Positions 1-64,000 of a stretch of 64,000 nucleotides of DNA are shown piece by piece (the first letter of the stretch is position 1; each line of letters starts with the position of its first letter). The notes below the pieces were generated by a model. The model was not told the origin of the DNA and made no database searches. It saw only the letters and a program-made list of their open reading frames with translations. Source of the DNA: Catalinimonas alkaloidigena (GTDB lineage: Bacteria; Bacteroidota; Bacteroidia; Cytophagales; Flexibacteraceae); the NCBI RefSeq assembly GCF_900100765.1, contig NZ_FNFO01000006.1:248001-312000 (forward strand). Reading direction: 5' to 3'. Both the position numbers and the translations under genes were made by a program.

Positions 1-488
1 GACTGGCCGCGGGCTACTTCCTAAACCACCCTCCTGCAACGAACCCGGCGCAACAGGATCAGATCCAGGCACTGACGAGCGAAGTGCAGCAGATGCAGGA
101 ACTGATGATGCTCTCCCTGCTCGAAAATCCGTCGGCGTCGGAGCGGCTGCGGGCCGTCAGCTACACGAAAGAGATTCATCAGGTCGACGACCGCGTGTTG
201 GAAGCGCTGCTGACTACCCTCAACCGGGACCCCAACGTAAACGTGCGGCTGGTCACCCTCGAAGCCCTCGTCGCGCTGGCCGACGACCCGCACGTGCGGG
301 AAGGCCTGGTGAAATCCCTGTCGCATCAGGAGTCGCCGCTGGTGCAGGCCGCGCTGGCCGACGCGATGGTGCAACTCCAGGAAAAACGGTCGGTCGACGC
401 GCTGCGACAACTTCTGCAACAGGACAACCTGAACGACCTGGTAAAAACGAAAATCGAGAAGAGCCTACAAGCCCTCTCCGAAGCATAA
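1..488 (+). CDS. HEAT-repeat membrane protein, C-terminal part (5' end outside window)
   Basis: The reading frame is open from base 3, so the gene starts upstream. The visible protein begins with a short hydrophobic stretch (LAAGYFL), probably the end of a membrane segment. A Gln-rich linker follows, then about 110 residues of alternating helices of HEAT-repeat type (LxxLxxDPxxxVRLxxLEAL, then SPLVQAALADAM). In Bacteroidota, a short membrane protein with periplasmic HEAT repeats just before DUF4097 genes is often the anti-sigma partner of an ECF sigma factor. The N-terminal zinc-finger part that would prove this is not in the window. The stop lies 21 bases before the next gene, so an operon with the two DUF4097 genes is likely. 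HEAT assignment is fairly sure; the anti-sigma role is inference. Confidence 0.7.
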   Translation, partial: LAAGYFLNHPPATNPAQQDQIQALTSEVQQMQELMMLSLLENPSASERLRAVSYTKEIHQVDDRVLEALLTTLNRDPNVNVRLVTLEALVALADDPHVREGLVKSLSHQESPLVQAALADAMVQLQEKRSVDALRQLLQQDNLNDLVKTKIEKSLQALSEA

Positions 489-509
489 CCCTCTCATCCT
501 AACCCTCTT

Positions 510-1391
510 ATGAATCCTCAAGCAATCCCCTTTCTGGCGGGACTGGCCTTGCTGTGCCACTCCGCGACGCCACAGGCGCCATCGACGCCCCCCGCGTGGG
601 AGAAAACGATCACGCACACCTTTACGCCCACCGGGGCGGCGGACCGGACCACGCTGGCGATCTACAACATCAACGGCTTTATCCGCGTGGAAGGCTACGC
701 CGGTACCGAGGTGCAACTGGAAGTCCATCAGGTGCTGACGGCCGACGACCAGGCTACGCTGGACCAGGGAAAACAGGAATTCCGGCTCGCGTTCGATCAG
801 GTCGGCGACACGCTGATGGCCTACATCGCCGAGCCGTTCGACACCCGCCCACAGCGGAACCGCTGGAACCAGGACAACAACCGGAGAATCCACTACGATT
901 TCACCCTTGATTTTACCGTGAAAGTGCCTTATGCCCTGAACCTGGACGTTGCGACCGTGAACCGGGGCGATGTGGAGGTAAAAGACGTAACCGGAGCCCT
1001 GCACGTCAACAACGTGAACGGGGCCATCACCCTCGCCAATGCGAAAGGGGCCACCGACGCCCGGACGATCAACGGCAACGTGGAAGCCCATTACCTGACC
1101 CCACCACCGGCCGCCTCGTCGTACTACACGCTGAATGGCGACATCAAGGTGAATTATCCAAAATCCCTCTCCGCCGACCTGAAGTTCAAGAGCTTCCAGG
1201 GCGATTTCTACACCGATTTCCCGAAAGTGCAACGCCTGCCCGCCGAGGTGACGCGCAACCAACAAAAAGAGGGCGACGGCACCGTCTACCGCGTTTCGCA
1301 GGACACGGCCGTGCGCATCGGCAAAGGCGGCCAAACCCTGCATTTCGAGACGTTCAACGGCAACGTCTATGTCCAACAACAAACCCGATAA
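510..1391 (+). CDS. DUF4097-family exported beta-strand repeat protein
   Basis: 293 residues with an N-terminal signal peptide (hydrophobic residues 5-17, likely cleavage after about residue 23). The mature part shows the DUF4097 pattern: repeated short beta-strand units with Asn-Gly turns (YNINGFIRVEG, VNNVNGAITLANAKG, ARTINGNVEA, TLNGDIKV, ETFNGNVYV), which in this family build a right-handed beta-helix or adhesin-like fold. It probably sits in the periplasm or on the cell surface. The next gene, 6 bases downstream, is a paralogue with the same repeat logic. The biochemical function of DUF4097 proteins is not established. The operon with a putative sigma regulator suggests envelope-stress control, which is inference. 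Confidence 0.8.
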   Translation: MNPQAIPFLAGLALLCHSATPQAPSTPPAWEKTITHTFTPTGAADRTTLAIYNINGFIRVEGYAGTEVQLEVHQVLTADDQATLDQGKQEFRLAFDQVGDTLMAYIAEPFDTRPQRNRWNQDNNRRIHYDFTLDFTVKVPYALNLDVATVNRGDVEVKDVTGALHVNNVNGAITLANAKGATDARTINGNVEAHYLTPPPAASSYYTLNGDIKVNYPKSLSADLKFKSFQGDFYTDFPKVQRLPAEVTRNQQKEGDGTVYRVSQDTAVRIGKGGQTLHFETFNGNVYVQQQTR

Positions 1392-1397
1392 CCCAAC

Positions 1398-2312
1398 ATG
1401 ATCCTTCATAAAACCATGCGTTCTTTTCTCGTACTGGGCCTCAGTGCCCTGTTCAGTGCCCCCCTCGCGGCGCAATTTTCTACCCAGGGATCGGCCGCTG
1501 GCGCCTCCCAAACCCTATCGATTCCGCTTTCCAGTCCAGGCCAGGCGGCCAAGATCGAAGTCGGGCTCGTCAACGGCTCGATCCAGATCGTCGGCACCAG
1601 CGGCAAGGAAGTCGTGGTGAAGGCCACCCCCCGCGCAAAAAAAGAGAAAGACAAGGACCAAAACAGCACCCTGAACCTCAACCTCAACAACGGCCAAGAC
1701 AACGACCGCAACGAACCCACGGCCTCCACGGGCATGCGGCGGATTTCGACGGGCGGCTCGTTCGAACTGACGGCGGAAGAACGAAACAACCAAGTGCACA
1801 TCGACCTGGGCAACAGCTGGCAATCTGTCGTCGATCTGGAAATTCAGGTACCGACCCAAAGTTCGGTGAAGGCCAGTACGGTGAACCACGGCAACATTTC
1901 GGTCGAGAACGTGAACGGCGAACTGGAGATCGACAACGTAAACGGCTGGGTGAAGCTGCAAAACGTATCGGGTTCGGTCGTGGCCAACACGGTCAATGGC
2001 GACCTGACCGCCACCTTCAAGAACATCACCCCCAACACACCGATGGCGTTTTCGACGCTGAACGGCAAAATCGACGTCACGTTTCCGGCCAGCCTGAAAG
2101 CCACGCTGAAACTCAAGTCCGACATGGGCGACGTGTTCAGCGACTTCGACGTGTCGGTATCGCAAAACCAGCCGAAAATCGAGAAATCCACCGAGAATGG
2201 GGTCTACCGCGTTTCGGTCGAAAACTGGGTGCAGGGCAACATCAACGGCGGCGGCCCGGAGTTTATGATGAAAACCATGAACGGCAGCATCTACCTCCGC
2301 AAAGCGAAGTAA
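1398..2312 (+). CDS. DUF4097-family exported beta-strand repeat protein (paralogue)
   Basis: 304 residues from the first ATG. A second ATG seven codons in (MRSFLVLGLSALF) would give a more compact signal peptide and may be the true start. The signal peptide ends near LAAQF. After it come a Lys/Asp/Asn-rich insert (about residues 75-115) and then the family's beta units with N-G turns (VNGSIQIVG, VNHGNISVENVNGELEIDNVNGWVKLQNVSGSVVANTVNG, TLNGKIDV, TMNGSIYL). The gene is a clear tandem paralogue of its upstream neighbour, with the same ending (NGxxYxxx near the C terminus). It probably acts in the same envelope process; no enzymatic motif is seen. Confidence 0.8.
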   Translation: MILHKTMRSFLVLGLSALFSAPLAAQFSTQGSAAGASQTLSIPLSSPGQAAKIEVGLVNGSIQIVGTSGKEVVVKATPRAKKEKDKDQNSTLNLNLNNGQDNDRNEPTASTGMRRISTGGSFELTAEERNNQVHIDLGNSWQSVVDLEIQVPTQSSVKASTVNHGNISVENVNGELEIDNVNGWVKLQNVSGSVVANTVNGDLTATFKNITPNTPMAFSTLNGKIDVTFPASLKATLKLKSDMGDVFSDFDVSVSQNQPKIEKSTENGVYRVSVENWVQGNINGGGPEFMMKTMNGSIYLRKAK

Positions 2313-2354
2313 CGCCCCCGTCGGCAGTTACCTCCCGGAAAGGCAGGGTCCGGA

Positions 2355-4766
2355 TCACTCGTGTCGTAAACTTTCGACGGGATTGGTCCGGGCCGCCTTT
2401 GCTGCCTGTACCACCACGGCTGCCCACGCGACCGCCAGCAAGGCCAGCCCCGGCACCAGCCAAAAGAGCCCCCCTACTTCCAGGTGAAACGCGTACTGCT
2501 GCAGCCACTGCTGCAGGCCATAATTGGCAATGGGGATGGTGATCAGGATGGCGAGCAGCACCAGTTGCAAGTAGTTTTTCGTTTGCAGCCAGAGCAACGA
2601 CCCGACCGAAGCCCCGCATACTTTGCGGATGCCCATCTCTTTGGTACGCTGCATCGCCGCATAGGAAGCCAGCCCGAACAACCCGATGCCCGCAATTACG
2701 AGGGCCAGCAGCGTCAGGCCCGTCACGACGGCGTTCACCTGCTCGTCGGCTTCGTACTGTGCATTGAAGTAAGCATCGAGAAAAAAGTAGTCAAACGGTT
2801 CGTCTTCAAAAGATGCCTGCCAGACCTGGGCGATCTGGTCCATCACCTGTTGCACTCCCTGCGGAGAGGCAAGGCGTTCTGCACGCAGCTTGATCGCACA
2901 ATACCCCCAACTGTTGGGTTGGAAGCGATACACCAGCGGGACAATCGCCTGTTTCAAGGATTTTTGGTGATAGTTGGGCACCACCCCAATGACCGTGAGC
3001 GCCTTTCCGGTCGTCTGGTCGACGATCTGTTGCGCGATGGCCTCTTCCGGCTGCGCGAACCCCAACGCTTGCGCCGCTGCTTCGTTCAGGAGTACCTGAG
3101 GCCAGCTCTTCCAGCTTCCTTCGGAAAAATTACGCCCCGCACGCAGCGAAATGGCAAAGGCCGGCACAAAGTTCGGATCAACCACCACGACTGCCAGCGT
3201 CCGTTGCATCGCCTCATCCGCACCCTGGCGCCGAAAGCTCAGTTGATGCCCAATGTCGCGCCCCGGTACGATGGACGTAGAAGAGACCGCCTGGACGGCC
3301 GTCTGCCGAAGCAGCTCGGCCTTAAACGCCGAGTAGCGTTCCTCCTTGTTTTCGTGCCGCTTCGGGGCCTTGAGGACCAGGGTCTGTTCGAGGTTGATGC
3401 CCAGCGGGGCGTTCCGCATGAACTGCAACTGCCGGTACATGACCAGCGCGCCCGCCATCAGAAGAAAGGCGCTGGCAAACTGCACCACCACCAAGACTTT
3501 TCGGGTGGTGGTCCGGTTCCGGGTGTGCGCGTATTTTCCTTTGACGACCAGAGGAAGCTCGTAAGACGACGTCACCCAGGCCACGTAGAAAATGGCACCC
3601 AGCGTTCCTACCCCCCAAAACCCGAACATCGCCAGCGAATGGGCCGAGAGAACAGAAAAAGAAGCCGGGCCGTGCAACGGGACCCAACCCGAAAGCCACG
3701 GCCGTACCAGCAGGGTTCCCCCGAGGGCCAGCAGCAGCGCCAGTCCGTGCAAGGCCAGATTCTCCCCGATGTGCTGTCGCCTCAGTTGCCCCGTCGAAGC
3801 GCCGATTACCTTACGCACTCCGATGCCTTTGGCGCGGTCCAGCGACTGCACTACGGCAACATTCACGAAGTTAATCCAGGCGATCATCAGAATAAGCAAC
3901 GCCATGCCCGTTGCGATGGCGACCGCTTCTCGCCGGTCCGGATGCTGATCAAAGTAAAGCTCTTCCAGCGGAAGTAACGAAAGCGCCAGGGTTCGGTCCG
4001 CGGCACGTGCCCAACGGCCCAGTAGTGGCAGCACAACGCGATCGAGCTTGGCGGCGGTCGCCTGGGGATCGGCGGTCTCGGCCAGTTGCACAAAGGTCTG
4101 GTAGTCGGGCAATACCATTTCGGCAGTATCCTGCTCAAATCGGGACGCAAACAGGAGATCGAACTGCAACGAGGAATGAGCCGGCACCTCGTGCGCGACT
4201 CCGGTCACGGTCCAGCTCACCTCACTGCCCCAGGCATCGGTCGTGAGCAGCGTTTTCCCCAGCGGCGATTGCTCCCCAAAGTACTTCTGCGCCGTGGCTT
4301 CCGTCAGGACCACCGAATGCGGTTGCGTCAGCGCCCGGTCGGCATCGCCCGCCACCAGCGGAAACGTAAACATCAGCAGAAAGGAAGAGTCGACATAGAG
4401 CGCCTGACTTTCGGTAAAGACCTCGGACGCGGCGGTGTGCTGCGGTTGCACCAGTTGCTCCAACGGCCAGGTGACACGCGTCATGTTCACCACCCCGGGT
4501 AGATGCTGCTGTAGAAGCGGGCCCACTTCCTGATAGGTTTCGTTGCTTTCCGCAAGCAGCTCTCCGTGTTGAAACGTACGCTGGTGTACGGCATAGAGGG
4601 TCGAATGATGCTGGTGAAACGCATCGATGCTCCACTGGAAAGAGGTGTACAACCCAATGAGCAAGAAGGCACTCAGGGCCAGCCCCAACCCCAGGAGATT
4701 GATCAGGGCAAACCCTTTCTGTTTGAACAGAGCCCGAAATCCGGCCCGGAGTTCCGTATACCACAT
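2355..4766 (-). CDS. FtsX/MacB-type ABC transporter permease
   Basis: About 803 residues from the start MWYTELRAGFRALF, chosen because family members begin in this way; an ATG 13 codons upstream is also open. The layout is that of the Bacteroidota double-FtsX permeases: a first membrane segment (about residues 20-40), a large periplasmic MacB-like domain, a first FtsX membrane domain with the signature GIGVRKVIGAS, a second periplasmic domain, and a second FtsX domain with EMGIRKVCGAS. The C terminus ends in NPVESLRHE, as is usual for the family. No ATPase gene is next to it. These permeases are thought to act as mechanotransmitters with a separate MacB-like ATPase, often in export of antimicrobials or lipoproteins; the substrate is unknown. 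Confidence 0.88.
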   Translation of the reverse strand: MWYTELRAGFRALFKQKGFALINLLGLGLALSAFLLIGLYTSFQWSIDAFHQHHSTLYAVHQRTFQHGELLAESNETYQEVGPLLQQHLPGVVNMTRVTWPLEQLVQPQHTAASEVFTESQALYVDSSFLLMFTFPLVAGDADRALTQPHSVVLTEATAQKYFGEQSPLGKTLLTTDAWGSEVSWTVTGVAHEVPAHSSLQFDLLFASRFEQDTAEMVLPDYQTFVQLAETADPQATAAKLDRVVLPLLGRWARAADRTLALSLLPLEELYFDQHPDRREAVAIATGMALLILMIAWINFVNVAVVQSLDRAKGIGVRKVIGASTGQLRRQHIGENLALHGLALLLALGGTLLVRPWLSGWVPLHGPASFSVLSAHSLAMFGFWGVGTLGAIFYVAWVTSSYELPLVVKGKYAHTRNRTTTRKVLVVVQFASAFLLMAGALVMYRQLQFMRNAPLGINLEQTLVLKAPKRHENKEERYSAFKAELLRQTAVQAVSSTSIVPGRDIGHQLSFRRQGADEAMQRTLAVVVVDPNFVPAFAISLRAGRNFSEGSWKSWPQVLLNEAAAQALGFAQPEEAIAQQIVDQTTGKALTVIGVVPNYHQKSLKQAIVPLVYRFQPNSWGYCAIKLRAERLASPQGVQQVMDQIAQVWQASFEDEPFDYFFLDAYFNAQYEADEQVNAVVTGLTLLALVIAGIGLFGLASYAAMQRTKEMGIRKVCGASVGSLLWLQTKNYLQLVLLAILITIPIANYGLQQWLQQYAFHLEVGGLFWLVPGLALLAVAWAAVVVQAAKAARTNPVESLRHE

Positions 4767-4888
4767 AATCGCAAGCGCTACCGATAAAAAGCGAATGATA
4801 CGCAAGCCCGGGGGAAATGCCTACCTTTTTGCAGCCACCCGACACCAGCGTGCAGCCACCCGCCACCGCACCGTGCACGACTGCCTAC

Positions 4889-5345
4889 TCACTCGCTCCG
4901 CAACGATTCGGTAGGATTGACGCGGGCCGCTTTGACCGTCAGCGAACCGACCGTCAGCAGCACCAGCGGAGCCAGCAGTAGAAAGGGCCAGACAAAAATT
5001 CCGATCCCCAGCTCGGTCCGAAATGCGTAGCGCCGGAGCCACTGTTCCAGCAGGAAGTAGGTGAGCGGCGTGGCGATGGCAAACGCGAGTACCAGCAACG
5101 CCACGTAGCTGCGGGACAGCATCCCGAACAGGTCCATGACGGTAGCGCCGATCACTTTCCGGATGCCGATTTCCTTCTGCTTCCGCACGACGGTGTAGTA
5201 GGTTAGCCCGAACAGGCCCAGGCACACCGCAAACCCGGCCGCCACCAGAAATACCTGGCCGTACCACTCTTCCTGCGCGTATTGCCGGGCAAAAAACGAG
5301 TCAAGAAAGTAGTAGTCCATCGGTGAGGCGGGGAAGGGCAATGCG
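4889..5345 (-). pseudogene. FtsX-type permease, C-terminal remnant
   Basis: Only the last 145 or so residues of a double-FtsX permease survive: the end of the second periplasmic domain (FPASPMDYYFLDSFFARQY, which aligns with FEDEPFDYFFLDAYFNAQY of the upstream permease and FPGNPFSYDFADAAFDAQY of the next one), then the final FtsX domain with EIGIRKVIGAT and the ending NPTESLRSE. A full-length relative has about 800 residues. Upstream of the FPASP segment the frame continues without recognisable homology, so the break is near 5340. The remnant lies upstream of the intact permease gene in the same orientation, which suggests a former tandem duplicate that lost its front end. A short protein might still be made from the internal ATG at 5320, but it could not form a working permease. 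Confidence 0.75.
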
Positions 5346-5548
5346 CAGGGCATGTGAAAGCATAAGCGACGCGAGTGAGGTTCTATTTTGACGGGAAAGT
5401 GCCTGACCACGAGGCAGAAGGCAAAGGGAGAATGCCAAAGATATCCGCCGGAGGTGTAGAATAAAAATGAGCCCTGAACTTCTCGGCTAGGCCGCAGGGC
5501 TTTGGCCTCGTCCCCTGTTCTCCCCTACTGTCTCCATGTGGACACTGC

Positions 5549-5577
5549 CTGTCCCTTTACGGACAGTTTTGTTTTTG
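5549..5577 (+). terminator. hairpin plus T-tract in the padR leader
   Basis: CTGTCC and GGACAG pair around a 6-base loop and are followed by TTTTGTTTTTGG. No plus-strand gene lies shortly upstream, so this is either an attenuator in the padR leader or a relic of lost sequence. The stem is only 6 bp. Confidence 0.35.
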
Positions 5578-5664
5578 GAAGTCGCCCAAATGAAGCGCTG
5601 AAATGGTTTTCCTCTTCTGGCAGCTTATTTGTTATACGGAAATGGAAGTAATCTCCTCTCTCCT

Positions 5665-6006
5665 ATGCGACGAAGTGATTTAGGTGAATTTGAAGAAGTC
5701 GTGCTCCTGACCGTAGCGGTCCTCCTGCCGCAGGCCTACTCGGTCGCCATTGCCGAAGAGCTGGAACAGGAAACCGGCCGGACCGTCACCACCGGGGCGG
5801 TGCACGCTGCCCTGCAACGACTGGAGAAAAAGGGCATGGTCCGCTCCGAAATGGGGGACGCCACGCCCGAACGGGGCGGACGGCGCAAGCGCCTCTACGA
5901 AGTGACACCCGCCGGGAGTCACATTCTCCACGCTGTGCGGAACGTGCGGAACCGCCTCTGGGACCGGATTGCGCCGCACGCCTTACCTCACCTTGGACTG
6001 ACCTAA
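5665..6006 (+). CDS. PadR-family transcriptional regulator
   Basis: 113 residues from the ATG at 5665, preferred over a start 12 codons upstream because the protein then begins directly with MRRSDLGEFEEVVLLTVAVL, the usual PadR N terminus. The winged-helix domain covers residues 8-90, with the recognition helix around TTGAVHAALQRLEKKGMV and the wing carrying a basic RGGRRKRLYEVT stretch. This short type lacks the long C-terminal dimerisation helix of classical PadR. It ends 2 bases before an FtsX permease gene that carries a PadR-associated N-terminal extension, an arrangement common in Cytophagales. It is therefore expected to control this operon, probably as an autorepressor; the signal is unknown. 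Confidence 0.88.
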   Translation: MRRSDLGEFEEVVLLTVAVLLPQAYSVAIAEELEQETGRTVTTGAVHAALQRLEKKGMVRSEMGDATPERGGRRKRLYEVTPAGSHILHAVRNVRNRLWDRIAPHALPHLGLT

Positions 6007-6008
6007 CC

Positions 6009-8687
6009 ATGCGCCCTTCCCCCGACTTCCCCCGCCCCCCGCGCTGGCTCGACCGGCTCCTGGTTTGGTGGTATGGCGACGATCACGAGGAGGTACTTGG
6101 CGACCTACATGAACGCTACGCCCTCCGTGTGCGGCAAGCCGGGGCGGCCGACGCCCGACGCCGATACCGCAGAGAAGTCCTCAGCTATTTACGCTTTTCC
6201 GCATTCAAACGAAATTCTTCTCCCTCCTCACTTCTTTTCTCCGCCATGCTACGCAACTATTTCCTTCTCGCCTGGCGCAACCTCCGCGCTCAGAAGCTCT
6301 ATTCGTTTCTCAACATCGCCGGCCTGGCGGTCGGTCTCGCCTGCTTTCTGGTGATCCTTCTGTTTGTGCAGTACGAAACGAGCTTTGATCAATTCCACCA
6401 GAAGAAAGATCAACTCTACCGGGTGGCCATCCGTCTGACCGAAGGAGATCAGGACAAAAAGTTTGACGCGAATCATGGTTTCCAGTTAGGACCAACGCTG
6501 GCCGAAGAAGTACCGGGAATCGAGCAGTACACACGCGTCCACCCCAACTACGGGGAGGCGGTTCTTACGTACCAGGCGGGCAACGAAGCACGTACGTTCG
6601 CTGAAAACCAGGTACTCTTTGTGGATTCTTCCTTCCTGCAGATGTTCGATTTCCCGTTGCTCCAGGGCGACCGGACACAGATGCTGCACCAGCCCCACAC
6701 GATGGTGCTCACCGACGAGATGGCCCGGAAGTATTTTGGCGACGAGGAGCCCCTGGGAAAACTCATCGAATTTACGGGATGGGTAACGGGTACCTACACC
6801 GTGGTCGGCGTGCTCGATGCGGTACCGGCCACCTCGTCCCTCCGGTTCGATTTTCTGCTGCCGATGCAGGACTTGTTGACCAGAAGACAATACCAGTTAA
6901 AAGATGCGCCCTGGGGGTGGACCAACTTTATCACCTATGTGCAATTAACGCCTTCGGTATCGACCAAAGCGGTGGAAGCGGGCATCGTCAAGACCTACCG
7001 CGCACACCGAGCGGATGAGTTTACCACTGGCGATATGAAAGCCGAGAGCTACGTACAGCCCTTGACCGACATTCACCTGAACAAGGAGATCACAGCATCG
7101 GCTACCGTGACGGGCGATCGGCAGATCGTCACATTCTTCAGCATCATCGGCTACATCACGCTCCTGATCGCGTTGGTCAACTACATCAACCTGACGACGG
7201 CACGCGCTGCCAAACGCGCCAAAGAAGTGGGCATTCGCAAGGCCGTAGGGGCACAGAAAGCACAATTGATCGGACAATTTTTGACGGAATCGGCCCTGGT
7301 CAACGTCATTTCTCTCCTGTTAGCCGCCGTGCTGGTTTCACAGGTCATCCCCCTGGTGAATCACGTGGCCGACGTCACCCTGGATGGAAATTTACTGCGC
7401 GACGGGAAGTTCTGGGTCAGCGTCGTGGTCATGTTTGTCGGCAGTACCCTACTCGCAGGGGGGTATCCGGCATTCATCCTGGCTTCGTTCAAGCCCCTGT
7501 CCATTCTCAAGCAGCAGACGAGTCGGTTTTCGGCTAGGGTATCGCTGCGGAAGGTGCTGGTCGTGGTGCAGTTCACCGCTTCCATTGCCCTGCTGGCCGG
7601 TGCACTCGTCGTCTATGCCCAGCTTCGCTACATGCAGGAACTGGAAACGGGACTCGATCTTACCCAAGTCCTGGTGATAGAAGGCCCGAAGGTGCGGCAG
7701 AGCGGGGCCGACCGCGCCGCCGAAATGGCCACGCTGAAACAAGAGTTGACCAAGCTTGCTGCCGTGGAAGAAGTCAGTATATCGGGTACAACGCCCGGAC
7801 GCGGCTTTGAATGGCAAACCGAGATGTACAGAGCCAACGCCGATCCCTCGACCAGCACCGACGTGTGTGGGACGGGAATCGATTCGCATTTTGCCCCTCT
7901 CTACGGGCTGGAGGTGATAGCCGGAGCGCCTTTGTACGAGGGCATGGTCGTGCCCGACAGTGGCGACCAGTCGGTCTTGATCAACGAAACCCTGGCCCGT
8001 GCGTTGGGTTTTGCCAACAACGAAGCGGCGCTGGGGGAGCGTATCACGCCCGGCGGCGATGGGTTTGTGATCCGGGGCGTGGTCAAAGACTTTCGCTGGT
8101 CTTCGGCGCACCAACCCAACCAGCCGGTCCTTTTTTTCTATCAGTCCAGCCGCGGCCAGATCAGCCTGAAGGTAAGCACCCACCACTTGCCGGGAACCCT
8201 GGCGGCCATCGAGGCGATCTACCAGAAACAGTTTCCGGGCAATCCATTCAGTTACGATTTCGCCGATGCCGCGTTCGACGCGCAGTACAAAGCCGACCGG
8301 CGGTTTGCTACCCTGTTTGGTGCGTTTACAGCCATCGCGCTGTTCATTGCCAGCCTGGGGCTGTTTGGACTGGCTACCTTCGCCGCCGCCCAGCGTATGA
8401 AGGAAATCAGCATCCGAAAAGTGCTGGGTGCTTCTACCCAACACGTCACGCTGCTGTTGTCGAAAGACTTTCTGCTTCTGGTGTTGATCGCTTTTGTCAT
8501 TGCCACGCCGTTGGCCTGGTACGGGATGCACCAGTGGCTTCACGACTTTGCCTATCAGATCGAATTGGGTCCGGGTCATTTTGCTCTGGCGGGGTGTCTG
8601 GCGCTGTTGGTCGCGCTGCTTACCATTGGGTATCAGTCGCTCAAGGCGGCGGTCGCCAATCCTGTGGATTCCCTTCGGAACGAATGA
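6009..8687 (+). CDS. FtsX-type permease with PadR-associated N-terminal prefix domain
   Basis: 892 residues, about 80 more than the permease at 2.4-4.8 kb. The extra part is an N-terminal, mostly helical cytoplasmic prefix (residues 1-80, with PRWLDRLLVWWYG, EEVLGDLHERY and RYRREVLSYLR), known from permeases encoded next to PadR regulators. From about residue 80 (MLRNYFLLAWRNLRAQK) the normal double-FtsX architecture follows: a MacB-like periplasmic domain, FtsX signature EVGIRKAVGAQ, a second periplasmic domain, signature EISIRKVLGAS, and C-terminal NPVDSLRNE. The start lies 2 bases behind padR, so the two are almost certainly cotranscribed. The function is presumably as the membrane part of an ABC efflux or signalling complex; the ATPase is not in the window. 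Confidence 0.9.
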   Translation: MRPSPDFPRPPRWLDRLLVWWYGDDHEEVLGDLHERYALRVRQAGAADARRRYRREVLSYLRFSAFKRNSSPSSLLFSAMLRNYFLLAWRNLRAQKLYSFLNIAGLAVGLACFLVILLFVQYETSFDQFHQKKDQLYRVAIRLTEGDQDKKFDANHGFQLGPTLAEEVPGIEQYTRVHPNYGEAVLTYQAGNEARTFAENQVLFVDSSFLQMFDFPLLQGDRTQMLHQPHTMVLTDEMARKYFGDEEPLGKLIEFTGWVTGTYTVVGVLDAVPATSSLRFDFLLPMQDLLTRRQYQLKDAPWGWTNFITYVQLTPSVSTKAVEAGIVKTYRAHRADEFTTGDMKAESYVQPLTDIHLNKEITASATVTGDRQIVTFFSIIGYITLLIALVNYINLTTARAAKRAKEVGIRKAVGAQKAQLIGQFLTESALVNVISLLLAAVLVSQVIPLVNHVADVTLDGNLLRDGKFWVSVVVMFVGSTLLAGGYPAFILASFKPLSILKQQTSRFSARVSLRKVLVVVQFTASIALLAGALVVYAQLRYMQELETGLDLTQVLVIEGPKVRQSGADRAAEMATLKQELTKLAAVEEVSISGTTPGRGFEWQTEMYRANADPSTSTDVCGTGIDSHFAPLYGLEVIAGAPLYEGMVVPDSGDQSVLINETLARALGFANNEAALGERITPGGDGFVIRGVVKDFRWSSAHQPNQPVLFFYQSSRGQISLKVSTHHLPGTLAAIEAIYQKQFPGNPFSYDFADAAFDAQYKADRRFATLFGAFTAIALFIASLGLFGLATFAAAQRMKEISIRKVLGASTQHVTLLLSKDFLLLVLIAFVIATPLAWYGMHQWLHDFAYQIELGPGHFALAGCLALLVALLTIGYQSLKAAVANPVDSLRNE

Positions 8688-8689
8688 AC

Positions 8690-8733
8690 GAAAAACCTGA
8701 ACCCTCGGACCCGACTACCAACGCCGAGGGTTC
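8690..8733 (-). terminator. intrinsic terminator of the SDR gene
   Basis: GAACCCTCGG and CCGAGGGTTC form a 10-bp stem. Read on the minus strand it is followed by AGGTTTTT. It starts 24 bases after the stop of the SDR gene and also faces the end of the convergent permease gene. Confidence 0.6.
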
Positions 8734-8756
8734 GTGGCACTTAACGGACAATTTCG

Positions 8757-9506
8757 CTACAACGTGCCGATGCCGCCCCCGGCGATGATCTCCTCCCCGA
8801 CGATGAACGAGGACTCATCAGAGGCGAGGAACGTGGCAATGGACGCGATTTCCTCCGGCGTGCCGAAACGCTTCACCGGCACCATGTTGGTGTAGGCATG
8901 CAGGGTAGCTTCCCGGTGTTCTTCCCGAATCCCCATTTTGGTGTACAGCGGGGTTGTCACCGGGCCGGGACTAATCGCATTGACGCGGATGCGCCGGTCG
9001 AGCAGCTCCGCCGAGAGCGTTCGGGCCAGGGCCACGAGCGCCGCTTTGGTGGCGGCATAGACCGAGTTGCCGGGGAAACCACGATGCACTGTGGCCGATG
9101 CGTTCAGCACGATGACGCTGCCGTCGCGCATCAGCGGCAGTAACTGCTGGATCGTGAAGTAAGCCCCCTTCACGTTGATGTCGAATTGCGTATCGTACTG
9201 CGCTTCGCTCACCTGTGTGATGGGCACACCGAGCGATACTCCGGCGTTGATGAAAAGCACGTCGAGGTGGTCGTGATGCGCACGAACTGCCTCGGCCAGT
9301 TGAGAAATGTCCGCCATCTTTCCGGTATCCGACACAAGGCCAACGGCATTGTTTCCAAGCTGCGCCACGGCTTCGTTGACTGCGTTCGCCTTTCGGCCCG
9401 TGATGAGGACCTGTGCGCCTTCGGCTATGAATCGCTGAGCGGTGGCAAACCCGATGCCGCTGTTGCCGCCCGTAATCAGGGCGACTTTATTCATGAAACG
9501 TTGCAT
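8757..9506 (-). CDS. SDR-family NAD(P)-dependent oxidoreductase
   Basis: 249 residues of the classical short-chain dehydrogenase type. The cofactor motif TGGNSGIG is at about residues 12-19, NAGVS at 90-94, and the catalytic YAATK at about 153-157 with a Ser in the preceding strand (NASATVH). The C terminus ends in VGEEIIAGGGIGTL, typical of the group close to 3-oxoacyl-ACP reductases and glucose dehydrogenases. An ATG four codons in (MNKVALITGG) is an equally plausible start. It is divergent from an HxlR regulator, and the 114-base gap holds a perfect palindrome. Such HxlR-controlled SDRs often answer to quinones or other electrophiles, but the substrate here is unknown. Confidence 0.88.
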   Translation of the reverse strand: MQRFMNKVALITGGNSGIGFATAQRFIAEGAQVLITGRKANAVNEAVAQLGNNAVGLVSDTGKMADISQLAEAVRAHHDHLDVLFINAGVSLGVPITQVSEAQYDTQFDINVKGAYFTIQQLLPLMRDGSVIVLNASATVHRGFPGNSVYAATKAALVALARTLSAELLDRRIRVNAISPGPVTTPLYTKMGIREEHREATLHAYTNMVPVKRFGTPEEIASIATFLASDESSFIVGEEIIAGGGIGTL

Positions 9507-9550
9507 AAAAAGTGCTTATCTTGTATGATTTCAAATGGGTTACACAAAGG

Positions 9551-9564
9551 AACTAACGTTAGTT
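9551..9564. promoter_or_regulatory. palindromic operator between SDR and HxlR genes
   Basis: AACTAACGTTAGTT is a perfect 14-base palindrome in the divergent intergenic region. It is flanked by a wider imperfect pair, GGTTACA on the left and TGTAACC on the right. HxlR proteins bind as dimers to such sites, so autoregulation and control of the SDR are inferred. Confidence 0.5.
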
Positions 9565-9620
9565 TTCATTTGTAACCATCGAAGTCAGATACTAGTAACC
9601 TCATCGTAACCAGAATCTCC

Positions 9621-9968
9621 ATGAGCAATCAGCGCTTACTCATCAGCGATTGTCCGCTGTCCAGTGCCATGTCCGCACTGGGTTCTAAATGGAAACCGAT
9701 CATCGTAGCGGTGATTCGGGACCGGAAAGTTCGCTTCGGGCAATTGGCCGCCGTGATCGACATCGTGTCCCGGAAAGTCTTGACAGAACAGCTGCGCGAA
9801 CTGGAGGCGGACGGCATCGTGATCCGGGAAGAGTTCCGGGAACTGCCGCCCCGTGTGGAGTACAGCCTCACCCCGAAAGGACTAGACTTGCTGCCGATCC
9901 TGAACCTGTTGGAAAAGTGGGAGAAGAAGCACGACGTGGAGCCTCTGCCTTCTCGTCAGACGCCCTGA
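9621..9968 (+). CDS. HxlR-family transcriptional regulator
   Basis: 115 residues; the whole protein is one HxlR winged-helix domain. It starts with a cysteine-containing N terminus (DCPLSSAMSALGSKWKPIIV), the family position of the redox- or aldehyde-sensing Cys, followed by RFGQLAAVIDIVSRKVLTEQLRELEADGIV (helix-turn-helix) and the wing PRVEYSLTPKGLDLLPIL. The single N-terminal Cys (residue 11) is in the place used for sensing in relatives such as HypR and YodB. The gene is divergent from an SDR oxidoreductase, which is its likely target. The inducer cannot be deduced from the sequence. Confidence 0.9.
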   Translation: MSNQRLLISDCPLSSAMSALGSKWKPIIVAVIRDRKVRFGQLAAVIDIVSRKVLTEQLRELEADGIVIREEFRELPPRVEYSLTPKGLDLLPILNLLEKWEKKHDVEPLPSRQTP

Positions 9969-10038
9969 GCATAGAATTTGACTTCACTGCACCCGTGAAA
10001 AGTGGGCTGGCCAAACTGCACCAGAAGGAAAATGGTTG

Positions 10039-10467
10039 CTAGGGATTGAGCTTGCGGAACACCTGGGGCATGGTCGCTTCGTCGATGGCGGCCATCTCGA
10101 TGAGGCGCAGGTCCTTGACCATATGCAGGGTAGTGGTTTTGTAATGCTGGAAGTGGGGGGTTTGTAAATGCGCTTCGTACGCCTCTCTGCTGGCGTAGAT
10201 TTCCAGAATCCGGATTTCGGTGGGGTTTTCCTGCTCGAACATCGGATAAATGGCGATCACGCCCGGCTCCACCCGGACCGAGGCCGCGGACTCCTCTTTC
10301 AGAATCGCGAGGTACTCGTCGAGGTAAGTGGAATCGATGGTAAGTTCTGCAATCCGAATCATCATGGCATCTGTGTCAACGGTGCCTTGCGCTCGTCCCT
10401 TCTCGTGGCAGGAAGTCAGCCACAGGGCGAAGCCAAGCACGAAGAAGCCTAATTTGAGCAATTTCAT
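10039..10467 (-). CDS. lipoprotein with antibiotic-biosynthesis-monooxygenase (ABM) domain
   Basis: 142 residues from the ATG chosen here; an upstream in-frame ATG would only add seven residues before the signal peptide. The signal peptide MKLLKLGFFVLGFALWLTSC ends in a lipobox, so the protein should be lipid-anchored at Cys20. The mature part is a single dimeric alpha/beta-barrel domain of the ABM or YgiN type (MIRIAELTIDSTYLDEYLAI, ILEIYASREAYEAHLQTPHFQHY). Cytoplasmic family members oxidise quinols without a cofactor. Exported relatives are common in Bacteroidota, and their substrate is unknown. It stands alone between convergent and co-directional genes. Confidence 0.8.
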   Translation of the reverse strand: MKLLKLGFFVLGFALWLTSCHEKGRAQGTVDTDAMMIRIAELTIDSTYLDEYLAILKEESAASVRVEPGVIAIYPMFEQENPTEIRILEIYASREAYEAHLQTPHFQHYKTTTLHMVKDLRLIEMAAIDEATMPQVFRKLNP

Positions 10468-10584
10468 TGGATAGAGTTTGAACGTCATGGGGCAAAGATC
10501 GGGTAATTGCGAACTGCCCGTCGGGCGAAACGATGCACAGGCGTGGCCTCTACAGAACTACAAAAATCCGGTGGAAGGCCCCGC

Positions 10585-11301
10585 CTACCGCCGCCATAAC
10601 TTATTGCCGACCACCTGTTTCAGGACCTGATCGCGGTAGTTGCGGCTGACGGGGATGCGGTGGGAACGCACCACGATGTCGGCGGTTTCGAGGGAATCGA
10701 CCTTGGGAATGCTGACGATGTACGACTTGTGGACGCGGATGAAGGGCTGCCCGGTCAGGTTCTGTTCGATGTCCTTCAGGTTGAGAAGCGTGAGGTACAT
10801 CCCCTGTTCGGTGAAGATCTGCACGTAGTTCTGCATGCCCTGAATGTAGAGGATGTCGCGGAAGTAGATCTTCTCGTATTTGTTCTCACACTTGATGAAG
10901 AAGTAGTCGGGTTCCGGGGCATGTTGAGCGCCTTCGCGTGCAAGGAGCCGGGCGTGATCTTTCGCCTTTTGCGAGGCCCGGATGAAGCGGTCGAACGTGA
11001 TGGGTTTGAGCAGAAAGTCGAGGACGTTCAGGCGGAAGCCTTCCAGCGCGTAGCTCGGGTAGGCGGTCGTCATGATCACGAGCGGCGGGTGGGGCGTCAT
11101 CTCTAAAAAGTCGATACCGCTCAATTTCGGCATCTGGATATCGAGGTAAATCAGATCGACCGGTTCGCGTTCCATCAGGTTCATCAACTCGACTGGATGT
11201 TTGCACACCCCGACCAGGTGCAGAAAGTCGATCTCGGCCACGTAATCGGCCAAGCCTTCCCGCGCCAGCGGTTCATCGTCTACAATCGCGCAACGGATCA
11301 T
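10585..11301 (-). CDS. LytTR-family response regulator
   Basis: 238 residues. The receiver domain covers residues 1-120, with the acidic pair DD8-9, the phosphoacceptor Asp54 in IYLDIQMP, and the Thr/Lys switch positions (TTAY, LLKP). The LytTR DNA-binding domain covers about residues 132-235 (IRVHKSYIVS, IPVSRNYRDQVL). The start overlaps the stop of the upstream histidine kinase gene by 4 bases (ATGA), showing translational coupling. LytTR regulators bind direct repeats. The divergent neighbours, a secreted protein and a TonB-type receptor, are possible targets, by position only. Confidence 0.93.
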   Translation of the reverse strand: MIRCAIVDDEPLAREGLADYVAEIDFLHLVGVCKHPVELMNLMEREPVDLIYLDIQMPKLSGIDFLEMTPHPPLVIMTTAYPSYALEGFRLNVLDFLLKPITFDRFIRASQKAKDHARLLAREGAQHAPEPDYFFIKCENKYEKIYFRDILYIQGMQNYVQIFTEQGMYLTLLNLKDIEQNLTGQPFIRVHKSYIVSIPKVDSLETADIVVRSHRIPVSRNYRDQVLKQVVGNKLWRR

Positions 11302-12461
11302 CCTTCTACCCAGTTTTCGATGGCTACTGATTTATAAGAAGCGGCCGTTTCGGTCAACGTCAAATGCAAGGTCACCTCGAACCGATCCCGATGCGGACGG
11401 ATGTCCAGCCGATGCTGGTCGGGGTAGAGCAGCGTCAGCCGTCGTTCGATGTTGGGCAGCCCGATGCCGCCGTACGCCACCACCTCCCGCTTTCGGTCGC
11501 ACGACACGCTGTTGGCCACATGCAACGTCAGGTGTGTCCCATTCAGCTGCAAACGGATGTCGATCCAGTTGGTCGTTTCGTCCTCGCTCGACAGGTGCTT
11601 GAAGGCGTTCTCGATGAACGTCATCAGAATGAACGGTGCAATCAGAAGATGGTCGGTCGCCTGCGAATCGAGTGAATAGTTCACCTGCACCTGATCGTCC
11701 AGCCGCAGTTTTTCCAGCGCGATGAAGTTCTCGATGTAGAAAATCTCCTTCCGCAGCGGGATCAACGCCTCGTTGCATTCGTAGAGTTGGTAGCGCAACA
11801 GGTCGGAGAATTTCGCCAGCGAGTTGGACGCTTTGTCGGGATTTTTATGAATCAAAAAGAAGATGGAGTTGATGGTGTTGAACAGAAAATGCGGGTTGAA
11901 CTGCGCCCGCAGAAATTTGAGTTCGGTTTCCAGTTTTTCCTTTTCCAGCCGCTGCTGGTGTTGTTTGCTCTGCACCCAGTTTTTGGTGAGTTTGATGCTC
12001 ATCGCCAGCGTCATGGCCGCCAGCGTGGACGAAAACGGACTCTGAAAATAGATCAGGTGCAGCTTGTTCCTATCGAAGTGGTACACCTCGCTAACCGTCC
12101 CTCCTTCGCACACCGCCCCGAGGTAATAGCCCGCCATGATGCAGCCCGCCACGACGAAAATCAGCGCGGCCAGCGCCAGCAGATAGGTCACCAGTTTCCC
12201 TCGCTCCAGCAGACGCGGCATCAGCACGTAGAGGTTGAAATACACACCCAGCGCCTGAAAGACGACGTACGAGAGGTACTTCACGAAGTGGGGCAGTTCC
12301 AGGATGGACCGCACCGCCTCCAGCGGACTGCCCGCCGCGAGCGACCACCACATAAAATGGTAGAAGCCCCAGAAAAACAGGTGGTAGAGTTTGTAATCCA
12401 CCACCCAACGGAGGGATGCCGGCAGGGTGGCGGTCGTGTCAGACGCTAGGTTCCTCATCAT
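11298..12461 (-). CDS. LytS-type membrane sensor histidine kinase
   Basis: 387 residues from MMRNLASDTT. A longer open frame upstream runs into the promoter region of the divergent gene and shows no homology. Four membrane segments (about residues 22-42, 62-90, 97-125, 145-165) are followed by a coiled linker and the His_kinase domain: phosphoacceptor His in QFNPHFLFN, N box ENAFKH, and a G box GGIGLPNIERRL. No extracellular sensor domain is present, so the signal is likely sensed in the membrane or through a partner. The overlap with the response regulator gene makes the pair a two-component system. Confidence 0.92.
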   Translation of the reverse strand: MMRNLASDTTATLPASLRWVVDYKLYHLFFWGFYHFMWWSLAAGSPLEAVRSILELPHFVKYLSYVVFQALGVYFNLYVLMPRLLERGKLVTYLLALAALIFVVAGCIMAGYYLGAVCEGGTVSEVYHFDRNKLHLIYFQSPFSSTLAAMTLAMSIKLTKNWVQSKQHQQRLEKEKLETELKFLRAQFNPHFLFNTINSIFFLIHKNPDKASNSLAKFSDLLRYQLYECNEALIPLRKEIFYIENFIALEKLRLDDQVQVNYSLDSQATDHLLIAPFILMTFIENAFKHLSSEDETTNWIDIRLQLNGTHLTLHVANSVSCDRKREVVAYGGIGLPNIERRLTLLYPDQHRLDIRPHRDRFEVTLHLTLTETAASYKSVAIENWVEG

Positions 12462-12757
12462 TCGTTCACGAATCCATCCGGTAAGATAAGAAAAGAACCG
12501 CGTTCGCTTCGCCGCCGCTACACCACCGGTCGACCTTTGTTGATGACCGGCAGGAATGGCTACACCACCACTCGCCTGGCGGGTAGGCGTCTCCCCTTTT
12601 GCGCCAGACCGACCGGTTGTCAATTTACGTGCGCCTCTTGTCAACCTCATTTTTAAAAGCGTGTGCCACTCGGTTTCTTCGCTTCTGTTCGGAGCCGCTG
12701 CCGGCTGCTTCGTGCTGCGGCGTCCGAACATCACATTTTTCACTTCACCTTTTTCCC

Positions 12758-13432
12758 ATGAAACTGGAACACGCTCTTTCTGCCCTTCTGCTGATCGTCG
12801 CCCCGCTCGCCGCCGGGGCGCAGCACACCGAGACGTCACTCCCCGCCTACGTCAGTCCCCAGGACCACTGGCGCGTCTATACCGACCCTGACCAACGCCT
12901 GACCCGGGTGCAGTTCTTCGACGACCAGCACCGTTTGCTCTACGAGGAAACCCTGCCCGGCCAGTACCTCAAGCTGACCCCACGCAACGTACGGAAGCTG
13001 AACGAAACCCACGCCCGCCTGCGGTCAAATCACCTACTGTCCACCACGTTGCAGGTTTCGGCACTACCGGATCTCCCCGCTCCGGCACACCTCACCCCGA
13101 CCCGGTTTCAGGCCCACGTCTTTGCCGTGGCCGGTACGGCCCGCTTCAAAGTCACCTTCGATAATCCCGAGCGGGATGTCGTGCAGATCTGGCTGAAAGA
13201 TGCGCAGGGACACACGCTGCATCACGACAAGGTGCAGGCCCGCAGCTACGTTCGCAGTTTTAACCTGACGCCCCTGCCCTCCGGCGACTACCAGGTGGAA
13301 ATCAAGCGCGGTCGTACCGTGCAGAAACAAACCGTTTCGCTGGCATGGGAACGGGTCACGCTTCCTTCTCTTCAAGTAGAGGAGACGCCCCCGCCCCCGG
13401 CCGACGTGCCGGCCGACGACTGGCTGCTGTAA
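12758..13432 (+). CDS. secreted protein of unknown function
   Basis: 224 residues from the ATG that begins a clear signal peptide (MKLEHALSALLLIVAPLAAGAQ); an upstream frame extension is not credible. After the signal peptide there is a mixed alpha/beta region with an EETLPGQYLKLTPRNVRKLNE-like segment. It is followed by a beta-rich part (VQIWLKDAQGHTLHHD, LPSGDYQVEIKRG) that resembles the Ig-like fold of type IX sorting domains. The C terminus, rich in Pro, Asp and Leu, does not have the canonical signal. The gene lies 42 bases upstream of a TonB-type receptor gene and is probably cotranscribed with it. Not recognised as a named family. Confidence 0.7.
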   Translation: MKLEHALSALLLIVAPLAAGAQHTETSLPAYVSPQDHWRVYTDPDQRLTRVQFFDDQHRLLYEETLPGQYLKLTPRNVRKLNETHARLRSNHLLSTTLQVSALPDLPAPAHLTPTRFQAHVFAVAGTARFKVTFDNPERDVVQIWLKDAQGHTLHHDKVQARSYVRSFNLTPLPSGDYQVEIKRGRTVQKQTVSLAWERVTLPSLQVEETPPPPADVPADDWLL

Positions 13433-13474
13433 CTCCGGCTGCGCTCGGTACCCACCTCCCAACCCCACCCGCTC

Positions 13475-15934
13475 ATGCGAACCGACTTCATGCTCCTCTG
13501 CTTGTTGAGTTCCGTCACCCTCCACGGGCAAGCGTCCATCGACGGCACCTGCCTCGCGGCGGACCAGTCGCCACTACCCTACGCGACCGTTGTGCTGCTT
13601 CACCCCGACAGCACACTGGCGGCCGGGGTAGTCACCGACGAGGCGGGGGCGTATCACTTCGCGTCGGTACCGATCGGCACGTACCGACTCCACATCAGCG
13701 CCGTCGGGCATCAGTCCTGGACGTCGGAGCCGTTCCACGTTCGCTCTCCTGGCGAGCACCTTGCGATCGGCACGTCAGTACTGCCTGAAGCGACTGTACA
13801 ACTCGACGGCGTGGTGGTGCGGGGCGAAAAGCCCCTGTTTCAGCGGGAAGCGGACCGCACCGTGGTGAACGTCAGCGAAAGTCTGCTGTCTCAGGGCAGC
13901 AACGCCTTGCAGGTGCTGGAACGTGCGCCGGGTGTGACCCTTGATCACCGCAACCAGCAGTTCATGCTGAACGGAAAAAGCGGAGTGACGGTGATGCTCA
14001 ACGGAAAGCTTCTGCGCCTGCCCGCGGCGGACGTGATGGCAATGCTGCGCGGCCTGAACGCCGACCAGCTGGAAAAGCTGGAAATCATCGATGCCCCGTC
14101 GGCGCAATACGATGCGGAGGGCAGCGGGGGTATCCTCAACCTGGTACTCAAGCAAGAACAAGACGACGGTACCCACGGCTCCGCGGCGGTGTCGGTCGGT
14201 TACGGCTGGGGCGAAAAAGGGACCGCGAGCGTGAACCTGGCCCACAACCGGGGCGCTACCCGCCTGTCCGGGAATTATGCGGTTATGCACGACCGTTCCT
14301 TTCACCAGTGGTTCGCCCGCTCGACGCAAGACATGCCGACCCTCGGTGGTGCGCTCGACGTGGACTTCCTCAACCAGAACCGCCGTACGCAAAACAGCCA
14401 CAACTTCCGCTTCGGGCTGGAGCATGACTTCACTGAACGCACCACGCTGGGCGGCGACCTGACCTACAACCAGGCCCACAATCCCGCGTCGGTCTACTCG
14501 TTTGCCCACTACCGCAGCGAGCCGGACTCCGTTTTGGTGATGCGGTCGACGGTCGAAGGACAGAACCGCTGGCGCAACTTGGACGCGCATGTGTACCTGG
14601 ATCACCAACTAAACGAGGGCCAGCGGCTCACGGGAGAAGTGGATTACCTCTATTACCAGAACGCCAGCCCGAATCAGGTGCACAATGCGTTCTCGAACCG
14701 GGAAGGCGTGCCCGTGCGGCCCGAGGGCGCTGCGTTTCGGAGCGAGTTGCGCGGCACCAGCCAAACCGGGATGCACATCGGCGTCGTGAAACTGGATTAC
14801 GTGCAGCCACTGAACCCGCGACTTCTGTGGCAGGCGGGCGGCAAGGGCACTTTTTCGGCCAACGCCACGCGGGCAGGGCTGGCCCATTACGAGCCGCAGG
14901 AAGGCTGGCTCGACGAAGCCCGCACGGCCAGTCGGTTGCAGGTGCGCGAGCGCATCGGGGCAGGCTACACCTCTTTTCAGTGGCAACCGCGCGCTACTAC
15001 CCAACTCACCGCCGGACTACGCTACGAATATACCGACCGGCACATCCGGCAGGCCGACGGCATCACGTTGCGCCGACAACACAACCTGTTTCCGTCCCTT
15101 TTGCTGTCGCACCAGCTCGCCGATGCCTCTCGCCTCAACCTCTCCTACACCAAGCGGATCAGCCGCCCGACCTACAACGACCTCGCCTCCTACCTCGTCT
15201 ATACCGATCCGGTGTCTGTTTTCACAGGCAATCCGCTGCTCCGGCCCGTCATTACCCACGCCCTGACGCTGGGGGTTCAGGTTCGGGGCTACGCGGTTTC
15301 CCTGGGCTACAGTTACGACGACCGGCCCATCGCTCAGTACCAGATGACGCGCAACGCGGAGGGCACGCTGATGTACGTCTCGCCCCAAAACCTGGCCTAC
15401 CAGCACAACCTTACCTTGCAGGCCACGCTACCGCTGCAACTCACACCGTGGTGGAGCGCCACCCACACGCTCATCGGAAGCGGACGGCAGTTCCAGCTCG
15501 CCCACACCGAGCAACCCGCGCAGAAAATCTACGGGACGTTTTCGTTCAACGGCAGCCATACCTTCCTGCTCCCGGCCCGGTTCGCGTTGGAACTTTCCGG
15601 CTGGTACCATGCTGCGCAATACAACGGCTCCGTGCGCGTCGACGGCATGGGACAGATGAACGCGGGGCTGAAAAAAGAACTCGGGGAACGGGGCGGCACG
15701 CTCCAACTGACGGTGACCGACCTGTTCAAAACCCTGCGGATCACCTCCTACTTCGGCCGCGTCACCGAAGAGGTGTTTTCCCTCCAAAGTGAAGTGTACA
15801 GCCGCACCGAATCGTCCCTCTCGCGCATCTTCCGGCTGAGCTATGCCTACACCTTCGGCCGCCAGGGCACCCCGCCGAAACACCAGCGCCCCACCGGCTC
15901 GGAAGAAGAACGCGGCCGCATCCGGAACGAGTAA
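13475..15934 (+). CDS. TonB-dependent-receptor-like outer membrane beta-barrel protein
   Basis: 819 residues with a short signal peptide (MRTDFMLLCLLSSVTLHGQA). Residues 20-105 form a carboxypeptidase-regulatory-like beta-sandwich (GTCLAADQSPLPYATVVLLHPDS, AGAYHFASVPIGTYRLHISAVGHQ). A plug domain follows (VLERAPGVTLDHRNQQFMLNG, LEIIDAPSAQYDAEGSGGILNLVLK), then a long barrel with many alternating aromatic strands. This matches the OMP_b-brl_3 group, which lacks an obvious TonB box and is not necessarily a nutrient importer. With the small secreted protein in front and the divergent LytS/LytTR pair it forms a plausible signal-controlled outer-membrane unit; the ligand is unknown. Confidence 0.85.
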   Translation: MRTDFMLLCLLSSVTLHGQASIDGTCLAADQSPLPYATVVLLHPDSTLAAGVVTDEAGAYHFASVPIGTYRLHISAVGHQSWTSEPFHVRSPGEHLAIGTSVLPEATVQLDGVVVRGEKPLFQREADRTVVNVSESLLSQGSNALQVLERAPGVTLDHRNQQFMLNGKSGVTVMLNGKLLRLPAADVMAMLRGLNADQLEKLEIIDAPSAQYDAEGSGGILNLVLKQEQDDGTHGSAAVSVGYGWGEKGTASVNLAHNRGATRLSGNYAVMHDRSFHQWFARSTQDMPTLGGALDVDFLNQNRRTQNSHNFRFGLEHDFTERTTLGGDLTYNQAHNPASVYSFAHYRSEPDSVLVMRSTVEGQNRWRNLDAHVYLDHQLNEGQRLTGEVDYLYYQNASPNQVHNAFSNREGVPVRPEGAAFRSELRGTSQTGMHIGVVKLDYVQPLNPRLLWQAGGKGTFSANATRAGLAHYEPQEGWLDEARTASRLQVRERIGAGYTSFQWQPRATTQLTAGLRYEYTDRHIRQADGITLRRQHNLFPSLLLSHQLADASRLNLSYTKRISRPTYNDLASYLVYTDPVSVFTGNPLLRPVITHALTLGVQVRGYAVSLGYSYDDRPIAQYQMTRNAEGTLMYVSPQNLAYQHNLTLQATLPLQLTPWWSATHTLIGSGRQFQLAHTEQPAQKIYGTFSFNGSHTFLLPARFALELSGWYHAAQYNGSVRVDGMGQMNAGLKKELGERGGTLQLTVTDLFKTLRITSYFGRVTEEVFSLQSEVYSRTESSLSRIFRLSYAYTFGRQGTPPKHQRPTGSEEERGRIRNE

Positions 15935-16533
15935 CCGGGCCTCAGAAGCCTACCGGCAGGACTCAAAAAGTAGCAATTTTCTCCACCTTATGATACGTGT
16001 GTATCGGATTGCAATTGCACACGCTTGGTGCCAGCAAATCGGGCTGGATTCCGAGTACAGACGCTTTTCGCGCCTACGACAGAACCTTTAACTTGAAAAC
16101 GAAGACAGGTGTGCCGCTAACCAGATAAAAACCCGCTGATTTGGTCAAGAATGCAGATGAAGGAGTAAGACTTAAACTTGAAGTTGCTCCAACGGTCATG
16201 CATGCTAACTTGCATAAGAAACGCCAACCGCCACCATCCCTGCCGTTGGCTTGCCCTGGTGATTACCGGTCCCTGGGGAGACGAGACCTTTCCAAAAAGA
16301 TAAGCATGCGCAATCCCCCTTCATTTTGTCGCATTTGACCTTCAACATCACAAAAACAACCTCCTAAATTTGTTCCAAAGGATAAACAGGCAACGGGACA
16401 AATGAGGCTTGACGCCTAGTAGACACAAGAGGGAGAGACGTGCCTACAGCACGCAGAGAGCCTTTGTTCGCAAGCTAGTTTAAACGCAAACGCTCCGTCT
16501 GAATCAAACCACACACATCGCTAAAAATTAACC
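15935..16533. other. 600-base non-coding stretch at the edge of an AT-richer region
   Basis: No convincing gene is seen on either strand; open frames here are under 85 codons and of low-complexity composition. Composition changes from the GC-rich TonB receptor gene to an AT-richer sequence from about 16330. A TAAATTTG box at 16365-16372 fits the Bacteroidetes -7 element, but has no well-placed TTG upstream. Confidence 0.4.
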
Positions 16534-16923
16534 ATGAGTGGATTAAACCTTGAAGTCACAGAATTTCTTGACACCCTACATCATCCTTTAAGAAAAGAGA
16601 TTGAACTACTAAGAGAAATTATTTTAGAAGCAGGAAGCAGTTTGTCAGAAAACATAAAGTGGAATGGACCTAATTACAGTGTCGATGACCAAGACCGCAT
16701 TACCATGAGGGTGCACCCCCCAAAGCAACTACAACTAATTTTTCATTGCGGAGCGAAAAAACAAGAACAACCCAAAGAAAGAATCATACAGACTGATTCC
16801 AATCTTATAACGTGGAAGGAAAACGACAGAGCCGTTGTCACATTTAAAAATATGTTCGAAATTAAAAATGGAAAAACAGACTTGTCATCAATTGTAAATT
16901 TGTGGCTTTTAAAAACGACATAA
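16534..16923 (+). CDS. DUF1801 domain protein
   Basis: 129 residues, one DUF1801 (YdhG-like) domain. It shows the typical N-terminal helix pair (VTEFLDTLHHPLRKEIELLREII), the SENIKWNGPNYSV core, and the later VHPPKQLQLIFHCGAKK strand-turn-strand. The molecular function of this family is unknown. The gene is clearly AT-richer than the surrounding genome and uses A/T-ending codons, so it was probably acquired. It is followed by an inverted-repeat-bounded spacer and another AT-rich gene. Confidence 0.85.
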   Translation: MSGLNLEVTEFLDTLHHPLRKEIELLREIILEAGSSLSENIKWNGPNYSVDDQDRITMRVHPPKQLQLIFHCGAKKQEQPKERIIQTDSNLITWKENDRAVVTFKNMFEIKNGKTDLSSIVNLWLLKTT

Positions 16924-17062
16924 ACCAACGAACGCAAGTAGTATGTAAAAACAATAGCCGGGCAAGTGTCTGTGCGAGCGGCTTCAACCCGCCTCAAAAT
17001 TGAAACGGGCGGATGAGGTTGTCTCCTGCAATCGGCTACGGTTCTTCCCTCTAGCGTTGGTA
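16924..17062. repeat. inverted-repeat-bounded spacer between two AT-rich genes
   Basis: ACCAACG directly behind the DUF1801 stop (16924-16930) is the exact reverse complement of CGTTGGT at 17056-17062. The roughly 125 bases in between contain nested pairing such as CCGCC with GGCGG, and CAACC with GGTTG. The layout recalls a gene-cassette recombination site, but no integrase is in the window. Structural similarity only. Confidence 0.35.
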
Positions 17063-17087
17063 GCAATGAAAACAAACGAAGCAAAAA

Positions 17088-17711
17088 ATGACAGACACAT
17101 GGCTGGACAGATGGAACGACCGGTATCGGCAAAAGGAATTTGCCTATGGCACCCAACCGAATGAATTCCTAAAAGAACAACTCGATCAACTTAAACCTGG
17201 CAAAATCCTTTTTGGAGCGGAAGGCGAAGGCAGAAATGCAGTGTATGCCGCAAAACTCGGTTGGGAAGTTTTCGCCTTCGACATAAGCGTTGAAGGGAAA
17301 AACAAGGCCTTGAAACTTGCAAAGGAAAATAAGGTTTCGATTGATTATCAAGTTGGACAACTGCCCGACTTAAATTTCGAAGATGGCCAATTTGATGCCT
17401 TAGCGCTTATTTATGCGCATTTCCCGCCGAACCTCAAATCGGAATATCATCAATTGCTCGATCGAAAATTAAAAAAAGGCGGGATTGTACTAGTTGAGGC
17501 CTTTGGAAAAAATCACCTCGCGTATCGAAACGCGGACCCTAAAATTGGAGGACCTGCAGACCTGGAAACCTTGCTTTCAACGGACGAACTGAAATCGTAC
17601 TTTAAAAAGTATGAAATTCTGCAACTGGAAGAAAAAGAAGTTCAATTGCACGAAGGGCTTTACCATAACGGAAAAGGCTCGGTAACCAGATTCGTCGGAC
17701 GAAAAGAATGA
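17088..17711 (+). CDS. class I SAM-dependent methyltransferase
   Basis: 207 residues. The Rossmann-type methyltransferase core starts at about residue 37 with the SAM loop [20 protein letters not shown], followed by VFAFDIS (acidic residue for the ribose), then [20 protein letters not shown] and [11 protein letters not shown]. The N terminus [24 protein letters not shown] is typical of TehB-like and thiopurine-methyltransferase-like enzymes. The usual GxGxG motif is replaced by GAEGEGRN, as in a subgroup of Bacteroidota proteins. Substrate unknown; resistance to small electrophiles or oxyanions is a guess. The gene is AT-rich and carries an AAGCAAAAAATG start context. Confidence 0.85.
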
Positions 17712-18041
17712 TCCTTCCGCGTCCAGGGCATATTGTAACCTGAACAAATGAAAATCTTGCCGAGCGTTGTAAGCACTTCGCCGGTGACAAGCATCAGTAC
17801 CAGCAAAGCGTGAAGTCCGACCAACGGAAATCCGACCGAAAACAAGAAAGGCAAATTATTGACCAAGCGTTTGCATGCGACTAATAGCCAAGAGGTAACA
17901 GGAGCCTCTTGCAGGCAGACGTGTAAAATTCAATAGCTGTTTTCCCAAAACATCCGTAACGAATTACGCTCTTGTGCTTTGATCCGGGCGCTTTTTATCA
18001 AATGGTAAATCAGTACCAAGGAGCTTTTGCCAGCTTACTGT
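17712..18041. other. 330-base intergenic stretch before the Crp/Fnr gene
   Basis: No gene of its own is supported. A 7-bp hairpin (CAAGAGG with CCTCTTG) lies near 17889-17913 without a T-tract. The 3' end holds the TTATCAAATGGTAAA element described separately. Confidence 0.4.
17995..18009. promoter_or_regulatory. TTATCAAATGGTAAA element, copy 1, upstream of the Crp/Fnr gene
   Basis: An imperfect palindrome TTATCA-AA-TGGTAA, ending 32 bases before the ATG. An exact inverted copy lies in front of the following SDR gene. It looks like an operator for a dimeric helix-turn-helix protein; the Crp/Fnr protein encoded between the two copies is the natural candidate. Confidence 0.55.
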
Positions 18042-18608
18042 ATGAAAGAATTGGTAGAATATATTTTACAGTTTGGCCATCTCAATACACAGCAAATTGA
18101 CCTTGTGTTAAGCAAAGCAAAAAAATCAGCCCTTCGAAAAGACGAATATTTTTCGGAGGCCGGAAAAATCCCCCGACAAGTCGGCTTTGTGGTGGAAGGC
18201 GTTGTTCGGGGTTGCTATTACACGAACCAAGGCGAGGAAATCACCCGTTGTTTTATTAGTGAAAACAACTTAGTGGTTGATTATGTCAATTTTGAGACGA
18301 ACACGGTCTCTTCAGACTACTTACAAGCCTGTACCGACTGTACACTTTTAGTCTTTTCTAAAGAGCATTGGGAAGACCTTTCCCGCATCATTGTTGCTTG
18401 GGACAACATCAAAAACAAAATGGTGCAGCTCTGTATGTACCAGAAATCCAGAAAAGGACCGGTAATTTCGCAAGATGCGACGACGCGTTACCTGGCATTC
18501 CTCGAAACTCATCCCTCGCTCATCAACCGCATTCCCCTGACCTACATCGCTTCTTATCTAGGCGTTACCCAACAATCGTTAAGCCGGATACGCAAGAACC
18601 TCCGCTGA
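18042..18608 (+). CDS. Crp/Fnr-family transcriptional regulator
   Basis: 188 residues from the ATG (MKELVEYILQFGHLN); a TTG five codons upstream is less likely. The N-terminal cyclic-nucleotide-binding-like beta-barrel covers residues 5-115 (FVVEGVVRGCYYTNQGEEITRCF, which keeps the fold but lacks the cAMP-contact residues of Crp). A dimer helix and a short winged helix follow, with the reading helix at TYIASYLGVTQQSLSRIRKNL. This short Bacteroidota group commonly regulates one adjacent oxidoreductase gene. Here an SDR gene follows 78 bases downstream, and both genes carry the same 15-base element. Moderately AT-rich. Confidence 0.88.
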   Translation: MKELVEYILQFGHLNTQQIDLVLSKAKKSALRKDEYFSEAGKIPRQVGFVVEGVVRGCYYTNQGEEITRCFISENNLVVDYVNFETNTVSSDYLQACTDCTLLVFSKEHWEDLSRIIVAWDNIKNKMVQLCMYQKSRKGPVISQDATTRYLAFLETHPSLINRIPLTYIASYLGVTQQSLSRIRKNLR

Positions 18609-18614
18609 TCGCTT

Positions 18615-18629
18615 TTTACCATTTGATAA
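18615..18629. promoter_or_regulatory. TTTACCATTTGATAA element, copy 2, upstream of the SDR gene
   Basis: Exact reverse complement of the 15-base element in front of the Crp/Fnr gene. It lies 57 bases before the SDR start codon. The conservation of all 15 positions in two intergenic sites separated by one regulator gene argues for a shared operator. Confidence 0.55.
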
Positions 18630-18686
18630 GCTGTTGCATTTGGAACCTACCCACCTTTGCTGCATTACGTGTCAAACAGAAGAAAA

Positions 18687-19424
18687 ATGAAAAAAGCGTT
18701 AATTACCGGAGCCAACAAAGGCATCGGTTTCGAAACAGCCAGGCAGCTCCTGCAACAGGGATTCTACGTCTACCTTGGAAGTCGTGATATAGCCAAGGGA
18801 CTTGAGGCGGTTGAAACATTGAGAGCCGAAAGGCTGACCCAGGTGGAATTCGTAGCGCTAGACGTTACCGATGATAATTCGGTACAGGCAGCTCGCCGCG
18901 CAATCGGCCAAACAACCGTTTCCCTGGACGTGCTTATCAACAACGCTGGCATTAATGGAGGAAGTCCCTATACCGCTCTTGAAGCCAACTCCTCGCAATT
19001 TATGGCCACGTTCGACACTAATGTAATTGGGGCGGCACGCGTTACTCAGGCCTTCATTGATCTACTGCGCAAATCGCCGGAACCTAGAATTGTCAACGTA
19101 AGTACCAGCGTGGGCTCGCTTGCCTTACAAAGCGACCCGAACTGGCCCGCGTATAGCGTTGCAAAATATGCGGTTTACAGCGCATCAAAGGCCGCTTTGA
19201 ATATGTACACCATTCATCTGGCTTATGAGTTGCGCGATACTGCCTTTAAAGTCAATGCAGTGTGTCCCGGGTATACAAGCACCGACTTCACGTTCCACCA
19301 TGGAGGAAAAGTGGCGGTTGCAGGAAACCGGATTGTACGCTATGCATTGATTGATCAAAACGGCCCTAGTGGTAAATTCTTCAGCGAGGAAACCAACCCG
19401 GAAACAGGAACCATTCCGTGGTGA
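18687..19424 (+). CDS. SDR-family oxidoreductase
   Basis: 245 residues from MKKALITGANKGIG; the ATG was chosen because the cofactor motif follows directly. Motifs: TGANKGIG (residues 7-14), DVTD (about 63-66), NNAGING (about 91-97), Ser in NVSTSVG, and the catalytic YSASK within YAVYSASKAALN. The sequence is close to carbonyl-reductase-like SDRs, which reduce small ketones, quinones or aldehydes with NADPH. Base composition is intermediate between the AT-rich genes before it and the normal genome. Probable target of the upstream Crp/Fnr protein. Confidence 0.9.
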   Translation: MKKALITGANKGIGFETARQLLQQGFYVYLGSRDIAKGLEAVETLRAERLTQVEFVALDVTDDNSVQAARRAIGQTTVSLDVLINNAGINGGSPYTALEANSSQFMATFDTNVIGAARVTQAFIDLLRKSPEPRIVNVSTSVGSLALQSDPNWPAYSVAKYAVYSASKAALNMYTIHLAYELRDTAFKVNAVCPGYTSTDFTFHHGGKVAVAGNRIVRYALIDQNGPSGKFFSEETNPETGTIPW

Positions 19425-19540
19425 TCAACCCGCTACCCCGTACCGTTACCCAGCTCCAGGCACGATTAACGGACGCATTTCTGAAAGCTGCCTGGTGCCA
19501 AGTCGTTTAGAGCCACTGAGCAAATGAGGTAGCATACACA

Positions 19541-19568
19541 GTTATTTACCAATCGTTTGGTAAATAAC
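19541..19568. promoter_or_regulatory. TetR operator overlapping the tetR promoter
   Basis: GTTATTTACCAA and TTGGTAAATAAC are perfect 12-base inverted arms around TCGT. The core TTACCAATCGTTTGGTAA matches the second operator in front of the hydrolase gene at 16 of 18 positions. The TTTG at 19556-19559 inside the right arm is also the -33 element of the promoter, so binding should block initiation. Confidence 0.75.
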
Positions 19569-19587
19569 GTGTCTAGTCGTACGTTTG
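19556..19587 (+). promoter_or_regulatory. Bacteroidetes-type promoter of the tetR gene
   Basis: TTTG, 20 bases, then TACGTTTG, a full match to the TTTG-N19-21-TAnnTTTG consensus of the housekeeping sigma factor in this phylum. The -7 box ends only four bases before the ATG, which would place the transcript start at or next to the start codon. Confidence 0.7.
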
Positions 19588-19591
19588 CACC

Positions 19592-20155
19592 ATGAGACCA
19601 CAAAAAGTATCGGACCACGACGTGTTGGCAGCCTTGGCGGAGACCTTTCGTGCTAAGGGATACGAAGGTGCGAGTTTGAAGGAACTGTCTGAAGCCACTG
19701 GCCTACAGAAGGCGAGTCTCTACCATCGGTTCCCCAGGGGGAAACAAGAGATGGCCGAAGCTGTTTTCGCCCACCTCCAGGAATGGGTGGAAGAACATGT
19801 GTTTCGAACGTTGACCCATGAAGGCGATCCCCCCACCATCCGATTAAAGAAAGGGCTATCTCAAATCAGAATCTTATACAAAGGCGGGCAAGAAGTGTGC
19901 ATCCTGCGGGCCTTGTCCATGCAAACCGGTCTGGAATTGTTTGAGGCCCAGATACAGAGCGGTATGCATCAATGGATAGCTGCGTTTGAGAAAGTCGGTT
20001 TAGCGCTGGCGTTTTCGCCGGAAGAGGCGAAGCAAAAAGCATTACAAACCCTGATTTCTTTGCAGGGGAGCTTAGTGGTAGCGCGCGGCCTGAACGACCC
20101 AACTCTCTTCGAAGACACGTTACGCACGATTGAACGTACTTACATAAAGACGTAA
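19592..20155 (+). CDS. TetR/AcrR-family transcriptional regulator
   Basis: 187 residues. The N-terminal helix-turn-helix covers residues 8-55 (VLAALAETFRAKGYEGASLKELSEATGLQKASLYHRF, the TetR signature). A C-terminal ligand-binding helical domain follows, of the type seen in YcdC/LmrA-like repressors (IRLKKGLSQIRILYKGG, CILRALS). The ATG is the only start that leaves room for the first helix. The flanking operators indicate that the protein represses itself and the following alpha/beta hydrolase gene. The effector is unknown, but would likely be a substrate or product of that hydrolase. Confidence 0.92.
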   Translation: MRPQKVSDHDVLAALAETFRAKGYEGASLKELSEATGLQKASLYHRFPRGKQEMAEAVFAHLQEWVEEHVFRTLTHEGDPPTIRLKKGLSQIRILYKGGQEVCILRALSMQTGLELFEAQIQSGMHQWIAAFEKVGLALAFSPEEAKQKALQTLISLQGSLVVARGLNDPTLFEDTLRTIERTYIKT

Positions 20156-20173
20156 AAAATTTACCAACAAATT

Positions 20174-20191
20174 TTACCAAACGTTCGGTAA
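20174..20191. promoter_or_regulatory. TetR operator upstream of the alpha/beta hydrolase gene
   Basis: TTACCAAACGTTCGGTAA, an 18-base palindrome with one mismatched pair, equals the operator core at the tetR promoter except for two positions. An extra half-site, TTACCAA, lies just upstream at 20161-20167. It is located about 70 bases before the hydrolase start. Confidence 0.7.
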
Positions 20192-20260
20192 TAAAAATAT
20201 ACATCTGTGATTTGTCCCTTAAAGAAGTTTTCTAACCTAATCACAACATATCCATTTCCC

Positions 20261-21127
20261 ATGAACCAGATTCAATATAAGACCTTGAATGTCAACGGTG
20301 TGAACATCGCCTACCGTGAGGCGGGTAACGTCGAAAACGCCACGATTCTACTCCTACACGGCTACCCTGCCTCCTCACACCAATACCGAAAAGTGCTGAC
20401 CCACCTTTCGGATGAGTTCCATTTAATAGCGCCCGATTACCCGGGCTTCGGTAACAGCGACTTTCCCTCGCCCGACGAATACACCTACACATTCGACCAC
20501 CTGGCCGCCACGATCCAATCGTTCATAGCCTTGAAAGGCCTCACTTCGTATGCCCTCATGATGCAGGACTATGGCGCTCCCATTGGCTTTCGAATTGCGA
20601 CGGCACATCCCGAACAAGTAACCGCCATCATCACGCAAAACGGCAATGCGTACGAAGAAGGCATGGGCGAGGCCTGGCAAGGAATCAAGGACCTGTGGGA
20701 CCACCGAAATGAACAAACCGAACAAGCGCTGTTGCCCGCGTTCACACTGGAAGGTCTGAAATGGCAATACACACATGGCACCCGAAATCCCGAGCATGTC
20801 AATCCTGATGCCTGGCATTTGGATTACCTGCGCATGCTTCGGCCTCATGCCCATCAAATGAATTTAGACCTGTGGTACGACTACCAACACAACGTTTCCC
20901 TCTATCCCCAATGGCAACAGTACTTACGAGACCACCAGCCCCCTTTGCTGGTAGTTTGGGGGAAAAACGACGAATACTTCCCGGAACGCGGCGCTCAAGC
21001 CTACAAAAAAGATGTGAAGCAGGTGAACTACCATGTATATGATACAGGGCACTTTGCATTAGAGGAAGACGGAGAAGCGATCATCGCGCAGATCAGAGCG
21101 TTTATGAAAAAGCACTCAAATCGGTAG
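20261..21127 (+). CDS. alpha/beta hydrolase with Asp nucleophile (epoxide hydrolase / haloalkane dehalogenase-like)
   Basis: 288 residues from MNQIQYKTLNVNGV; an upstream in-frame extension runs into the operator and is rejected. The oxyanion motif HGYP is at residues 33-36. The nucleophile elbow is MQDYGAP with Asp103 where esterases have Ser, the mark of the epoxide-hydrolase and haloalkane-dehalogenase branch. The acid Asp lies in VVWGKNDEYFP and the base His in DTGHFALEED. The cap domain is at about residues 130-215. It is cytoplasmic, with no signal peptide. The gene is controlled by the adjacent TetR through a shared operator, so it probably detoxifies or uses an inducible compound. The exact substrate cannot be told from the sequence. 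Confidence 0.88.
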   Translation: MNQIQYKTLNVNGVNIAYREAGNVENATILLLHGYPASSHQYRKVLTHLSDEFHLIAPDYPGFGNSDFPSPDEYTYTFDHLAATIQSFIALKGLTSYALMMQDYGAPIGFRIATAHPEQVTAIITQNGNAYEEGMGEAWQGIKDLWDHRNEQTEQALLPAFTLEGLKWQYTHGTRNPEHVNPDAWHLDYLRMLRPHAHQMNLDLWYDYQHNVSLYPQWQQYLRDHQPPLLVVWGKNDEYFPERGAQAYKKDVKQVNYHVYDTGHFALEEDGEAIIAQIRAFMKKHSNR

Positions 21128-21158
21128 GGCAAGGCCCATGCATAAGAGCGAGGCACTC

Positions 21159-21198
21159 AAAAAAAAAGCGGGCTCTTCCGGGGAAAGAAGAACCCGCT
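21159..21198 (-). terminator. intrinsic terminator behind the rhamnose isomerase gene
   Basis: AGCGGG-C-TCTTC pairs with GAAGA-A-CCCGCT, and read on the minus strand the hairpin is followed by nine T residues. It is a strong intrinsic terminator, about 117 bases behind the isomerase stop. Confidence 0.8.
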
Positions 21199-21314
21199 CC
21201 GTTGAACGAAAGGACGTTTTGCAAGCACTTGGTTGACTGGCGTAGGCTCTCTGGGATGGGAGAAGACCTGGTGACAAATTGATGGTTTGTTTGGAAGTGC
21301 CAGCCGTGGGTTGC

Positions 21315-22595
21315 TTACAAACCGGTGGCGATGCCCACCCCTCGCTCGTCGTACAGTTGCCGACGGACGTCCAGCTTGCGGTAGAGCCCGAGCGGATCGA
21401 GCGCGCCCCCCGCCTGGCGGAAGGCTTCCCGGACCAGCGGCCGCACGTCGGTGCGAAATGCGTTTTGTAAAATCTCCTGCGCCCCGACCACGTCGTTGTC
21501 GGCACGGGCGGCTTCCAGCGCTTGTTTATCGACCAGCAATGCCTGCGCGTAGGCCAGTTGAATGGCCTCGACCGATTGCAGGAGGTCTTCCAGCGGATCT
21601 TTCAGGTTGTGGCTGGCGTCGATCATGTACGAGATCGGCGGATTGTTGGTCTGCGGATCGTCCATGCCGTGCACCAGCTCCAGGAAGATCAGGTACAGTT
21701 GGTACGGCTTGATCGACCCAACGGTCAGGTCGTCGTCGGCGTACTTGGAATCGTTGAAGTGGAACCCGCCGAGCTTGCCTTCCATCAGAAGCGTCGCTAC
21801 GATCTGTTCGATGTTGGCGTTGGGCAGGTGGTGCCCGAGGTCGACCAGCGTGTAAGCCTTGTCGCCCAGCTTGTTGGCCAGGAGAAACGACGTGCCCCAG
21901 TCCTGAATGACCGTCGAGTAGAAATACGGCTCAAACGGCTTGTATTCCACAAATACCTTCCAGTCGGCGGGCAGGGCCGCGTAGATTTCCCGGAGCGATT
22001 CGTAGGTATTTTGCAGCACTGTACGGAAGTTCCGCTGTCCCGGAAAGCTCGAACCGTCGGCCAGCCAGACGGTCAGCGCCTTCGAGCCGAGTTCTTCACC
22101 GTAGCGAATCACCTCCAGGTTGTGCTCGACCGCTTGTTTGCGCACGGCCGCGTCGGTGTGCGACAGCGAGCCGAACTTGTACGAATGCTGCTGGTCGCGC
22201 TGATCCTGAAACGTGTTGGAGTTCATCGCGTCGAACGCGAGGTCGTGCTCCTGCATCAGGGCTTTGATGTGCGCGGCATTTTCGGGAATGTCCCACGGAA
22301 TGTGCAGCGAAATGGCGCCACTCGACCGGTTGAGGGCGTGCAGCAACCCAACGTCTTCGATCTTCTGTTCGAGCGACTGCGGCTCCCCGACCCCGGCGTA
22401 GCGCCCGAAGCGTGTCCCGCCGGTGCCCAGCGCCCAACTCGGGATGGCGACCTGGAAGTCGACCAGGCGCTGAATCAGGTCCCGGACCGCAACGCCTCGT
22501 TCGGAAAGTTCTTCGGACAACAGGTTCAGCCTAAGCTGGTGAGACGCCAGAAGCGGCTGGTTGTGTTCCTGAATCCGGGCTTTGGAAAGTTGCAT
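21315..22595 (-). CDS. rhaI: L-rhamnose isomerase, RhaI type
   Basis: 426 residues from MQLSKARIQEHN; a start 12 codons upstream is open but has no homology. The protein is a TIM barrel of the xylose-isomerase-like superfamily. It has the RhaI features: VAIPSWALGTGGTRFGRY near the N terminus, FVEYKPFEPYFYSTVIQDWGTSFLLA with a metal-binding Glu, VDLGHHLPNANIEQIVA, and GGFHFNDSKYADDDLTVGSIKP with metal-binding His and Asp residues. Enzymes of this type interconvert L-rhamnose and L-rhamnulose with Mn2+ and also accept rare sugars such as D-allose. It lies 87 bases behind the gene for the bifunctional aldolase-dehydrogenase, and the two are probably one operon. A rhamnulokinase gene is missing here. 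Confidence 0.92.
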   Translation of the reverse strand: MQLSKARIQEHNQPLLASHQLRLNLLSEELSERGVAVRDLIQRLVDFQVAIPSWALGTGGTRFGRYAGVGEPQSLEQKIEDVGLLHALNRSSGAISLHIPWDIPENAAHIKALMQEHDLAFDAMNSNTFQDQRDQQHSYKFGSLSHTDAAVRKQAVEHNLEVIRYGEELGSKALTVWLADGSSFPGQRNFRTVLQNTYESLREIYAALPADWKVFVEYKPFEPYFYSTVIQDWGTSFLLANKLGDKAYTLVDLGHHLPNANIEQIVATLLMEGKLGGFHFNDSKYADDDLTVGSIKPYQLYLIFLELVHGMDDPQTNNPPISYMIDASHNLKDPLEDLLQSVEAIQLAYAQALLVDKQALEAARADNDVVGAQEILQNAFRTDVRPLVREAFRQAGGALDPLGLYRKLDVRRQLYDERGVGIATGL

Positions 22596-22682
22596 GGGCA
22601 GTAGGTTGAGAAAAGGAGGATGAAGGTACAAAAAAGGAAGGAATGACCGAAGTCCATTCCCTCCTTGTATCGATTTGAGTGG

Positions 22683-24806
22683 TTAACGCACAAAAGCCGC
22701 CGCTACCCCACCGTCCACATTCAGGATGTTGCCGGTGCTTTTGCTCAGGATGCCGTTGGTGAAGGCCAGGACGGCGTTGGCAATGTCTTCGGGATAGAGG
22801 ATTTCGTTCATCAGCGTGCGTTTCGCGTAGTACGCGGGCAGTTCGTCGACCGTGACGCCGTAGGCTTTCGCGCGGCCTTCGGCCCACTTGCCTTCCCAGA
22901 TTTTACTGCCGACGATCACCGCATCGGGGTTCACCACGTTCACGCGGATTTTGTCTTTGCCGAGTTCGGCGGCCAGGAGACGCGACATGTGCTGCTGAGC
23001 CGCTTTGGCGGTGCCGTAGCCCACGTTGTTCGGACCGGAGACCAAGCCGTTTTTCGAGGCGATGTTCACGATATCGCCACCGAGGGGCGTGCCGCCGAGG
23101 GCCTGTTTGCGCATGATGGCGACGCCCTGCTGGCTCACCAGGAATTGCCCGCGGACAATTACGTTTTGCAACAGGTTCCAGTCGTCCTGCGTCGTCTCTT
23201 CGATGGGTTTGGAGATGGCCAGACCGGCGCAGTTCACCACGATGTCAACCCCGCCGAATTCCAGCGCCGATTTCTCGAACGCCACACTCACGGACGCTTC
23301 GTTGGTCACGTCGGCGACCGCATAGGTCGAGACGTCCCGGCCGAAGTCGCCGTTGGCTTCCTGCAAACGCTCTTCGTAGAGATCGGACAGCACCACGCAG
23401 GCCCCTTCGTCGGCCAGCTTGTTGGCAATGGCCCGCCCGATGCCGCCACCGCCGCCGGTGATCAGCGCGATTTTACCGCTCAGGGTTTTGGGCTTGGGCA
23501 TGCGTTGCAGCTTGGCTTCTTCCAGGAGCCAGTATTCGATATCGAACGCTTCCTGCAGGGGCAGCGACGTGTATTCCGACACGGCTTCGGCACCGCGCAT
23601 CACGTTGATGGCGTTTATGTAAAACTCAGACGCAACGCGCGCGGTCTGCTTGTTTTTCGCAAACGAGAACATCCCCACGCCGGGCCACAGGATGATCACC
23701 GGGTTGGTGTCGCGGATCGCTGGGCTGTTCGGATGCTTGTGGTTTTCGTAGTAGTCGGTGTAGTTCTTGCGGTAGGCCTCGAACGCGGGGGCCAGTTGCT
23801 CGGCGATGGCGGTCGCGTCGCTCAATTCTACGTCGGCCGGCAGGTCCAGCACTAGCGGGGCAATCTTGGTCCGCAGGAAGTGGTCGGGGCAACTTGTGCC
23901 CATCGGGGCCAGCTTGTCGAGGTCGTGGCTGTTGATGAATTCCAGCACGCGCTGGTCGTCCGTAAAGTGGCCGATCATCCGCTGCTGGCTCGAACAGAAC
24001 CCACGCAGGACCGGAGCCAGGGCGGCCGCCTGTTTTTTGCGTGCCTCTTCGTTCAGCGATTCGACGCGCGCGCCCCCGAAAACGGGACGGTCTTTTCCGG
24101 TATGTTCCGCCAGGTATTCCGACGCTTTTTCGATCACTTCCAGGCTGTTCATGTAGCACTCGTACGACGTATCGCCCCAGGTGAACACGCCGTGTCCGCC
24201 CAGCACGATGCCCCGGATGCCCGGATTGTCACGCAGGCATTTTTCGAGTTGCAGCCCCAGGTCAAAACCAGGACGCTGCCACGGCACCCAGCCCATCTCT
24301 CCGTTCCACAGCTCCTCGGTAATCTTCTGGCTGTCTTTCGCGGCCGCGATGGCGATCAGTGCGTCGGGATGCAGGTGGTCGATGTGCTTGAACGGCAAAA
24401 ACCCGTGCAGCGGCGTATCGATCGACGGCGCTTTGGAGTCGAGGTCGTAGATGCAGTGGTTGAACAGCGCCACCATCTCGTCTTCGTGCTCGATGCCACG
24501 GTAAACGTTCTGCAGGTTGCGCAGGCGATCTACATACAACCCGGCCAGGCCACTCCGCTTCAGCGTCCCGATGTCGCCCCCCGATCCTTTGATCCACATT
24601 ACCTCGGTCGGCTCTCCCGTCAGGGGATCTTTTTCCATCGTCTTGCAGCTGGTGTTTCCGCCGCCGTAGTTGGTGATGCGCAGGTCGGCACCCAGGATAT
24701 TGGAGCGGTAGAGCAGCAGCGCCACTTCGTCGCCTTCCAGCGCCTGGGCCTTCTGATCGTCCCACAAGTAGTCTACGTACTTAAAGTTTTGAACAGGAGC
24801 TTCCAT
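22683..24806 (-). CDS. rhaD: bifunctional rhamnulose-1-phosphate aldolase / lactaldehyde dehydrogenase
   Basis: 707 residues in two parts. Residues 1-420 are a class II aldolase/adducin domain (NYGGGNTSCKTM, KGSGGDIGTL, then HPDALIAIAA and GGHGVFTWGD with zinc-binding His residues). Residues 440-707 are a short-chain dehydrogenase (ALITGGGGGIGRAIANKL, VNCAGLA, YGTAKAAQQHM, and the ending STGNILNVDGGVAAAFVR). This is the fused form (also called RhaEW) that splits L-rhamnulose-1-phosphate to dihydroxyacetone phosphate and L-lactaldehyde and oxidises the latter to L-lactate with NAD+. The upstream region is open, so this is the first gene of the rhamnose unit. Some relatives act on other phosphorylated sugars; rhaI next to it makes rhamnose the best reading. 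Confidence 0.93.
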   Translation of the reverse strand: MEAPVQNFKYVDYLWDDQKAQALEGDEVALLLYRSNILGADLRITNYGGGNTSCKTMEKDPLTGEPTEVMWIKGSGGDIGTLKRSGLAGLYVDRLRNLQNVYRGIEHEDEMVALFNHCIYDLDSKAPSIDTPLHGFLPFKHIDHLHPDALIAIAAAKDSQKITEELWNGEMGWVPWQRPGFDLGLQLEKCLRDNPGIRGIVLGGHGVFTWGDTSYECYMNSLEVIEKASEYLAEHTGKDRPVFGGARVESLNEEARKKQAAALAPVLRGFCSSQQRMIGHFTDDQRVLEFINSHDLDKLAPMGTSCPDHFLRTKIAPLVLDLPADVELSDATAIAEQLAPAFEAYRKNYTDYYENHKHPNSPAIRDTNPVIILWPGVGMFSFAKNKQTARVASEFYINAINVMRGAEAVSEYTSLPLQEAFDIEYWLLEEAKLQRMPKPKTLSGKIALITGGGGGIGRAIANKLADEGACVVLSDLYEERLQEANGDFGRDVSTYAVADVTNEASVSVAFEKSALEFGGVDIVVNCAGLAISKPIEETTQDDWNLLQNVIVRGQFLVSQQGVAIMRKQALGGTPLGGDIVNIASKNGLVSGPNNVGYGTAKAAQQHMSRLLAAELGKDKIRVNVVNPDAVIVGSKIWEGKWAEGRAKAYGVTVDELPAYYAKRTLMNEILYPEDIANAVLAFTNGILSKSTGNILNVDGGVAAAFVR

Positions 24807-25204
24807 GTATAAAGGTTGGGTTGGATGATAAAATGCGAACCTAATGTACCCGTATCCGCACGATTAGCTGTTCTGTACTCTACTTGTTAGCTGGATAGAA
24901 TGATTGAATGAGAGGATCACTGAATGAGCGAATGGCGCAAAGCGCGAAAGGGCGCCTGAAGTTCCAGGCTTACGGGGCGTCCACATGCCAAGGGCTGTCG
25001 GTCCACTGGTCACGAAAAGGCCCGCTGTCGATGCCGACAAAGGATAAACCGCTAAGGCTTGCCGGAGGCACGAAAACGTAACAAAAGCATAATGCGATAA
25101 TAAGTGCACGAGAGGGCAGAAAAAGGACCTCGACATGCCTTATTTATATCACCCTCTTCCCTTCGCGCCAAGCGCCCCGCGCATTCAATGATTCAATGAT
25201 TCTG
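24807..25204. repeat. intergenic stretch with degenerate GAATGA/ATTCA repeats
   Basis: No gene is supported. Short irregular repeats such as AATGATTGAATGAGAGGATCACTGAATGAG (given here in part) occur at 24897-24930 and in inverted sense at 25180-25203 (CATTCAATGATTCAATGATT). The same kind of sequence recurs at 43.85-43.97 kb. Two GC-rich blocks next to it, GGCGC and GCGCC types, are also shared. Confidence 0.45.
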
Positions 25205-26362
25205 TTATTGCTTCACCACCAGTCGCGTGTCGCGGGAGCGGTCGGAGGAGGTGATTTCCACGACGTAGACCCCGGCGGGACGGTTGCGGAGGTCGACTTC
25301 CACCCGATCGACGCGGCGGTAGAAACGGCTGGACAGTACCTGCCCGGCCAGATCGCGGAGGCGTACCCGGACAATCTGCCGCCCCTGCACGGTCACGATA
25401 TCCGCCGACGGGTTGGGAAACAGGTGCACGGCGCGAATTTCGGAGGACAAGCCCGCACCCGACGGTTCCGCACACGCCAGCGTGTACTGCTGGAAGAAGT
25501 CCCACATCAGGTCGGTGGCATTGAGGTAGTGCGACGGCGGATCGCCGATGGGCGTCTGGTTGCCACCCGGCCAGGAGTGCCCGCCGTCGTGCGTCAGGTA
25601 GCGGTGAATCTCCACCCCGCAGTCGCAATCCGTCCATTGGGTCAGGAGGTACTCGTCGGTATCGACCAGCGTATCGGCCACCGGACGGCACCCGTTCGCC
25701 GCCGCCCATGCGTCTAGCACCGAATCCTGCGGCGCGTTGTAGTGGTTCGAAAGGCCGTCGCCCACGCCCCCCCGGTACGGCACACTGCCGTCCTGGGACG
25801 AATGAAAATGGATAATCGGTACGGGGCGGCCGGGCGTACACGCTTCCAGACTCATGGAACAGGCCACCGGCGCAATGGCCGCGATGCGGTCGGAGCGCTC
25901 GCAGGCGAGGCGGTAGCTTATGAACCCGCCGTTCGACATGCCCGTGGCGTAGATCCGCGTGGTGTCGAGGGCGTACCGGGCCGTGAGCGTATCGAGCAAC
26001 GCCGTCAGGAAGCCGACGTCGTCTACGTTGCCACTACTGGCCGGACCGCAGCACCACCCCGCGTTCCAGGTGCGGATGTTCAACGCCCCGCCCCTGATTC
26101 CCTCCGGGTAGACCACCACAAACCCCGCGGCGTCGGCCTTGGCGCTCAGCCCGGATTGGTCTTGTAGGTTGAAGGCACTTCCCCCGCCGCCGTGCATCGC
26201 CACCACCAGCGGCCACGCTTCCGTCTCCGTATAATTGGGTGGCAGGTGCACCAGATAGGTCCGCTCCAGCCCGTCGTGTACCAGCGTGTCGTACTGCGCA
26301 AAAGTGGGGCAGTTGAAGAAAAAACAGCAACAAAGTGTGAGAAACGAAGTATACCTGATCAT
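25205..26362 (-). CDS. secreted LpqC/PHB-depolymerase-type esterase with T9SS sorting domain
   Basis: 385 residues from MIRYTSFLTLCCCF, the start of a signal peptide (cleavage near TFAQ); the longer frame upstream has no signal. The alpha/beta hydrolase domain covers residues 30-300. It has an oxyanion region VVAMHGGGGSA, nucleophile Ser143 in ATGMSNGGF, a WCCGPAS loop with adjacent Cys residues, an acidic residue in VDTDEYLLTQW, and the base in DGGHSWPGG. This is the esterase_PHB (LpqC) family, which includes feruloyl and acetyl-xylan esterases. The last 80 residues (VHLFPNPSADIVTV to the basic end LVVKQ) form a type IX secretion C-terminal domain, so the enzyme is exported to the surface or medium. 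It is divergent from a second hydrolase gene. Confidence 0.9.
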   Translation of the reverse strand: MIRYTSFLTLCCCFFFNCPTFAQYDTLVHDGLERTYLVHLPPNYTETEAWPLVVAMHGGGGSAFNLQDQSGLSAKADAAGFVVVYPEGIRGGALNIRTWNAGWCCGPASSGNVDDVGFLTALLDTLTARYALDTTRIYATGMSNGGFISYRLACERSDRIAAIAPVACSMSLEACTPGRPVPIIHFHSSQDGSVPYRGGVGDGLSNHYNAPQDSVLDAWAAANGCRPVADTLVDTDEYLLTQWTDCDCGVEIHRYLTHDGGHSWPGGNQTPIGDPPSHYLNATDLMWDFFQQYTLACAEPSGAGLSSEIRAVHLFPNPSADIVTVQGRQIVRVRLRDLAGQVLSSRFYRRVDRVEVDLRNRPAGVYVVEITSSDRSRDTRLVVKQ

Positions 26363-26514
26363 GGTACCTAAATACGGCTCGTACTGATGAAAATACGCAG
26401 GAAAAAGGGCACGGCCTAACAATGCAGGAGAATACCACAAGATGGAGTGCCCCACCACGCCCGGAAACCACAGCAACCGGAAGCACCCCCTCCACGTTGG
26501 CCGGTGACCCACGG

Positions 26515-27300
26515 ATGGTTGGATTGAACAGCAAGTTATTGAAGAAAGCGAATTACACCCTTCATACCCCGGTCGGAGAGAGCAAAGCCACCGCGCTGCT
26601 GATCCACGGCCTCAACGTCAGGCCCGATAGCCTGGGATGGCTCATCGACCAGTTGACGGCGCGAGGCATCCGGGTGGTGAATGTGCAGCTCCGCGGCCAT
26701 TCGAAGGCCCATTGCCCCCATCACGCGTTGCACCGAATTACCTGGGAAGACTGGGTAGACGACCTGCAAGCCCCCCTTCAGGAAGTACGCAACCGTCCGG
26801 CGCAACCCTGTGTTCTGATCGGCTATTCGATGGGTGCGCTGGTGGGGCTGGAAATCGCACACCGCTATCACGTTACGTTTGACCGGTACCTGTTGCTGGC
26901 ACCACCGATCCAGATCAACGCGCTCTCGCGTCGTCTGTTGCCCCTCTGCCGACGCTTCGGCCGGGTGGTCCTCCCCAGTTTCACCCCGAAAGCGTACCGC
27001 GTGTACCCCGCCCTCCCCATCGGCCTGTTCCATACGCTGGCGACGGGCATCCGCTCCGTGGCGCAGCGGAAGCACCCCGGCCCCCTCACGATCCTGATCG
27101 ACCCGTGCGACGAGCTGGTTTCGTTCGCAGCCGTCAAGGCGTTTGCCATCAAACACCGCGCAACCTTAAAAGTCATTGCCAAAAAAATAGGCGATTGCCG
27201 GTACGGACACATCAAGCATCTGATCGTCGACGAAGCGTCGTTAGGCCCCGCCACCGACCTGCTCCGGGACTACCTCAACCGCCTGCCCCTCACTGAATAA
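26515..27300 (+). CDS. cytoplasmic alpha/beta hydrolase (serine type)
   Basis: 261 residues from MVGLNSKLLKKANY; upstream in-frame codons lack homology. Motifs: HGLN (oxyanion, residues 31-34), nucleophile Ser105 in LIGYSMGAL, acid in ILIDPCDELVS, and base His in CRYGHIKHLIVDE. No signal peptide. It is most like small carboxylesterases or monoglyceride-lipase-type enzymes, but the substrate is not defined. It is transcribed away from the T9SS esterase; 152 bases separate the starts. Confidence 0.8.
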   Translation: MVGLNSKLLKKANYTLHTPVGESKATALLIHGLNVRPDSLGWLIDQLTARGIRVVNVQLRGHSKAHCPHHALHRITWEDWVDDLQAPLQEVRNRPAQPCVLIGYSMGALVGLEIAHRYHVTFDRYLLLAPPIQINALSRRLLPLCRRFGRVVLPSFTPKAYRVYPALPIGLFHTLATGIRSVAQRKHPGPLTILIDPCDELVSFAAVKAFAIKHRATLKVIAKKIGDCRYGHIKHLIVDEASLGPATDLLRDYLNRLPLTE

Positions 27301-27432
27301 AACAGCACCCCGCCCCCACCCCGCAAAATCGTGGTGGTTTTGCGCTACATTGTACGGTAGTGGGCCACATCAAAAAGCAGGTATAACTCGCTATTTTTAC
27401 GTTGATATAGACAAGTTAGCAGCCAAGCAAAA

Positions 27433-27812
27433 ATGAAAGAATTAGAATCAATTTGGCAAAAGCCTATTCACCTTACCTGCAACCCAAGTTGACTGACAAG
27501 ATTTCCATAGAAGAGAAGATAAAAAAATCAATTAAAGTTGGAATCAATGGAGAATGGAAAGCAGATGCAGTCAATATTTTTCAGCATAATTTAAGACCGC
27601 TGATCATGAGCAATGTAGATTTGGCTTATGAAATCTTAAAAGCAAAGAAGGAAGAAGAGATTGAATCCTTCTTTTACTTTTTCTTTCATGAGATACATCC
27701 TCAATACAAAAGCGTTCCAGACAAATTTGACTCAATAAAATTAACAGACAGTAAATTTTACAACTTGATTGCAATTGGACATGAACAAGCAATAAAAGAT
27801 AGTGGACATTAA
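27433..27812 (+). pseudogene. AT-rich hypothetical gene with apparent frameshift near its start
   Basis: A good start exists at 27433 (AAGCAAAAATG, then MKELESIWQK), but this frame stops after 19 codons. The other frame continues without a start codon as AYSPYLQPKLTDKISIEEK and stays open to 27812. Adding one G after the AAAA at 27459-27462 would join the two into MKELESIWQKAYSPYL and so on, about 126 residues. The protein is helical and rich in Lys and Phe; no family was recognised. Translation from the TTG at 27453 is an alternative. Composition is very AT-rich for this genome, which suggests acquisition. An 8-base inverted repeat flanks the gene. Confidence 0.55.
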
Positions 27813-27879
27813 AACAGCTGCTAATACAATAGCTATTGCTAGTTGCGAGAGCGATTTGACGGCCAACTCGCTTTTAACT

Positions 27880-28785
27880 TCACTGAAATGACTGCCGGAA
27901 TTCCAGGGGTGACTGGCTGGTCTTGATCTTGAAGAGTTTGCTGAACGACGGCAGGTGTTCGAACCCCAACGCATAGGCGATCTCGCTCACGGTGAGGTCT
28001 GTGGTGGAGAGTTGTTCTTTAGCCCTGGCGATGAGCTTTTCGTGAATGTGCTGCTGGGTGGTTTGTCCCGTCAACACGCGCAGGACACTGCTCAGGTACT
28101 TGGGCGACAGGTGGAGCTGGTCGGCCACGTAGTGTACGGTGGGCAGCCCGCGCCGCGCAAGGTCATCGCTGGCGAAATAGTCTTCCAGGAGGGTTTCCAG
28201 ACGCGTCAGAAGCTGATGATTCGCCTTTTCGCGGGTGAGGAACTGGCGGTGGTAGAACCGCTCGGCGTACGAGAGTAGGCTTTCGAGCTGCGCAATCATG
28301 ATCTTCTTGCTGAAGTGGTCCAGGTTCGCCTGGTATTCCCGCTGAATGTTTTCGATGATCTGGTTGATCGTTGCTTCTTCTTTTTCGGAGAGGTACAGGG
28401 CCTCCCGGAGCGTGTAGTCCCAGAAATCGTATTGTTTGATGGTTTTAGCCAGCGGTGTGTTCCATAAAAAATCGGGATGAATGTAGATCACCCATCCCGA
28501 TTGCTTAATTTCTTCGTCCCGCTCGAACGCCAGGCTGATGACCTGCTGGGGAGCCATGAACGACAGGATGCCTTCGTTGAAATCAAATGGCTCTTGTCCG
28601 TACTTTACCTTGACATTCGCCACTCGTTTGAGGGAGATGCCATAGAAATCGAACACCAAATTCGTCGGTTCGTCCGGATGCAAATGTTTCACGTCGTCCA
28701 CCCTGAAGACACTGAGGAGCGGATGCTGCGGCGGGGGTAATTCCCTGAACCGATGAAATTCGCTGATCGTTTTAAAATGCTTCAT
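27880..28785 (-). CDS. AraC-family transcriptional regulator
   Basis: 301 residues from MKHFKTISEFHRF. The ATG overlaps the stop of the upstream oxidoreductase gene by 4 bases, which fixes the start and shows translational coupling. The N-terminal cupin-like sensing domain covers residues 20-150. The double helix-turn-helix covers about 200-300 (VHYVADQLHLSPKYLSSVLRVLTGQTTQQHI, then LTVSEIAYALGFEHLPSFSKLFKIKTSQSPLEFR). This is the group common in Bacteroidota next to oxidoreductases. It is probably an activator of its own operon; the inducer is unknown. Confidence 0.92.
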   Translation of the reverse strand: MKHFKTISEFHRFRELPPPQHPLLSVFRVDDVKHLHPDEPTNLVFDFYGISLKRVANVKVKYGQEPFDFNEGILSFMAPQQVISLAFERDEEIKQSGWVIYIHPDFLWNTPLAKTIKQYDFWDYTLREALYLSEKEEATINQIIENIQREYQANLDHFSKKIMIAQLESLLSYAERFYHRQFLTREKANHQLLTRLETLLEDYFASDDLARRGLPTVHYVADQLHLSPKYLSSVLRVLTGQTTQQHIHEKLIARAKEQLSTTDLTVSEIAYALGFEHLPSFSKLFKIKTSQSPLEFRQSFQ

Positions 28786-29759
28786 CCACGTTCCTCTTCT
28801 TTTCTGATTTCCAACACCAGTTTCCCTTGTATATGCCACGTTTCACTTTCACGATGGGCCTCAGCCACTTCTGCCAACGGAAACACGTTGCTGACCGATA
28901 CCCGCACGTGGCCGTCGTCGATCAATTGGGCGATCTCTTGTAACCATTCCTGACGGGGTTGGTTATTGACAAGCTCACCTTGGGCCTGTTTCTGAGCCAG
29001 CGCGGCCATCACTTCCTCATTGAACGGAAAATCGACGTTGACGCTGGAGAAGATGCCGCCTTCTCTCAAGACGCGTACGGCTTTCAATCGCTCCTGATTA
29101 TCTCGGAGGGGCGATGCCTCCAACACCACATCCAGGTCGCGCACCAACTTTTCGAAGCATTGGGTTTTATAATCAATGACTTCATCGGCCCCCAATTGTT
29201 TGAGGTACGCGTGATTACGGGCGGAAGCGATGCCGATGACGTACGCTCCTTTGGCTTTGGCAAACTGCACCGCAAAACTTCCTACCCCTCCGGAAGCCCC
29301 CTGGATCAGGATGCGTTGCCCTGCCTCCAGCTTGCCAGCGGCAAACATGCCCGTCCAGGCCGTTAGCGCGGCCAGCGGGACACCTGCGGCTTCGTTGAAA
29401 CGGAGGCGCTTGGGCTTCAAAGCAAACTGACTGGCCTTGGCGGCCACGTATTCGGCGTAACTCCCATCCCCGGGGAAATTAGGTACCCCGTACACGGCAT
29501 CGCCTTTTTTCAGTGTCGTCACGTCGGCCCCTGTTTCTTCGACTATGCCGGCCGCATCCCACCCCAGCGTCATGGGTAAGGTCAGGAACGGTTTCATCGC
29601 TTCGGTTCCCCCCTGGCGAACGACCCAGTCGACCGCGTTCACCCCGCTGGCATACACTTTTAGTAAAATTTCGTCGGAAGCAGGAACCGGCCGTTCGATT
29701 TCTTCCAGGCGCATGACCTCCGGTCCGCCAAATTCGTGAATTCTGATTGCTTTCATCAT
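28782..29759 (-). CDS. zinc-independent MDR-family NADP-dependent oxidoreductase (quinone-reductase-like)
   Basis: 325 residues. The N-terminal GroES-like domain (MMKAIRIHEFGGPEVMRLEE, VNAVDWVVRQG) is followed by the nucleotide-binding domain with ILIQGASGGVGSFAVQFAKAKGA and the family's IDYKTQCFEKL. Structural and catalytic zinc ligands are absent, as in quinone oxidoreductases. It likely reduces quinones or enones with NADPH. It is the first gene of a two-gene operon with the AraC regulator, whose start codon overlaps this stop codon. Confidence 0.9.
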   Translation of the reverse strand: MMKAIRIHEFGGPEVMRLEEIERPVPASDEILLKVYASGVNAVDWVVRQGGTEAMKPFLTLPMTLGWDAAGIVEETGADVTTLKKGDAVYGVPNFPGDGSYAEYVAAKASQFALKPKRLRFNEAAGVPLAALTAWTGMFAAGKLEAGQRILIQGASGGVGSFAVQFAKAKGAYVIGIASARNHAYLKQLGADEVIDYKTQCFEKLVRDLDVVLEASPLRDNQERLKAVRVLREGGIFSSVNVDFPFNEEVMAALAQKQAQGELVNNQPRQEWLQEIAQLIDDGHVRVSVSNVFPLAEVAEAHRESETWHIQGKLVLEIRKEEERG

Positions 29760-30013
29760 CTATTTAGTTGTTGATGAGGCAAAGGTCGACGACCGCCGGC
29801 AGACCGTTTTAGCCGAAATTCGCTTTGCTTTAGCAAAAACACCGAAGGGCATCCGGGAATCGATGCGGTGGCAATCCTCATTCTGTTCCGTACTTTCGCT
29901 TTTCAGGAGCTACCGCCTCTCGAAACGTGAGAAAGTACTTCTACAACGCTGAATCACAACACGCCGGTGGTCAGCCCTCTCCTGATCACCGGTTCATCTC
30001 TTTTCTTCTCGAT

Positions 30014-31228
30014 ATGCACTTCGGTTTCAGTTCGGCCGCGTGGTGGGGGCCGCCCAAAAAGTTTGATCAACCCGAGCGGGACCGGCGCGTCAGTTGGCTC
30101 GAGCTTTTTTACGACCTGGTCTACGTGATTGCCATATCCCGGATCACGCACCATTTCTCGGAGCACGTGAGCTTGGGGAGCTTTTTTGAATACGCCGGAC
30201 TATTCTGCCTGATTTTCTGGGGCTGGCTGAACGGCAGTCTGTACTACGACCTGCACGGCAACGAAGGGTTGCGTACCCGTCTGATGACCCTCTGGCAGAT
30301 GATGATCATTGCTGCCCTCAGCATCACGCTGTCGCTGCCGGACCCGAACCACGTCCACGTCACGGTCGTCTTCATGGTCATGCAGTTTTTCATCACCTAC
30401 CTGTGGTGGAGCGTCGGTTTTTACGACCCGTCCCACCGCCCCTACAGTCGGCCGTACACCGTGCTGTACCTGTTGTCGCTGGGGCTGATGGGACTTAGCC
30501 TGGTGTTTCCCGAGCGGTGGCTGACCTGGCTGTTGCCCGTGGTGCTTGTTTGCAATTACGCCCCGCCCTTCATCTCGCAAGGGTTGCTGCGCCGTTCTTC
30601 ACGAAACATAGACATGACGCCCAGCATGTTCGAGCGGCTGGGGTTGTTTACCATCATCGTCTTCGGCGAACTGGTGCTGGGCGTGATCAATGGGGTCAGC
30701 GATACGCAAGAGATGGATTTCCTGGCCTGGCTCAACTTCGCTCTGGCCCTCGCCATCATCTTCGCCCTGTGGTGGATTTTCTTTACGCTGGTCTGGCGGG
30801 GCGAGGCTCAAAAAGGGTTTATCAAAGCGTCCGCCCTGGAGCTGCTGTACATTCCCCCTCTGATCACACTAGGGCTGATGGCGGTGAGTTTTACTTCCTT
30901 TTTTGATCCGCACGAGGAGGCGCGGGCCCTGCGTCCCCTGTTCGGCTACGCGGTGGCCGTGTTTCTGACCAGCATCAGCCTGATCATGGGGCTCGTGGAA
31001 GTGCTGAAACGGGTCCGGCCCCTCAAACGCCGCTTCCGCCTTTCGCTGGTGCTCACGGCGGCGGTGTTCCTCCTCTCTGCCCTGATCGCATTCCAACCCG
31101 CCATGCTCTACTATCTGCTTGGGGTGCTGGTCGTGCTGGTGATCGAGATCCTCTACCTGAATTCGCTGTATTACGCCTCAGCCAGCGAAGAGGAAAACGA
31201 AATCAACGAACCGCAGACAGCGAGCTGA
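30014..31228 (+). CDS. low temperature requirement protein A (LtrA) family membrane protein
   Basis: 404 residues from the ATG at 30014; a GTG 29 codons upstream is also open, and the start is uncertain. The family signature RRVSWLELFYDLVYVIAISRITHHF lies near the N terminus, and about ten membrane helices follow, with LFCLIFWGWLNGSLYYD, IVFGELVLGVINGV (also a family mark) and WIFFTLVWRG. LtrA was named from a Listeria cold-growth mutant; its molecular function is not established. It is transcribed alone, convergent with an aldo/keto reductase gene. Confidence 0.88.
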   Translation: MHFGFSSAAWWGPPKKFDQPERDRRVSWLELFYDLVYVIAISRITHHFSEHVSLGSFFEYAGLFCLIFWGWLNGSLYYDLHGNEGLRTRLMTLWQMMIIAALSITLSLPDPNHVHVTVVFMVMQFFITYLWWSVGFYDPSHRPYSRPYTVLYLLSLGLMGLSLVFPERWLTWLLPVVLVCNYAPPFISQGLLRRSSRNIDMTPSMFERLGLFTIIVFGELVLGVINGVSDTQEMDFLAWLNFALALAIIFALWWIFFTLVWRGEAQKGFIKASALELLYIPPLITLGLMAVSFTSFFDPHEEARALRPLFGYAVAVFLTSISLIMGLVEVLKRVRPLKRRFRLSLVLTAAVFLLSALIAFQPAMLYYLLGVLVVLVIEILYLNSLYYASASEEENEINEPQTAS

Positions 31229-31258
31229 TCCGATGCGGGATACCTTCCATCCCGGTGC

Positions 31259-32308
31259 TTACACCCGGTGGTGCAGGGCCTGGTCAGGGGCCTGGAAGCT
31301 GTCTTTGGCAAGGTTGGCCTGGTGCCAGTACGGATAAATGAGCGGCGGCTGACTCACTTCATTCAGGCGTGTGAGTTCTTCGTCGGTGAGTTGCAGTTCG
31401 GCCGCGGCGAGGTTGTCTTCGATCTGTTGCATGTTCCGCCCACCGATCACCAGCGAAGACACCGCCGGGCGGGTCAGCAACCACGCCAGCGATACCTGCG
31501 CCCCCGAGACGCCCCGGTTGTCGGCGATGTCCATCAGTACGTCTACGATGTCCCAGAGGCGGGCTTCGTCGCGGATGGGTGGTTCGGTCCAGCCTCCGGT
31601 GAAGCGGGTTCCCTCCTGTTGGGTCCGGTCGCGGCGGTACTTGCCCGAGAGCAATCCACCGGCCAGCGGACTCCACACCAGCACGCCCAGTCCCTGATCG
31701 ACCGCAATCGGCAGGAGTTCGTATTCTGCCTCGCGGGCCTCTAACGTATAATGAATCTGTTGCGTGACGAAACGCTGCCAGTGGTTCGCGCGGCTGGTTT
31801 CCATCGCCTTCATGATGTGCCACCCCGAAAAGTTCGAGCACCCGATGTAACGAATTTTCCCCTGTTTCACCAGCGTGTCGAGCGTCTCCAGCATTTCGTC
31901 CAGCGGCGTGCTGCCGTCCCACTGGTGCATGAAGTAAATGTCGATCACGTCGGTGCGCAGGCGCTTCAGGCTGCGTTCGCACTCGCGGATCAGGTGGTAG
32001 CGCGAAAAGCCGCTGTCGTTGGGGCCGTCGCCGTTGCGCAGCCGGGCCTTCGAGGCGATCAGCAAATCGTTCGGGCGTTTGCCGTTCAGCACCTCGCCGA
32101 TGATTTCTTCCGAGACGCCGCCGGAATAGACGTTGGCCGTGTCGAGCAGGTTAACGCCCCGCTCCACGCAGGCATCGACGATGCGGCGCGCCTCGTTGAC
32201 GTCCGAATTGCCGACGGAAGCGAATTTGCCTTTTCCTCCGAAGGTCATCGTGCCGAGGGTGAGGGTCGAAACTTTGAGGCCGGAGCGGCCCAGGTAGCGG
32301 TAATCCAT
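31259..32308 (-). CDS. aldo/keto reductase
   Basis: 349 residues, a (beta/alpha)8 barrel of the AKR superfamily. Catalytic tetrad residues are visible: Asp and Tyr in NLLDTANVYSGG, Lys in LLIASKARL, and His in DIYFMHQWDG. The NADPH-binding part is near SLAWLLTRPAVSSLVIGGR. It resembles the YajO/Tas-like group. It likely reduces sugar aldehydes or other carbonyls; the natural substrate is unknown. Transcribed alone; it converges with the LtrA gene, leaving 30 bases. Confidence 0.92.
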   Translation of the reverse strand: MDYRYLGRSGLKVSTLTLGTMTFGGKGKFASVGNSDVNEARRIVDACVERGVNLLDTANVYSGGVSEEIIGEVLNGKRPNDLLIASKARLRNGDGPNDSGFSRYHLIRECERSLKRLRTDVIDIYFMHQWDGSTPLDEMLETLDTLVKQGKIRYIGCSNFSGWHIMKAMETSRANHWQRFVTQQIHYTLEAREAEYELLPIAVDQGLGVLVWSPLAGGLLSGKYRRDRTQQEGTRFTGGWTEPPIRDEARLWDIVDVLMDIADNRGVSGAQVSLAWLLTRPAVSSLVIGGRNMQQIEDNLAAAELQLTDEELTRLNEVSQPPLIYPYWHQANLAKDSFQAPDQALHHRV

Positions 32309-32387
32309 GGTGGCGTATGGGTTAGTGGGATAAAAGTGACCGCAGTTTACGGGATTCTCGCTACAAATGCACCGCCTCCTCGCCGGA

Positions 32388-32975
32388 TTACTCCTTCTTG
32401 TACCAATTGTAGGGTGCCGAACCAGGCACGGTGATGCGCACGATCGGGGGCGTCGTCGAGCCGTCGTATACGTACGCCCGCTTGCCGGCCAGCTTCGGCT
32501 GGGTCAGCTCTTCGCTGGTGAGGGCGCGGTCTACATCATCTTCCGGATGCAGAAACGTGTGGAACCGCTTGCGTCCCCGCAGTGGGTAGAACGTAAAGGT
32601 TCCATCTCCGTGGAACGCCACCGTGCCGGAGCAGTCGATCAGTTCCTCATAGAGGTTGCCGGCATGCTCATACCGGTAAAACCTGGCCTCCCCATTCTTC
32701 TGAAACACCATGGCCTCTCGGGTCGGGACGGCGTTGCGTCCGGCCCAGTAGCCTGCTGGATAGTTTTCCCACCGAACAAAATCCAGGCTGCCGTCGTCCC
32801 ACGCACCCACCAGTTCGTCGGGCACCTGGGTTTGTGGCGTGGGGTCTACCGGATCTTCGTGGGGGGTGCAACTCGTCATGGCACTCACGGCCACGATGAC
32901 CACAAACAGGGTAAGGAGGGGCTTTGGCAAGCACATGCCTACCGGCCTTTGGATCGATTCAACGAACGTTTTCAT
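32388..32975 (-). CDS. lipoprotein of unknown function
   Basis: 195 residues. The start chosen is MKTFVESIQRPVG, because AAAGGA stands seven bases before it; an internal ATG 13 codons later would also give a signal peptide. The signal peptide ends with the lipobox VSAMTSC. A Pro-rich linker follows (PVDPTPQTQVPDELVGAW), and then a beta-rich domain of the lipocalin-like or DUF4488-like type (GSLDFVRWENY, ARFYRYEHAGNLYEELIDCSGTV, GDGTFTFYPLRGRKRF). Such small lipoproteins, with a W near the start of the mature domain, are frequent in Bacteroidota and have no known role. Confidence 0.7.
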   Translation of the reverse strand: MKTFVESIQRPVGMCLPKPLLTLFVVIVAVSAMTSCTPHEDPVDPTPQTQVPDELVGAWDDGSLDFVRWENYPAGYWAGRNAVPTREAMVFQKNGEARFYRYEHAGNLYEELIDCSGTVAFHGDGTFTFYPLRGRKRFHTFLHPEDDVDRALTSEELTQPKLAGKRAYVYDGSTTPPIVRITVPGSAPYNWYKKE

Positions 32976-33129
32976 AAGTCCTTTATTTACGGGGACAAAG
33001 AAGGCCGTTATAGCCCCAAAAAACGTTGTAGAAATCCGACGATTGCGCTGATACACAGGCACTTCTCTACCCTATACCCCTCGTGGGTGGCGGAGTGGTG
33101 CAACTTTATCATCTCCGTGCGCCGCCGGG

Positions 33130-34329
33130 TCACCGGATCGCCGGGTCAGGCAGTGCGACGGATGGACTGCGGGTCCGGTCGAGCAGGCGGCTGATGCGCT
33201 GGAAATTCACCGGGGTGGGTTTCAGGTCGATCCACTTCTCCACGATGTTGCTGCGGCGGTACACCACGAACGTATTGCCGACGTCCGGGTTGAGGCGGTT
33301 GAGGTGGATGTCGGAGGCTGTATCGGCAAAGGAAGGCACGAAGGTCAGGGCAACGTGTTGAAGCGACAGCGCCTCGCCGAGGTCAGACAATTCCCGCACG
33401 CGGGCCGCTTGCTCATAGCCGTTTTCGTTGCCGTACACGAAGTAGACTTTCAGAAATTCGTTTCGCCGGACGCTTTCTGCTTCCAGAAATTGCAACCACA
33501 GGCGTATCTCGTCCCAATCGGGGTGGTTGCCCACAAAGTAGAGGATGCCCTGGTGGCGGCCGTACTTGCAGACGGGACAGGTGCGCGTGCCCCGGTCGGG
33601 TCCCCACGCATGGAATGGCGTAAACGACGGCTGGTCCTCGCCAATGTGCAGTCCCGACCGCGCCCCGCCTTCCGAGGTGCCGCGTTTCGGATAACCGGGA
33701 ATGTGCAGCCCCAACACAACGTTGTGCTCCGCGACTTGCCTTCCGTCGGTTTCCTCCACGCGCAGCACGCCGCTGCCGCCCCGGTTTTCCAACGCCCGGC
33801 GTTTCGCACCCGTCAGCAAGCGGTCGTCGTCAAAGACCCACTCGTCGATGTAATACTCGTTCGGAAGGTCGGGCTCCTTCGCCAACACGTGGATATGCGC
33901 CGGAATGTCGCGGTTCGGATATGGCCCCGGACGAATCGTGTAGAGTGCGTAATGCCCCCGCTCGTCGGTTTTCAGCCAGCCGCGGATGTGCCCGTGACGC
34001 GCGGTGCTGGTTGGCATGTCGTCGCTAGGCGCATAATAGCCACGGTGGTCGGTTTGCCAGTAGTACAGGAGGACGTTCGGCGCGGGCGTACGACCGTCGG
34101 GTTGATAGACCGTACCGGTCACCAGAAGCTTCTGCCCCGCTTCCCACCAACCCGCGCTGGTATCGACCGCGTCGATCTGGTCGGGTGGAGCGATGTACAT
34201 CAGTTCGCAGGTTTCGCAAGGTCCGCCGATACGCTCTCCGGTCACGGCGGCACGGGGGGGCTGTCCCTGACATTGGGTGAAACTCAGGCAAAGGCAGCAA
34301 AAAAAGAGAAGGGAGTGACGATCTAGCAT
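33130..34329 (-). CDS. lipoprotein fusing an intradiol-dioxygenase domain to a thioredoxin-like domain
   Basis: 399 residues from MLDRHSLLFFC; the signal peptide ends in LSFTQC (Cys20), so the protein is a lipoprotein. Residues 35-215 are an intradiol ring-cleavage dioxygenase-like beta-sandwich (GPCETCELMY, VTGTVYQPDGRTPAPN). All four iron ligands have candidates: Tyr98/99 in WQTDHRGYY, Tyr137 in RPGPYP, and His145 and His147 in PAHIH. Residues 245-399 form a second domain beginning with CPVC (251-254) and a strand-helix pattern (ILYFVGNHPDW, LKVYFVYGNENG, VGNTFVVYRRSNIVEKWIDL) that resembles thioredoxin or redoxin folds. Enzymes of the first family open catechols, but exported members act on unknown substrates. 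The fusion is unusual. The domain reading of the C-terminal part is less sure than that of the N-terminal part. Confidence 0.78.
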   Translation of the reverse strand: MLDRHSLLFFCCLCLSFTQCQGQPPRAAVTGERIGGPCETCELMYIAPPDQIDAVDTSAGWWEAGQKLLVTGTVYQPDGRTPAPNVLLYYWQTDHRGYYAPSDDMPTSTARHGHIRGWLKTDERGHYALYTIRPGPYPNRDIPAHIHVLAKEPDLPNEYYIDEWVFDDDRLLTGAKRRALENRGGSGVLRVEETDGRQVAEHNVVLGLHIPGYPKRGTSEGGARSGLHIGEDQPSFTPFHAWGPDRGTRTCPVCKYGRHQGILYFVGNHPDWDEIRLWLQFLEAESVRRNEFLKVYFVYGNENGYEQAARVRELSDLGEALSLQHVALTFVPSFADTASDIHLNRLNPDVGNTFVVYRRSNIVEKWIDLKPTPVNFQRISRLLDRTRSPSVALPDPAIR

Positions 34330-34425
34330 GTCCGGAAAATCCCCTTTCCCCGGCACGCTGTCAACGCCCGGGGGCGGGAAATGGGCGGACCGGTGGCGTT
34401 TTTAGGCGGACCGGAGGCGTAAGGG

Positions 34426-35229
34426 CTACCCCATCCGGGCTTTGAAGTCGCCGCTGTACCGCCGGCTCATCCGCACCACCGCGCCGTTTTGCAGCGTCAG
34501 GTCGTAGTCGCCGTTCCGTCGCGATTGGTACGATACCACTTTCTTTAGGTTCACGACGGTGGATTTGTGGACGCGAACGAATTGCCGGGCGTCGAGTTGC
34601 GCCGCCAGCTGCGTGAGCGACGACGCGTGGAGGTGCTTTTCTCCGGCGGTGTGTAGCACGAGGTAGGGCCGTTCGGTACTGATGAACAGAATGTCTTCCA
34701 CCGGAATGACCCGCGTTTTTTGTCCCGTTCCCACGGCGAGGCGCTGCACCGGCTGCGGTTCCGTCGTACGGGCAGCGGCCGCAGGAATAGACCGGTCGCA
34801 AACGTGTACCCACGCGGCCAGCCCGTACACCAGCAGGCATTTGTAGACATCCTCGGCCAGGGTGTAGCGCAGACCCGTGGTGTAGTCATACGTATGGTCC
34901 AGGAGCATACCCGACAGCACGGTGATGACCAGCGGGGCCAGCGCCAAGTGCAGCAGCACAAGGGCCAGCATCACGCCCACGTGCCTCCCGTTCCGTGTCT
35001 GGTATTTTCGAGCGAGGTGGGTTTGTAAGTACAACAGGGGGAAAAACAGGCCCCAGAAGCTGCTGAACAGGAACGATTCGGAGAGGTAAAACGCGTAGGC
35101 GTGGTAAGTTGCGTGGAGAAAATCCTGCCCCACCGTCAACCCTGCGGCCACCAACGCAAAAAGGCCGAACCAGAAATGCGGTCGGTCGGACGTGGGGGCC
35201 TGAAAAAGAGTAGAAGTGGAAAAACGCAT
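34426..35229 (-). CDS. membrane-anchored LytTR-family transcriptional regulator
   Basis: 267 residues. Four membrane helices (about residues 20-40, 48-70, 80-105, 122-140) are followed by a linker and a C-terminal LytTR DNA-binding domain (residues 165-265; FVRVHKSTVVNLKKVVSY, VVRMSRRYSGDFKARMG). There is no receiver domain, so DNA binding must be controlled through the membrane part. Such one-component LytTR proteins are known in Bacteroidota; their signal is usually unknown. Its own stop is close to the dioxygenase-fusion gene start (96 bases), so it may regulate that gene or be cotranscribed with it. Confidence 0.88.
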   Translation of the reverse strand: MRFSTSTLFQAPTSDRPHFWFGLFALVAAGLTVGQDFLHATYHAYAFYLSESFLFSSFWGLFFPLLYLQTHLARKYQTRNGRHVGVMLALVLLHLALAPLVITVLSGMLLDHTYDYTTGLRYTLAEDVYKCLLVYGLAAWVHVCDRSIPAAAARTTEPQPVQRLAVGTGQKTRVIPVEDILFISTERPYLVLHTAGEKHLHASSLTQLAAQLDARQFVRVHKSTVVNLKKVVSYQSRRNGDYDLTLQNGAVVRMSRRYSGDFKARMG

Positions 35230-35276
35230 ACGGCAGAGTGGCTACAGTGGAGGAGGCGTGCGCCGCCCTGCAAAAG

Positions 35277-35657
35277 TTACGACTTTCTTGACAGAAGCCG
35301 CCCGAGCCGGGCTTTCCAACGCGAAAAACGGCTCGGGCGCGGTGGGTCCGGAAAAAACGCCCGCAATTGTTCCGACAACAGACGAATGCGTTCGGCCAGC
35401 GGTACCAGCGCTTTTCGGTCTTCCCGCACCAGCAAAATTGCCAGGTTGAGCGCGCCTACATTGAAGTGTGCGGCAAATTCGGCCCCTTTGTCAGGAGCTA
35501 CCGGTGGCAGCGCTAACGCATGCTCCAACGCCCTGAGTCGTTCCTGGATCTCCGTCAACAGAAGCGCCATCTCGGCAGAGGTTCCTGTCGCTGACCGTAT
35601 TGTTTCTATCTGTGCTCGTAACGCTTGAGTCGTGAGCACCAGAGAATCTTTCTCCAT
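35277..35657 (-). CDS. small helical protein of unknown function
   Basis: 126 residues, mostly alpha-helical, no signal peptide or membrane segment. Residues 1-55 look like a coiled region (SLVLTTQALRAQIETIRSATG, LLLTEIQERLRALEHALAL); the C terminus is strongly basic (RFSRWKARLGRLLSRKS) and could bind nucleic acid or a membrane surface. No family was recognised. It lies between a membrane LytTR gene and another small gene in the same direction, with 47-49-base gaps. Confidence 0.55.
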   Translation of the reverse strand: MEKDSLVLTTQALRAQIETIRSATGTSAEMALLLTEIQERLRALEHALALPPVAPDKGAEFAAHFNVGALNLAILLVREDRKALVPLAERIRLLSEQLRAFFPDPPRPSRFSRWKARLGRLLSRKS

Positions 35658-35706
35658 TGCATAACAGAGGCTTCTTCTTGTATCTGCCTACGCCCGCCGA
35701 GGTAGC

Positions 35707-36222
35707 TTAGTCTACGTCGATGGCGTCGTAAGCCGCGCCGGCCGCTAGGGCATAGACGGCGTGGTGCCAGAAGTCGATGGCGATCTGTTCCGGGGGCCAC
35801 TCGGTAATGGGTTTGGCCTGTTTGGTGCTGGGTAGCATAACGAGCGCCGTGCCCCACACGATGGCAAAATGGACGGCGGTGGCGGGCCAGCCTTTCAGGC
35901 CGGTGGCCGCAACGAAGCCGCGCGAAATGCCCAGGCTGGTGCCGTAACTCCAGTGCATGATCTGCGCAAAACGGGCCGTGTGGGCGTCTTTAGTGGCTTT
36001 GTTGCCGTACTGTTTTTCGTGCAGCGGATGAGGTTTGCCGGTGGGTTCTACGCCCAGCACTTCGCTGCCGATCCGCACGGGGGCTTCGCTGGCCGAGCGG
36101 TGCGTGAGTTTCATTTCGATCATCTGCGAGACCGTAATCGCGGCCGTACCGGCCAATCCGGCCAGAATGCCCCGTCCCAGAATGGAGCCCAGTTTGCCCA
36201 GGGAGTGCTGTAACGTCGTCAT
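35707..36222 (-). CDS. predicted membrane protein, DUF6789/DUF1440-like
   Basis: 171 residues with three or four weak hydrophobic helices: GRGILAGLAGTAAITVSQMIEMKL (residues 16-40), SYGTSLGISRGFVAATGL, TAVHFAIVWGTALVML, and HHAVYALAAGAAYDAI at the end. The pattern, an N-terminal GLAGTAAITVSQM segment and a C-terminal HAVYALAAG, is seen in small membrane proteins annotated as DUF1440 or related. Role unknown. It is transcribed behind the Nramp gene region but separated by its own upstream gap. Confidence 0.6.
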   Translation of the reverse strand: MTTLQHSLGKLGSILGRGILAGLAGTAAITVSQMIEMKLTHRSASEAPVRIGSEVLGVEPTGKPHPLHEKQYGNKATKDAHTARFAQIMHWSYGTSLGISRGFVAATGLKGWPATAVHFAIVWGTALVMLPSTKQAKPITEWPPEQIAIDFWHHAVYALAAGAAYDAIDVD

Positions 36223-36309
36223 GTACGAAAGGAGGATTATCAGGTAACTAGTCTTTTTCCTCTCTTACATTCGTACAACCCTCCGAAAACGTTACACGAT
36301 TTTACATGT

Positions 36310-38223
36310 TCAGGGCTCGCGTACCACCAGCACGGGCATCGTGACGCGGTGCCGCACGTCCTCAATGGTGGTACCGAACAGAATGTCTTTGAACAGCCGG
36401 TGGCCGTGTCCGCCCATTACGAGCAGATCGGCGGCCCATTCCTGCGCCAGGTCGGCGATGGCCGTTTTCGGGCTGCCGTACCCGAGTTTGAAATGCACTT
36501 TGTACCCCTTCTCCTTCAGTTGTTCAGCGTAGGCTTCCAGGTACTGCCGGTCCGTGGCGGTTTCCAGATCGCGGATGGTCCGGCCCATCACCAGTGCTCC
36601 GACGGTTTCCACCACATGAATCAGCAGGTATTCCGTGTGCGGTTCGCCCTGCGAAAGCGCGTGCTGCAGTACGTATGGATCGACAGACGAAAAGTCGAGG
36701 GCAATGGCGATGCGCCGGTAGTGCAATTCGGGGAGGTGCACCAGCGGGCGGTCGCCCCCGTGCGGCATGTGCGAATAAGGTTTGCGCTGCGGCTGAAACA
36801 GCGGCTGAAACGTGATGTACAGCAATACGCCCCCCGCAAAAACCGCCAGCGGCACCACGGTCAGCCAGAGCCAGATGGCCTGGTCGCCCGCCGCCACCAT
36901 CCATGCCGAGATCTCCTCGTACGTCAGCTTGGCGTTCAGCACCACGATGATCAGTGCCGACACCCACGCCAGAATTTTCACGCCCCGGTTGATCACCATC
37001 GTGCCCATGGTGATGGGATCGCTCACGAAATGGATCAGGGGAATGATGGCAAAGCCCAGTTGCAGGCTCAGCACCACTTGGCTCAGGACCAGCAGCGGGC
37101 CGGTTTCTTCTTCGCCCATCAGCCAGATCACCAGAAAGGCCGGCACAATGGCGATCAGCCGCGTAATGAGGCGGCGCAGCCAGGGTTGCAGCCGCAGGTT
37201 CAGGTAGCCCTCCATCACGATTTGTCCGGCCAGCGTACCGGTAATGGTCGAACTTTGTCCAGCCGCGATCAGCGCCACGGCAAACAGAATCGGTGCCCAC
37301 TGGGTCCCCAGAAACCGCTCCAGCAACTGGTGTGCGTCCTGAATCTCGGCGACATGGAACATGCCCGATTGGAAGAAGGTAGCCGCCGCCAGCACCAGAA
37401 TGGCCGCGTTGACCAGAAAGGCCAGGTTGAGCGCCACCAGCGAGTCGATCACGTTGAAGCGCAGTGCTTCCCGCATTTTTCGGGGCGTCCGCCGGATTTT
37501 CCGGGTCTGGACCAGCGCCGAATGGAGGTACAGGTTGTGGGGCATCACCGTCGCCCCGATAATGCCGATGGCGATGTACAGCGCCTGCTCGTTCGGCAGG
37601 GACGGGATAAAGCCTTTGGCGACTTCGGCGGGTTCGGGGCGGGCCAGCACCACTTCGATCAGAAACGATAGACCGATCACGCCGATCAGTGCTAGAATGA
37701 AGGCTTCCATTTTGCGGATGCCCAGCCGTTGCAGAAACAAGAACAGGAACGTGTCGAGCACCGTGATGCTGACGCCGATCAACAGCGGCAAATCGAACAG
37801 CAGTTGCAGCCCGATGGCCATCCCGACGACTTCGGCCAGGTCGGTCGCGGCAATGGCCACTTCGGCCAGAAAATAGAGAAAGTAATTGATCAGCTTCGGA
37901 TACGATTCACGCGAAGCCTGTGCCAGGTCGCGCCGCCGCACGATGCCTAGGCGTGCGCTCAGGCTCTGCAACAGCAGTGCGATCAGGTTCGACATCAAGA
38001 GCACCCAGATCAGCTTGTACCCGAACTGACTCCCACCGGCCAGGTCGGTTGCCCAGTTGCCGGGGTCCATGTACCCTACACTCACCAGGTAAGCCGGTCC
38101 GACAAAGGCCATCAGCTTTCGCCAAAACCCTTTCTTCTCCGACGTCTCGACCGTTTCGTGTACTTCTTCCAGCGATGCCCCCCCTTCCGGGAGCGAAGAC
38201 TGGTCCGAAAAAGACAGCGCCAT
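36310..38223 (-). CDS. Nramp-family divalent metal transporter fused to a universal stress domain
   Basis: 637 residues. Residues 35-470 are an Nramp (MntH-like) transporter with about 11 membrane helices. The metal-binding TM1 motif DPGN is at residues 53-56 (SVGYMDPGNWATDL) and the TM6 motif MPHN at about 226 (IGATVMPHNLYLHSALVQTR). Residues 495-637 are a universal stress (UspA) domain (RRIAIALDFSSVD, LLVMGGHGHRLFKDILFGTTIEDV, and a G-x2-G-x9-G-T nucleotide loop). The carrier imports Mn2+ or Fe2+ with protons. The Usp domain may give ATP-dependent control. Fusions of this kind are known in Bacteroidota. A possible regulator site lies in front of the gene. Confidence 0.93.
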   Translation of the reverse strand: MALSFSDQSSLPEGGASLEEVHETVETSEKKGFWRKLMAFVGPAYLVSVGYMDPGNWATDLAGGSQFGYKLIWVLLMSNLIALLLQSLSARLGIVRRRDLAQASRESYPKLINYFLYFLAEVAIAATDLAEVVGMAIGLQLLFDLPLLIGVSITVLDTFLFLFLQRLGIRKMEAFILALIGVIGLSFLIEVVLARPEPAEVAKGFIPSLPNEQALYIAIGIIGATVMPHNLYLHSALVQTRKIRRTPRKMREALRFNVIDSLVALNLAFLVNAAILVLAAATFFQSGMFHVAEIQDAHQLLERFLGTQWAPILFAVALIAAGQSSTITGTLAGQIVMEGYLNLRLQPWLRRLITRLIAIVPAFLVIWLMGEEETGPLLVLSQVVLSLQLGFAIIPLIHFVSDPITMGTMVINRGVKILAWVSALIIVVLNAKLTYEEISAWMVAAGDQAIWLWLTVVPLAVFAGGVLLYITFQPLFQPQRKPYSHMPHGGDRPLVHLPELHYRRIAIALDFSSVDPYVLQHALSQGEPHTEYLLIHVVETVGALVMGRTIRDLETATDRQYLEAYAEQLKEKGYKVHFKLGYGSPKTAIADLAQEWAADLLVMGGHGHRLFKDILFGTTIEDVRHRVTMPVLVVREP

Positions 38224-38260
38224 ACGTTAGTTGCTAAATCTGCACAAATTTAGCGCACCA

Positions 38261-38279
38261 AATCTATATTTTTAGACTT
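38261..38279. promoter_or_regulatory. possible metal-regulator site upstream of the Nramp gene
   Basis: TCTA-N6-TAGA within an AT-rich promoter stretch, about 40 bases before the start codon. The spacing is like that of sites of DtxR/MntR-type repressors, but the half-sites are only four bases. Confidence 0.3.
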
Positions 38280-38293
38280 ATCAAAAAATAATA

Positions 38294-39316
38294 TTAGCGT
38301 CCTTTTTTAACGCCCATCAGCACGGCTCCCATCGCCAAGGCAAAGCCCAGTCCGGCCGCTATCCACTCGCGGTTGCGGCTCAGCGCCATTTCCGGCGAAT
38401 ATTCCCACGCTTCGGCATCGAAATCGCCGTGCGCACCGTGATCGCCGGGTACCGGTTCCCACAGGTTGTTTTTGCGATCGGGTGCTTCGGGCTGATCGGT
38501 TTGCTGTCCCTTGATACCGGTTTTGCCTAAGTACCAATCTAGGAAGCCGGGCCAGATTTTGTCGCCCCAGATGGCCTGAAACGTCGGGTAGCCCACAAAA
38601 TACTCGCGACGCGGATGGTCGACGGCGTAAGTGATGGCGCGTGCGGCCACTTCGGGCTGGTAGATCGTCCCCATCGGGCGGGGTTTGTGGGGCAAGCGGG
38701 TTTTTACCCAGCCGAATTGCGTGGTATTCATGGCGGGGAGCTGCACCATCGTCAGGTTGATGTTGCTTTTGTCGTGGCTCAGTTCGGCCCGCAGCGAATC
38801 GAAAAAGCCCTGGATGCCGTGCTTGGCCCCACAATACGCCGATTGGAGCGGAATGCCGCGGTATGCCAGCGCCGACCCCACCAGGATAATGGTGCCACGG
38901 TCGCGGGTCTGCATGTACTTCAGTGCCGCCATGGTGCCGTAGACCTGCCCGAGGTAGGTCACTTCGGTGACGCGCTTAAAATCGGCGGGTATAATTTCTT
39001 TAAAAGGGGCGAAAACGCTGTTCATCGCGTTGTTCACCCACACATCGATTGGTCCGAACGTTTCTTCCACCTGCTGCGCGGCCGCTTCCACGGCGGTAGC
39101 ATCGGCCACGTCGGTCGGAATCACCAGCGCCTCTCCCCCCATCACTTCCACATCGCGTTTGGCCCCTTCCAGGCCGTCCACGCCGCGGGCCAGCAGCGCT
39201 ACTTTCGCACCGCGCTTGCCAAATTCCCGGGCGGTGGCGCGTCCCACGCCAGCCGAAGCTCCGGTGATTACTACAACTTCAGGTTTTTTGGTTGAGGTTG
39301 GGTTTTTCTGTGTCAT
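38294..39316 (-). CDS. SDR-family oxidoreductase with C-terminal extension
   Basis: 340 residues from MTQKNPTSTKKPE; a longer frame upstream contains a terminator and is rejected. The SDR core has VVITGASAGVGRATAREFG (cofactor motif), NNAMNS (in place of NNAG), the Ser in ILVGSALAYR and YCGAKHG (catalytic Tyr and Lys). After the core, residues 250-340 form an extension with FDAEAWEYSPEMALSRNREW and a final hydrophobic segment (IAAGLGFALAMGAVLMGVKKGR) that should anchor the protein in the membrane. Such long SDRs are often annotated as membrane-associated dehydrogenases of unknown substrate. Confidence 0.88.
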   Translation of the reverse strand: MTQKNPTSTKKPEVVVITGASAGVGRATAREFGKRGAKVALLARGVDGLEGAKRDVEVMGGEALVIPTDVADATAVEAAAQQVEETFGPIDVWVNNAMNSVFAPFKEIIPADFKRVTEVTYLGQVYGTMAALKYMQTRDRGTIILVGSALAYRGIPLQSAYCGAKHGIQGFFDSLRAELSHDKSNINLTMVQLPAMNTTQFGWVKTRLPHKPRPMGTIYQPEVAARAITYAVDHPRREYFVGYPTFQAIWGDKIWPGFLDWYLGKTGIKGQQTDQPEAPDRKNNLWEPVPGDHGAHGDFDAEAWEYSPEMALSRNREWIAAGLGFALAMGAVLMGVKKGR

Positions 39317-39361
39317 GGAGTATTCTACGGCAGAAAACTCCGATGGGTACTCCCTTTTCAT

Positions 39362-39398
39362 AAAAAAGCCGCCTTCCCTTTCGGAAACGCGGCTTTAA
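39362..39398 (-). terminator. intrinsic terminator between the YceI-like and SDR genes
   Basis: AAAGCCGC and GCGGCTTT pair, and read on the minus strand the hairpin continues into TTTTTTA. It ends the trpS/YceI-like transcript 19 bases after the stop of the latter gene. Confidence 0.7.
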
Positions 39399-39417
39399 GA
39401 AGATAACGTCGGTTGTA

Positions 39418-39966
39418 TCAGTCGAACACGACGTAGTAGAGGCGCACATCCTGCGCAATCAGGTGCATCTCTTCCAGGTGGAGGTCGCGCAGGGCCTGAA
39501 TTTCGCCGGTGAGGGGAATGTCGAAGCTGAGAATCATCTCCGAATTGTTCCGGAACAGGCCTTCTACCTCGACCGGCGTGTTGAATGTGATGTCGCCCAC
39601 GCGCACTTCACCCTGTAGTTCCAGCCGCCGGTTTCCCCGAAAATCACCCAGGTTCAGGGCACGGTCCGGCAGTTTCAGGTTGATGAACAGCTTCTGGTCG
39701 GACAGCGGTTCCTGCACAGGCAGCAGCAACTCCGACAACGGAGGCGCACTACGACTCAGAAACGAAACAAGAGGCACTTCGAACTCGAAGCGGTCGAGGT
39801 TCTTGTTAAATTTCCCGGTCATTTTCCGCGACTGGTACTCGTAAGCACTGCCGGGAGTGGAGACATTTACCAGGAGGTTGTTGTTGGTTCGGGAGCGGTC
39901 CTGCGCCTGCCCCGGGGTGGCCCATACCAGCCATACCAGCACGAATAAGAGTAGTTTCTGTGTCAT
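39418..39966 (-). CDS. exported YceI-like protein
   Basis: 182 residues from MTQKLLLFVLVWLVWA, which opens a signal peptide (cleavage near GQAQ). The rest is a beta-barrel-like chain with lipocalin/YceI-type alternation (YEYQSRKMTGKFNKNLDRFEFEVPLVSFLS, LFINLKLPDRALNLG, VGDITFNTPVEVEGLF). Conserved YceI features are weak, so the assignment is by pattern only. It lies 115 bases behind trpS with a terminator between, so it likely has its own promoter. Function unknown; YceI proteins bind isoprenoid-like lipids. Confidence 0.6.
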   Translation of the reverse strand: MTQKLLLFVLVWLVWATPGQAQDRSRTNNNLLVNVSTPGSAYEYQSRKMTGKFNKNLDRFEFEVPLVSFLSRSAPPLSELLLPVQEPLSDQKLFINLKLPDRALNLGDFRGNRRLELQGEVRVGDITFNTPVEVEGLFRNNSEMILSFDIPLTGEIQALRDLHLEEMHLIAQDVRLYYVVFD

Positions 39967-40053
39967 ACGCTTGCGGTTCGGTCGTTCAACAGGAATTTCC
40001 AGCACACCCACCCCCGATGGGACTGGGTTTCAGCCATGTATCGGGCAGAAAGC

Positions 40054-40077
40054 AAAAAAGTCACCCGAAGGTGACCT
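40054..40077 (-). terminator. intrinsic terminator of trpS
   Basis: GTCACC and GGTGAC pair around the tetraloop CGAA (TTCG on the minus strand). In the minus direction the stem is followed by TTTTTT. It starts a few bases behind the trpS stop. Confidence 0.85.
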
Positions 40078-40081
40078 GATT

Positions 40082-41068
40082 TTATGCAAATCCTAACACC
40101 CCGCGAACGCGCTCCAGCACCTTCTGGCCGATGAGGCGGGCGCGGTGTTCCCCTTCCTGAAGAATACGTTCGACCTCTTCCGGGTGATTCATGTAATGCT
40201 CAAACTTTTCGCGCTCTTCGGCGAAATGCGCCTCGAACAACTCGAACAGTTCCTGCTTAGCGTGCCCGTAGCCGTAGTTGCCGGCGCGGTACTTGCGCGC
40301 CATTTCGGCGGTCTGTTCGGGCGTGGCCAGCAGCGAATAGAGTTGATAGACCGTGTCGGTTTCGGGGTCTTTCGGATCTTCGAGGGGCGTGCTGTCGGTG
40401 ACGATCTGCATGACGTTTTTCCGCAGTTTTTTGACGGGCTGGAACACGTCGATCGTATTTCCGTACGATTTACTCATCTTTTGTCCGTCCAGGCCGGGGA
40501 TGGTCATTACCCGCTCATCGATCTGAGCCTCAGGCACTACGAAAACTTCGCCGTAGCGATTGTTAAAACCCTGGGCGATGTCGCGCGTAATTTCCAGGTG
40601 CTGACGCTGATCGCGCCCAACCGGAACCACCTCGGCGTCGTATAGCAGAATATCCGCCGCCATCAACACCGGATATGTAAACAGCCCGGCGTTGACGTCC
40701 GCCAACCGATCCGATTTGTCTTTGAACGAATGCGCATTGGCCAGCATGGGGAACGGCGTGAAGCAATTGAGGTACCAGGTCAGTTCACACACTTCGGGCA
40801 GGCGCGACTGCCGGTACAAAATGTGCTGGCTCGTATCCAGCCCGCACGCGAGCCAGGCCGCTGCCACCGACAGCGTGTTCTGCTGCCGCACGTCGGCTTC
40901 TTTGATGGTCGTGAGCGAATGCAGATCGGCAATAAAATACAACGACTCGTTCAACCGCCCGTGTGCATCGGGCTGACGCGACAGCGCAATGGCCGGCAAA
41001 ATGGCTCCCAGCAGGTTTCCGAGGTGGGGTTTGCCGGAGCTTTGAATGCCAGTCAGGATTCTCGACAT
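40082..41068 (-). CDS. trpS: tryptophan--tRNA ligase
   Basis: 328 residues, a normal length for bacterial TrpRS, starting MSRILTGIQSSGKPHLGN; an upstream ATG adds ten residues without homology. Class I signatures are clear: HLGN (HIGH-type, residues 15-18) and KMSKS (197-201, followed by YGN). The enzyme charges tRNA-Trp with tryptophan. The gene is monocistronic in layout: a TACTTTTG -7-type box stands 28 bases before the start (41096-41103), and a terminator follows directly. Confidence 0.96.
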   Translation of the reverse strand: MSRILTGIQSSGKPHLGNLLGAILPAIALSRQPDAHGRLNESLYFIADLHSLTTIKEADVRQQNTLSVAAAWLACGLDTSQHILYRQSRLPEVCELTWYLNCFTPFPMLANAHSFKDKSDRLADVNAGLFTYPVLMAADILLYDAEVVPVGRDQRQHLEITRDIAQGFNNRYGEVFVVPEAQIDERVMTIPGLDGQKMSKSYGNTIDVFQPVKKLRKNVMQIVTDSTPLEDPKDPETDTVYQLYSLLATPEQTAEMARKYRAGNYGYGHAKQELFELFEAHFAEEREKFEHYMNHPEEVERILQEGEHRARLIGQKVLERVRGVLGFA

Positions 41069-41095
41069 GATGGAATTTCGATGGTTAAATGCGCG

Positions 41096-41103
41096 CAAAA
41101 GTA
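41096..41103 (-). promoter_or_regulatory. TACTTTTG -7 element of trpS
   Basis: Read on the minus strand, TACTTTTG fits TAnnTTTG and lies 28 bases before the start codon. The upstream region at the proper distance has only a TTTT stretch, not TTG. Confidence 0.45.
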
Positions 41104-41163
41104 ACGGATCGGCCGAAGCGGAGAAGGAAAACCGCCCGTCGGGAAATATTAACCGGCATAATA

Positions 41164-41193
41164 TTGCTTTTATTCAAGTGACACCTATTTTTG
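41164..41193 (+). promoter_or_regulatory. Bacteroidetes-type promoter of the DUF1573 gene
   Basis: TTG, 19 bases, then TATTTTTG, a full match to the consensus of the phylum. It lies 33 bases before the ATG. Confidence 0.7.
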
Positions 41194-41225
41194 TTCAATC
41201 GCTCTTACAAGACGTTACACCCTGC

Positions 41226-42287
41226 ATGCGCACTTTCTTTGCTTTCTTCCTGCTTCTCTGGTCCGGTTCTGTGTGGGCGCAATACCCCACAATGCAAGTT
41301 ACTGACCTCACGTACGATTTCGGTACCATCCAGGAGGTAGACGGCCCACAAGTGGCCCGTTTTCCGTTTGCCAACACCGGCAGCGGACCGCTCTACATTC
41401 TCGACGTGGAAGAAGACTGCACCTGTATGGAAGTGCGCTTTCCGCGCAAGCCCATCGCTCCGGGCGAAGAAGGCGTAATCGAAGTGACGTTCAGCCCCCG
41501 GGGGCGGCCGGGTGGTTTCAACCGCCCGCTCATCGTCAACTCCACGGCCGATCCGGTGCGCCGCCTCTTCCACATCAAAGGCAACGTAATTCCGCGCGAA
41601 CGGACGGTAGAAGATTATTTTCCCGACAAGCTGGGCAACGTGCGGATTTATTCGCGCTACCTGAACCTGGGCATGGTGCCCAAAACCGGGCAGAAGGAAA
41701 GCACATTTCGGATTTTCAACCAGAGCAACGACACCATCCGGTTCCAGCCGGTGCCGCCCGGCGTCATTCCGGCGAAGATTTCGGTCACGCCCCAGGCCCT
41801 GGCACCGAATGACACGGGCTTCGTCCACGTGGTTTTCGACGGCACCAAACGCGAAGGCTACGGCTACTTCAACTACTCGCTGACACTTCCGTACCGCGAA
41901 GGCGATCAGTATAATTACCTGCCGTTGTTTGTGCTGGGCTCCATCGAAGACGAAGCGCGGGACATGACGCCGGAAGAAGCCAAACGGCACGCCCACCTGG
42001 AATTGGACCAGATGACCCAGCCGCTGGCCGAGGGTGCCCCGGCCACGTTCCAGCTGAAAAATACGGGCAGCAAGCCGCTAAAAATTCACCAGATCCGCAC
42101 CAACTGCGCCTGCCTGACGCCGAAAGTGACGTCGCAGGAAGTGGCCCCCGGGCAGAGCACCACGCTGTCGGTTACGATGAATGAAGCGCCGGAAGCCAGC
42201 GCACGTAGCTATTCGGTGGTGTTGTACACGAACGACCCGACAACGCCGACACAGCGGCTGACCTTAAAAGCACAGCCTAACAACTAA
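41226..42287 (+). CDS. exported DUF1573-domain protein
   Basis: 353 residues from MRTFFAFFLLLWSGSVWAQ (signal peptide); an open frame upstream is without homology and overlaps the promoter. There are two DUF1573/ASPM-SPD-2-Hydin-like immunoglobulin domains: the first at residues 22-130 (DLTYDFGTIQEVDGPQVARFPFANTGSGPL, then the hallmark DCTCMEV), the last at 255-350 (PATFQLKNTGSKPLKIHQIRTNCACLTP). A similar strand pattern lies in between. The paired Cys residues (CTC, CAC) are typical. These proteins are periplasmic or surface-exposed in Bacteroidota and have no known enzymatic role. Transcription should end in the hairpin right behind the gene. Confidence 0.85.
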   Translation: MRTFFAFFLLLWSGSVWAQYPTMQVTDLTYDFGTIQEVDGPQVARFPFANTGSGPLYILDVEEDCTCMEVRFPRKPIAPGEEGVIEVTFSPRGRPGGFNRPLIVNSTADPVRRLFHIKGNVIPRERTVEDYFPDKLGNVRIYSRYLNLGMVPKTGQKESTFRIFNQSNDTIRFQPVPPGVIPAKISVTPQALAPNDTGFVHVVFDGTKREGYGYFNYSLTLPYREGDQYNYLPLFVLGSIEDEARDMTPEEAKRHAHLELDQMTQPLAEGAPATFQLKNTGSKPLKIHQIRTNCACLTPKVTSQEVAPGQSTTLSVTMNEAPEASARSYSVVLYTNDPTTPTQRLTLKAQPNN

Positions 42288-42295
42288 ACAATTAG

Positions 42296-42326
42296 TTGAC
42301 AACCTGAAGGGTCCTGACTATCTTTG
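42296..42326 (+). promoter_or_regulatory. promoter of the LRR gene overlapping the terminator
   Basis: TTG, 20 bases, then TATCTTTG, a full match to the Bacteroidetes consensus. The -7 box starts right behind the left arm of the terminator and fills its loop. The ATG of the next gene follows 17 bases later. Confidence 0.6.
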
Positions 42327-42341
42327 GTCAGGACCCTTTTT
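42308..42341 (+). terminator. intrinsic terminator of the DUF1573 gene
   Basis: AGGGTCCTGAC and GTCAGGACCCT form a perfect 11-bp stem around an 8-base loop, and TTTTT follows. The T-run ends just before the start codon of the next gene. Confidence 0.85.
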
Positions 42342-42343
42342 GT

Positions 42344-43558
42344 ATGCGCGCGTTTGTCTGGTTTCTTGCTTCTTTCGTGGCAGTTGGCCTGGCTCAGGCA
42401 CAGCAGCACGGCACGCTCCGTGGCGGGGAAGCCGCCCGTACCACCACCCGGCCCGACACCGTCACCACGCTGGTGCTGCGCGACGAAGGACTCACCCGGA
42501 TTCCTGACGTGGTGTACCGTTTTCCGAACCTGCAGGAACTGAACGTGGCGGGGAATACGATTCGCACCATTCCCCGGCGGTTGCAACGCCTCGACTCGCT
42601 TCACACGCTCAACCTGTCGAAGAATCAACTGGCGGGCAAACGACTGCGAATTCGCCGGAACCGCACCCTCCGGACGCTGTATTTGCAGGACAACGACCTG
42701 ACGCACCTGCGCGGGCGCTACCCACGGCTGCGCGGCCTCGAAGCGTTGTTCCTGAACCGCAATGCGCTGACCGCCCTGCCCCAAAACGTAGGGCGCATGC
42801 GCGCGCTGCAGGAGTTGCACCTGAACGACAATCAACTGGCCGACCTGCGCCAGTTGCCGCTGCGGGCGCTGGGGTCGCACCTCCGGTCGCTCAATGTGGT
42901 GCGTAACGGCATCCGGGAGCTGCCCGCCGAACTGACGCTCCTCTCCCACCTGCAGGCACTTTCGCTGGCCAACAACGAATTGTCGGAGGTCTGCCCGGTG
43001 GTGGGACAACTCGATTCGCTCCGGTCGCTGATTCTCTACCACAACCACCTGACCGAGTTTCCTCCCTGCGTGCTGGAACTGGACCGCCTGCGGGAACTGG
43101 ACGTCTACTACAATCAGATTGCGCAAGTGCCCCCGGACATTGACCGGTTACAGCACCTGGAAGTGTTGTATCTCTCGCACAACCGCCTGCCCTACTTGCC
43201 CGAGTCGATTACACACCTGCCCCGCCTGCAAAAGCTGTACCTCCACCACAACCAGCTGGTGGACCTGCCATCGGGTTTGGAACGCCTGCACCACCTGGAA
43301 GTGCTGCACCTGCAGCATAACCTCTTCGATTTTTTTCCACCGGGCATTCTGCGCCTGCACGCCCTACGCGACCTGGACGTCTCGCACAACGACATCACCG
43401 AATTTCCGTCGGCGTTGCTCCACCTCTCTGCCCTCGATTGCCTCTACCTGTTTCACAACCCCATCGACCGCACGCAACCGTGGTTTCCGCCCTTCGAAGA
43501 AACGCTCCGCCAGCTGCACCGGCGCCACGTCCGCATCGGGTTTGAATCGGAAAAATGA
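42344..43558 (+). CDS. exported leucine-rich-repeat protein
   Basis: 404 residues. The signal peptide MRAFVWFLASFVAVGLAQA is followed by about 15 leucine-rich repeats of 22-24 residues between residues 40 and 390, in the pattern LxxLxLxxNxLxxLPxxIxxL (for example LRELDVYYNQIAQVPPDIDRL and LEVLYLSHNRLPYLPESITHL). There is no membrane anchor and no sorting domain. LRR proteins of this type mediate protein-protein contact; the partner is unknown. The start codon comes directly after a terminator, which also contains the likely promoter. Confidence 0.88.
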   Translation: MRAFVWFLASFVAVGLAQAQQHGTLRGGEAARTTTRPDTVTTLVLRDEGLTRIPDVVYRFPNLQELNVAGNTIRTIPRRLQRLDSLHTLNLSKNQLAGKRLRIRRNRTLRTLYLQDNDLTHLRGRYPRLRGLEALFLNRNALTALPQNVGRMRALQELHLNDNQLADLRQLPLRALGSHLRSLNVVRNGIRELPAELTLLSHLQALSLANNELSEVCPVVGQLDSLRSLILYHNHLTEFPPCVLELDRLRELDVYYNQIAQVPPDIDRLQHLEVLYLSHNRLPYLPESITHLPRLQKLYLHHNQLVDLPSGLERLHHLEVLHLQHNLFDFFPPGILRLHALRDLDVSHNDITEFPSALLHLSALDCLYLFHNPIDRTQPWFPPFEETLRQLHRRHVRIGFESEK

Positions 43559-43972
43559 AGCGTTAAAAAGTGGAGAGTTGAAGGGTTAGAAAGTTGAAAA
43601 GTGGTGGAGTGAAGAGTTCAAAGTTTAGAGTTTAAAGCTGAAAGTTCAGATAGCGTTGGAGATGCGCCATACTCCCCTTGAGCACTGTTTACAAAGACTG
43701 CCGACTGCCCACTACAGACGGTTCTTGTGCCCAGCCAGCCGACCGACGGCCGCTTGCGTTTGATGACCAGCCTAGGCGGGAGCGGTTCCCCGGCGGGACG
43801 CTCCTCCGGCCCCGCCATCGGACGTCATTCTTACCCTCCGCTCCATGCACCAAGCGCCTACTCACTCATCCACGCATTCACTCAATCGCTATCTCACTCA
43901 CTGTCCTCTGCCCCACGCGCCCTGCGCTATTCACTCATTCAGTAATTCACTGATTCACTCATTTCCTTACGC
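43559..43972. repeat. low-complexity intergenic stretch
   Basis: No gene. From 43560 to about 43650 the sequence is a purine-rich run of imperfect units such as GAGTTGAAG, AAAGTTGAAAAGT and AGAGTTTAAAG. From about 43850 to 43970 it consists of CATTCACTCA-like units that resemble, inverted, the sequence at 24.9-25.2 kb. Confidence 0.55.
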
Positions 43973-44341
43973 TCAGTAGCTTCCTGCCGAGAGCATCACG
44001 AGGGTACAGCCCTCTACGGTTTCGATGCCTTTTTCCTGGGCTTTCTGTTCCAACTCGTCGTTTTCGGTACCGGGGTTGAAGATGATCCGTTTCGGATTCA
44101 GGCCCAGGATGTAGTCGTGTAGCGGGGCAAGGTTTCGCGACCCCACGTAGAGCGTCACGGTATCGACGTCGTCGATGTGGGGCTGGTCGTTCTGAATTTC
44201 AAGGCCGGCCACGGTGCCACGCTTCAGCCCGACGGGAATCACTTCGTGGCCGTTGCGTAGCAAATCATGCACCGCCCGGTAGGCATAGCGCGAAGGATTG
44301 GGAGTCGCGCCCAGCACGACGGTTTTTTTGGGTTGTCTCAT
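43973..44341 (-). CDS. CoA-binding (YccU-like) protein
   Basis: 122 residues, a single Rossmann-type CoA-binding domain: VVLGATPNPSRYAYRAVHDLLRNGHEVIPVGLKRG, then the DDVDTVTLYVG strand, IFNPGTENDELEQKAQEKGIETVEGCTLVML. This family (DUF/YccU) binds coenzyme A in some members; its metabolic role is not settled. It is transcribed alone. Confidence 0.9.
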   Translation of the reverse strand: MRQPKKTVVLGATPNPSRYAYRAVHDLLRNGHEVIPVGLKRGTVAGLEIQNDQPHIDDVDTVTLYVGSRNLAPLHDYILGLNPKRIIFNPGTENDELEQKAQEKGIETVEGCTLVMLSAGSY

Positions 44342-44517
44342 AAAAAATAGCCACGGCCCGGAGGCACGGGTTTCTTTCTAAAAATGTATTGGTAAATACG
44401 GCTCCTCCCTCAGGAAGTTCATTCTGACCTTTTATCCCGACGAGCCACCTCTGCAACCAATTTTATCCGTTTCGGGTTACATTCTCCGGTTAACTTGCCG
44501 AAAAATAGTTTATTCAC

Positions 44518-45762
44518 ATGCGTGGTGGCTTTCTGATGATGGTCGTAATCATCATTTCCCTTTCTCTGCTTCTGGATCGGTACGTGGCGCGTTCGATCGA
44601 CGTGCTGATTCGCAACTGGCGTTCCGAACGGGCCAAGCGGGCGGTGCGCTGGGGCTTCTGGATCGTAACCCTGGGCGTCACGATCTCCCTGCTCCTGCTC
44701 TTCTCCGTGGGCGACCGCCGCTCGCTGGGTGGGGTGGCCTACTGGGTCTTCAGCATTTTCCTGACGTTTTTCATCACCAAGCTGGTCTGGGGAATGGTTC
44801 TCCTGTTCGAAGACCTGACCCGGCTGATCGGTGGTCTGGTCCGCCGCCGCGCGTCCGGCAAGTTTCTGCCCGACCGGCGTCGGTTCGTGAGTCAGGTCGG
44901 GATGGGGCTGGCTGCGCTGCCGTTCTTTTCGTTTCTCTACGGCATTGTGAAGGGCAAGTACGACTACACGGTCCACCGGAAAACGATCTACTTCGACGAC
45001 CTGCCCGAAGCGTTTGACGGCTTCACGATCACGCAACTGTCCGACATCCATTCCGGAAGTTTCGACAACAGGGAGGCCGTCCGGCGGGGCATCGAGCTGG
45101 CCAACGCACAACAATCCGACCTGTTCGTCTTTACGGGCGACATCGTGAATAACGTCGCGGAAGAGATCGTCCCCTGGATCAACCATTTCCAACAACTCCG
45201 CGCGCCCTTCGGGCAGTTCTCCATCCTGGGCAACCACGATTACGGCGAGTATGTACAGTGGGACAGCGAAGCCGACCGGGAGGCGAACATGAACCGCCTG
45301 AAAAATCACCACCAGGAGCTGGGCTACCGCCTGATGCTCGACGAAAACGTGACACTGGAAAAAGACGGGCAGAAAATCTCGCTCCTGGGCGTAGAAAACT
45401 GGGGACAGGGTTTCATTCAGAAGGGCGACCTCAACAAGGCGCTGGAAGGCGTCGACCCCGACTCGTTTAAAATCCTGTTGTCGCACGACCCCTCGCACTG
45501 GGACGAAATCGTCCGCAAACATCCGGTCCACGTGCACCTGACGCTTTCGGGCCACACGCACGGCATGCAGATGGGCATCGAAACGCCGACTGTGCGTTGG
45601 AGTCCGGTCGAGTACCGCTATCCGCACTGGGCCGACCTGGCGCAGGACCCGGATACGGGGCGCTACCTCTACGTGAACCGGGGCTTTGGGTTCATAGGGT
45701 TTTCGGGCCGCGTGGGCATCTGGCCGGAAATCACCGTGCTGGAACTCCGGCGGAAAGCCTAG
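44518..45762 (+). CDS. membrane-anchored metallophosphoesterase
   Basis: 414 residues. Three N-terminal membrane helices (residues 5-20, 40-65, 75-100) precede a calcineurin-like phosphoesterase domain (about 155-410) with all metal motifs: QLSDIHSGSF (D-x-H), FTGDIVNN (GD), LGNHDYGEY (GNH[DE]), LLSHDPSHWDE and LSGHTHGMQMG (GHxH). It belongs to the YkuE/YaeI-like group, whose members hydrolyse lipid or nucleotide phosphates; the substrate here is not known. The active site lies on the cytoplasmic or periplasmic side depending on topology. Confidence 0.92.
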   Translation: MRGGFLMMVVIIISLSLLLDRYVARSIDVLIRNWRSERAKRAVRWGFWIVTLGVTISLLLLFSVGDRRSLGGVAYWVFSIFLTFFITKLVWGMVLLFEDLTRLIGGLVRRRASGKFLPDRRRFVSQVGMGLAALPFFSFLYGIVKGKYDYTVHRKTIYFDDLPEAFDGFTITQLSDIHSGSFDNREAVRRGIELANAQQSDLFVFTGDIVNNVAEEIVPWINHFQQLRAPFGQFSILGNHDYGEYVQWDSEADREANMNRLKNHHQELGYRLMLDENVTLEKDGQKISLLGVENWGQGFIQKGDLNKALEGVDPDSFKILLSHDPSHWDEIVRKHPVHVHLTLSGHTHGMQMGIETPTVRWSPVEYRYPHWADLAQDPDTGRYLYVNRGFGFIGFSGRVGIWPEITVLELRRKA

Positions 45763-45928
45763 CCGAAACGGCCCCGTTTCAGTAACCCACAAGTTGTTTC
45801 TTGTCTATGGTTGTGTTGCATACGCAACGGCCCGCCGAACCGCAAAAATTTCGTCCAAAGCACAACGCTTTTTGTGCTTTATTTGCGTTTGAATATGAAA
45901 GGTCACTCCCATTCTACTTCGTACGCCA

Positions 45929-46573
45929 ATGAAACCAAGATGGCCCCTTTACATTCTTCTGCTAGCTTTTGCACTAGGTTGCGAGCCTAAAGAACCTCAG
46001 CTCTTTTTTGAGCTCGATACGATCACTCCACTAGCGGGCCAGAAGGGTTCTACGTTTGTGCTCGAAGGCTCACCCTTCAGCGCCGTGGCTGCCGAGAACG
46101 TGGTGATGTTCGGCGAGGTGCGGGCCGCCGTTACGCAGGCCACGCCCACCCGACTCACCGTAGAAGTACCCACCGGCCTTCCGTTTGGCCAGCACGAAGT
46201 CACGCTGAGCCGCCAAGACGTTGCGCCGACGACGTTCCTGTTTCGGGTCACGGAAAATCCGCTTCCGGTCGTCACCCGTATCGTGCCGGATTCCGGATCA
46301 GTAGGCACACTCATCACCCTCTATGGAGCACATTTGGGTCAGGATGCCGATCATGTAAAAGTAGCGTTCATGGAACCCGACGGATCTTTCTATCAATCCG
46401 AACCGGGTGCCAGCCCATTCGAGCCGCTCGTACGAAGCACCCCGGATTCCCTTCAGGTCCGGGTACCCGCGCATGCACAGACGGGTGAAATTCGCCTGTG
46501 GATCGATGCGGAAGGGCCTACCCAACAGGAGCGATTCAACGTATCGACACCGGTTTTCCAGGTTGTGCCTTAA
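45929..46573 (+). CDS. lipoprotein with two IPT/TIG domains
   Basis: 214 residues. The signal peptide MKPRWPLYILLLAFALGC ends in a lipobox (Cys18). Two IPT/TIG immunoglobulin-like domains follow: residues 30-110 (ITPLAGQKGSTFVLEGSPFS, VEVPTGLPFGQHEVTL) and 113-205 (IVPDSGSVGTLITLYGAHLG, VRVPAHAQTGEIRLWID). Such lipoproteins in Bacteroidota are surface-exposed and often bind glycans or sit near SusCD loci, but no SusC/D pair is adjacent here. Function unknown. Confidence 0.85.
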   Translation: MKPRWPLYILLLAFALGCEPKEPQLFFELDTITPLAGQKGSTFVLEGSPFSAVAAENVVMFGEVRAAVTQATPTRLTVEVPTGLPFGQHEVTLSRQDVAPTTFLFRVTENPLPVVTRIVPDSGSVGTLITLYGAHLGQDADHVKVAFMEPDGSFYQSEPGASPFEPLVRSTPDSLQVRVPAHAQTGEIRLWIDAEGPTQQERFNVSTPVFQVVP

Positions 46574-46890
46574 TTTTTTCGCCCTGGCGATGGACGTTGC
46601 CAGCGATACCGGCCGTTCCTCTTCCCTTTGGCTCCGCACCAATTTTCTTCAGATTTATCCGGTACATTTTGAAGCGTGGTCGCATGGCGCCCTACCCGAC
46701 AGAGTAAGTTTTGGTGACGAAACCTCTCTTGGGTACAGAGGCCCTTATTCCGTACCCGTATGAAATTATTCGAAACGCCCGTACCATCGGGCTTCGCTAC
46801 GATTTTGTTAGTTTACCTCGTAAAAACCCGACTTGTGTAGAAGGCGAACCGTTGCCTTCGCCGGGTCGACAACCCACGTAACCCACCCCT
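46574..46890. other. 317-base intergenic stretch before the large dehydrogenase gene
   Basis: No supported gene, no clear repeat. It contains a moderately AT-rich part at 46740-46830 in which the promoter of the following gene may lie, but no consensus match was found. Confidence 0.4.
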
Positions 46891-49800
46891 ATGTCCACCA
46901 CATTTTTCCGCCGGGCCGTGCTCGGTGCCCTTTGCGTCTTCTTCACCCTGAATGCCTGCCGAAATGCGCAGGAGGCCACGACTGCCCGCACGGCCTCCCC
47001 TGCCGGCGCGCGCGTGCTCGTCTTTTCGAAAACGCGGGGCTGGCACCACTCTTCCATTCCGAACGGCATCGCGGCCGTGCAACAACTGGGACGCGAAGGA
47101 GGATTTGCGGTCGATACGACGACGAACGCGGCCTATTTTACGGAAGACAGCCTGTGGCACTACCGGGCGGTGATTTTCCTCAACACGACGAGCAACGTCC
47201 TGAATCCTGAACAGCAAGCCGCGTTTGAGCGCTACATTCAGGCGGGGGGCGGCTTTGTCGGGGTCCATTCCGCCGCCGATACCGAATACGAGTGGCCCTG
47301 GTACGACAAGCTGGTGGGCGCACACTTCGCCAACCACCCCGGCGACCCGAACGTGCGGAAGGCCACGGTCGATGTCGTCGATCCGAATCATCCGGCCACG
47401 GCGGGGTTGCCCGCGCACTGGGAACGCAGCGACGAGTGGTACAGCTACCGATCGTTTTACCCGGGCATTCGCGTGCTGATGTACCTCGACGAAAACACGT
47501 ACGAGGGCGGCACCAACGGCGCAAACCACCCCATTGCTTGGTACCACGACTTCGACGGGGGGCGGGCATTTTACACCGGACTCGGCCACACGGAAGAGAG
47601 CTATACCGAACCGCAGTTCCTGCAACACCTGATGGGGGGCATTCAGTACGCCATGGGAAAAGGCACCTCCGACGGGCAGCCGCAGCTGGATTACTCAAAA
47701 GCCTACGCGCAGGTAATGCCGGAAGAGAATCGCTTCGTGAAGACGGTGCTGGTCAACGACCTCGACAACCCGATGGAAGTGGCCGTGGCGCACGACGGGC
47801 GGGTGTTTTACACGGAACTGAAAAACGGCAAGCTGTCGATGTACGATCCGCGCACGCAAAGCGCCTCGGTGGTGCATCAGTTTCCGGTAGCACTGCAAGG
47901 GGGTACGGGCCTGATCGGCCTGACGCTCGACCCGCACTTCGACGACAACCACTGGCTCTACGTCTACTACACGCCGCCGACCGACCGCGAACCGATCGAC
48001 TTCCGGCTGTCGCGGTTCACGCTGCAACCCAACAACACGCTCGACCTCGCTTCCGAAAAGGTGCTTCTGACCGTGCCGGTGCAGAAAAACTCCGGTGCCC
48101 ACCACGGCGGCTCGCTGGCCTGGGACAAAGAAGGCAACCTGTACCTCTCGACCGGCGACAGTTCCAGCCCCTTCCCTTCCAACGGCTACGCGCCCATCGA
48201 CGAGCGCCCCGGCGACGAATACTACAGCCTGGATGCGCAACGCTCCGCCGCCAACACCAACGACCTGAAAGGAAAAATTCTCCGCATCCATCCCGAGGCA
48301 GATGGCACTTACACGATTCCCGAAGGCAACCTCTTTCCGAAAGGGATGGACAAGACCCGTCCGGAAATCTACACGATGGGGCTGCGCAACCCCTACCGCA
48401 TCGCCGTGAACCCAAAATCGTCGGTGCTGTACTGGGGGGAAATCGGACCGGACGCCGGCAACGACAGCATTCAGGGACCGCGTGGCTACGACGAATTCAA
48501 CCAGGCAAAGCAAGCCGGTAACTTCGGGTGGCCCTACTTCATCGGGAACAATTACGCCTACGCCGACTGGGATTTCGCGACGGAGAAAGCCGGTCCCAAA
48601 TTCAATCCCCAGGCGCCCGTGAACGAATCACCCAACAACACCGGCCTGCGCGAACTACCCCCGGCCCAACCGGCGATGCTCTACTATCCTTACGCCGCCT
48701 CCGAAGAATTCCCCGAATTGGGCGTGGGCGGCCGCAGCGCGATGGCCGGTGAGTTCTACACCTTCGATCCAACTTCCGATTCGCCGACCAAATTCCCCGA
48801 ATACTACGACGGCGCGCTGTTCATCTTCGAGTGGATGCGCAACTGGGTGATGGCCCTGCGGGTGGACGAAAACGACAACTACCTGCGCGTGGAGCCGTTC
48901 ATGGCGTCGAACGGCGATTTCCGGCGCCCGATCGACCTGGCGTTCGGTCAGGATGGCGTGATGTACATGCTGGAATACGGGTCCATCTACGGCATCGACA
49001 ACGAAGACGCCCGCCTGGTCAAGATCGAATATAACCGGGGCAACCGCCCGCCCGTGGCCAGTGCGAGCATCTACGACTCGACTGCCACCGCGCTGGCGCA
49101 ATCACGGTCGTACCTGACCTCCGACCGGCGTTACCACACGACGGTCCTACGGGAACGAACCGGTGAAGCGCCGCTGACGGTGACCGTTACGGGACGCGGC
49201 ACTGATCCCGACGACGACAACCGTTTGACGTACCAGTGGCTGTTCGACGGAAAAACGGTAGGAGCCACCACGGCACGCGCCACGCATACCTACACCCAGC
49301 CCGGCACGTACGAAGCCATTCTGAAGGTCACCGACCAGGACGGCGCGGTGGCGATGGACACCCTTTCCGTGAAAGTGGGTAACACCACGCCCACCGTCAC
49401 CATCCGGACGCCCAACAACAAATCGTTCTACTGGGAAGGCGAACCGTTTCACTATTCCGTGCAGGTAACCGACCCGGAAGACGCCTCCATCGACCCGAAA
49501 AACATCAAGGTTACGTACTCTTACAACCCACAGCCGAGCCTTCTGCCGCAGGCCCCTCAACTGGGGCACCAGGAAACACCCACGGCAGCGTCTGCCTCGC
49601 TGGGGCAAACGCTCATCGCCAGCAGCGACTGCAAAGCCTGCCACACCGTCGACAAAGTATCGGTCGGTCCGTCGTTTACGGCCGTCGCCGAACGCTACCA
49701 CGACCAGGCTGGCGCACAGGCCATGTTGGCACAGAAGATCATTCAGGGCGGCGGCGGCAACTGGGGCACGCAGTACGTGATGAGTGCGCACCCGCAGATT

Positions 49801-50385
49801 TCCCAAAAAGATGCGGAAGAGATGGTCCGCTACATTTTCTCGCTCGGCGAACCGAAGGAAGCGCAGGCGCTGTTGCCCGCCCAAGGTGCGTTGCCGCTGC
49901 GCGATCATAACGCGGAAAAAGAGCCGCGCGGTCGGTATACGCTGGTGGCGACTTACACCGACCAGGGCGGCACGGCCGTCGGACCGCTGACCGGTGCGGA
50001 GGTCATTACCCTGCGCCCTGCCCGCCTCAACACCGCCGATGCCGACGAATACAAGGGCTTTACGAACTGGGGCGGCCGCCTGGGCGAGGGCGATCACAAA
50101 TCGTACATCATGCTGCGGAACATCGACCTGACGCATCTCAAACAGTTCACCTACGGCTACTCGTCGTGGAACAAAGCCGGAGAAATCGAGGTGCGGATGG
50201 ACTCGTACGCCGGGCCGGTAATCAGCCGCGTGGCCTACACGCCCACCGGCGAAAGCTCCGGGGCCGTGACGAGTGTGTTGGACAAGCCCATTGAGGGCAG
50301 GCACGACCTTTATTTCGTCGTCGTGAAGCGCGACAAACCCAACGAAGACATCATTACCCTGCGCACGATTCAGTTCGAGCGGTAA
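46891..50385 (+). CDS. multidomain lipoprotein: ThuA, PQQ-type sugar dehydrogenase, PKD, cytochrome c, carbohydrate-binding domain
   Basis: 1164 residues. The signal peptide ends in the lipobox FTLNAC. Domains in order: ThuA (about residues 45-265; VLVFSKTRGWHHSSI, GGGFVGVHSAADTE); soluble glucose/sorbosone-dehydrogenase-like propeller (about 275-700; GLIGLTLDPHF, KNSGAHHGGSLAWD, MGLRNPYRIAV); PKD domain (about 740-840; TYQWLFDGKTVGATTARATHTY); cytochrome c with CKACH at 914-918 and a candidate distal Met in YVMSAHP; and a CBM6-like C-terminal domain (about 1020-1164). This architecture is known in Bacteroidota. It probably oxidises carbohydrate at the cell surface and passes electrons through the attached heme. 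It stands alone. Confidence 0.9.
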   Translation: MSTTFFRRAVLGALCVFFTLNACRNAQEATTARTASPAGARVLVFSKTRGWHHSSIPNGIAAVQQLGREGGFAVDTTTNAAYFTEDSLWHYRAVIFLNTTSNVLNPEQQAAFERYIQAGGGFVGVHSAADTEYEWPWYDKLVGAHFANHPGDPNVRKATVDVVDPNHPATAGLPAHWERSDEWYSYRSFYPGIRVLMYLDENTYEGGTNGANHPIAWYHDFDGGRAFYTGLGHTEESYTEPQFLQHLMGGIQYAMGKGTSDGQPQLDYSKAYAQVMPEENRFVKTVLVNDLDNPMEVAVAHDGRVFYTELKNGKLSMYDPRTQSASVVHQFPVALQGGTGLIGLTLDPHFDDNHWLYVYYTPPTDREPIDFRLSRFTLQPNNTLDLASEKVLLTVPVQKNSGAHHGGSLAWDKEGNLYLSTGDSSSPFPSNGYAPIDERPGDEYYSLDAQRSAANTNDLKGKILRIHPEADGTYTIPEGNLFPKGMDKTRPEIYTMGLRNPYRIAVNPKSSVLYWGEIGPDAGNDSIQGPRGYDEFNQAKQAGNFGWPYFIGNNYAYADWDFATEKAGPKFNPQAPVNESPNNTGLRELPPAQPAMLYYPYAASEEFPELGVGGRSAMAGEFYTFDPTSDSPTKFPEYYDGALFIFEWMRNWVMALRVDENDNYLRVEPFMASNGDFRRPIDLAFGQDGVMYMLEYGSIYGIDNEDARLVKIEYNRGNRPPVASASIYDSTATALAQSRSYLTSDRRYHTTVLRERTGEAPLTVTVTGRGTDPDDDNRLTYQWLFDGKTVGATTARATHTYTQPGTYEAILKVTDQDGAVAMDTLSVKVGNTTPTVTIRTPNNKSFYWEGEPFHYSVQVTDPEDASIDPKNIKVTYSYNPQPSLLPQAPQLGHQETPTAASASLGQTLIASSDCKACHTVDKVSVGPSFTAVAERYHDQAGAQAMLAQKIIQGGGGNWGTQYVMSAHPQISQKDAEEMVRYIFSLGEPKEAQALLPAQGALPLRDHNAEKEPRGRYTLVATYTDQGGTAVGPLTGAEVITLRPARLNTADADEYKGFTNWGGRLGEGDHKSYIMLRNIDLTHLKQFTYGYSSWNKAGEIEVRMDSYAGPVISRVAYTPTGESSGAVTSVLDKPIEGRHDLYFVVVKRDKPNEDIITLRTIQFER

Positions 50386-50750
50386 ACCGACTTCTCTTCA
50401 AACTATTCAGATCTCTCCCGCGCCGTGTCGGCTGTTGTTAACTTGACGGCAGTCTACGTGGTGGCGGGAGGGATTTCTTTTTTTACACCGGCGAAGAGGA
50501 CCTGCACCCGCTCGCCCTTTGGTGTAGTATTCGTCGGTGAAGATCGCCCCGTTTCCCCAGCGCCTTTCCCTCCTGGCCCTCCCCGAGCCTTTTGCGTTCG
50601 TTTTAGGATCACGCCCCACCATGTAAGCTCTGCGTCGATTTTACCGTCGGTTGCCTGCCTGCGGTTCTTACATTTACCCGCACGTTGGCAGCAGCTCGCT
50701 GACGCACGCATCTCTATTTTTCTCAATCCCCTCTTTAAACCGCTCCGTAC
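50386..50750. other. 365-base intergenic stretch
   Basis: No gene is supported. An open plus-strand frame of 109 codons here is Pro- and Arg-rich and does not look like a real protein. No strong hairpin or repeat was seen. Confidence 0.4.
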
Positions 50751-52079
50751 ATGATTCGTACCCTTACGTTTTCCGCACTTTCGTTCGCTACCGGTTTGGC
50801 GTTTGCCCAAACCCAGCCGCACCTCTCCAACGGCAGAACGGCCGATCTGCCGCCGTCGGCGAGCCCAAAGCACCCCATGCTGGCGCTTCCGCCGGCCGAG
50901 GCACCGCTTCGGTTAGACAGCACGGTAGCTTACCGATTTCACTCTCCGGAGGATTCGGTAAAGAGTCTTAAATACATTCCTACCGTAACCACTCAGGGCG
51001 AAACCTCTACCCAGCTACTTAATGGGTACGAGTGGAATGCAACCGAAGAAAACTGGGTACACTACACCCGTTCAGAAGCGCAATCTCGGCCCACGGAGGC
51101 CCCATCCCCTTCTACGCAGGTAATCTGGCACCTCACCAGAGGGTATCATGACCCGGCCCATGTGCAATCGCTGTGGCTCGGCGATGCATCCTATAATTGG
51201 GACAAAGACGATAGCCTTTGGACCGGGATTCGAAAAGAAGCGAATGTATATAACGAAGCTGGTCAGCTCACGCAACTCAACCTGTTTTCCTGGAACAGTT
51301 ATCAGCACCAATGGCAGGACCGTTTCTACAGCCGAGTCAACTACACGTACGAGGAAGACGGCACCTGGCAAGGCTTTACGAGCGACTACTGGCTCGACGA
51401 CGAACTGGTCGAAGGGTACGTAGAAGGTCAGGTCACGTACGAGGCAGAAGGTGCCGTTACGCTGGTACAGACACTCCTCGATCGTGCTACCGAGACGATG
51501 GAGCCGATCGCGAAACAGCACGTGACCTACGACGAAAACGACCACCTGGCCTCGTGGACCAGCTACAAATGGGATGATGCAAAAGACGACTGGACAGGCG
51601 AAATGCAGATTACCTATGCGTACACCCCCAGCGGCCAACTACTGGAAGCCACCGAATACGTCTGGTATGCATACGATAGCGTGTGGGCAGAGCTGTCCCA
51701 GTATCGCTTCACTTACCACGAGACCGGCGAACGCAACGCGGTTTCCCAGTATGTGTGGGATCAGGAAACAGAACAGTGGGCGCTCTGGCTCAAATCGTAC
51801 GATTATTACAACGCAGTGACTTCGCAGCGCAATGCACTCACCACCGACACGTGGCACACGTATCCGAACCCGGTGCAGGGTACGCTCAACGTTGCGCTGC
51901 CTCGGGAGACGTACCAGGCCCAGGTCCGGCTCTTTTCGCTCACGGGGCAGCTGATGCAGCAGACCACGCTGACCCAACCGCACGGTCAGCTGGACGTACG
52001 CCAGACGCCGGCAGGCACTTATTTTCTCGAACTGCAAACCGAGCAAGGTCGGGCCGTTCGGAAAGTCGTGATTCAATAA
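50751..52079 (+). CDS. T9SS cargo protein with Trp-rich repeats
   Basis: 442 residues. The signal peptide MIRTLTFSALSFATGLAFAQ is followed by a linker and about seven units of 30-45 residues between residues 85 and 360. Each has the pattern Y-x-W-D/N-x5-W followed by strands Y-x-Y-x3-G-x-L (for example YNWDKDDSLW with VYNEAGQLTQLNLF, and KWDDAKDDWTGEMQITYAYTPSGQLLEA). The C-terminal 75 residues are a type IX sorting domain (TYPNPVQGTLNVAL, QTPAGTYFLELQTEQGRAVRKVVIQ). It is a surface or secreted protein. The repeats look distantly like YD/RHS units, but the function is unknown. Confidence 0.82.
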   Translation: MIRTLTFSALSFATGLAFAQTQPHLSNGRTADLPPSASPKHPMLALPPAEAPLRLDSTVAYRFHSPEDSVKSLKYIPTVTTQGETSTQLLNGYEWNATEENWVHYTRSEAQSRPTEAPSPSTQVIWHLTRGYHDPAHVQSLWLGDASYNWDKDDSLWTGIRKEANVYNEAGQLTQLNLFSWNSYQHQWQDRFYSRVNYTYEEDGTWQGFTSDYWLDDELVEGYVEGQVTYEAEGAVTLVQTLLDRATETMEPIAKQHVTYDENDHLASWTSYKWDDAKDDWTGEMQITYAYTPSGQLLEATEYVWYAYDSVWAELSQYRFTYHETGERNAVSQYVWDQETEQWALWLKSYDYYNAVTSQRNALTTDTWHTYPNPVQGTLNVALPRETYQAQVRLFSLTGQLMQQTTLTQPHGQLDVRQTPAGTYFLELQTEQGRAVRKVVIQ

Positions 52080-52106
52080 GCGCCTACGTCGGCTTCACTG
52101 GATTAG

Positions 52107-52138
52107 CTCCTGATCGGCAAAAGCTGGTCAGGAGTTTC
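52107..52138 (+). terminator. probable terminator behind the T9SS cargo gene
   Basis: CTCCTGA and TCAGGAG form a 7-bp stem with a 14-base loop, followed by TTTCT. The T-tract is weak. Confidence 0.5.
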
Positions 52139-52172
52139 TATGTAAGGTCTGGTCCGTAAGAACCTTCGCGCT

Positions 52173-53738
52173 CTAAGCTTTTTTCGCATACAGCACGGCC
52201 AGGGCTTCGGCGCAGCGTTCGCCGTCGAGGGCGGCCGACATGATGCCTCCGGCAAACCCGGCCCCTTCTCCGCAGGGATAAAGTCGTTTGAGCTGAACGT
52301 GTTCGAGGGTTTCTCTATCCCGGGGAATGCGCACCGGCGACGACGTACGGCTCTCCACCCCGACGATCTGGGCATCGTTGGTGAAATAGCCGCGCATTTT
52401 CCGGCCAAAATCCTGGAAGCCGCGGCGCAGCCGCTCACTGATGAACGGAGGCAACACGTCGTCCATCACCACGGAAGTCAGGCCTGGTTGGTAGGAAGTG
52501 TCGAGCAACGAAGAAGAGACTTTGCGGTGCACAAAATCGCCGAGGCGTTGGGCCGGGGCGTTTTGCGTTCCCCCTGCCACGGCGCAGGCGCGTTGCTCGA
52601 CTTCGCGTTGCAGGGCCAGCCCGGCCAGCGGTCCGAGGTCTGCGAACCGTTGCCAATCTTCCGGCTCTACGGAGACCACAATGCCCGAATTGGCGTACCT
52701 GGAATCGCGGCGGGAAGGCGACATGCCGTTGACGACAACCTCGCCGGGAGCGGTGGCCGCGGGCACGATAAACCCACCCGGACACATGCAAAACGAAAAG
52801 ACACCCCGTTTCAGTCCCTCGAAATTGACCTGCGACACCAGTGCGTACGACGAAGCGGGCAGGTACGGCCCCCGGTCTTCGCAGTTGTATTGGATGCGGT
52901 CGATGAGCGCCTGCGGGTGCTCCACTCGGACGCCCATTGCAAACGGTTTGGCCTCCAGGTAGACGCCGCGCCGGTGCAACAGTTCGAAGACGTCGCGCGC
53001 CGAGTGGCCGGTCGCCAGAATGACGCCCAACCCTTCGATCCGGTCGCCCGCCTGGGTGACCACACCCCGCAGCTCGCCTTCCTGCAAAAGCAGGTCAGTG
53101 ACTTTCGTATCGAAATGGACTTCGCCCCCGGCGTCCCGAATGCTTTCGCGAAGCGCCATCACCAGGTTGGGCAACTTGTTGGTGCCGATGTGCGGATGCG
53201 CGTCGACCAGAATTTCGGACGTAGCGCCGTGGGCGACCATAATTTCCAGAATACGCCGCACGTCGCCGCGTTTTTTGGAGCGCGTGTACAGCTTTCCGTC
53301 CGAATACGTGCCGGCCCCGCCCTCCCCGAAACAGTAATTGGATTCGGGATTGACGACGTGTTCTTTGTTGATCGCTGCCAGGTCGCGCCGCCGCATCCGC
53401 ACGTCTTGCCCCCGTTCCAGGACAATAGGTTTCAGGCCCTTCTCGATCAGGCGCAAGGCCGCAAACAACCCGGCTGGCCCCGCCCCCACGATCACGACCG
53501 GATCGGCCTGCGAGACGTCGGGATAGTCTTTGACGAAGTCAATAAGTGGCGGCAATGCATTGCCTACGTCTACCGTGACGTTGACGCGCACCTGACGTCC
53601 GCGGGCGTCGATGGAACGGCGGGCGACCCGCACGGCGGTGTCAGAAGAAAGGGAAAAGCGGCGGCGTACTTCGTCGCGCAGGGCGTCTTCCTGGTACGCG
53701 AGGTCCGGCGGAAGAATGAGGGTATGTTGCTGGTGCAT
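52173..53738 (-). CDS. FAD-dependent dehydrogenase (COG2509-like)
   Basis: 521 residues from MHQQHTLILPPDLAY; a frame extension upstream overlaps the next gene and is rejected. After an N-terminal domain of about 85 residues (LRDEVRRRFSLSS, VRVARRSIDARGRQVRVNV) comes an FAD-binding domain with VVIVGAGPAGLFAALRLIEKG, and further on CFGEGGAGTYSDGKLYTR, VILATGHSARDVFELL and LYPCGEGAGFAGGIMSAALDG. These are the marks of the uncharacterised FAD-dependent dehydrogenase family. It is cytosolic and of unknown substrate, though geranylgeranyl-reductase-like or electron-transfer roles have been suggested for relatives. Confidence 0.9.
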   Translation of the reverse strand: MHQQHTLILPPDLAYQEDALRDEVRRRFSLSSDTAVRVARRSIDARGRQVRVNVTVDVGNALPPLIDFVKDYPDVSQADPVVIVGAGPAGLFAALRLIEKGLKPIVLERGQDVRMRRRDLAAINKEHVVNPESNYCFGEGGAGTYSDGKLYTRSKKRGDVRRILEIMVAHGATSEILVDAHPHIGTNKLPNLVMALRESIRDAGGEVHFDTKVTDLLLQEGELRGVVTQAGDRIEGLGVILATGHSARDVFELLHRRGVYLEAKPFAMGVRVEHPQALIDRIQYNCEDRGPYLPASSYALVSQVNFEGLKRGVFSFCMCPGGFIVPAATAPGEVVVNGMSPSRRDSRYANSGIVVSVEPEDWQRFADLGPLAGLALQREVEQRACAVAGGTQNAPAQRLGDFVHRKVSSSLLDTSYQPGLTSVVMDDVLPPFISERLRRGFQDFGRKMRGYFTNDAQIVGVESRTSSPVRIPRDRETLEHVQLKRLYPCGEGAGFAGGIMSAALDGERCAEALAVLYAKKA

Positions 53739-53835
53739 CCGGGTAAGGTAGTGATCCTTAAAACGGTAAAGTGCAAAGGTACGAACTCTTCCGGTGCTGA
53801 TCAGGCATTTCCCGGCCCCGCAATTCCCCAAAGGG

Positions 53836-54501
53836 TCAGAAGCGTTGCCGGACGACGTACCCCACTTTGACGCCCAGCGCCAGGTTAAGCCCGGCGGCCC
53901 GTCCGGATCGGTCATGTCCCAGCACATCAAAGTCGTTGACGGCCGCCTCTTCTCGCGGACCAAGCACGTGTCCAAAGGTGGTTTGCCGCTGCCGAAAGCC
54001 TACCCCCGTGTAGCCATCTACCCGCAGCCGCGCCCACGTGTATTGCACACCGACCAGCGCCTGCACACCCCATTTTTGTCGATGATAGTCGGCCCGTTCG
54101 AACGCGATCATGCCCTCGTAGTGACGGCCCTCCCAACGTTCGTACTGCCCATCGTGTAACGTGGCGCGGCTCTGGAGCGCAAATCCTTCCAGCCCTACGT
54201 ACATCCGCGTCGGGTATGAGGTCGAATTCGGAACATAGTACTTCACCTGCGGGCGGATTTCCAGAAAATGATACGACGAAGCCACGCCCATTCCGCGGGC
54301 CGTAAGGCCGTGGCCGGTACCCACATCCAGTGCTACTCCCCAGCGCACAGTGCTGACTTCCGCCCCGAACCGGTGACGCGCCAGCGGGTCCAGGTACGTC
54401 AGCGGCATGAGGTGCACGTCCAGGTTCCAGGGGCGGGAAAATGCCTGGGCCGAAGCGTGGAACGACAGGCCCGACAGCAGAAGGAGAAAAAGCGTCTTCA
54501 T
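53836..54501 (-). CDS. outer membrane beta-barrel protein
   Basis: 221 residues from MKTLFLLLLSGLSFHASAQ (signal peptide). The mature part has alternating polar and aromatic strands (WNLDVHLMPLTYLDP, FLEIRPQVKYYV, RMYVGLEGFALQSRATL, WGVQALVGVQYTW) and ends with VKVGYVVRQRF, as in outer-membrane barrels that end in Phe. The type is like DUF3575 or small OmpA-like barrels. It lies 79 bases behind the MORN-repeat gene in the same direction, so both could belong to one operon. Confidence 0.8.
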   Translation of the reverse strand: MKTLFLLLLSGLSFHASAQAFSRPWNLDVHLMPLTYLDPLARHRFGAEVSTVRWGVALDVGTGHGLTARGMGVASSYHFLEIRPQVKYYVPNSTSYPTRMYVGLEGFALQSRATLHDGQYERWEGRHYEGMIAFERADYHRQKWGVQALVGVQYTWARLRVDGYTGVGFRQRQTTFGHVLGPREEAAVNDFDVLGHDRSGRAAGLNLALGVKVGYVVRQRF

Positions 54502-54580
54502 GGCGCAAATCTCTATCGAACCCGGCGCTTGCCCTTGGAGATTCCCGACATGTGGGCAGACTCGCTGCGCCTGAGCGGCG

Positions 54581-56380
54581 CTAGAAAAAGTACCCGGCCG
54601 TGACGCCCACCCGCACCGGCACAATGACACGGCTGTTCAGTTGCCGTTTGAAGACCGACCGCCACTCGGGGTTCTCGATCTCCCAGTCGCGTTCGATGGT
54701 ACGGTACCCAATGCCGACGCCCCCGTAGAAATCAAGCGCCAGATGCGCCCCCTCCCATCGCCAGAACTGGCGTGCGCCCATCAGGAACGAGAGCGCATAC
54801 CGTTTTTCGCGGGCGGCCAGCAGGCGAGGGGAACTGAGCTGGCCCACCGAATCGCGGACAAAAGCCTGGTGCGTTCGGTTCACGTACTGCAACTCCTGCC
54901 CCCAATACCACACGTCGAGCAGACCGCCAGGGTGGTAAAGCTTTTGCCGCAACTCGACAGCATAGCCCGTGCGGAACGGACGATTCAGGTACGCGTCGGA
55001 GGGTTTGTAGAAAAAGGGATTGCGTAGCCAGTTGATGCCCAGCTCGTAGCCCAGCCGGTTTTCCAGGTAATACTCGATCGACAGCGGCAGCTGCCCGAAC
55101 GCGGTCGCCAGCGGGTTGGTACTGACGATGACCGTACGCAGTTCGTTCACCCGGGGGCGGAAGTAGCGCAAACGACGGCGACGCAAGATCAGATCGGGCT
55201 TATCGACCGGGCCCAGCGAATCGCGCACGGCCAGCGTGGCTTCTATCGACGGCGTTTGGTACGCCTGATAATAGCCGGCCAACAGACCTTCGGGCGTATA
55301 GAACGTCCACTCGCCGACCCGCTCGAACCCTTCCATGGCGCCTTCGGTTTTGAGTTTGCCGTCCGGATAAAATCCCACGTAGTGGCCCTGCCCCTGTTCG
55401 TACTGGGCTTTGCCCTCCTGCCAGCCGTTTTCGTTGAAGAATTCCCAGGCACCAGCGGGCACCCCTTCTTGCATTTGCCCGCGCATTTTCAGCATCCCGT
55501 TCTCATAGTACTCCTCGTAGGGACCGTTGCCGTTGTTGAAGTGCAGCTGCGCCTTGAATTTCCCGCTGGGGTAGAGCATCTCCCACGCCCCTTCTTTCAA
55601 TCCGGCTTGTTCGGTGCCCCGTGCACTGACCGACCCGTCTTCGTGGTAATACACCCAGGTACCGTCTTTGGCCCCCTGCCGGTACCCGCCTTCGGCAGCC
55701 AGCGTATCGTTCGGGTGAAAAAAGCGCCAAGGCCCTACGCGCTGGCCGTTAGCCTCCTCGCCGATGGCCTGCAAATGTCCGTTTTCGTGATAATAGCGCC
55801 AGAGGCTGTCGCTGGCTTCGTGGTGCAACCAGCCTTCGGCACGCACCTCGCCCGAAGGATAATACCCTACGTAGCGCGCCACGTCGCCCTGATAGGTTCG
55901 TTCGTTGAGGAGATTGCCTTCGGCGTCGTACCCGCGCCAGACTCCGATGCGCGTTTCACCCGCGAACACGCCTCGCTCGCTGAGGGTGCCGTTGGGATGG
56001 TAGAAGCGCCACTCGCCGACCTTGCGTCCGGCCTCCCAGTTGCCTTCCTGTTCCAGCCGGCCTTCCTTGTCGAAGTACTGCCAGTGCCCTACGGGCTGGT
56101 TGGCGCGCAACAAGCCGCGCATGCGGGGTTTGCCGTTTTCGTGGTACCAGGTCCAGGTGCCGGTCGCGACGCCGCGCTCGTACTGGCCTTTGACCATCAG
56201 CAGGCCATGAGAATAGTATTGCTCGTAACTGCCCCACAGTTGTCCGTCGGGAGCCACAAAAAAGCGGGATTTCAGATGCGTATGCTCGTCGTCGTACCAA
56301 CGGGTGGTGAGCTGTTGCGCCGCCGCGGTTCCCGTTAGCATTCCCCAGGTCAACAGACACCATAGCCAACTAGCGCGCAT
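54581..56380 (-). CDS. MORN-repeat (YwqK-like) protein with a C-terminal beta-barrel-like domain
   Basis: 599 residues with a signal peptide (WLWCLLTWGMLTGTAAAQ). Residues 45-385 contain about 14 tandem units of 22-24 residues of the MORN/YwqK type, pattern GxWxxYxxxGxLxxxGxYxxGxxxG (for example GTWTWYHENGKPRMRGLLRAN and GVWRGYDAEGNLLNERTYQG). Residues 400-599 form a different, aromatic beta-rich domain (LPLSIEYYLENRLGYELGINW, GYAVELRQKLYHP, GARQFWRWEGAHLALDFYGGVGIGYR) that ends in VGVTAGYFF, like an outer-membrane barrel. The combination suggests a repeat arm anchored in the outer membrane. Function unknown. It lies 35 bases behind the tryptophan dioxygenase gene. Confidence 0.82.
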   Translation of the reverse strand: MRASWLWCLLTWGMLTGTAAAQQLTTRWYDDEHTHLKSRFFVAPDGQLWGSYEQYYSHGLLMVKGQYERGVATGTWTWYHENGKPRMRGLLRANQPVGHWQYFDKEGRLEQEGNWEAGRKVGEWRFYHPNGTLSERGVFAGETRIGVWRGYDAEGNLLNERTYQGDVARYVGYYPSGEVRAEGWLHHEASDSLWRYYHENGHLQAIGEEANGQRVGPWRFFHPNDTLAAEGGYRQGAKDGTWVYYHEDGSVSARGTEQAGLKEGAWEMLYPSGKFKAQLHFNNGNGPYEEYYENGMLKMRGQMQEGVPAGAWEFFNENGWQEGKAQYEQGQGHYVGFYPDGKLKTEGAMEGFERVGEWTFYTPEGLLAGYYQAYQTPSIEATLAVRDSLGPVDKPDLILRRRRLRYFRPRVNELRTVIVSTNPLATAFGQLPLSIEYYLENRLGYELGINWLRNPFFYKPSDAYLNRPFRTGYAVELRQKLYHPGGLLDVWYWGQELQYVNRTHQAFVRDSVGQLSSPRLLAAREKRYALSFLMGARQFWRWEGAHLALDFYGGVGIGYRTIERDWEIENPEWRSVFKRQLNSRVIVPVRVGVTAGYFF

Positions 56381-56415
56381 CAGAATCGGTATTGGGTGAG
56401 CGAAGTAGCTGTAAG

Positions 56416-57456
56416 TTAGTCAGATTTGGGCGAAGTCTCTTCCGAAGAAGCGACATATCCGTTGCGCTTTTCGTTCGACATGGCGCGCGTCCCCCAGGCA
56501 CTGCGCTCGGATTCTTCCCACAATTCGGGAAAGAAAATGCGCTGCTGGAAGCGGGGAGGCAGGTATTTCTGCCAGTTGGTTCCGCCGGTGGCGGCAATCA
56601 CTTCCGGTTCGCGATGCAGGTACTTGCCGGCCGAACGCAGGTGCGCCATCGGCCAGGTAACGTTCACACTCAGGTCGAAGGCCCGCATGGCAACTTTGAC
56701 CGTCTCGCGCTGAACATCGTCCACGTCCAGCGTCAGGTACTTCTGCCACAGGTTCTTTTCCTGGAAGCGGTGGGCGGTCCGCAGCAGTTCGTCGCGGTAT
56801 TTTCGCTCGAAATGTTGCAGGGTAAGCGTTTCGTCGCCGGTGGCCAGTTCGGTCGCGCCGCGCTTCCAGTACACTTCCTGGTACATCGCTTCCAGCGAGG
56901 CGCCGCGCAGGCCCTCCCGCTGGTCGCGGTTCACCAGGTTGATCAGATCGGTCGAGGCCAGTTCGATCAACCGGTACTGCACGGACTGAAACCCACTGGC
57001 GGGCAACAGGGCCATCCGGAACTTGCGGAACTGCGCCGGCTCCATGCCCTCAACCATCACCTCGAACGAGGTAATCAGGATCTTGAAATAGCGATTCATG
57101 CGCTCCAGGCGCATCAGAAACGTCTCGGCCGTCAGGTGCGGATCGTCGGCGAGCTGTTCCTGTTCCCAGCGCACCAGCTTGAAGTACAGCTCCGTGGTTT
57201 GATGATAGACGATGAACACCATCTCGTCGGGAAACTCCGTACGGGGCGTCTGGAGTCCCAACAGCGCATCGAGGTGAATGTAGTCCCAGTAATTCAGGTA
57301 GTCGGTGTAAAGCAGGCCTTCCAGGTAGGCGGGTAAATCCTGTCCTGTGGTGCCATACTTCTCTTTTAGTGCCCGGATTTTGTCCAGCAGATCAGGATCA
57401 AGTTCGGAAGAAGCTGCCGACGGAGTGCCGGAAGACTTAGGTTTCGGATCGGACAT
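56416..57456 (-). CDS. tryptophan 2,3-dioxygenase
   Basis: 346 residues, a little longer than characterised bacterial enzymes because of a Ser/Pro-rich N-terminal tail. The family's signatures are present: LNYWDYIHLDALLGLQ, VYHQTTELYFKLVRWE with His85 of the active site, LRGASLEAMYQEVYWKRGA, and in the C-terminal part WPMAHLRSAGKYLHREPEVI and ATGGTNWQKYLPP around the proximal heme region. It opens the indole ring of L-tryptophan with O2 to N-formylkynurenine, the first step of the kynurenine pathway. Cytoplasmic, heme-dependent. It is divergent from the glutaryl-CoA dehydrogenase gene. No other kynurenine gene is in the window. Confidence 0.9.
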   Translation of the reverse strand: MSDPKPKSSGTPSAASSELDPDLLDKIRALKEKYGTTGQDLPAYLEGLLYTDYLNYWDYIHLDALLGLQTPRTEFPDEMVFIVYHQTTELYFKLVRWEQEQLADDPHLTAETFLMRLERMNRYFKILITSFEVMVEGMEPAQFRKFRMALLPASGFQSVQYRLIELASTDLINLVNRDQREGLRGASLEAMYQEVYWKRGATELATGDETLTLQHFERKYRDELLRTAHRFQEKNLWQKYLTLDVDDVQRETVKVAMRAFDLSVNVTWPMAHLRSAGKYLHREPEVIAATGGTNWQKYLPPRFQQRIFFPELWEESERSAWGTRAMSNEKRNGYVASSEETSPKSD

Positions 57457-57568
57457 AAGGGGAATATTAGCGCGGCACAGCCGCTTCTTTGCCGGGATAT
57501 GGGCCCCGACACGATCGATATAAATGCGTAAATTTGAGCATAGATTGAGCTAATTCCAACTCTGCCGC

Positions 57569-58786
57569 ATGATTCCTACACAAACACCTGATACCCAGCG
57601 CACTCGCAAGGCCCCAGACCTGTTTGAGTCGCCGGATTTTTACGACCTCGACGATCTGCTGACCGACGAGCACAAGCTGATTCGCAGCACGATGCGCGAG
57701 TTTGTGAAACGTGAAATTTCGCCCATCATCGAAGATTGTGCCGAGCGTGCCCACTTCCCCTACGAGATCGTGCGCAAGTTTGGAGAGATCGGTGCCTTCG
57801 GCCCTACCATTCCGACGGAATACGGCGGCGGCGGACTCGATTACATTGCCTACGGGCTCATCATGCAGGAAATCGAACGCGGCGACTCGGGCATGCGCTC
57901 CACGGCGTCGGTGCAGGGGTCGCTCGTGATGTTCCCGATCTACGAATTTGGCTCGGAAGCACAGCGGCAGAAATACCTTCCCAAACTGGCCTCGGGCGAG
58001 TGGCTCGGCTGTTTCGGTCTGACCGAACCCGACCACGGCTCCAACCCCGGCGGCATGCGCTCTACGCTGCGCGACGCCGGCGACCATTACGTGTTGAACG
58101 GCAGCAAGATGTGGATCTCCAACTCGCCCAAAGCAGACGTGGCGGTCGTTTGGGCCAAAGACGACAACGGACGCATCAAAGGGGTGATTGTGGAGAAAGG
58201 CATGGAAGGCTTTTCGGCGCCGGAAATCCACGGCAAGTGGTCGCTCCGCGCCAGCATCACCGGCGAACTGGTCTTCGACAACGTTAAAATCCCGAAAGAA
58301 AACGTCCTGCCCGGCAAAGACGGCCTCGGTGCACCGCTCAAATGCCTCGACTCCGCCCGGTATGGCATTGCCTGGGGGGCACTAGGCGCGGCGATGGACT
58401 GTTACGACACGGCCCGCCGCTACGCGCTGGAACGCCATCAGTTCGGCAAACCCATTGCATCGTTCCAACTGGTGCAGAAGAAGCTTTCGGAAATGCTGAC
58501 CGAAATTACCAAAGGGCAACTGCTGGTGCTGCGCCTCGGCCAACTGAAAAATGCCGGAAAAGCCACCACGGCGCAGGTCTCGATGGCGAAACGCAACAAC
58601 GTGGAGATCGCGCTGAACATCGCCCGCGAAGCCCGGCAAATCCTCGGCGGCATGGGCATCACGAACGATTACCCCATCATGCGCCACATGATGAACCTGG
58701 AATCGGTTGTGACCTATGAAGGTACGCACGACATCCACCTGCTCATTCTCGGTCAGGAAATCACCGGCATCCAGGCCTTTAAATAA
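57569..58786 (+). CDS. gcdH: acyl-CoA dehydrogenase, glutaryl-CoA dehydrogenase type
   Basis: 405 residues. The acyl-CoA dehydrogenase fold is complete: N-terminal helical domain, FAD-binding middle domain (LGCFGLTEPDHGSNPGGM, YVLNGSKMWISNSP), and C-terminal helical domain (ARRYALERHQFGKPIASFQLVQKKLSEM, ARQILGGMGITNDYPIMRHMMNLESVVTYEGTHDIH). The catalytic base Glu is at position 384 (YEGTHDIH), and the sequence pattern is that of the glutaryl-CoA branch. The enzyme oxidises and decarboxylates glutaryl-CoA to crotonyl-CoA in lysine and tryptophan breakdown, passing electrons to electron-transfer flavoprotein. The divergent tryptophan dioxygenase gene supports a catabolic role. Confidence 0.9.
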   Translation: MIPTQTPDTQRTRKAPDLFESPDFYDLDDLLTDEHKLIRSTMREFVKREISPIIEDCAERAHFPYEIVRKFGEIGAFGPTIPTEYGGGGLDYIAYGLIMQEIERGDSGMRSTASVQGSLVMFPIYEFGSEAQRQKYLPKLASGEWLGCFGLTEPDHGSNPGGMRSTLRDAGDHYVLNGSKMWISNSPKADVAVVWAKDDNGRIKGVIVEKGMEGFSAPEIHGKWSLRASITGELVFDNVKIPKENVLPGKDGLGAPLKCLDSARYGIAWGALGAAMDCYDTARRYALERHQFGKPIASFQLVQKKLSEMLTEITKGQLLVLRLGQLKNAGKATTAQVSMAKRNNVEIALNIAREARQILGGMGITNDYPIMRHMMNLESVVTYEGTHDIHLLILGQEITGIQAFK

Positions 58787-58855
58787 GTGCATCGGCGCGG
58801 CGCGCTGGTCGGTGAGCAGTTTTCGGTAGCCAGGCGGCAGGTGGTGGTGCATCGG

Positions 58856-58888
58856 ATGCACTACCTCGGCGAGAACATCGACCAGAAA
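58856..58888 (+). repeat. 33-base near-copy of phosphoglucomutase codons 197-207
   Basis: Read from ATG, these bases encode MHYLGENIDQK, the same eleven residues as in the phosphoglucomutase gene 3 kb downstream (61799-61831). The three base differences are all at third codon positions. Here the frame continues only as TAGRV and stops. It could be a remnant of a duplicated gene. Confidence 0.45.
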
Positions 58889-59000
58889 ACAGCGGGCCGC
58901 GTATGAAAACGTGAGCGCGGAACAGAACATGAGACGCACGCTTCACTTTCAACGCTGAGCTTTACACGTTTCAACTCCTAACCCAATCACCCACTCCCCT

Positions 59001-59291
59001 ATGCCCCAGTTCATTGTAACGGCCCACGATTACACCGACCCGCAGGCGCTGGAACGCCGCATGTCCGTGCGCGAAGCTCATCTGGAAAATGTTCGCAAGC
59101 TGAAAGCCGACGGCAAGTTTGTGATTGGGGGCGCAACGCTGGATGCGGAAGGCAAGATGAACGGCTCCGTGGCCATTTTCGACTTTCCGACGCAGGAAGA
59201 GCTGGAAGCTTTTCTGAGCACCGACCCCTACGTGGCGGGGCGCGTCTGGGAAACGTACGAGATCAAACCTTACCGGGTCGCCAACGTCTGA
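59001..59291 (+). CDS. YciI-family protein
   Basis: 96 residues, one YciI-like ferredoxin-fold domain: MPQFIVTAHDYTDPQALERRMSVREAHLENV, the conserved His (residue 27) and Asp-rich motif, then FDFPTQEELEAFLSTDPYVAGRVWETYEIKPY. Family members have dehalogenase-like or hydrolytic roles in some cases, but most are uncharacterised. It lies 214 bases behind gcdH and converges on a nucleoside hydrolase gene with a 19-base gap. Confidence 0.92.
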   Translation: MPQFIVTAHDYTDPQALERRMSVREAHLENVRKLKADGKFVIGGATLDAEGKMNGSVAIFDFPTQEELEAFLSTDPYVAGRVWETYEIKPYRVANV

Positions 59292-59310
59292 GCCATCCGC
59301 CCGCTTTTCA

Positions 59311-60396
59311 TCACCGTCCGTTGGTATCGGGCTGGTGCATCATCAGGGATTCGATCACCCGGGCCACCGAATCAGGGGCCGTCTTTTCGACCAGGTAGGC
59401 GTGTGGGCCGTTCGGATCGTCACGCCAGCCGTTGCTGCCGTCGGGTTGGGACACAAAATACCCCCGCTGCACCCGATAGAACGGCGCAGGGCTCATCACG
59501 GCGGCCAGCGTTGCCGTCTGATCCCAACTCATCCGCCCGGCCGAATCTTCTTCGGCCAGTGGCATGCTGATGGCAAAGGCATGGCGCACAGGGCTTTCGG
59601 CCGGACCATCGGCCACCAACCGCAGGCCCGTTTTGACGCGTTGCCCGATTTCGAACCCGCTGAACAGAATCGGCGTCGGCCAGTGCTCGATTGCTTCGCG
59701 CGCGGCCGTCGAGTCCGTGTAGACGTTGAACTCCCGCCCTTCGGGAAAGCGCCCGGCCATGGCCACCCATTGTTTTACTTTTTGTTTGACCAAAGCTTCG
59801 CCCGGCAACGGCGACAGCGAATCGGGAGCTGACTGGAGGAGGTCACGCAGGTTGGTCAGAAAACCGACGGAGACGATGATGACGCTGGTATCGGGCTGGG
59901 CTGACAGCACGCGGCGGTAGAGCGTAACGGCATCTGACACCTCGCCGGTGGAGGCGACGGCATGCGGATAGTGGGCCACCAGCGTATCGGGCCAGTACTG
60001 GACAGCGCCCAAGTTGACACTGCCCGCCGGCGGCGCGCCGATCGGCAAATCCGGACGGCCAAAATAGGTATTGAGTACGTCGATGCTGGGCGCTACCAGC
60101 GGATGCCGGTTGGAGGCCACCGTCGCCAAAATGCGTACGCGTCCCTGGTCGGCCAGCGCATGCAACAGCGCCAGAGCACCCACGTCGTCGTAATCGGGAC
60201 CAAAGTCGGTATCGAAAATCACGGACACCGGCGCGGCGGTATCGGAGGCGACGTCAGGGGTAGTGGCACGGTCCTGCGGCTTTCCGGAGGGCTGGCAAGC
60301 GATGCCTGCCAACACACCGGAAAGCGCAAGCCAGTACGGCACGGGCCGGAAAAAACGTGATTTACTCAACCTGCCAGACCACTTCTTTGGTACCAC
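59311..60396 (-). CDS. exported nucleoside hydrolase (lipoprotein)
   Basis: 361 residues from the ATG; a TTG nine codons on would avoid most of the 35-base overlap with the upstream gene. A signal peptide ends in the lipobox LAGIAC. The catalytic Ca2+ motif is IFDTDFGPDYDDVGAL (D-x-D-x4-D-x-DD). Other family segments are ATVASNRHPLVAPSIDVLNTYFGR, VGFLTNLRDLLQS and the C-terminal SWDQTATLAAVMSP. The enzyme class splits ribonucleosides to base and ribose. The export signal places it in the periplasm or on the surface, so it may serve scavenging. Confidence 0.9.
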   Translation of the reverse strand: MVPKKWSGRLSKSRFFRPVPYWLALSGVLAGIACQPSGKPQDRATTPDVASDTAAPVSVIFDTDFGPDYDDVGALALLHALADQGRVRILATVASNRHPLVAPSIDVLNTYFGRPDLPIGAPPAGSVNLGAVQYWPDTLVAHYPHAVASTGEVSDAVTLYRRVLSAQPDTSVIIVSVGFLTNLRDLLQSAPDSLSPLPGEALVKQKVKQWVAMAGRFPEGREFNVYTDSTAAREAIEHWPTPILFSGFEIGQRVKTGLRLVADGPAESPVRHAFAISMPLAEEDSAGRMSWDQTATLAAVMSPAPFYRVQRGYFVSQPDGSNGWRDDPNGPHAYLVEKTAPDSVARVIESLMMHQPDTNGR

Positions 60397-60784
60397 TTTT
60401 CGTCAGCAGCAGGATTCGTGTCGGGTTGGGCACCAGCACCAATCGGGTGATCATATTGGGATAGTCGTCGGCGTCTACCAGCACGCCTTCGTTCTGGCTG
60501 ACGTCGTAGGTAGGCTTGCCGTTACGCTTTTCTTTGGTTTTCTGGTACTTTTTCGCCAGGTAAGCGATGGGCAGCAGCACGTCGTTGTCAGGGCAAAATT
60601 CGTCGTGTACTACATGAAAAGCTTCTTCGAGGTAGGTCCCGTAGTGACTCAGAAATTCGTCTTCCATCTGATGGAGCTCGTCTTCCACTTCGTCGTAGCG
60701 CTCGTCGTTATACTGCATCTGGCTCAGTTCTGTTTTTTTCTCCACCAGCGCTATCAGGTCGTTGTCGAGCTGATTGGTATTCAT
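60362..60784 (-). CDS. small acidic protein of unknown function
   Basis: 140 residues from MNTNQLDNDLIAL; an upstream in-frame ATG adds ten residues. No signal peptide. An N-terminal helical part rich in Glu and Asp (VEKKTELSQMQYNDERYDEVEDELHQMEDEFLSHYG) is followed by a region with conserved-looking FCPDNDVLLPIAYLAKKYQ and a beta-rich end (NMITRLVLVPNPTRILLLTKSG). Not recognised as a named family. It is translated just in front of the nucleoside hydrolase gene, whose start overlaps its last 35 bases. Confidence 0.65.
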   Translation of the reverse strand: MNTNQLDNDLIALVEKKTELSQMQYNDERYDEVEDELHQMEDEFLSHYGTYLEEAFHVVHDEFCPDNDVLLPIAYLAKKYQKTKEKRNGKPTYDVSQNEGVLVDADDYPNMITRLVLVPNPTRILLLTKSGTKEVVWQVE

Positions 60785-61210
60785 ATATATTCCAAATAGG
60801 GTTACAAAATACAAAGCTGAAAATACTACCGCATCTTTGCAAAAATATTTCTGCCCAGCGGCCGAAAACCGCCCACCAACCGTCGTCGTGGGCCGTTGGG
60901 CTGGTGCAGACAGCGGTGGCTTTTCCCGTCATGTGCGTTCCAGCAACGGCGCCCCGAGCAAGATTTTGCGGTTTAGCGGGCGTGCTGTGAATTATCTAAA
61001 AAATGAAATTAAGTTTGTGAGGCGCCACCTGCCGCCGCAACGAGCACACCGCGCCCCGCCGCCCAGGCCGTAGAACGATGAAAAGAAGCCGGACCCGAAG
61101 GTTAACTCTGCGCTCCTTTCCACGTTCAACCTTACACCTGTCGGCTGCAAAACAGCACACAACCCTTTAACCAACACGTACTAAACCCAATAACAGAATA
61201 ACTGATCGAC
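60785..61210. other. 426-base intergenic stretch before the phosphoglucomutase gene
   Basis: No gene is supported on either strand. The part at 61095-61165 has the CTTTCCACGTTCAACC-like low-complexity sequence that is also seen at 58930-58980. Confidence 0.4.
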
Positions 61211-62941
61211 ATGGATATGACCACGCAAAGCCGCGTAGACCAATGGCTTCACGGCGCTTACGACGAAGAGTCCAAACGGCAGATCCGCTCCCTGATGGAG
61301 CGCGGCTCTGAAAAAGACCTGATCGATGCATTTTACAAAGACCTGGAATTTGGCACCGGCGGGCTTCGCGGCCTGATGGGCCCCGGTACCAACCGCATGA
61401 ACCGCTACACGGTCGGCATGGCCACCCAGGGGTTGTTCAACTACCTGGCGAAAAGCTTTCCCGGCGAAACCATCAAGGTGGCCATCGCCCACGACAGCCG
61501 CAACAACAGCGACTACTTCGCCCGCGTGACGGCCGACGTCTTCACGGCCAACGGCGCCGAGGTCTACTTTTTCCGCGAGTTGCGCCCCACGCCGGAGCTG
61601 TCGTTTTCGATTCGTGAGCTGGGCTGTCACAGCGGCGTGGTCATCACGGCTTCGCACAACCCCAAGGAATACAACGGCTACAAAGCCTACTGGCAGGACG
61701 GCGCGCAGATGGTGGCACCGCACGACAAGAACGTGATCGCGGAGGTGAAAAACATCAAAGATCCGGGCGACGTGAAGTTTACGGGCGACGAGTCAAAGAT
61801 GCATTACCTCGGCGAAAACATCGACCAGAAGTACCTCGACCGCATTGCCGGCCTTTCGGTATTTCCGGACGTGATTCAACGGCAGAAAGATCTGAGCATC
61901 GTGTACACGCCCATCCATGGCACCGGCATCACGATGGTCCCCAAGGTGCTGGCGCGCGTCGGTTTTACGAACGTACACGTGGTGGAAGAACAGGCGCAAC
62001 CCGACGGCAACTTCCCGACGGTGATTTACCCCAACCCCGAAGAGTCGGAAGCGATGAGCATGGCCGTAACCAAGGCCAAAAACCTGAACGCCGACCTGGT
62101 TATGGCGACCGACCCCGACTCGGACCGCGTGGGCGCCGCCGCGAAAAACCACAAAGGCGAGTGGCAACTGCTGAACGGCAACCAGACCGCCTCCCTCATT
62201 TTCTACTACCTACTGGAAGCCTGGCAACAGGCCGGCAAGCTGGAAGGACGCGAGTACATCGTGAAAACCGTCGTGACGACCGACCTGCTGGCCGACGTGG
62301 CGCGTCACTACGGGGTGGAGGTCTACGACGTGCTGACCGGGTTCAAGTTCATTGCCGCCATCATGAAGGAAAACGAAGGCAAGAAGACCTTCATCGCGGG
62401 GGGCGAAGAGAGCTACGGCTACCTGGTGGGCGATTTTGTGCGCGACAAAGACGCCATCATCTCCTGCGCCATGATTGCCGAAGTAACGGCCTACGCCAAA
62501 GATAAAAACCTCAGCCTGTTTGATCTGCTGCTGGAGATCTACATGAAATTCGGTTTCTACAAAGAGAAGCTGATTTCGCTGACCCGGAAGGGCAAAGAAG
62601 GCGCGGAAGAGATTCAGCAGATGATGGCCGACCTGCGGGCCAACCCGCCGGAAACCATCAACGGGTCGAAGCTGGTGCGCCTGATCGACTACGAAATGGA
62701 CCAGGACCGCAACCTGCTGACGGGCGAAACCCGCCCCACCGGCCTGCCGAAGTCGAACGTGTTGCAGTTCATCACCGAAGACGGCAGCAAAATTTCGGCA
62801 CGCCCGTCGGGCACCGAACCCAAGATCAAGTTTTATTTCAGCGTCCGCGAAAAACTGGAAAGCCGCGATGCGTACGAGCAGGTCTCCAAGCAGCTCGACG
62901 ACCGCGTTCAGGGCATCATCGACAGCATGAAGCTCCACTAA
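61211..62941 (+). CDS. phospho-sugar mutase (phosphoglucomutase / PGM2-like)
   Basis: 576 residues of the alpha-D-phosphohexomutase superfamily, with all four domains. Ser148 in VVITASHNPKEYNGYK is the phospho-accepting Ser. Metal ligands are in DPDSDRVG (from residue 301). The sugar loop is IAGGEESYGYLVGDF, and the C-terminal phosphate loop is RPSGTEPKIKFYF. It interconverts glucose-1-phosphate and glucose-6-phosphate or a similar sugar phosphate (some relatives act on phosphomannose or phosphopentoses). Cytoplasmic. It stands alone with a strong terminator. Confidence 0.93.
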   Translation: MDMTTQSRVDQWLHGAYDEESKRQIRSLMERGSEKDLIDAFYKDLEFGTGGLRGLMGPGTNRMNRYTVGMATQGLFNYLAKSFPGETIKVAIAHDSRNNSDYFARVTADVFTANGAEVYFFRELRPTPELSFSIRELGCHSGVVITASHNPKEYNGYKAYWQDGAQMVAPHDKNVIAEVKNIKDPGDVKFTGDESKMHYLGENIDQKYLDRIAGLSVFPDVIQRQKDLSIVYTPIHGTGITMVPKVLARVGFTNVHVVEEQAQPDGNFPTVIYPNPEESEAMSMAVTKAKNLNADLVMATDPDSDRVGAAAKNHKGEWQLLNGNQTASLIFYYLLEAWQQAGKLEGREYIVKTVVTTDLLADVARHYGVEVYDVLTGFKFIAAIMKENEGKKTFIAGGEESYGYLVGDFVRDKDAIISCAMIAEVTAYAKDKNLSLFDLLLEIYMKFGFYKEKLISLTRKGKEGAEEIQQMMADLRANPPETINGSKLVRLIDYEMDQDRNLLTGETRPTGLPKSNVLQFITEDGSKISARPSGTEPKIKFYFSVREKLESRDAYEQVSKQLDDRVQGIIDSMKLH

Positions 62942-62966
62942 AGCAGGTGCTACAAGCCGAAAAACG

Positions 62967-62999
62967 AAAAATCCCCGGTGGTCCAGACCGGGGATTTTT
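62967..62999. terminator. bidirectional intrinsic terminator behind the phosphoglucomutase gene
   Basis: AAAAATCCCCGGT and ACCGGGGATTTTT form a 13-bp stem around GGTCCAG. It ends in T5 on one strand and T5 on the other, and lies 25 bases after the stop. Confidence 0.9.
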
Positions 63000-63078
63000 G
63001 TTACATACAAACTAACTTAAAAAAGGTGTTGTATCGTGTAAAGTGGTATTAGCTGTCTTCTAGAAGTTAAGCCGTTCG

Positions 63079-63273
63079 TTACGCAATCTTCTCAACATTA
63101 ATCGCGTTCAAGCCCTTTTTCCCCTGCTTCAGGTCGTACGTGACACGATCGTTCTGCTGAATTTCGTGCACAAGGCCGCTGGAATGGACGAACACCTCTT
63201 CGTTTGATTCATCGGATACGATAAACCCGTATCCTTTCTCACGATTAAAAAATTTTACTTTGCCGGTTTTCAT
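63079..63273 (-). CDS. cold-shock protein (CspA family)
   Basis: 64 residues, the full length of the family. The RNA-binding motifs RNP1 (KGYGFIVS) and RNP2 (VFVHSSG) are present, and the start MKTGKVKFFNREKG is usual. It binds single-stranded nucleic acid and acts as an RNA chaperone. Upstream lies an AT-rich region of about 190 bases, probably a long 5' leader as in other csp genes. Confidence 0.95.
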   Translation of the reverse strand: MKTGKVKFFNREKGYGFIVSDESNEEVFVHSSGLVHEIQQNDRVTYDLKQGKKGLNAINVEKIA

Positions 63274-63470
63274 AAAATAATAGGTAAATAAATGATAAAA
63301 GACTAACGGTAAAGTTATTTGATTACACTGAAATACAGATAAATCACGAAAATAAATTTACATATCCCCCTATTGACATGTAACAGATCAGGGCTTTCTG
63401 CGGCAATTTTTTTTCAGGGCCGTGCAACCTTCCTCCCCCGCCCTGCATCTTGGTGTTGAATTCGGAAACA

Positions 63471-64000
63471 ATGAAGCTGCGTTTTACTCGTACGGATCGC
63501 CAGTATACTCACGAGAAGGAGTTGGTACAAGACTGCCAAGCGGGCGTTCGGGCCGCCCAACGGCACCTGTACGAACACTACGCGCCGAAGATGCTGGTGG
63601 TTTGCCAACGTTACCTGCGCGACGACTACGAAGCCGAAGACGCGCTGGTGCGGGGGTTTACGAAGGTGTTCCAACACCTGCATCAGTACGAAGGGAACGG
63701 CAGTTTCGAAGGGTGGATCCGCCGGATTATGGTAAACGAAGCGCTGATGCAACTGCGCAAAAGCCGCCTGATGTTTGTCCATACAGAAGTAGAAGCCCTA
63801 CAGTACCAGCCGGACTACCGGACAGTCGACACCTCGCTGGAAGCCGAAGACCTGATGAACCTGGTCTGCCAGTTGCCCGACGGTTACCGCACGGTGTTCA
63901 ACCTGTACGCCATCGAAGGCTATTCGCACAAAGAGATTGCCGACCAGCTCGGCATCTCGGAAAGTACCTCAAAATCGCAACTCAGTCGGGCGCGCGTTCT
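63471..64000 (+). CDS. ECF-type RNA polymerase sigma factor (3' end outside window)
   Basis: The first 176 codons are visible. The sequence shows the sigma-70 region 2 pattern (LYEHYAPKMLVVCQRYLRDDYEAEDALVRGFTKVFQHLHQYEGNGSFEGWIRRIMVNEALMQLRKSR) and a region 4 with VCQLPDGYRTVFNLYAIEGYSHKEIADQLGISESTSKSQLSRARV. Only a few residues before the end are missing. The start at 63471 follows a spacer after the csp gene. The target promoters are unknown. Genes behind it, outside the window, may include an anti-sigma factor. Confidence 0.93.
   Translation, partial: MKLRFTRTDRQYTHEKELVQDCQAGVRAAQRHLYEHYAPKMLVVCQRYLRDDYEAEDALVRGFTKVFQHLHQYEGNGSFEGWIRRIMVNEALMQLRKSRLMFVHTEVEALQYQPDYRTVDTSLEAEDLMNLVCQLPDGYRTVFNLYAIEGYSHKEIADQLGISESTSKSQLSRARV

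Follow-up and report, generated by a model that had tools for sequence, protein, structure and literature searches.

The 56-base spacer between a DUF1573 gene and the leucine-rich repeat (LRR) gene that follows it on the same strand seems to combine an intrinsic terminator with a promoter, the -7-type box of which forms the loop of the terminator hairpin. We consider it quite probable that two head-to-tail transcription units adjoin here, the hairpin ending the DUF1573 unit and a primary-sigma promoter starting the LRR unit, and that the overlap between both signals is a packing coincidence. The terminator-promoter overlap thus looks like a real feature that the original prediction had read correctly, but of an ordinary kind and not a special switch. 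The spacer is located in a stretch of 64,000 nucleotides from Catalinimonas alkaloidigena (the window), on contig C6 of a 7.1-Mb genome with a G+C content of 57-58% in C6 and in the first 400 kb of contig C1. The features of the region, in window coordinates, are as follows.

41164..41193 (+): promoter-like site of the DUF1573 gene, consisting of TTG (41164-41166), 19 bases, and TATTTTTG (41186-41193)
41226..42287 (+): DUF1573 gene, with matches to PF07610 (2.8e-51) and to the HYDIN-type Ig domain PF22544 (1.3e-26)
42285-42287 (+): stop codon TAA of the DUF1573 gene
42296..42298 (+): TTG, putative -33-type element of the LRR promoter and part of TTGACA, at the spacing of the genome peak
42307..42341 (+): putative intrinsic terminator of the DUF1573 gene, with stem 42307-42318/42327-42338 and T run 42337-42341
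42319..42326 (+): putative -7-type promoter box TATCTTTG, which is the entire 8-base DNA loop of the hairpin
42331..42343 (+): predicted LRR leader of 13 nt, starting at 42331 (42332 with 5-nt spacing) by the 4-5 nt box-to-start rule
42344..43558 (+): LRR gene of 404 aa with an LRR_8 match (3.2e-49), start codon ATG at 42344

The start codon of the DUF1573 gene, ATG 41226, was chosen by eye at the beginning of a signal-peptide-like stretch, alternative starts being 41046 in the list of open reading frames and 41067 from our own gene caller. In the LRR protein, the leucine-rich repeats follow a signal-peptide-like N-terminus that was likewise judged by eye. The promoter-like site of the DUF1573 gene ends 32 bases before ATG 41226 and, since this gene possesses a promoter-like site of its own, DUF1573 and LRR are probably separate transcription units. 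Within the spacer, 20 bases separate the TTG from the TATCTTTG box and 17 bases separate the end of the box from the LRR ATG. These coordinates confirm that a box lies in a hairpin loop 20 bases behind a TTG, as had been proposed. Downstream of the LRR gene, degenerate tandem repeats occupy both ends of a 414-base gap (window 43562-43648 and 43860-43963), composed of purine-rich units of about 31 bases and of ACTC- and ATTCACTA-like units.

Genome-wide counts refer to a sample of 1,960,224 bases, or 27.6% of the same genome, comprising C1:1-800000, C2:1-400000, C3:1-400000, and the whole of C6 (L061-L159), in which our hexamer-based gene caller identified 1,539 genes with predicted starts. The hairpin arms 42307-42318 and 42327-42338 form 12 perfect Watson-Crick pairs in DNA and are followed by a T5 tail, the first two bases of the T run 42337-42341 belonging to the stem. 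The original prediction was right about the perfect pairing but counted 11 bp, missing the outermost A-T as the twelfth pair. In RNA, four of the loop bases make two extra pairs (U-G and A-U), which leaves a loop of 4 bases, and the whole 56-base spacer folds with -27.2 kcal/mol (z -5.96), a value equalled by none of 200 shuffles. A G+C-rich stem, a short loop, and a T run 3' of a stop codon are the hallmarks of an intrinsic terminator. The stem of 12-13 pairs is typical of the hairpin+T sites of this genome, and the distance of about 20 nt from the stop codon compares with a median of 25 nt (10th-90th percentile 18-80) for 82 same-strand hairpins. In gaps of 25-400 bases, hairpin+T sites are found in 62 of 148 convergent versus 5 of 195 divergent gaps when both strands are scanned (a one-strand scan of the divergent gaps gives 3/195, and the two-strand figure is used), and of 716 same-strand gaps, 81 have one in sense versus 18 in antisense orientation. 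Favoring convergent and avoiding divergent gaps, these sites are distributed as expected of terminators. A simpler terminator scan with differing rules does not list the hairpin 42307-42338. A search of the genome with the 66-base element (E up to 10) revealed no second copy; the six matches obtained are the element itself, its palindrome with itself, and four short ones (E >= 1.4).

An inverted repeat that encloses a promoter box might also be a protein-binding operator instead of a terminator. That a palindrome spanning a box is not necessarily a terminator is illustrated at C1:286747-286766 (+; L075), where a 20-base palindrome covers a TACATTTG box about 16-18 nt before a gene; the upstream neighbor of this gene is divergent, and the palindrome may serve as an operator and not as a terminator. 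For the spacer studied here, however, the long stem, the T run, and the position behind a stop codon are all typical of hairpin+T sites, which avoid divergent gaps, and an operator is very improbable.

The promoter motif TAnnTTTG occurs at 584 sites in the 1,960 kb, 322 of them within the 238 kb of intergenic DNA, and the frequency of the motif, about 0.1-0.7 per 1000 positions at more than 100 nt from gene starts, reaches 2-3 per 1000 within the 40 nt preceding them. In same-strand gaps of 40-80 bases, 21 of 190 carry the motif in sense but only 2 of 190 in antisense orientation. The distance between TTG and box peaks at 19-21 bases (11/222, 15/221, and 12/221 boxes), in contrast to 0-8 boxes at any other spacing between 8 and 34, and a box with a TTG at 17-23 bases is present in 5 of the 190 gaps, the LRR gap included. 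The TATCTTTG box fits TAnnTTTG with no G at the NN positions, and its upstream element is preceded by G and is hence TTG and not TTTG. Given the bias for the sense strand and the peak of TTG spacing, with the LRR box at 20, this box probably works as a promoter, though this is not certain. A chance origin seems unlikely, although some room is left for it since, in 20,000 dinucleotide shuffles of the spacer, 3.8% contain TAnnTTTG (0.54% with a TTG at 17-23) and since the two antisense cases show that boxes do occur on the wrong strand. The claim of a full Bacteroidetes-type promoter agrees with the box and TTG rules of this genome and with the literature, as available excerpts describe Bacteroidetes promoter rules that include a distance of 4-5 nt between box and start (PMC6847099, PMC9723704, PMC7366714) and, among the same three sources, a consensus TAHHTTTG for F. 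johnsoniae, whose -33 element was found to be weak. Sigma region 1.1 (PF03979), which is detected in 6 of 14 control genomes, is not found in this one, and region 1.2 (PF00140) has two matches, in short open frames of 289 and 301 aa. Such short sigma frames lacking region 1.1 are as expected for a Bacteroidetes primary sigma factor. A sigma-70 reading of the region as TTGACA-17-TATCTT (10/12) was discarded, as chance alone predicts 0.7 (sd 0.8) matches of this quality in the 3-kb region scanned; the absence of sigma region 1.1 from the genome also speaks against it.

If the box in the loop had arisen by chance, the LRR gene might be expressed mainly from the DUF1573 promoter, by conditional read-through or attenuation. 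The common strand and the short gap would permit this, as would the frequency of the box in shuffled spacers, but the hairpin is strong and ends just before the LRR AUG, sense boxes far outnumber antisense ones in such gaps, and no RNA family of Rfam is matched at E up to 1 in window positions 41000-44000. Also, minimum-energy and centroid folds retain the same hairpin and do not point to an attenuator or riboswitch. Expression of LRR through read-through is therefore quite unlikely, and a promoter in the spacer is the preferred explanation.

From the 4-5 nt rule and a peak of box-to-start distances at 4 nt in this genome, transcription from this promoter is predicted to start at 42331 or 42332, so that the leader would measure 13 or 12 nt, in agreement with the proposal of a start within about 12 bases of the LRR ATG. 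The further suggestion that the LRR mRNA is almost leaderless is not supported, as a box at 17 nt is at the near edge of the leadered class. Across the sample, 33 boxes end 0-9 nt before a gene start, 4 end at 10-16 nt, and 100 end at 17-45 nt, compared with 4, 1, and 14 antisense motifs in the same three ranges. The first class contains a peak of 11 boxes at exactly 4 nt, candidates for leaderless mRNAs, and is made up of 26 boxes before ATG and 7 before GTG or TTG, where the start is perhaps misassigned. At the rate of the third class, about 24 boxes would be expected in the 10-16 nt trough (Poisson P 6e-7, for classes drawn post hoc), and leaders of about 6-12 nt therefore seem to be avoided in this genome. 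The predicted LRR leader of about 13 nt would be among the shortest of the leadered class, and the LRR mRNA is probably not leaderless. Available excerpts report median leaders of 24 and 32 nt in Flavobacterium and Bacteroides, 5.5% leaderless mRNAs in F. psychrophilum, leaders shorter than 10 nt for 3.7% in B. thetaiotaomicron, and leaders of at most 10 nt for 13% in F. johnsoniae (PMC6847099, PMC9723704, PMC7366714). The context of the LRR start is ordinary, with a score above that of 855 of 1150 ATG genes, and a search for a cost of its T-rich sequence was negative. The existence of two box-to-start classes, one leaderless-like and one leadered, may be of interest to students of translation without Shine-Dalgarno sequences.

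The data directly show the sequence, its computed fold, and an enrichment of both types of signal where they would be expected in this genome; from these we infer that this copy of the promoter is used, as well as the exact LRR start and the exact 3' end of the DUF1573 transcript. The hairpin and T run would end the DUF1573 transcript, and the Bacteroidetes primary sigma factor, at the promoter composed of TTG, 20 bases, and TATCTTTG, would start the LRR transcript at about 42331. The short LRR leader would hold only the last part of the hairpin. Because the predicted start is situated inside the 3' arm, the LRR mRNA could not form the hairpin, and the computed fold of the predicted mRNA indeed lacks it. 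It had been proposed that terminator folding and promoter opening involve the same bases. This applies to the DNA letters; the terminator itself, however, forms in the nascent transcript of the upstream gene, and any competition would thus take place between polymerases on the same DNA. Such competition is plausible. Box, predicted start site, and T run are all contained in 23 bases (42319-42341), and a polymerase pausing on the T run would sit over both the box and the start site. Since a polymerase at the terminator would cover the LRR promoter, brief occlusion is likely when DUF1573 is active and, judging from this geometry, intense DUF1573 transcription could transiently prevent initiation at LRR. 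On the same grounds, an mRNA made by read-through would place a strong hairpin 5-6 nt in front of the LRR start codon, and LRR translation from it would probably be poor.

One might go further and regard the arrangement as a regulatory device, in which transcription or termination of DUF1573 occludes or tunes the LRR promoter and both genes are expressed inversely. The fact that a single polymerase would cover box, start site, and T run speaks for this idea. Against it, such overlaps are not enriched in the genome sample. Among 779 same-strand gaps with a length of 25 bases or more, 88 contain a hairpin, and these hairpin gaps harbor 16 boxes versus 17.5 expected from distance-matched rates in hairpin-free gaps (a gap with two hairpins was counted once; double counting would give 17). 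Two boxes overlap a hairpin versus 3.46 expected, and promoter footprints, defined as the segment from 25 bases upstream to about 5 bases downstream of the box, overlap a hairpin in 5 cases (both box overlaps included) versus 6.09 expected, in a model built on small numbers that is compatible with modest enrichment or depletion. A recurrent genome-wide architecture was rejected on the same grounds, as only 2 of 89 same-strand hairpins in the 1.96-Mb sample carry a box. In the second case, near C1:608457, the box is 80 nt from the gene and has a G at an NN position. A different overlap register, which is one of the 5 footprint cases, is seen in the 76-base gap upstream of C6:74876-76202 (-), where the hairpin loop holds the TTG of a predicted leaderless promoter whose TACCTTTG box directly follows the T run, 4 nt before the ATG. 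The loop placement at 42319 is one of several overlap registers in compact gaps, occurring at about the chance rate. With box-hairpin overlaps at or below expectation, no sign of selection on the arrangement was found.

The gene pair was also looked for among relatives. LRR and DUF1573 were each searched in 98 genomes, the own one included (97 others), none of the others from the same genus. LRR has a match in 72 of the 98, own included, the best elsewhere showing 38-39% identity and belonging to another family, and in ten genomes of the same family the best LRR match has an E of 2e-16; DUF1573 is matched in 94 of the 98, again including the own genome. The gene pair is not kept, as none of 29 other DUF1573 loci has an LRR match beside it (tblastn, E up to 1e-3, at most about 1.5 kb on each side), nor does any of them have a box-in-loop hairpin 3' of the DUF1573 gene (150 bases scanned for hairpins, 200 for boxes). 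What is found 3' of the other DUF1573 genes are 3 boxes in 2 hairpin-free loci and a hairpin-like site without a box in 4 loci. A broader set of 58 loci from relatives (224 kb) contains 18 hairpins, none of which overlaps or abuts a box. Contig scans found two remote LRR proteins and none for DUF1573. To our knowledge, there is no functional link between DUF1573 and LRR genes, which also counts against a device, and we judge it unlikely. In L060, from another family of the order, the DUF1573 gene is followed by an ORF that resembles in its first residues the window ORF 40082-41068 (-), presumably trpS, which adjoins DUF1573 as well but is divergent. The two signals overlap because the gap has only 56 bases and, as overlaps are not enriched, the shared bases are most likely a packing coincidence of two required signals placed in a short gap.

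An exact-phrase literature search for promoter-terminator overlap returned a paper on yeast among the matches listed, and further searches gave no case; most of the subscription literature is outside the scope of such a search, and it is no proof of absence. In E. coli, the ampC attenuator ends the frd operon, and the ampC promoter is situated upstream of this terminator, which sits in the ampC leader. As in frd-ampC, DUF1573 and LRR are head-to-tail neighbors, and the end of one unit shares bases with the promoter of the next. In contrast to frd-ampC, the LRR box is placed inside the loop, and a new LRR mRNA would be made without the whole hairpin. The E. coli ampC promoter contains part of frdD, according to the available part of one report (PMC11796351). 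As for sigma-ABfr-type promoters (TTTG / TAnnTTTG), the resemblance, as far as the accessible text on them goes, consists in a TATCTTTG box that fits TAHHTTTG, a TTG at 20 bases, and a start expected at 4-5 nt, and the difference consists in the location of the LRR box in a terminator loop and in an upstream TTG instead of TTTG.

If used as predicted, the spacer would be a compact natural case of a terminator and a sense promoter that share bases, on which promoter occlusion or re-initiation after termination could be tested cleanly. Regarding the latter, a polymerase that has completed the DUF1573 transcript might remain bound to the DNA, recruit sigma, and initiate anew at the LRR promoter, so that DUF1573 termination would feed LRR initiation in a natural terminator-to-promoter relay in sense direction, which we regard as a highly improbable scenario. 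In the available excerpts of a study on post-termination secondary initiation, retained polymerases re-initiated in vitro mainly at antisense starts, with sense starts in <2% of the retained polymerases, and the authors consider that neighboring genes might be coupled where a sense promoter lies close to an intrinsic terminator (PMC6978322). Similar to the situation envisaged there, a putative sense promoter is found near a putative intrinsic terminator in the DUF1573-LRR spacer.
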